Below, in pieces: positions 1 through 20,916 of a stretch of DNA of 20,916 bases; positions within the stretch are counted from its first letter, which is position 1; each line of letters opens with the position of its first letter. The stretch covers positions 1 through 20,916 of IMG/VR virus record IMGVR_UViG_3300048021_000504, one strand, 5' to 3'. Made by a program: the position numbers and the translations under genes. The notes beneath the pieces are model-generated. The model ran no database searches. It saw only the letters and a list, made by a program, of their open reading frames with translations, and was not told the DNA's origin. Source of the stretch: a virus.

Positions 1-452
1 TTTTCGCTGCTATGCACGGATCTCTTGTTACTTCCTCAATTATTAAGGAAACAACAGAAGATGTATCACAGAACTATGGCTATAAATTTGGTCAGGAAGA
101 GGAGACTTATAACATCGTTGCAGCTCATGGCTACTTCGGCAGACTAATATTTCAATATGCGTCTTTCAATAACTCTCGTGCTCTTCATTTCTTTCTTGGT
201 GCTTTCCCGGTTATTGGCATATGGCTAACATCCATGGGTATCTGCACTATGGCATTTAACTTGAATGGTTTTAACTTTAACCAGTCAGTTGTTGATGCTA
301 GTGGAAATGTAATTCCTACATGGGCTGATGTTTTAAACAGACAGTCTTTAGGTATGGAAGTAATGCATGAAAGAAATGCTCACAACTTCCCATTAGACTT
401 AGCTTCAACTGAGTCTACAACAGTTGCTTTGACTGCTCCTGCAATAGGTTAA
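1..452 (+). CDS. psbA: Photosystem II D1 protein, phage-encoded, 5' part missing
   Basis: D1 is the core subunit of photosystem II in the thylakoid membrane. It binds plastoquinone QB, the non-haem iron and the Mn cluster. The gene enters from the left edge; the first full codon is at base 3, about D1 residue 211. Visible landmarks in standard D1 numbering are His215 and His272 (iron ligands), His252 and the QB-pocket stretch Phe255-Ser264-Phe265, and the Mn-cluster segment [14 protein letters not shown], which contains His332, Glu333, His337, Asp342 and the mature C-terminus Ala344. A 15-residue tail follows, of the kind removed by CtpA. All key residues are intact, so the protein should be functional. 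Cyanophage psbA is known to replace host D1 during infection. Its place just before the capsid gene matches the late psbA position of P-SSP7-like cyanopodoviruses. Confidence 0.98.
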
Positions 453-583
453 TGTCACAGCAATCTGAAGGGGGAGCTTTCGGTAAAGCAAACGTCACCC
501 GTTATGGCTTTTGTAATGAAGAAGAAAAAGAGAAGAAAGAAACTGATAAAGAACTTTCTAACTCTGATAACTCTGATAACTAA
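452..583 (+). CDS. Small hypothetical protein, 43 aa, overlapping the psbA stop codon
   Basis: The ATG at 452 overlaps the psbA stop (TAATG), the same junction used by many real gene pairs in this window, so translation is probably coupled to psbA. A weak AGG lies 4 bases before it. The product starts [20 protein letters not shown], continues with a run of Glu and Lys, and ends in an acidic repeat, SNSDNSDN. There is no signal peptide or membrane helix. The TRYGF stretch recalls the segment before the helix of high-light-inducible (Hli) proteins, which often accompany phage psbA, but the chlorophyll-binding helix is absent, so I do not call it hli. It may be a remnant of such a gene or an unrelated small protein. 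Function is unknown. Confidence 0.6.
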   Translation: MSQQSEGGAFGKANVTRYGFCNEEEKEKKETDKELSNSDNSDN

Positions 584-626
584 TATCTTTATCATCTCTG
601 GTGTCACCCGACACTGGATGCCACGT

Positions 627-678
627 CCGTTCATCCCAACTGGGACGCATGAATCCTAAGCATGGAACGGGGCTTAGG
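627..678 (+). promoter_or_regulatory. Glutamine riboswitch, Downstream-peptide type
   Basis: The RNA folds as a three-stem junction with a pseudoknot. P1 pairs CCGTTC (627-632) with GAACGG (665-670). P2 is CCC (635-637) with GGG (642-644) around loop AACT. P3 pairs CATG (648-651) with CATG (661-664). The P3 loop CCTAAG (655-660) pairs perfectly with CTTAGG (673-678) beyond P1. From memory of the glnA/Downstream-peptide class, the order CGTTCA-CCC-loop-GGGACG-...-GGAACG with a loop-to-3' pseudoknot is its signature, and members bind L-glutamine. The pseudoknot strand ends six bases before the ribosome-binding site GGAG (684-687) of a 17-codon gene, a position suited to ligand control of translation. 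Pairing is seen in the sequence; ligand and direction of control are known for the family, not shown here. Confidence 0.88.
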
Positions 679-683
679 TATAT

Positions 684-687
684 GGAG
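684..687 (+). promoter_or_regulatory. Ribosome-binding site that sets the start of the riboswitch peptide
   Basis: GGAG lies six bases before the ATG at 694. In-frame ATGs at 649 and 682 lack such a site, and 649 is inside riboswitch stem P3. This site therefore decides for the short 17-codon reading. Confidence 0.7.
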
Positions 688-693
688 ATAGCT

Positions 694-747
694 ATGAAAG
701 TTACTTACGTATATCGTGGCGTTGCTTACACAAGAATAATCGGTTAA
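694..747 (+). CDS. Riboswitch-controlled 17-aa peptide with YRGVAY motif
   Basis: The product is MKVTYVYRGVAYTRIIG, then TAA. It sits directly behind the glutamine riboswitch and has a well-spaced GGAG site. Downstream-peptide RNAs are named for such short genes, so the pairing supports a real peptide despite its size. The core YRGVxY resembles the YRG motif of small cyanobacterial DUF4278 proteins. As I recall, that group includes PirA, a protein that binds the nitrogen regulator PII and affects arginine synthesis; this link is from memory and family likeness only. An in-frame extension to the ATG at 649 would give 32 residues but would have to read through the aptamer. A role in tuning host nitrogen metabolism by glutamine level is inference. 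Confidence 0.72.
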   Translation: MKVTYVYRGVAYTRIIG

Positions 748-931
748 GCGGTCTGGGAGGTGCAAGTCCTCCCTATTCAATTTGGGAAAAGCCCTCTGAG
801 GAGGATACCTTTTACCCGTCGACGGTGGGAAAAGACCACAAAACCTGTCAGTCTCAGGTTAGACTAATTAAGACTGCAACAATTCTAACGTTAGGAACGA
901 TCAATAATACCCTTAAATTTAACCATAAACA
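748..931 (+). other. Structured, gene-free leader before the capsid gene
   Basis: I see no convincing gene here. The first half looks richer in GC than the coding DNA around it and is full of inverted repeats. GGGAGG/CCTCCC (755-760/768-773) encloses a 7-base loop; CCGTCGACGG (816-825) is a perfect palindrome; AACCTG/CAGGTT (842-847/855-860) forms a hairpin that competes with AGTCT/AGACT (850-854/861-865). CTAACGTTAG (885-894) is another palindrome. GGTCT (750-754) can pair with AGACC (833-837) to close the first group. TGGGAAAAG occurs twice (783-791, 826-834). This could be the 5' leader and promoter region of the capsid transcript, an RNA stability or processing element, or an unclassified structured RNA. 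I could not place a phage RNA polymerase promoter with confidence. Confidence 0.45.
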
Positions 932-2092
932 ATGGCACAACAAAATTCAGGTAGCTCTCAGTTAGCTCAGTTAACCCGTCCGGGTGCGCTGAATGGCGGA
1001 ACTGATCCTAGAGCACTCTACCTTAAATTGTTCAGTGGAGAAATGTTTAAAGGCTTCCAGCACAATGCAATCGCAAGAGATCTCGTTATGAAGAGAACTC
1101 TTAAGAATGGAAAATCTTTACAGTTCATCTACACTGGACACACAAAAGCCGAGTTCCATACACCCGGCAACAGCATCATGGGTAACTCCGACGGAGCACC
1201 TCCAGTTGCTGAGAAGACTATCACATGTGATGATCTTCTAATCTCAAGTGCATTCGTTTACGAACTAGACGAAACACTTGCACACTACGAATTAAGAGGA
1301 GAGATCTCCAAGAAGATTGGATACGCTCTTGCTCAGAAGTACGACAGACTAATCTTTAGATCTATCGCTCGTGGTGCTAGAGCTGCTTCACCAGTCTCAA
1401 AGACTAACTTTGTAGAACCCGGTGGAACACAGATCAGAGTTGGTACAGGTAACGCAACTAATGCTTACGATGCTGCACTACTCGTATCAGCTTTCTATGA
1501 TGCTGCTGCTGCTCTTGACGAAAAAGGAGTTAGCTCTGACGGCAGAGTAGCCGTGCTAAACCCTCGTCAATACTACAGTCTTATAAACACTGTAAGTTCT
1601 GGTGTAATCACATCTGGTCTAATCAACCGTGACGCACAAGGAACAGCTTTACAGTCTGGACAGGGCGTAGTAGAGATTGCTGGTATCAAGATTTACAAGT
1701 CAATGAACATACCTTTCTTCAGTACTTATGGTACTAAGTATGGTTCTGCATCTGCGACTAATCCCGGAATCACATCTCCTACAAACGTAGGTTCATTCGT
1801 TGGTGAAGCTGTCGAAGACGCTGCTGCTGACGTAACTGGAATCAACAACGAGTACGGTGAAGAAACAGAATTCGCTAACTCATGTGGTTTGATTTTCCAG
1901 AAGGAAGGAGCTGGTGTGGTTGAGGCTATAGGTCCTCAAGTTCAGGTAACATCTGGAGACGTTTCAGTTGTCTACCAAGGAGACGTAATTTTAGGGCGTC
2001 TCGCAATGGGAGCAGATTACTTAAATCCTGCCGCATGTGTCGAGCTTATTGCCGGTGCTGCTGTTGGATCTTCAGGTAACGCTGCATTCTAA
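932..2092 (+). CDS. Major capsid protein (T7 gp10-like)
   Basis: This is the 386-residue shell protein of the icosahedral head, close in length to T7 gp10A (about 345) and typical of cyanopodoviruses. The N-terminus is Gln/Ser/Leu-rich, followed by an Ala- and Gly-rich HK97-fold-like chain. Assignment rests on general resemblance to cyanopodovirus capsid proteins, on its place between psbA and tail tube A, and on the strong terminator that follows. Codon choice differs from most neighbours, with many C-ending codons such as AAC, TAC, ATC and GAC, as expected for the most highly expressed gene. There is no good Shine-Dalgarno site before the ATG; the leader there is AT-rich (taaatttaaccataaaca). 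No scaffold gene is visible in the window; it would lie to the left of psbA. Confidence 0.93.
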   Translation: MAQQNSGSSQLAQLTRPGALNGGTDPRALYLKLFSGEMFKGFQHNAIARDLVMKRTLKNGKSLQFIYTGHTKAEFHTPGNSIMGNSDGAPPVAEKTITCDDLLISSAFVYELDETLAHYELRGEISKKIGYALAQKYDRLIFRSIARGARAASPVSKTNFVEPGGTQIRVGTGNATNAYDAALLVSAFYDAAAALDEKGVSSDGRVAVLNPRQYYSLINTVSSGVITSGLINRDAQGTALQSGQGVVEIAGIKIYKSMNIPFFSTYGTKYGSASATNPGITSPTNVGSFVGEAVEDAAADVTGINNEYGEETEFANSCGLIFQKEGAGVVEAIGPQVQVTSGDVSVVYQGDVILGRLAMGADYLNPAACVELIAGAAVGSSGNAAF

Positions 2093-2106
2093 TTTATTCT
2101 TTATAC

Positions 2107-2131
2107 GGGAGCTTCGGCTCCCTTTTTTTTT
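2107..2131 (+). terminator. Intrinsic terminator after the capsid gene
   Basis: A perfect 6-bp stem GGGAGC (2107-2112) with GCTCCC (2117-2122) carries a stable TTCG tetraloop and is followed by nine T residues (2123-2131). It lies 14 bases after the capsid stop, the same place as the main T7 late terminator, so it should give excess capsid mRNA over the tail genes. The last T directly precedes the ATG of the next gene. Confidence 0.95.
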
Positions 2132-2788
2132 ATGACTACTCAAATAGCAACCGATACCGAACTATCCGCAGTTAACTCTATATTGGGTAGCATAGGTCAA
2201 TCACCTGTTACCACACTAGGTACAGTAACGACAGATGTTACTAACTCAGGACAAGAAATAGCAAACACATTTGCCAACCCACAGATTGCATTAATACATG
2301 GACTTCTAATGGAAGTTACTAAAGATGTACAAAACGAAGGTTGGCATTTTAACAAAGAAGATCACGTATTAATATCTCCTGACTCTAATGGTCACTACAT
2401 AATTCCTAATAACTATCTTAGATATGACGTACATGAAGGATTGTATGATAGAAGCAAAGATGTAGTTAGAAAGGATGGCAAGTTATATGACAATGTTAAT
2501 CATACATTTGTATTTACTGGAGATTTATATTTTGACATAACATACTTACTAGCTTTTAATGATGTACCTCCAGCTATACAAAGATATATAATTGCTAGAG
2601 CATCCGTAAGAGCTGCAACTCAATTAGTTTCTAATAGCGACTTAGTTAAGTTACTTCAATTAGAAGAAGCGCAAACTAAAGCAACTGCATTAGAGTACGA
2701 TTGTGAACAGGGAGACCATACTTTCTTTGGCTTCCCACATGAAAGTAATTATAGATCTTATCAACCTTACAAAGCACTTATTAGATAA
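2132..2788 (+). CDS. Tail tube protein A (T7 gp11-like, head-tail adaptor side)
   Basis: This 218-residue protein (T7 gp11 is 196) forms the ring between the portal and tail tube B in the short tail. The N-terminal stretch ELSAVNSILGSIGQSPVTTL is the gp11 hallmark (ELxAVNxxLxxIGxSPV) and fixes the start close to 2132. The ATG follows the terminator T-run at once, and the only GGGAG upstream is buried in the terminator stem about 20 bases away, so initiation has no ordinary ribosome-binding site. Expression depends on readthrough past the terminator. The stop overlaps the next start by one base (TAATG). Its codons are more AT-rich than the capsid gene's, in line with lower expression. Confidence 0.94.
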   Translation: MTTQIATDTELSAVNSILGSIGQSPVTTLGTVTTDVTNSGQEIANTFANPQIALIHGLLMEVTKDVQNEGWHFNKEDHVLISPDSNGHYIIPNNYLRYDVHEGLYDRSKDVVRKDGKLYDNVNHTFVFTGDLYFDITYLLAFNDVPPAIQRYIIARASVRAATQLVSNSDLVKLLQLEEAQTKATALEYDCEQGDHTFFGFPHESNYRSYQPYKALIR

Positions 2789-5751
2789 TGGCAACTATTA
2801 CACAAACTATACCAAATTTAACTGGGGGTATATCACAACAACCTGACGAGAATAAAATTCCCGGACAGGTTAAAGACATGGTAAATGCTTTACCTGATGT
2901 AACCCAAGGACTAACAAAAAGACCGGCTGGAAAGTTTGTGGCATCTTTATCTGATGGTTCAAATAATTCCACAACTAACGGTAAGTGGTTTCACTACTAT
3001 CGTGATGAGAATGAACAGTACATAGGACAGATAGCACGTGATGGTGTTGTAAGAATGTGGGATTGTTTGACTGGAGGTGAGAAAACTGTAGTTAATGCGA
3101 TAGGAAATAACACATATTTAACTCATACAGGTGATGAAGATATACAGACCTTAACTCTTAATGACTTTACTTATCTTAATAACAGATCCGTCGTTACTGA
3201 GATGGATACTACTACAGAACCTGACACAAATTTTAAAAAAGAAGTTTTTATTGAATTAAAAACTATATCTTATGCAAAACAATATGCGTTAAATGTTTTT
3301 GACAACACTAACACCTCAACAGTTACAACAGCTACACGTATAAACGTGACTCTTGTAAACTCAAGTAACAACTATTGTGATTCTGCTTTTAAAATGAGAA
3401 CACATGCAACTAGAGGTGACGGAAATAATGCTAGATGTGGTACACAAGCTGGTGATGGTAGAGATGCGTTTGCACCTAATGTAGGTACACGTATCTTTAG
3501 TGTTAGCACTGGTACTACTCTTACTGACGAGGGAGCTACTGGTGGAACTTTGGCTAGTGGTAGTCAGTCAGACACTAATTATAGTTACACAGTTAACATA
3601 TTTAATGCAGCCAACCAAGGCAGTCAAACTGGTAGGAAAAATTTATACTTCCGTATAGCTACAACGGGTCAGTCAGTACCTTACACAGAAGGATCTGGAA
3701 GTAGTCAGACAACTACATATCAAGCTAGATACACAACCCAATATGATTTACTTCATGGTGGAGAAGGCTGGTTAACAGGTGATTACTTTTATGTATTTAT
3801 GAAAGATGCTTATTACAAAGTAACAATAGAAGCATCTAGTGAATCTATTGTACAAGCAAACCTTGGTTTAGTAAGACCACAACCAACACCATTTGACACA
3901 GAAACTACTATTACTGCTGAAAGTATTCTTGGAGATATTAGAACAGAGTTAATAGCTGGTGGAAATTTTTCTAATTCAGATATAACAACTATTGGTACAG
4001 GACTGCATATAAAACGTAGCTCTATATTCAACGCTTCTACGCCCGTAGGACAGCTCTTAAACGTCGTAGCTAGTAAAGTTAATGATGTAGGTGATTTGCC
4101 CTCTCAGTGCAAGCACGGGATGGTTGTAGAGGTTGTTAACAGTGTTGCTGAAGAAGATAACCATTACGTTAAATTTTTTGGTAATAATGATAAAGATGGT
4201 GAGGGTACATGGGAAGAGTGTGCTAAGCCGGGTAGAAAAATAAGACTAAAATATTCTAAAATGCCAGTGCTTCTTATAAGAACTGCTGATAGTAATTTTA
4301 GATTAACTGAACTTAATGGATCTACATACACTATTTCTGGTACGACTTATTCAGTTCCTCAATGGGATGATGCTATAGTTGGTGATGACATTACTAACCC
4401 AGAGCCTTCATTTATAGGTAACACTATAAGTAAATTATTATTTTTTAGAAATAGATTTGCAATACTTGCTGATGAGTTTATAGTTATGTCTCGTCCCGGA
4501 GACTTTACTAATTTCTTTGCTAAGTCAGCTATACAACTTATAGCTAGTGATCCAATAGACATAGCAGCAAGTTCAGAATATCCAGCAATTTTATTTGATG
4601 GGATACAAGTAAACACAGGTTTATTATTATTTTCTAAAAACCAACAATTCATGCTCACTACAGATAGTGACGTGTTCAGTCCAATGACAGCTAAAATCAA
4701 TGCTCTTTCTACTTACAACTTTAACTTTGCAACTAACCCTATCTCTCTTGGTACTACAGTAGGCTTTTTAGATAATGCCGGTAAGTTCTCAAGATTCTTT
4801 GAAATGGCACAGGTACAAAGAGAAGGTGAACCTCAAGTAATTGAACAAAGTGCAGTAGTTCCTAAATTATTTGAACAAGATTTAAAACTTATATCTAACT
4901 CTAGAGAAAATGACATTGTTCTTTTTAGTGAAGAGGGTACATCTACTCTATATGGATATAGATACTTCGATCAAATACAAGACAGAAAATTAGCAGCTTG
5001 GTTTAAGTGGACATTGACAGGAACTATTCAATACCACTGCATGCAAGATGATAGTTTATTTGTAGTTGTACGAAACAACAACAAAGATCAATTACTTAAA
5101 TATAGTATTAAAATGGATTCTAATACTTTTGCTATTGCAGAAAATAGAGTTCACTTAGATCATTTGATGTCAGTAACAACAGCATCTAACACTTACAATG
5201 CTACAACTAAGAAAACAACATTTCCTAAACCAACTGGTATAGAAAGTACAAATCAACTAGCAGCTTATGATGTTGACTCTGGTACTGAATTAGGTAGATA
5301 TGGATTAATAACTATTAATGGTAGTAACTTAGAAATAGATGGTAACTGGTCTAGTCAAACATTTTTGATTGGTCATCAGTTTACTATGGAAGTTAAACTA
5401 CCAACTCTGTATTACTTAACTCAATCTGGTGCAAACTGGAGAGCTGATACTAGAGCTAATACAATACTGCATAGAGTAAAGTTTGGTTTTGGTCCAGTAG
5501 GTATATATGAAACTACATTAAGTAGAACTGGAAGAACTGACTACACAGAAGTATTTGAAGTAACTGGTGCTGACCAATACAAAGCTAATGCACAAGCTAT
5601 GGTTGATGATAATATCATAAGAACAGTTCCTATCTATGACAGAAATATAGATGCAGCATTAACACTTAAATCTACACACCCAGCTCCAGCCACAATTCAC
5701 AACATGACATGGGAAGGAGTTTACACAAACAATAATTACACTCGTGTCTAA
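2788..5751 (+). CDS. Tail tube protein B (T7 gp12-like nozzle)
   Basis: At 987 residues it is longer than T7 gp12 (794), as expected for the cyanopodovirus form. It builds the tail nozzle through which DNA leaves the particle. The start TIPNLTGGISQQPDENKIPG is the classic gp12 N-terminus, and the end TWEGVYTNNNYTRV matches the conserved C-terminal pattern. A central stretch around residues 545-660 (FFRNRFAILAD... and ILFDGIQVNTGLLLFSKNQQ) is the conserved beta-propeller-like core. The extra length lies mainly in a Ser/Thr/Gly-rich insert at about residues 195-320. It is coupled to tail tube A by a TAATG overlap, and it overlaps the next gene by 8 bases. Confidence 0.95.
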   Translation: MATITQTIPNLTGGISQQPDENKIPGQVKDMVNALPDVTQGLTKRPAGKFVASLSDGSNNSTTNGKWFHYYRDENEQYIGQIARDGVVRMWDCLTGGEKTVVNAIGNNTYLTHTGDEDIQTLTLNDFTYLNNRSVVTEMDTTTEPDTNFKKEVFIELKTISYAKQYALNVFDNTNTSTVTTATRINVTLVNSSNNYCDSAFKMRTHATRGDGNNARCGTQAGDGRDAFAPNVGTRIFSVSTGTTLTDEGATGGTLASGSQSDTNYSYTVNIFNAANQGSQTGRKNLYFRIATTGQSVPYTEGSGSSQTTTYQARYTTQYDLLHGGEGWLTGDYFYVFMKDAYYKVTIEASSESIVQANLGLVRPQPTPFDTETTITAESILGDIRTELIAGGNFSNSDITTIGTGLHIKRSSIFNASTPVGQLLNVVASKVNDVGDLPSQCKHGMVVEVVNSVAEEDNHYVKFFGNNDKDGEGTWEECAKPGRKIRLKYSKMPVLLIRTADSNFRLTELNGSTYTISGTTYSVPQWDDAIVGDDITNPEPSFIGNTISKLLFFRNRFAILADEFIVMSRPGDFTNFFAKSAIQLIASDPIDIAASSEYPAILFDGIQVNTGLLLFSKNQQFMLTTDSDVFSPMTAKINALSTYNFNFATNPISLGTTVGFLDNAGKFSRFFEMAQVQREGEPQVIEQSAVVPKLFEQDLKLISNSRENDIVLFSEEGTSTLYGYRYFDQIQDRKLAAWFKWTLTGTIQYHCMQDDSLFVVVRNNNKDQLLKYSIKMDSNTFAIAENRVHLDHLMSVTTASNTYNATTKKTTFPKPTGIESTNQLAAYDVDSGTELGRYGLITINGSNLEIDGNWSSQTFLIGHQFTMEVKLPTLYYLTQSGANWRADTRANTILHRVKFGFGPVGIYETTLSRTGRTDYTEVFEVTGADQYKANAQAMVDDNIIRTVPIYDRNIDAALTLKSTHPAPATIHNMTWEGVYTNNNYTRV

Positions 5752-6190
5752 ATACATTCACCCAGCAACATTAGAGGCTACACTTCGTGTGGCTTCTAAT
5801 TTATTACCCGATGACTATAGAGAAGTCACAGAAGGTCATGGACATGACCCTCTAAACGCATTAATCGTAGGATTTCATAACTGCGATTCAGTTTACTTTG
5901 AGGTACCTAACGGAGAGTTGGCAGGCATGGCAGGCGTCCATAGTAATGGACAGATCTGGATGTTATGTACACCAGCTATCTACGACTATCCCCATACCTT
6001 TGCTAGAGAAGCTAAAAGGTATATTCGATCCAGAAAAGAAAAGTTACTGTGGAACTTTGTTGACGAAAGAAACAAAGTCCATATCAAGTTACTTAGGTTT
6101 TTAGGTTTTAAATTTTTAAGGAAATTTCCCTACGGACCAAACAATTTATCCTTTATAGAATTTTGCCATGTGCGATCCAGCAGTAGGTAG
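5744..6190 (+). CDS. gp13-like internal virion or assembly protein
   Basis: This 148-residue protein starts at a GTG that overlaps the end of tail tube B. It resembles T7 gp13 (138 residues): the motif LWNFVDERNKVHIKLLRFLG corresponds to LWNYVWVGNTSHIRFLKTIG in gp13, which also places it in the acetyltransferase-like (GNAT-related) fold group. T7 gp13 is needed for proper virion assembly and infectivity, though its exact action is unclear. Position between gp12-like and gp14-like genes fits T7 order. It overlaps the following gene by 23 bases. I see no clear acetyl-CoA loop, so catalytic activity should not be assumed. Confidence 0.82.
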   Translation: MSKYIHPATLEATLRVASNLLPDDYREVTEGHGHDPLNALIVGFHNCDSVYFEVPNGELAGMAGVHSNGQIWMLCTPAIYDYPHTFAREAKRYIRSRKEKLLWNFVDERNKVHIKLLRFLGFKFLRKFPYGPNNLSFIEFCHVRSSSR

Positions 6191-6824
6191 TTTTGCCTCT
6201 GGTGCTCTTGGTGCTATTGGAGAAGCTCAAGCAGCCAGTACAAGAAACAAAGCAGCTCAACGACAGTATGAGCACAAATTAAAAATAAGAGAAAGAAAGT
6301 GGATGATGGACACATCTTTGTTTAAGACAAAGGTTGTTCAATTCGACAAAAGTATTAGTGAAGCTAATCTTGCAGCTCAACGAGCCTATACGCAATCACA
6401 GATTAACTTAAATAATGTAAGAACTAAAGCTTTAATGGACCATCAAGACGACTTTAAGAGTATGCTTGAAGCTGAAGGTATGTTAGAAGCATCAGCAGCA
6501 GAGAGAGGTGTTAGAGGAAAGTCTGTATTTAGAGCATTAAATATGAACCTTGCTAAAATGGGCATGGCTAACTCTGCACGTAGTAGAGCTTTGACGCAAT
6601 CTCAATATGCTTATGATTTAGGAAATCAACAGATAAGAAACAAATTAATAGGAGACAAGAATAGTGCGTGGAATAAAGTATCTATTCAGCTAGTACCTGA
6701 TATGGCACCACCACAACCAGTCAAAGAAAACGTAGGTTTTGGTCTAGTTACAGGGATAGCCGGAGCAGCATTTGGTGCAGGATTCGGTCAAGATTCTAGT
6801 AAAATCAGTAATGATGGTAATTAA
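6168..6824 (+). CDS. Internal virion protein B (T7 gp14-like)
   Basis: This 218-residue protein corresponds to T7 gp14 (196 residues), a core protein ejected into the host at infection that forms the outer-membrane part of the DNA channel. The N-terminus is Gly/Ala-rich and mildly hydrophobic (GSFASGALGAIGEAQAAS). It is followed by a long charged, Ala/Gln-rich helical region typical of gp14, and the C-terminal GFGLVTGIAGAAFGAGFG is again small-residue-rich and could insert in a membrane. Its place before the gp15- and gp16-like genes supports the call. It starts inside the gp13-like gene. Confidence 0.85.
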   Translation: MCDPAVGSFASGALGAIGEAQAASTRNKAAQRQYEHKLKIRERKWMMDTSLFKTKVVQFDKSISEANLAAQRAYTQSQINLNNVRTKALMDHQDDFKSMLEAEGMLEASAAERGVRGKSVFRALNMNLAKMGMANSARSRALTQSQYAYDLGNQQIRNKLIGDKNSAWNKVSIQLVPDMAPPQPVKENVGFGLVTGIAGAAFGAGFGQDSSKISNDGN

Positions 6825-6827
6825 GTT

Positions 6828-8918
6828 ATGACACAAAGCGGATATTCATTTACACCGGGACAATACGACCCGGTAACACAAACGGACATAGTTCCAGAAC
6901 AGGAAAAAAGTAATCAACGGATTTTAGAATCTGAAGAAAGATACTTTAATGAGATGAGAGATAGAGATGATGCTTTAGTTAAAAAGACTCAATCTCAATG
7001 GGAATCTCTTGGACAACTATCATCAAAAGTTAATGATTTTATTAAACAAAAATCAGAAAAAGATAAGAAAGAAGCATTAGCTAGGGGTTCATACCTAGCT
7101 CTAATTAACCCAGCTAGTAAAGAACAGATACAGGCATTAGTTAATCAAGAAAAAGGACTGATGGACTCACATCTAAAAGTGAGTAAAATAGCAGACCAAA
7201 TACTTGAAGATACTGGTGACTTTGAACTTTCAGAACAATTCAGAAATTTATCTGGATGGGAACAGTATGCTTATGTTAAAGCTAGTCTTACAAAGGCAGC
7301 TAGAGGTTATACTGATTTTAAGAATGAAGCAAGAAACACTACATTTATAGAAGATAAAAATACTGGAGAAAAAATTGGTTACAATAATAATCCAGATGCT
7401 TCTCAATTAAGAGCATTAGATGCTAAAGTAAGATTTTCATTTTCTGAACAATTTATTGGTGTTAACGAAAATATGTTAGCAGCTACTGTTGGTCCTGAAA
7501 TAATGAAGATTGACGAAGCTGAGTATGAAGAAGCTAGAAAAGAAAGGAATGCAAGAGCTAAAGATTTTAAACTTCAACAACAAGAAAATGCTATCTTAGA
7601 TAACATTGGAGATAACCCAGAACTTTCAAGAGAGTATGCTGATAATTGGGTTAAAATGAATACAGGTTTGTATGGTGGTGTATCAAACGCAAGATTGGCT
7701 TTTCGTAAGAAAGTAATTGATGCAATTTCAGATGGAAACCTTAGTTCAGTTAATGCTGAAGCTATGGTTAAAGCACTAGCATTTCATAGTGGCGATCAAA
7801 AAGATGTCAATTTAGAACACTACAAAGAGTTCAAAGGTTTTGAACAAGAGATTAGAGAAGCTAATGCTAAGTACAGATCGAAAAAATTAGACACTGATAA
7901 ATTTACAGTAGAAGCTAACGCTGAAAAACTTCGTGAAGAAATTGAAAAAAGCGGTAATGTATTAACTATTGACCAAAAAAAAGCTTATTTAAAACAACGT
8001 GAAATAGATTTTCCAGACATACCTTTTACTGATGATGAGCAGTTCATTCTTTATGGTTATAGAGATGATGATACTATGAGAGATATTCTTAATCAGAAAG
8101 CTGTAACATTTGGAGGTATTACTGAATTAGATTTAAAACAAGCAAGTCCTACAATTAGAACAGAATTTGCAAATAGATTAATACCTGACGGTAATCAACA
8201 ACTTATTTCTATTAACTCGTTAGGCACTGAAGATAAGAAATTTGTAACAGATATGGTTGCAAACAGTGCTAAAAGTACTGGATCTTTAGAAGCTAAAAAT
8301 ATTCAATACTATGCACTCTTAGCTGCAACTGAAGAAACTTACACTAGAGAGTACAATAATACTATTGCGGCAGGATACAGTCCTGCTGAAGCCACAGAAG
8401 CAGCTCGCAAAGCTATTCTTCTCGAGCATGAAAATAGCGATTGGGTAACTGCTAATTCAGAGTACCAAACTTTTTCCAGAAATGATGAGTACGAAAAAAA
8501 ATTAGTTGCTGCAAAATTACAGTTAAGACCTGAAGATGCAGGCTATGCAACTACACTTGTTGAAGCACCTATTGCACAGAAAGAAGAACTTACAACTTGG
8601 GCTAAGAATGGTGGTAAAGGACCAGTTCCTTACTACTACCAAAAACTAGCCTCTGACGCTAACATTCTTCCTAGAGAGTTGGCTTGGAGACAAGCTGAAA
8701 TATTAGGTTATCCCGGACAATGGGATCAAAATGAAGAGATTAAGAAATTTGAAGTACCATTATCTATGGTTCATATGTTTCTTAACAAACCTACAAAAAA
8801 TAAAAAAGCAAGACTAGAAATAGAAGCTCCCGGATATGTAAATGGTGAATATAAACCAAGCGAATATTACGGGACAGATGAAGTACACCCCTATGAAAAC
8901 GACGAAGACATTGATTAA
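6828..8918 (+). CDS. Internal virion protein C (T7 gp15-like)
   Basis: At 696 residues it is near T7 gp15 (747). In T7 this core protein is ejected and spans the periplasm together with gp16. The sequence is highly charged and mostly helical, with Glu/Lys/Gln-rich stretches suggesting coiled coils (about residues 25-90 and 225-260). There is no signal peptide or membrane segment. It begins three bases after the gp14-like stop. Assignment rests on length, composition and order; the gene class diverges fast, so residue-level evidence is limited. Confidence 0.85.
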   Translation: MTQSGYSFTPGQYDPVTQTDIVPEQEKSNQRILESEERYFNEMRDRDDALVKKTQSQWESLGQLSSKVNDFIKQKSEKDKKEALARGSYLALINPASKEQIQALVNQEKGLMDSHLKVSKIADQILEDTGDFELSEQFRNLSGWEQYAYVKASLTKAARGYTDFKNEARNTTFIEDKNTGEKIGYNNNPDASQLRALDAKVRFSFSEQFIGVNENMLAATVGPEIMKIDEAEYEEARKERNARAKDFKLQQQENAILDNIGDNPELSREYADNWVKMNTGLYGGVSNARLAFRKKVIDAISDGNLSSVNAEAMVKALAFHSGDQKDVNLEHYKEFKGFEQEIREANAKYRSKKLDTDKFTVEANAEKLREEIEKSGNVLTIDQKKAYLKQREIDFPDIPFTDDEQFILYGYRDDDTMRDILNQKAVTFGGITELDLKQASPTIRTEFANRLIPDGNQQLISINSLGTEDKKFVTDMVANSAKSTGSLEAKNIQYYALLAATEETYTREYNNTIAAGYSPAEATEAARKAILLEHENSDWVTANSEYQTFSRNDEYEKKLVAAKLQLRPEDAGYATTLVEAPIAQKEELTTWAKNGGKGPVPYYYQKLASDANILPRELAWRQAEILGYPGQWDQNEEIKKFEVPLSMVHMFLNKPTKNKKARLEIEAPGYVNGEYKPSEYYGTDEVHPYENDEDID

Positions 8919-8924
8919 TGAGTA

Positions 8925-8968
8925 ACTGCGGTCTCATTTAAATCTTTATCTTTAATTATTACTGCGGT
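8925..8968 (+). repeat. Direct repeat ACTGCGGT x2 in the only sizeable gap between core genes
   Basis: ACTGCGGT occurs at 8925-8932 and 8961-8968, spaced 36 bases start to start, around an AT-rich stretch (catttaaatctttatcttta). The pair fills the 55-base gap between the gp15- and gp16-like genes, while most neighbours overlap. The second copy ends five bases before the gp16-like ATG, where a ribosome-binding site would be expected but is absent. It may be a regulator or RNA-polymerase site, or chance. Confidence 0.4.
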
Positions 8969-8973
8969 AAAAC

Positions 8974-11900
8974 ATGGATGAATTAGAATTTACAATAGAA
9001 GCTCCTACACCAACGGAGCCTATATCAAATGAGGAATCTGCTAAACAAGCAGAGGAAGCACAAAAACAATTAGACTATAGAAGACAACAAGAAGCTGAAA
9101 GACTTCAGCAGCAAGAAATAAATGAAAACGCTGCACTTCAAAAGAAAAGCGAAATTGAAGACACTAGAAATAAAGAAAACTGGGGTGTAGGTGAATACAC
9201 TAAAGAACTGTTTTCTGCATTAGGTGGTGGTCTTCAAGACACTGCCTCCTCTCTCATAACCCTTCCTGAAAGGCTTATAGATATGGCTACCGGTGAAATG
9301 GGTAGAGAGAATAAAGAAGGTGGATACAAACCTGAATGGGATGATTTCTTTGTTAATGATGAAAACCCTATAGAAACTAAAACATGGTGGGGTGGAGCAC
9401 TTAGAGGCTTAACACACTATGGAACTTTAGCTGCTGTACCTCTTGGAAAAATTGGAGCGGTAGGTAAATTAGGTAAACTAGGTAAATCAGTAGTGCCTGC
9501 TGTTATCAAAGCTCCAGTAGGAAAAGCATTAGCTGCTAAAGGTATTAAAGGAGCATTAGCTAGAGGAGCTGTAAGTGGTGCAAAGGTAGACGCACTATCT
9601 AGATATTCACAAGACACTAACGCTCTTGGTGTATTAGAAAGTCATTTTACAGGATTAAATATTCCACTTGCTACTAAAGAACATGACCATCCCATGATGA
9701 AGACATTTAAAAATGTTGTAGAAGGTATGGGTTTAGGTATTTTATCTGACACTATTTTATTTTCTTTAGGAGTTGGTTTTAAAAAAACAAAAGGTGCTGT
9801 AACAGGAAAGTTTAAGGGTAGCGGTGCTACACCTGAAGCAACTGTTGTTGACAGTATGAAGCAAAGTAGAGAAACACAAAGACTTAAAACAGCTAAAATA
9901 CAATCTAATGGAAGTAAAGTTGACCAAGCAAGATTAAAACAAATCAATCAAGAACTTGGTGGTAATCCATTTGATGAAGAATTAAAAACAGTAACTGAGC
10001 AAAGAGCTGTATTAAAAAAACAGAAGAAAGCTTTAGTTGCTAATCTTGATCCTGACGATGTAAAATCAAAAGAACAGATTTCTCAACTAACTGCTACAAT
10101 TAAAGAAGCTAATAAACGAGCAAAAGCTGCAAGATTAAAAAGCAATAAGTGGACACCTAAGAATGCTGATGAAGCTTTGATAAAAGAACGTGACGAAATA
10201 GTTACAAGAATAGAAGAAGGTAAAAATAAATTTGGTGCTTATAAGAACCCTGACTTAGCTGACAAACATCAAGGTAATGCTAATGCAACTGAAGATTTAT
10301 ATAACGTAAATGAATCTCGTAAGATGCAAAAGAATTTAGGTGGAGCAGAAGATGGATCTATTGGAACTGTTGTAAGTGTCAATGGTAGAAAAAACATTGC
10401 TGCGTCTTCTAAGATGACTTGGGACGAAATTACAAAGATAGAAAAAGCTTTTAAATCAAATGAGTTAATTAGACAAGATATATCTAAAGCTAGATCAAGA
10501 GGTTTAACTACAGACCAGTATTATGCTGAAAACATTTCTCTTTACAAAGAAATGGTTGAAGGTCGTAATACTTCTAACATGACAGTAGAAGAGTTTCTAG
10601 CTCCTGCTAAAGCAAGAGGTCTTGACCAAAGAGTAGTTGATGGAGAAATAGTTTATGCAAACGTATTACCATCCACTGCCAACGCTTTAGACTTAGTAGC
10701 TGGAGACTTATTAAGAAAGTTAAGAGATACCGGGATAATGAGTAGAGAGATCGAAGACATTTTTAATTTAAAAGATGTTGATGGTCCTATACAAACTATG
10801 GTAGAACAGCTTATTGGTGTTATACGTACAACCAAAATGGCTAGATATGCTGCTGGTAGAGGTCTTAAAGACTTTGATAACATTGCAATCAGAAAAGAAA
10901 TGTTTGCTGATGTTGATAAGCAAGTCAAAGAACATGTTAAGTCTTTACAACTAGCTGTTCAGTTAGCTGGTAAAACAGGTGACGATAGTCTTCTTAATGG
11001 TATCAGAGAAATGATTTCTCAAGCCAACCACCCATCTGATGTAGAATCATTAATGACATTTCTACGTACTAAGATGCGTGGTGGAGAACTAAACGGAACT
11101 AAGAAAACAGGTGAGTTAGTTAGACAGTTAGGAATGGTAATGACTAATAGTGTTTTATCTGGACCTAAAACTCCAGTGCGAGCTATTATGGGTACATCCA
11201 GTGCAGTCTTTTTAAGACCTATGGCACAGATGGCTGGTGCTGCAATAGGCGGAAATGGTAAAGTTTATAGAGAAGCACTAGCTGATGTAAACGGTATGAT
11301 ACAATCTATACCAGAATCCTTTCAATTATTTAAAAGTAAGCTTAATAGTTACTGGTCAGGAGACATAGCAGACATAAAAACACGTTTTGCTGAAGTTACT
11401 ACTGGCGATAGTAACTGGGAAGCTATGAAATTTATGATTGAAAAAGAAGGTACAGCAGCAGATAAAGGTGTTTTCTACATGGCTAACATGGCTAGAGCTG
11501 CTAATGATAATAAGTTTCTTACTTATTCCACTAAAATTATGGCAGCTACTGACGATGCCTTTGGTTATATTTTAGGTAGAGGTAGATTAAGAGCTAAAGC
11601 ATATAGAAAAGTTTTAGCAGAAGCTGGTGGAGAGTTTGGTGAAGTAACACCTGATATGGTAGCTAAAGCTGAAGGTTCATTTGTTGATGAAATATTTGAT
11701 GCAGAAGGTGGATTAAGAGATGAATATATTAAAGGAGCAAAAAGAGAAGCTACTTTAACTCAAGACTTAAATGGTTTTGCAAAAGGGTTAAACACAGTAT
11801 TTGAAAGTCAACCTTGGGCTAGACCTTTCTTTTTATTTGCTAGAACAGGTGTAAACGGTTTAAACTTAACAGCTAAACATACTCCCGGATTTAACTTCTT

Positions 11901-13062
11901 AGTTGACGAATGGAATGATATTGCATTTGCTAAACCCGGAGACTTTTCTAAAGTAAGTAAATACGGTATAGAAACTGCTGAAGATTTAGCCAATGCTAGA
12001 GCTATCCAAAATGGTAGATTAGCTATGGGTGCTGGAGTTATATTTATGGCTGGTCAAAAGTTCTTAAGTGGTGAGTTACATGGTAACGGTCCTGCTGACA
12101 GACAGAAAAGACAAACATGGCAAGATGCTGGTTGGAGACCTAGAACTATTAAAGTTGGTGATGCTTGGGTTAGCTATGATGCTTTTGAACCATTTAACCA
12201 AATACTCGCGATTATGGGAGACATTGGAGACCATCAGGAATTAATGGGTGAAGAGTGGGCTACAGATAACTTCCAAAAATTATCTTTAGTTATTGCTCAA
12301 GGTATAACCAGTAAATCTTATATGGCTGGTTTACAACAATTTATTGAATTGTTTTCAGGTAGACCCGGACAAATACAGAGAATGATTGCTCAATTAGGTA
12401 ACAACACTTTACCTTTAAGTAGTTTAAGAAATGAGTTAGGCAAAGTATTAACTCCATATACAAGAGAGTTAGGATCTGATATTGATGATTCTATTAGAAA
12501 TAGAAACTTAATAACTGAAAGTCTTGCGTCTAATCCTTTACCAATTAAATATGATATGTTAACTGGTAGACCAATTAAAGACCATGATTTTATAACAAGA
12601 ATGTTTAATGCTTTTTCTCCTGTTCAATTAAATATGGATTATAGTCCCGGAAGAAAACTTTTATTTGATAGTGGGTATGATTTAAGAACATCTACTTACT
12701 ATGCTCCTGATGGAACTAATTTAAGTCAAAGTCCTAGACTGAGATCGTTATATCAAAAAGCGATTGGAGATCAACAAATAATTCTTAAATTAGATAAATT
12801 AGCTACAAATCCTGGAATTTTAGAATCTATCGAAGAAATGAATTATAACCGTGATAACGGTATGAAACATATTGATCCTAAGAAATATGCACATAATATT
12901 AAAATTAAACGTATTTTTGAAAGAGCTAAAGAAATAGCTTGGAACAGAATAAAAAATGATCCAGAGATTCAAAAGTTAATTCAAGAAGAAAGAAAGAAAG
13001 AATTACAAGGAATACAAGTAAATAGACAAAGTGTTAAAGCAATAACTAATATAAGGAAATAA
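8974..13062 (+). CDS. Internal virion protein D (T7 gp16-like), no lysozyme domain seen
   Basis: This 1362-residue giant matches T7 gp16 (1318 residues), the ejected core protein that helps pull DNA across the inner membrane. The first 70 residues are a Glu/Gln coiled coil. A Gly/Ala/Lys region (about 145-200) and a hydrophobic patch (about 242-270) follow, then charged helices (about 330-410). The C-terminal third is the conserved part: [17 protein letters not shown] near 945, [15 protein letters not shown] near 1018, and [20 protein letters not shown] near 1048. T7 gp16 carries an N-terminal transglycosylase; I see no matching catalytic Glu motif here. A separate lytic enzyme, or none, would then open the thin marine cyanobacterial wall. 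Confidence 0.88.
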
Positions 13063-13092
13063 ACCACCGCCAAACAATTAAATTAAATTAAA

Positions 13093-15366
13093 ATGGCAAC
13101 ATTTACCGACAACGGTGGAGGTGCACCTAATGGTTCCGATCTGGAATTTACGTACACCTTCCCAGTCATACAAACTGAAGATGTAAAGGTTGCTCTAAAT
13201 GGAGTAACACAAGCGACAACTAAATATGCTGTTGACAATGTCAGCAACCCTACAAAAATAACTTTTAACAATACCAGTGTAGATAGCTCTGTACAAGAGA
13301 GTTCTGGAGCACCTAAATCTGGTGTACGTGTTAGAGTTTATAGAGAAACAACCGTTGGTAAATCTACAGGTGACGATGATCCTAAAGCTGTATATGCAGC
13401 CGGTTCTTCTATACGTGCTATAGATTTAAATGCCAACACAGAACAAGCATTATATGCAATTCACGAGTTACAAACTCGCCCTATAGAAACTGAAGATATA
13501 CAAGATTCAGCAGTTACATCATCTAAAATAGAAGATGGAACTATAGTTAATGCTGATATAAATGCTAGTGCAGCAATAGATGGATCAAAACTACAAATTT
13601 CTTCTGGCTCAGTAGCTGGTAGTATGTCTTCTGCTAATTTTACAAAGTTAGCTGGAATAGAAACTGGAGCTACAGCAGACCAGACAGCATCAGAAATAAG
13701 AACATTAGTTGAATCTGCAACAGATAGTAATGTATTTACTGATGCTGATCATACTAAGCTCGATGGTATAGAAACAGCAGCTACAGCAGATCAGACAGAT
13801 GCAGAAATAAGAACTGCTGTAGAAAGTGCTACTGACAGTAATGTATTTACTGATGCTGACCATACTAAATTAAATGGCATAGCGACTGGAGCTGACGTTA
13901 CTTCAACTAACTCTATAAATGCTTTAACTGATGTTAATACTGCTGGAGTAGCTGACGGAAAAATATTAAAGTACGACTCTTCAACTTCTAAATTTATCAT
14001 TGCCGATGACGGTGGTGGTGGAGGCGGTGGAGGTAGTTCTACATTTACAGGATTATCTGATACACCAGCTAACTTTGGTAGTGCTGCTGGTAAAACACTT
14101 AAAGTAAACTCTGCTGGTGATGCAGTTGAGTTTGTTACTGTAAGTGCAGCAACTTCTGATGTTGTAGATGACACTACACCTCAACTTGGTGGTAACTTAG
14201 ATGTACAAACAAATGAGATTACTACAAGCACAACTAATGGTAACATCAAGTTAACTCCTGATGGTACAGGAACTGTTGAAGTAAAAGGTAATGGAAGTAA
14301 TGATGCTTCAATAAAACTTAACTGTAGTAACAACAGTCATGGTCAAACAATTAAAGCACCGGCTCATAGCACAGGAGTAAGTAATACATTTACTTTACCC
14401 GGAACTGCTACAACTTCTCTTGGATCTGCTGGTGGTTTGCTAAGAAGTAATCAATCTGGAGCATTATCATTTGATACTACAGCTTATCTTCAAGCAAGCC
14501 AGCAAATAATAGGGTCAAGTCTTTTATTTACAGCAACAAATCAAAATATAATGTTTGATACTGACAATACGAATACTTATAATATTTCTTTTGTTGGTCC
14601 AAACACTTTAACAAAAACAAGTACTTTTACACTTCCAGAAGACGGAACTAACGGGCAATATTTAAAAACAAATGGAAGTGGTGTTCTGTCATTTGCTGAC
14701 GTTTCATCTACTTACAACATATCAATAAACACACTGTCTAGCTCTAGTGGCTCAGGTGGTGGTAGTGCAACCTTTAATGGTTCTGCTACAAGATTTACAT
14801 TATCTAATGCCGGAACAAATGCACAAGCTCATATTGTTAGCGTCAATGGAGTCATTCAGAAACCTAATAGTGGAACCAGTCCAAGCGAAGGATTTGCTAT
14901 TGATGGTAATGACATTATATTTGCCGCTGCCCCTGCTAGTGGTTCTGACTTCTTTATTATCACCCTCGGAAACGCAATAAGCATTGGTACTCCGAGTGAT
15001 AATACAGTTACATCTGCAAAGATTGTAGATGGATCTATTGTAAACGCTGATATAAATACTTCAGCAGCTATTGCTGGTAGTAAATTAGCAGACGATAGTA
15101 TAACAGAAACAAAATTAGATATACATGCAGCTCCTTCTGGAACTGACAAAGTACTTGGCTACACAGCTAATGGTATGGAGTGGGTTGTAGCAGAAGCTGG
15201 AGCAACAGGTGGAGGAACTGACAAAATCTTCTATGAAAATGGTCAAACCGTAACGACCAATTACACCATTACTAATAATACAAACGCCATGAGTGCTGGT
15301 CCAGTGACCATCAATAGTGGTATTGCTGTGACGATTGGTACTGGAGAAAACTGGACAATAGTATAA
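13093..15366 (+). CDS. Tail fibre protein (T7 gp17-like N-terminus, repeat-built shaft)
   Basis: The fibre has 757 residues (T7 gp17 has 553). Residues 1-135 are the T7-type tail-attachment domain, with FTYTFPVIQTEDVKVALNG and AIDLNANTEQALYAIHELQ. The shaft carries two near-perfect 37-residue repeats (KLxGIEtgATADQT...), a Gly8 hinge at residues 307-314, and duplicated VTSxKIxDGxIVNADIN segments near the start and end of the shaft. The last 48 residues (from base 15220, DKIFYENG to NWTIV) form a tip domain that recurs as a separate gene at 17115. It recognises the host surface at adsorption. Its stop overlaps the next gene (TAATG), and no clear ribosome-binding site precedes 13093. Confidence 0.92.
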   Translation: MATFTDNGGGAPNGSDLEFTYTFPVIQTEDVKVALNGVTQATTKYAVDNVSNPTKITFNNTSVDSSVQESSGAPKSGVRVRVYRETTVGKSTGDDDPKAVYAAGSSIRAIDLNANTEQALYAIHELQTRPIETEDIQDSAVTSSKIEDGTIVNADINASAAIDGSKLQISSGSVAGSMSSANFTKLAGIETGATADQTASEIRTLVESATDSNVFTDADHTKLDGIETAATADQTDAEIRTAVESATDSNVFTDADHTKLNGIATGADVTSTNSINALTDVNTAGVADGKILKYDSSTSKFIIADDGGGGGGGGSSTFTGLSDTPANFGSAAGKTLKVNSAGDAVEFVTVSAATSDVVDDTTPQLGGNLDVQTNEITTSTTNGNIKLTPDGTGTVEVKGNGSNDASIKLNCSNNSHGQTIKAPAHSTGVSNTFTLPGTATTSLGSAGGLLRSNQSGALSFDTTAYLQASQQIIGSSLLFTATNQNIMFDTDNTNTYNISFVGPNTLTKTSTFTLPEDGTNGQYLKTNGSGVLSFADVSSTYNISINTLSSSSGSGGGSATFNGSATRFTLSNAGTNAQAHIVSVNGVIQKPNSGTSPSEGFAIDGNDIIFAAAPASGSDFFIITLGNAISIGTPSDNTVTSAKIVDGSIVNADINTSAAIAGSKLADDSITETKLDIHAAPSGTDKVLGYTANGMEWVVAEAGATGGGTDKIFYENGQTVTTNYTITNNTNAMSAGPVTINSGIAVTIGTGENWTIV
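13645..13902 (+). repeat. Tandem 111-bp repeats in the tail fibre shaft
   Basis: Two full 37-codon copies (13645-13755 and 13756-13866) and a 12-codon partial copy (13867-13902) encode KLxGIExxATADQTxxEIRT followed by VESATDSNVFTDADHT. This repeat type is common in phage fibre shafts. The DNA copies differ at many third positions, so the duplication is not recent. Confidence 0.9.
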
Positions 15367-15905
15367 TGCCTATTACATTAAACGGGTCTGGCACAGTATC
15401 CGGTATATCCGCTGGTGGTTTACCAGACGGCATTATACAAAGTGCCGATTTAGCAACAGGAGTTGGTGGTAAAATATTACAATTTCAATCAGTTAAATAT
15501 GATACTTACCTTAGTACAACATCTTCATCTTATATAGATTCTGGACTTACTTGTAATATTACACCTATATCTTCTAATAGTAAAATTGTAATTGTTGGAA
15601 GAATACAACTTACTAAATTTAATTATACATGTATAGCAAGATTATTAAGAGATTCTACAGAAATAGGTAGTAACTCTGATAGTGGTACAAATACTGATTT
15701 ATTTACATTTTACACAAACTCATACGCATCCTTAGGTGTACCTTTTATGATGGATGACACACCTAATACTACAAGTCAAGTCACATATAAGTTACAAATA
15801 AAAAGTGATGGTGGAACTGCAACAATTTATGTAAATGGTCATAACAATAATACTGGGTCATATTATTCAGTATCTTATATGTCATTGATGGAGATAGCAG
15901 CATGA
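15366..15905 (+). CDS. Small tail-fibre-associated adhesin, type a (first copy)
   Basis: This 179-residue protein belongs to a family of six in this window. It has a short N-terminal module (MPITLNGSGTVSG) and a shared domain of about 145 residues: GKILQ near residue 36, CNITPISSNSKIVIV, LLRDSTEIGS, DDTPNTTSQVTYKLQ, IYVNG, and the ending SLMEIAA. The Ser/Thr/Asn-rich alternating pattern suggests an all-beta sandwich. Context behind the fibre suggests a receptor-binding or fibre-tip part; this is inferred. It starts on the fibre stop codon. Its own last codons contain GGAG (15890-15893), which serves as ribosome-binding site for the next gene, and the two overlap by ATGA. Confidence 0.8.
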   Translation: MPITLNGSGTVSGISAGGLPDGIIQSADLATGVGGKILQFQSVKYDTYLSTTSSSYIDSGLTCNITPISSNSKIVIVGRIQLTKFNYTCIARLLRDSTEIGSNSDSGTNTDLFTFYTNSYASLGVPFMMDDTPNTTSQVTYKLQIKSDGGTATIYVNGHNNNTGSYYSVSYMSLMEIAA

Positions 15906-16510
15906 GCCAATTAAAACTAACCGCAGACGGCGGTGGAGGCACAGTCTCCTTAAAAGGACCATCTACTACAACAGGTAATGCAGCTATTGAACTGACTGTA
16001 CCCGGAACTGGTAACAGCACATTAGCTACTACAGCAACTGCTGGTAAAGTTCTTCAAGTAAAACAAACAGTTAAAACAGACACAACAAGTACAACAAATA
16101 ATGATAGCTTTGAAGATATTTCTGGAATGAGTGTCACCATAACACCTTCAGCAACAAGCTCAAAAATTTTACTTATGGTTGATATGCGTCTTAGTTGTAA
16201 TGTAGAGAGAAATGTAGCTTATAGATTAATGAGAGGCTCAACACAAATTTACATGGGTGATGCTGCTGGCAGTAGAACAAGAGCAACAGGTGCAATTCGT
16301 ATGACAGATGGTGCAGATGCAGAAATGCAAACTGAAGGAGCAATATATCTTGATAGTCCTAGTACAACATCTGCAACAACTTATAAAGTTCAATGGACAA
16401 ATACTTATCATTCAGAGGCTAGTTATTTAAACAGACCGTTTGAGGATACAGACAATAACGATAGAGTTAGAGCAGCTTCATCAATAACAGTACAGGAGGT
16501 AGCAGCATAA
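15902..16510 (+). CDS. Small tail-fibre-associated adhesin, type b (first copy)
   Basis: This 202-residue member of the six-gene family starts with QLKLTADGGGGTVSLKGPS and a threonine-rich linker. The shared domain follows: GKVLQVKQTVKTDTTS, FEDISGMSVTITPSATSSKI, LMRGSTQIYMGDAAGS, IYLDSPSTTSATTYKVQW, YLNRP, and the ending ITVQEVAA. It overlaps the previous gene by four bases and the next start by one (TAATG), and its final codons carry a full AGGAGGT (16494-16500) for the next gene. The N-terminal module resembles a segment inside the fibre (TIKAPAHSTGVSNTFTLPG), so fibre and accessory proteins seem built from the same parts. Confidence 0.8.
   Translation: MSQLKLTADGGGGTVSLKGPSTTTGNAAIELTVPGTGNSTLATTATAGKVLQVKQTVKTDTTSTTNNDSFEDISGMSVTITPSATSSKILLMVDMRLSCNVERNVAYRLMRGSTQIYMGDAAGSRTRATGAIRMTDGADAEMQTEGAIYLDSPSTTSATTYKVQWTNTYHSEASYLNRPFEDTDNNDRVRAASSITVQEVAA
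16494..16500 (+). promoter_or_regulatory. Ribosome-binding site embedded in the conserved C-terminal codons
   Basis: AGGAGGT lies nine bases before the ATG at 16510 and encodes part of the Q-E-V-A-A ending of the upstream protein. Equivalent sites are GGAG at 15890 and 17965, GAGGT at 17101 and AGGA at 19496, each in the same place of the shared ending. Confidence 0.8.
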
Positions 16511-17115
16511 TGGCAACATTAAACGCAACAAATTTAAAACACGCTTCCTCTGGTTCTAACAATATTGTTTTAGCTAGTGATGGAAGTACAACTATATCTA
16601 ACCTGTCAGGTGGTGGTAAAATTCTTCAAGTTGTTCAAAGCACTAAACAAGATGCTTGGAGTTATACAGCAAATACTATTGCACCAGTAGATATAACTGG
16701 TACAGATCAAAATGGTAGTGGCTCAGTATTTTGTGTAAAAATTACACCTTCATCTGCAAGTAGTAAAATATTATTTATGTGTAGTTTCATGCTAGGTATG
16801 GGAGGAGGAGCTGCATATGTACAAGGTTTTATGAAAAGAGGTACTACTACACTTTTACCCGGAACTCATGGAACTGGAAATAGTGTGAACTGTACTTTTG
16901 GTAGGAGTTCAACAGGATCATCATACTATGTAGAAAATGTAGGTTTTACATATCTAGATAGTCCAAGTAGTACTTCAGAGTTGACATATAAAGTACAGTT
17001 TGGAAAAGGTGATGGCAGTTATGAAGTTTACGTTAACAGACCAGCTACCTTAGATAACCAACCTTACAACACTCTTGGTAGTTCTACTCTTACAGTTACA
17101 GAGGTAGCAGCATAA
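16510..17115 (+). CDS. Small tail-fibre-associated adhesin, type c (first copy)
   Basis: This 201-residue family member has the N-terminal module NIVLASDGSTTISNLSGGG, shared with the gene at 18904. Family motifs follow: GKILQVVQSTKQDAWS, VKITPSSASSKILFM, FMKRGTTTLLPG, FTYLDSPSSTSELTYKVQFG, VYVNRP, and the ending LTVTEVAA. It is slightly more Gly- and Cys-rich than its paralogs. The stop overlaps the next start (TAATG), with GAGGT just upstream as ribosome-binding site. The role is inferred from context as an adhesin or fibre-tip component. Confidence 0.8.
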   Translation: MATLNATNLKHASSGSNNIVLASDGSTTISNLSGGGKILQVVQSTKQDAWSYTANTIAPVDITGTDQNGSGSVFCVKITPSSASSKILFMCSFMLGMGGGAAYVQGFMKRGTTTLLPGTHGTGNSVNCTFGRSSTGSSYYVENVGFTYLDSPSSTSELTYKVQFGKGDGSYEVYVNRPATLDNQPYNTLGSSTLTVTEVAA

Positions 17116-17435
17116 TGGCACTAACAAAAATAACAGGTGGAGATGGTATTAAAGACAGTACCATCAAAGAAGCCGATCTTAATATAGATAATACTCCTAC
17201 AAATGATTATGTACTAACTGCAAAATCCAGTGCAGCCGGAGGTCTTACATGGGCTGAAGGTAGTGCTGGTGCAGCAGGCGGTGGGTCGGATAAAATTTTT
17301 TGGGAGAATGGGACAACAGTAACAACTAGCTATACGATTACCAATAATCATAATGCTGGTACGTTTGGTCCTATCACAGTAAACTCAGGAGCTACAGTCA
17401 CTGTAGGTTCTGGCGAAACTTGGGTAATAATATAA
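17115..17435 (+). CDS. Free-standing fibre-tip protein, 106 aa
   Basis: The last 48 residues (DKIFWENG to TWVII) align without gaps to the C-terminus of the tail fibre, with 32 identities by my count. The preceding part (ADLNIDNTPTNDYVLTA... GLTWAEGSAGAAGGG) matches the fibre's pre-tip segment in pattern (TKLDIHAAPSGTDKVLGY... MEWVVAEAGATGGG). It therefore looks like the end of a second fibre whose shaft and attachment domain were lost, kept as its own gene with a good start and ribosome-binding site. It may join the fibre as an alternative tip or chaperone; function is inferred. It opens block B of the duplication. Confidence 0.78.
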   Translation: MALTKITGGDGIKDSTIKEADLNIDNTPTNDYVLTAKSSAAGGLTWAEGSAGAAGGGSDKIFWENGTTVTTSYTITNNHNAGTFGPITVNSGATVTVGSGETWVII

Positions 17436-17980
17436 TGCCAGTAACAATAAATGGAACAAGCGGTCTAGTAACCGCAACAACTTTTAGTGGAAGTAGTCTG
17501 TCTGGTATAGATACAGGTAAAATTCTTCAAGTTGTTTCAACAACTAAAACAGATACAGCGTCAACTAACTCAACTAGCTTTGTGACAACAGGTCTTGAAC
17601 AAGCAATTACTATAACTTCTGGAAACAAAGTTTTAATAACGATGGATATGTATGTTGGAGCAATATCTGGATATAGTATAGCTTTTCAACTTTATAATGG
17701 TAGTTCACAGGTAACAGCTTTTCAAGGTGATGATAATGGTGGTTCTATTAGAGGTTTTGCTGGAGATTTTATAACTTCTGTTCGTTATGGTCAAGTATCA
17801 GCCGCACACCAGTTTTTAGACACACCCTCTGGAACTTCGCAAAACTACAAAGTTTATTTTCGAAATGGTTACAGTACTACTAGTGCAAATGTTTATTTAA
17901 ATAGACCTGAACAAAACCCTACACATGCTCAATCAGTTGCAACTTGTTCAACTTTAACACTTATGGAGATAGCAGCATGA
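17435..17980 (+). CDS. Small tail-fibre-associated adhesin, type a (second copy)
   Basis: I choose the ATG at 17435 (181 residues) because it overlaps the preceding stop (TAATG) and gives MPVTINGTSGL, aligned with the start of the 15366 gene; an upstream ATG at 17420 would add five residues from inside the previous gene. Family motifs are GKILQVVSTTKTDTAS, ITITSGNKVLITM, LYNGSSQ, FLDTPSGTSQNYKVYF, VYLNRPEQNP, and the ending LTLMEIAA. The final codons carry GGAG (17965-17968), and TGA overlaps the next ATG. It diverges clearly from its first copy, so the duplication is old or shaped by exchange with other phages. Confidence 0.8.
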   Translation: MPVTINGTSGLVTATTFSGSSLSGIDTGKILQVVSTTKTDTASTNSTSFVTTGLEQAITITSGNKVLITMDMYVGAISGYSIAFQLYNGSSQVTAFQGDDNGGSIRGFAGDFITSVRYGQVSAAHQFLDTPSGTSQNYKVYFRNGYSTTSANVYLNRPEQNPTHAQSVATCSTLTLMEIAA

Positions 17981-18564
17981 CAGTAAAATTAGTCGGATCT
18001 ACCTCTGGGTCAGTATCCTTACAGGCTCCAGCATCAACATCTGGTGGTGCACATAGAGTTTTAACTTTGCCAGATGCAGACGCTACACTGTTATCATCAG
18101 CTTCTAGTGTTGGTAAAATTCTTCAAGTTATTTCAACAACTAAAACTGATGCTGCAAGTCAAGCCTTAACTGGATCAGGTAACTTTTTTGATATATCAGG
18201 AATGTCTGTTTCAATTACACCCTCAAGTTCAAGTAATAAAGTACTTGTTATGACAACAGTTGCCGTTGCTTGTAATGATGCAGATCAAAACAACTTTATT
18301 CTATTAAGAAGAGACTCCACTGATATTGCTAAAGGTACAGCAGGTGGCACTACTAATGGTTCTTTTTATCATAGAGCCCGTAATACTTTTGCACCAGAAA
18401 ATATTAGTGTGCATTTTTTAGATAGTCCATCTTCTACAAGTACACTCACTTACAAAGTCAGGTGGTCAGGAGAAAATGGTGATACTTATTTTATTAACAG
18501 AAATACTAGTAATACAAATGAAGGAATGATCTCCTCTATAACAGTTATGGAAGTAGCAGCTTAA
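17977..18564 (+). CDS. Small tail-fibre-associated adhesin, type b (second copy)
   Basis: The start at 17977 (195 residues) is chosen because it overlaps the previous stop (ATGA), sits eight bases after GGAG, and aligns with the 15902 gene; a more upstream ATG at 17944 lies inside the previous gene. Motifs are VKLVGSTSGSVSLQAP, LTLPDAD, GKILQVISTTKTDAAS, DISGMSVSITPSSSSNKVLV, LRRDSTDIAKG, HFLDSPSSTSTLTYKVRW, YFINRNT, and the ending ITVMEVAA. Unlike the other members, its end is not joined to the next gene: a 28-base AT-rich gap with a T8 run follows, where the extra 99-residue gene was probably inserted. Confidence 0.8.
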   Translation: MTVKLVGSTSGSVSLQAPASTSGGAHRVLTLPDADATLLSSASSVGKILQVISTTKTDAASQALTGSGNFFDISGMSVSITPSSSSNKVLVMTTVAVACNDADQNNFILLRRDSTDIAKGTAGGTTNGSFYHRARNTFAPENISVHFLDSPSSTSTLTYKVRWSGENGDTYFINRNTSNTNEGMISSITVMEVAA

Positions 18565-18592
18565 CAATTAACAAACAAATTTTTTTTAAACA

Positions 18593-18892
18593 ATGGCATT
18601 AGATCACGAAGCAATCTACTCTGCATACGCAGGCACAGTAGTTTCAATAGACGACTCCGCAGGAGCGTTTGACAAAGACGGTAAATCAGTTACCTTAGAC
18701 GCAGTTAAGGTGGCATCAGCGAGAACTTCTCTTGATGCAGCCGCAGCCGCAATCAAATATAAATCTGACAGAGCAGCAGCTTTCGCCTCAGTAGGTGACC
18801 AGCTCGACATGCAGTATTGGGACGCAGTAAACGGAACAACTACATGGAAAACTCACGTTGCAAAAGTAAAATCAGATAACCCTAAACCATAG
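18593..18892 (+). CDS. Small tail-associated protein with GDQLD motif, 99 aa
   Basis: The ending AAFASVGDQLDMQYWDAVNG, followed by a Lys-rich tail finishing in DNPKP, is a pattern I know from small proteins next to tail-fibre genes in cyanophages and other tailed phages (YPSIGDQLD...), often annotated as tail-fibre or virion-associated. The N-terminus has IDDSAGAFDKDGKSVTLD, then Ala-rich helix. It is more GC-rich than the flanking adhesin genes and uses many C-ending and GCA/GCC codons. It breaks the otherwise collinear duplicated blocks, so I infer insertion from another phage. There is no ribosome-binding site before the ATG; the leader is AT-rich, as before the capsid gene. Function is unknown. 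Confidence 0.75.
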   Translation: MALDHEAIYSAYAGTVVSIDDSAGAFDKDGKSVTLDAVKVASARTSLDAAAAAIKYKSDRAAAFASVGDQLDMQYWDAVNGTTTWKTHVAKVKSDNPKP

Positions 18893-18897
18893 GAGGG
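18891..18897 (+). promoter_or_regulatory. Strong ribosome-binding site for the 18904 gene
   Basis: AGGAGGG overlaps the stop codon of the 99-residue gene and lies six bases before the ATG at 18904. It is one of the strongest such sites in the window. Confidence 0.85.
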
Positions 18898-18903
18898 TAA
18901 AAG

Positions 18904-19512
18904 ATGTCACGAATAATCGTAGACGCAGTTCGTAACTCGTCAGCTAGTTCTGATGGTATTACATTAGCTTCAGACGGTAGTGTTACCATTCCCGGTAATG
19001 CTACTTGTTCTGGTACAGCTACAGGATTTGGTATAGGCGGTAAGCTTCTACAAACAATAATGGTAGAAAAAACAGACACTACTTCTCATAACTCTACTAC
19101 TACTATACAAGATATAACAGGTATGACTGTTAATATTACACCCTCTGCTAGTACGAGTAAAATTTTAGTTACCTCCTGTTTGCAAGTTGTTACTGTACAA
19201 GGTCAATACAGTTTTGCTTTGTATCTAATGAGAGATAGTACAAATCTTTCTAGAGGTGACGCTAGTGGTTCTCACAGAACTCGAGCTACTTTTGGTGGGT
19301 TAAGTGATGGTGGTAATGAATATGACTTAAGACCTTTTACTATTTCATATTTAGATTCACCTAACACAACAAGTCAAGTTACATATAAATGGAGATGGAA
19401 TAACCCTTCCCACAACCAAATAATATATCTAAACAGACCTTATGGATTTGCAGATGGTGGTTATAGCGTTATGACAAGTTCTAATATAATTGTACAGGAA
19501 ATAGCAGCATAG
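18904..19512 (+). CDS. Small tail-fibre-associated adhesin, type c (second copy)
   Basis: This 202-residue protein is the last of the six paralogs. Its N-terminal module (GITLASDGSVTIPGNATCSG) matches the 16510 gene. Family motifs are GKLLQTIMVEKTDTTS, DITGMTVNITPSASTSKILV, LMRDSTNLSRGDASGS, ISYLDSPNTTSQVTYKWRW, IYLNRPYG, and the ending IIVQEIAA. A strong AGGAGGG site precedes it. Its final codons hold AGGA and overlap the next gene through TAGTG, so coupling continues into the membrane-protein genes downstream. Confidence 0.8.
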   Translation: MSRIIVDAVRNSSASSDGITLASDGSVTIPGNATCSGTATGFGIGGKLLQTIMVEKTDTTSHNSTTTIQDITGMTVNITPSASTSKILVTSCLQVVTVQGQYSFALYLMRDSTNLSRGDASGSHRTRATFGGLSDGGNEYDLRPFTISYLDSPNTTSQVTYKWRWNNPSHNQIIYLNRPYGFADGGYSVMTSSNIIVQEIAA

Positions 19513-19892
19513 TGGAAATACCCACCATCGTAATACCACCAGTAGAAAATATAGAAACTATATCCATCCCTTTACCAACAGCAGACGTTCCTTCTTATAT
19601 TCCTATGGTTGTACCTCCCAGCGATTTACAAGCACAAGAAGAACCTGAAGGTACTACCTCTGAAAAAGAGCCGGAATCTCCCGGAATGAGAAAGGTAGAC
19701 ATACCTTTTACAGAAAAACAAATGCCGGTACCTGAGACTGAAATCTTAGTAACGGCTACCACAACTGCGGTTGTGTCAGTAGCAGCAACACTTACAGCTA
19801 CAGCAGCTTTTAAATATGTTGTAACTGCTATGAAACCAATACTTAAAACTACATGGAAGAAGATAAGTCAGTCAAAGAAAAAAGTTTCTTAG
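19512..19892 (+). CDS. Pro-rich single-pass membrane protein, 126 aa
   Basis: It starts at a GTG overlapping the previous TAG. Residues 1-75 are rich in Pro, Ile and Glu (IPTIVIPPVENIETISIPLP), with no signal peptide. Residues about 78-105 form one Ala/Thr/Val-rich hydrophobic segment, and the last 20 residues are strongly basic (KPILKTTWKKISQSKKK). This suggests one membrane pass with the basic tail in the cytoplasm and a stiff Pro-rich arm on the other side or folded in the virion. I recall similar Pro-rich proteins near the end of cyanopodovirus tail modules, without known function. It overlaps the holin-like gene by 40 bases, so a lysis role is possible; a virion role is equally possible. 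Confidence 0.68.
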   Translation: MEIPTIVIPPVENIETISIPLPTADVPSYIPMVVPPSDLQAQEEPEGTTSEKEPESPGMRKVDIPFTEKQMPVPETEILVTATTTAVVSVAATLTATAAFKYVVTAMKPILKTTWKKISQSKKKVS

Positions 19893-20164
19893 GCAAAGTA
19901 AAAGATATAGCCGAAGACAAAGAACATCAAATAGAATTTCTGGGAACAGTAGTTAGATTAGGCGTAGTTGTCTGGTCTGGCTTTATTATTACTATGAATT
20001 ACGTTGATATTCCTATGGTTAAAAAATCTGGCAACTCGGATATTACTTTCGTCGCCAGCGTATTTACTGGAGCCCTTGCCACATTCGGTTTGACGACTGG
20101 AAAAAACGGCAATGGTAAAAAAATAGATTGCCCAATGGCAAAAAAACCAACAACAAAAGTATGA
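19853..20164 (+). CDS. Probable holin, two membrane helices, 103 aa
   Basis: The protein has a charged N-terminus (about 28 residues), a first hydrophobic helix at about 29-50 (FLGTVVRLGVVVWSGFIITM), a short polar link with Lys and Asn, a second helix at about 64-83 (ITFVASVFTGALATFGLT), and a basic C-terminal tail. Two helices, small size and a charged tail fit class II holins, which open the inner membrane at the end of infection. No endolysin is visible in the window. It starts inside the previous gene, and its stop overlaps the next start (ATGA). A general small membrane protein is the alternative. Confidence 0.68.
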   Translation: MEEDKSVKEKSFLGKVKDIAEDKEHQIEFLGTVVRLGVVVWSGFIITMNYVDIPMVKKSGNSDITFVASVFTGALATFGLTTGKNGNGKKIDCPMAKKPTTKV

Positions 20165-20517
20165 CTAAATTACTCATACTCTTAGCATTGTTATCACCCA
20201 GCATAGCAAGAGCAAACACAGTTACGCCACAATTTACTACAGGTTCAATGAACTCAACGACTGTTACAACTCAGACTATAACTGAGGTAGAACAGCGTCA
20301 GGTGTTCGGAGCTGCTGTAAATACATGGTCAGGAACAAACATAACACCCTCAGCCGATATATCTGGAACTGGTACAACATTTAGTGTTACCAACGCATCT
20401 GATCCTTGGGTACTAGAAACAACAACTAGAGCTGCCGGCATCGTTGAACAATGGGATACAACCAGAAACTTTACAATAAACTCCACTACAAACTCCTTGT
20501 CTGTCTTCTCACAGTAG
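20161..20517 (+). CDS. Exported protein with signal peptide, 118 aa
   Basis: I choose the ATG at 20161 because it overlaps the holin stop (ATGA) and directly gives a signal peptide: MTKLLILLALLSPSIARA, with likely cleavage after ARA. An ATG at 20128 would put eleven polar residues in front. The mature part is Thr/Ser/Asn-rich and beta-like (FTTGSMNSTTVTTQTITE, NTWSGTNITPSADISG) with no Cys. It ends LSVFSQ, which I recall from other cyanophage proteins of unknown function. It overlaps the next exported-protein gene by 67 bases in another frame. Phage genes for exported proteins in this place may act in the periplasm or at the outer membrane; function is unknown. Confidence 0.72.
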   Translation: MTKLLILLALLSPSIARANTVTPQFTTGSMNSTTVTTQTITEVEQRQVFGAAVNTWSGTNITPSADISGTGTTFSVTNASDPWVLETTTRAAGIVEQWDTTRNFTINSTTNSLSVFSQ

Positions 20518-20916
20518 GCAGTCCGGTATTTGCTGAAGGAGATACAAATAATAATAGTAACCCTGTGGCAGCAGCCACTGGAAATGTTACAAATCAAGCT
20601 GTACAATTTCAAAATAATGGAGCACCTAGCCGACAAGCCTTTGGTAGCAACGTTTCTTGCAATGGCAGCACGATGACATTTAGCCCATTTTACATGGGTA
20701 ATGATACAGAACCACAAACAGAAGATGGTTATGTAATTTCAGAGAACTGGGGGTTTCAATTAAACTTTTCAGTTCCTTTAAATCGAGACTTGACAAAGCA
20801 ATGTGAACGCATGGCTGAGTCTAAGATCCAAAAGGATCGTCTTGACTATGAGCTGGTACGTGCTCTAAAATGTGCCGAACTACAACGCAAGGGTTTCACC
20901 CTGAGACCCGGATCAC
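20451..20916 (+). CDS. Second exported protein, 3' end outside the window
   Basis: The frame is open from the ATG at 20451 to the window edge (155 codons seen). It starts with MGYNQKLYNKLHYKLLVCLL, giving a basic n-region, a hydrophobic core and likely cleavage after SPVFA (residue 28). The mature part has an Asn/Ala/Gln-rich region, then SENWGFQLNFSVPLNRDL, and a charged helical C-terminal part with Cys at 70, 118 and 141 (QCERMAE, RLDYELVRALKCAELQRKG). The DYELV-x3-KC-x-EL pattern recurs in cyanophage hypothetical proteins as I recall them. Its first 67 bases overlap the previous gene, and there is no clear ribosome-binding site, which suggests coupling. Function is unknown. Confidence 0.75.
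   Translation, partial: MGYNQKLYNKLHYKLLVCLLTVGSPVFAEGDTNNNSNPVAAATGNVTNQAVQFQNNGAPSRQAFGSNVSCNGSTMTFSPFYMGNDTEPQTEDGYVISENWGFQLNFSVPLNRDLTKQCERMAESKIQKDRLDYELVRALKCAELQRKGFTLRPGS

Follow-up and report, generated by a model that had tools for sequence, protein, structure and literature searches.

A glutamine-II riboswitch ahead of a short phage ORF

The viral DNA analysed here, a stretch of 20,916 nucleotides (the window), is a fragment of a T7-like cyanophage whose closest record is P-GSP1 (81.7% over 380–1100). It carries an RNA element that sequence and structure model confirm as a genuine glutamine-II riboswitch (type 2 glutamine, Downstream-peptide). We put the probability at roughly three in four that this riboswitch acts in cis on the translation of a phage-encoded 17-residue peptide with a single YRG unit. 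The RF01704 match obtained by cmscan spans the full model length (E = 4.4e-9) and lies above the gathering cut-off of 33 bits, whereas no other family reached its gathering score anywhere in the window; other phage copies score 46–59 bits with the same model. The original prediction of a glutamine riboswitch at 627–678, to be checked with Infernal against Rfam, is therefore upheld.

The anatomy of the element was read by placing the window sequence onto the numbering of the crystal structure (PMC6698751), which gives a stacked P1-PK-P2 rod. The three junction stems that had been described are not part of this fold, since a three-stem junction belongs to glutamine-I. Six pairs do exist where a 6-bp pseudoknot had been proposed, but they divide into a pseudoknot of five base pairs (628–632/665–669) and an additional long-range pair, 648:670, equivalent to C19:G41. 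A662:G671 corresponds to A33:G42 and G647 occupies the place of G18; the roles of G18 and C19 in the linking strand are those given in the crystal paper (PMC6698751), and every contact position named there is present in the window. The element does end close to a ribosome-binding site (RBS), although the Shine-Dalgarno sequence (SD) GGAG at 684–687(+) follows P2 after five bases rather than six, with the start codon at 694.

Table 1. Features of the riboswitch locus, in window coordinates
Feature	Position	Strand	Evidence
psbA (D1), 3' part	3..452	+	Pfam Photo_RC match, E 5.9e-17
43-codon ORF outside the switch, start overlapping psbA stop (TAATG)	452..583	+	sequence
P0 leader strand, partner 715–722 (YRG codons)	618..625	+	77% of cells paired vs at most 52% slid
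Glutamine-II aptamer	625..678	+	RF01704, 48.1 bits
Pseudoknot 5' strand CGUUC, partner 665–669	628..632	+	invariant in homologs except 5'-truncated lineage
P1 hairpin, 634–637 with 642–645	634..645	+	compensatory change in 4/4 pairs, 97.7% paired
Linking strand CGCAUG, including G18 (647) and C19 (648)	646..651	+	CGCA and final G invariant in alignment A1
P2, 655–661 with 672–678; loop holds pseudoknot 3' strand 665–669	655..678	+	compensatory change in 7/7 pairs, 99.3% paired
RBS hairpin, 678–693 with 699–714; SD hidden	678..714	+	84.6% of cells paired, covariation 0.228
Putative regulated ORF, 17 codons, MKVTYVYRGVAYTRIIG, single YRG unit (DUF4278-like)	694..747	+	YRGxxY ORF after 147/153 aptamers
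Separate conserved structured RNA before capsid gene, neighbour of the switch	755..840	+	46-sequence alignment, covarying stems
Major capsid protein	932..2092	+	Pfam Gp10A-like, E 3.5e-72

The aptamer is conserved except in one sublineage

P-GSP1, P-SSP7, P-SSP2, P-SSP3, P-SSP10, 9515-10a, S-TIP37 and others carry the element in the equivalent interval from psbA to the capsid gene. A search model built from 20 copies and applied to 93 loci, which had been fetched via the capsid gene or as phage records, returned 72 matches. In many of the loci lacking a match the sequence available before the capsid gene is short, though L087, for one, has 1.6 kb. Across 60 distinct homologous rows, pairing is retained in 98.2% of cells, and the covariation score of 0.369 drops to 0.060 or less once the partners are slid, indicating that the structure is not due to chance. 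Compensatory changes at this locus in relatives had been suggested as a check, in the stems and the pseudoknot alike. They occur in 11 of the 17 aptamer pairs, which are all 11 pairs of P1 and P2, each changed on both sides; the pseudoknot strands, in contrast, are invariant in intact homologs and never covary, and so contribute no covariation support. C19:G41 and the binding-site nucleotides, present in the window, are likewise invariant in intact homologs.

The pseudoknot is not kept everywhere, however. In S-SBP1 (locus L008, 2483–2536) and its relatives (L066, L077, L083, L091, L078, L070 and L068) other sequence stands in place of the 5' half of the aptamer, and the pseudoknot 5' strand is lost without compensation, whereas P2, part of the linking strand and the YRG ORF are retained. 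Judged from sequence, this sublineage has apparently lost glutamine control, and its truncated aptamer with the ORF still kept counts against our preferred explanation. An element that has ceased to switch, and is kept as a structure for mRNA stabilisation or processing, could tolerate such a loss of its 5' half and would agree with modelling that predicts no switching (see below). It would not account for glutamine-site positions that are invariant in intact copies while the surrounding stems change freely, the pattern to be expected from selection on ligand binding, and we consider it the least probable of the readings discussed here.

The adjacent ORF encodes a single YRG unit

The first start codon with an SD downstream of the aptamer is that at 694, opening MKVTYVYRGVAYTRIIG. 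The 153 distinct phage-type aptamers of Table 1 were gathered by a pattern that fixes the pseudoknot strands, and this set was therefore not used for judging the pseudoknot. Behind them the short YRGxxY ORFs start mostly about 23–27 nt past G40, and the products mostly have 13–42 residues, some with an N-terminal extension. Variation in the Y, R, G and Y codons is confined to third positions, save for one AGA arginine codon; only this third-position variation is informative, because the set was selected on the amino-acid motif.

YRGxxY is the core of DUF4278 (PF14105), the protein type found behind the Prochlorococcus copies of the riboswitch. The window peptide MKVTYVYRGVAYTRIIG gave no Pfam match, and longer phage versions score at most 18.3 bits with DUF4278, below the gathering cut-off of 25.3, whereas host peptides score 38–39 bits; both observations count against the preferred explanation. 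Alignment of phage with host peptides by hhalign nevertheless gave a probability of 85% (E 6.3e-6) over one YRG unit, and it is one unit that the phage proteins contain, against mostly two or three in the host proteins. All 41 genomes searched (the genus of a Prochlorococcus genome) have two to eight riboswitch copies each, and 58 of the 60 aptamer copies read, two of them from phage, stand before YRG ORFs. Short ORFs behind Downstream-peptide RNAs were described by Weinberg et al. (PMC2864571), and the type 2 glutamine riboswitches of picocyanobacteria precede DUF4278 genes whose expression is activated by glutamine (PMC6316151). By its sequence the phage ORF, previously unannotated, resembles a nitrogen-related gene of the cyanobacterial host. 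It is probably this ORF, and not the capsid gene, that the phage couples to the nitrogen status of the cell it infects.

The ORF might instead be a regulatory leader peptide, functionless in itself, whose glutamine-gated translation affects the downstream RNA or mRNA stability. Its usual length of 13–42 codons and the second structured RNA that adjoins it in many phages are consistent with such a role, but we regard it as unlikely: YRGxxY is kept while third positions vary, the same motif builds larger host proteins, and other genes often stand between the ORF and the second RNA. For a peptide that is itself the functional product, we tentatively propose, at somewhat less than even odds, that marine T7-like cyanophages carry a minimised DUF4278 gene, a one-unit copy of the glutamine-controlled one of the host, with a riboswitch and an RBS hairpin, and that the product acts on the partner of the host multi-unit YRG proteins, steering nitrogen assimilation late in infection. 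If true, this would make the peptide a metabolic effector of the phage under the direct control of a host metabolite; its effect on host nitrogen metabolism is one that we infer.

A conserved hairpin pairs the SD with the peptide's own codons

In the fold of 600–760 the RBS hairpin is composed of the 5' UTR and codons 2–7 of the ORF, and the start codon opens the loop. In 51 diverse sequences its paired fraction (Table 1) compares with at most 50.5% when the strands are slid and its covariation score with at most 0.084, and both sides have changed in 8 of the 15 pairs. The basal pair uses base 678, which is also the closing base of P2. That a conserved hairpin pairs the SD with codons of the peptide itself is consistent with a translational ON switch, and the class is described as an ON switch, probably translational (PMC6698751). 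Support for helix P0 (618–625/715–722) is moderate: swapping leader and downstream strands among loci gave z = −8.3, and −9.9 within class, in statistics that ignore relatedness. In some other phage groups the leader pairs instead with the SD or with the bases just before the start codon. A further pairing noticed by eye, of the pseudoknot strand with the SD (UUCAU with AUGGA, 630–634/682–686), was rejected as a means of SD sequestration, being absent in relatives with a different SD.

In the mechanism that we propose for translational control, the SD and start region (684–696) would be locked in the hairpin with the peptide codons when glutamine is absent, and the hairpin would be stacked with helix P0. 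At high glutamine the pseudoknot and P2 would be stabilised, P2 would capture the shared base 678, and the rigid PK-P2 rod would pull the stack of P0 and hairpin apart, such that ribosomes could start. A nitrogen-rich infected cell would then let the phage produce a single-unit form of the DUF4278 peptides that glutamine controls in the host. Glutamine binding and the ON direction are taken here from the literature on the class, and while the parts of the platform are supported by the comparisons above, we infer the switching step from the riboswitch class. Modelled accessibility of the SD in 137 loci differs hardly at all between free (0.34) and bound-like (0.37) states, and the window keeps its RBS hairpin in either state, in a nearest-neighbour energy model that holds neither the pseudoknot nor the ligand. 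This near-equality in the modelled states counts against translational control by the riboswitch.

psbA and the capsid gene are probably neighbours rather than targets

The riboswitch had been placed between psbA and the capsid gene and proposed to link nitrogen state with photosynthesis and virion production. The position is correct, except that the 43-codon ORF precedes the element and the 17-codon ORF follows it, making the short YRG ORF the adjacent gene. The functional link is not supported: four genes separate the cassette of riboswitch and ORF from the capsid gene in P-SSP10 and 9515-10a, and the element occurs with no psbA annotated nearby in S-TIP28 and MedDCM-OCT-S28-C3. As other genes can intervene and psbA can be absent, the association is positional only, and on gene order we reject either gene as the regulated one.

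Control of the late operon, including the capsid gene, through transcription termination or antitermination would make sense of the position of the element, which in most loci precedes the capsid gene and shares its strand. Besides the four intervening genes, however, the closeness of the short ORF's SD to P2, the window's lack of a T-run after P2 and the conserved structured leader that the capsid gene has of its own, at short distance, all argue against it, and we think it even less likely than a leader peptide.

This separate RNA lies in the interval of about 180 nt between the YRG ORF and the capsid start. It is about 85 nt long, ends 49–112 nt before the capsid start and was found in 63 capsid-anchored loci (alignment A4); an Rfam search of the window and of ten of the loci assigned it to no family. 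The first hairpin has either a T-arm-like form, GGGAGG-UGCAAGU-CCUCCC, with canonical UUCGAUU or UUCAAGU loops in S-TIP37 and L014, or an alternative form, GAG-GCACCUCAGAGUCGGAC-CUC. It is followed by a covarying UACG-type hairpin, GAUACC, CCGUC-GACGG and a last hairpin, GUGG-GAUAGA-CCAC, with compensatory variants. ARAGORN detected no tRNA in the T-arm-like hairpin. We regard the RNA at 755–840 as a candidate new RNA family. On the opposite strand of the region after the YRG ORF in MedDCM-OCT-S28-C3 (L012, 2057–2105(−)) there is a PhotoRC-I match of 26.1 bits, below the cut-off of 45.

Relation to known glutamine riboswitches

The phage copies share with the glutamine-II RNAs of marine picocyanobacteria the P1-PK-P2 fold, the binding-site positions and the short YRG/DUF4278 ORF directly behind (PMC2864571, PMC6316151). 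They differ in having their own sequence type, GACGCAUG ... CAUGGAACGGGG, in standing inside a gene cluster, and in encoding a one-unit YRG peptide rather than two or three units. Only two genome contigs match the phage sequence type, and both proved to be contigs of phage, carrying psbA and capsid genes, that lie within other assemblies. The crystallised glutamine-II RNA is not phage-derived as far as matches tell, as it has none in phages or viral contigs and only partial ones in host genomes. Unrecognised phage copies may be among the 634 Downstream-peptide RNAs of 2010, some of which were taken from marine metagenomes.

Yfr6 of Prochlorococcus MED4 and SS120 similarly combines a riboswitch leader with a small conserved ORF of 33 residues (PMC1242208, PMC2518516), but it is transcribed in the host as a unit of its own, from a mapped start and with an antisense RNA, whereas the phage copy lies within the late gene cluster. 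Glutamine riboswitches are also known from other marine phages, as glnA RNA (glutamine-I) in T4-like cyanophages (PMC9964418) and near tmRNA genes in pelagiphages and a methylophage (PMC9004378). Those are described as glnA-type, stand with other genes in other phage groups, and no YRG peptide is reported with them. The Synechocystis glutamine synthetase (GS) inactivating factor IF17 (gifB) has an N-terminal DUF4278 under a glutamine riboswitch (PMC6316151); the phage peptide consists of one YRG unit only, with nothing like the rest of IF17 and no IF-like (IF7/IF17) region beyond that unit. The riboswitch class is thus known, while for its use with a YRG peptide in T7-like cyanophages we found no description in a search of mostly open-access literature.

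The cassette is present in sequenced cyanopodoviruses (P-SSP7, P-GSP1, P-SSP2/3/10 and 9515-10a), with both riboswitch and peptide unannotated in most records, and it would allow one to test directly whether a lytic phage reads its host's nitrogen status. The function of the picocyanobacterial peptides behind glutamine-II riboswitches is still unproven; the one YRG unit retained in the phage shows which part is sufficient to be selected and provides a small handle for finding the partner.

Other features of the window

Directly 5' of the riboswitch leader, at 600–615, is a small hairpin, GGUGUC-ACCC-GACACU, the sequence of which (gtcacccgacactgg) is also present in P-GSP1, L014 and L016–L018. 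The 43-codon ORF gave no match in a PHROG search. ORFs related to it come after, not before, the riboswitch cassette in, for example, phage L022, which indicates that either the cassette or the ORF has moved. Further along the window, 15366–19512 contains six paralogous ORFs of about 180–206 residues, 26–36% identical to the first. Four of the six match the C-terminal part of the tail-fibre PHROG phrog_6942, and 17115–17435 is similar to the end of the fibre-like ORF 13093–15366; the region is apparently an array of duplicated fibre tips.
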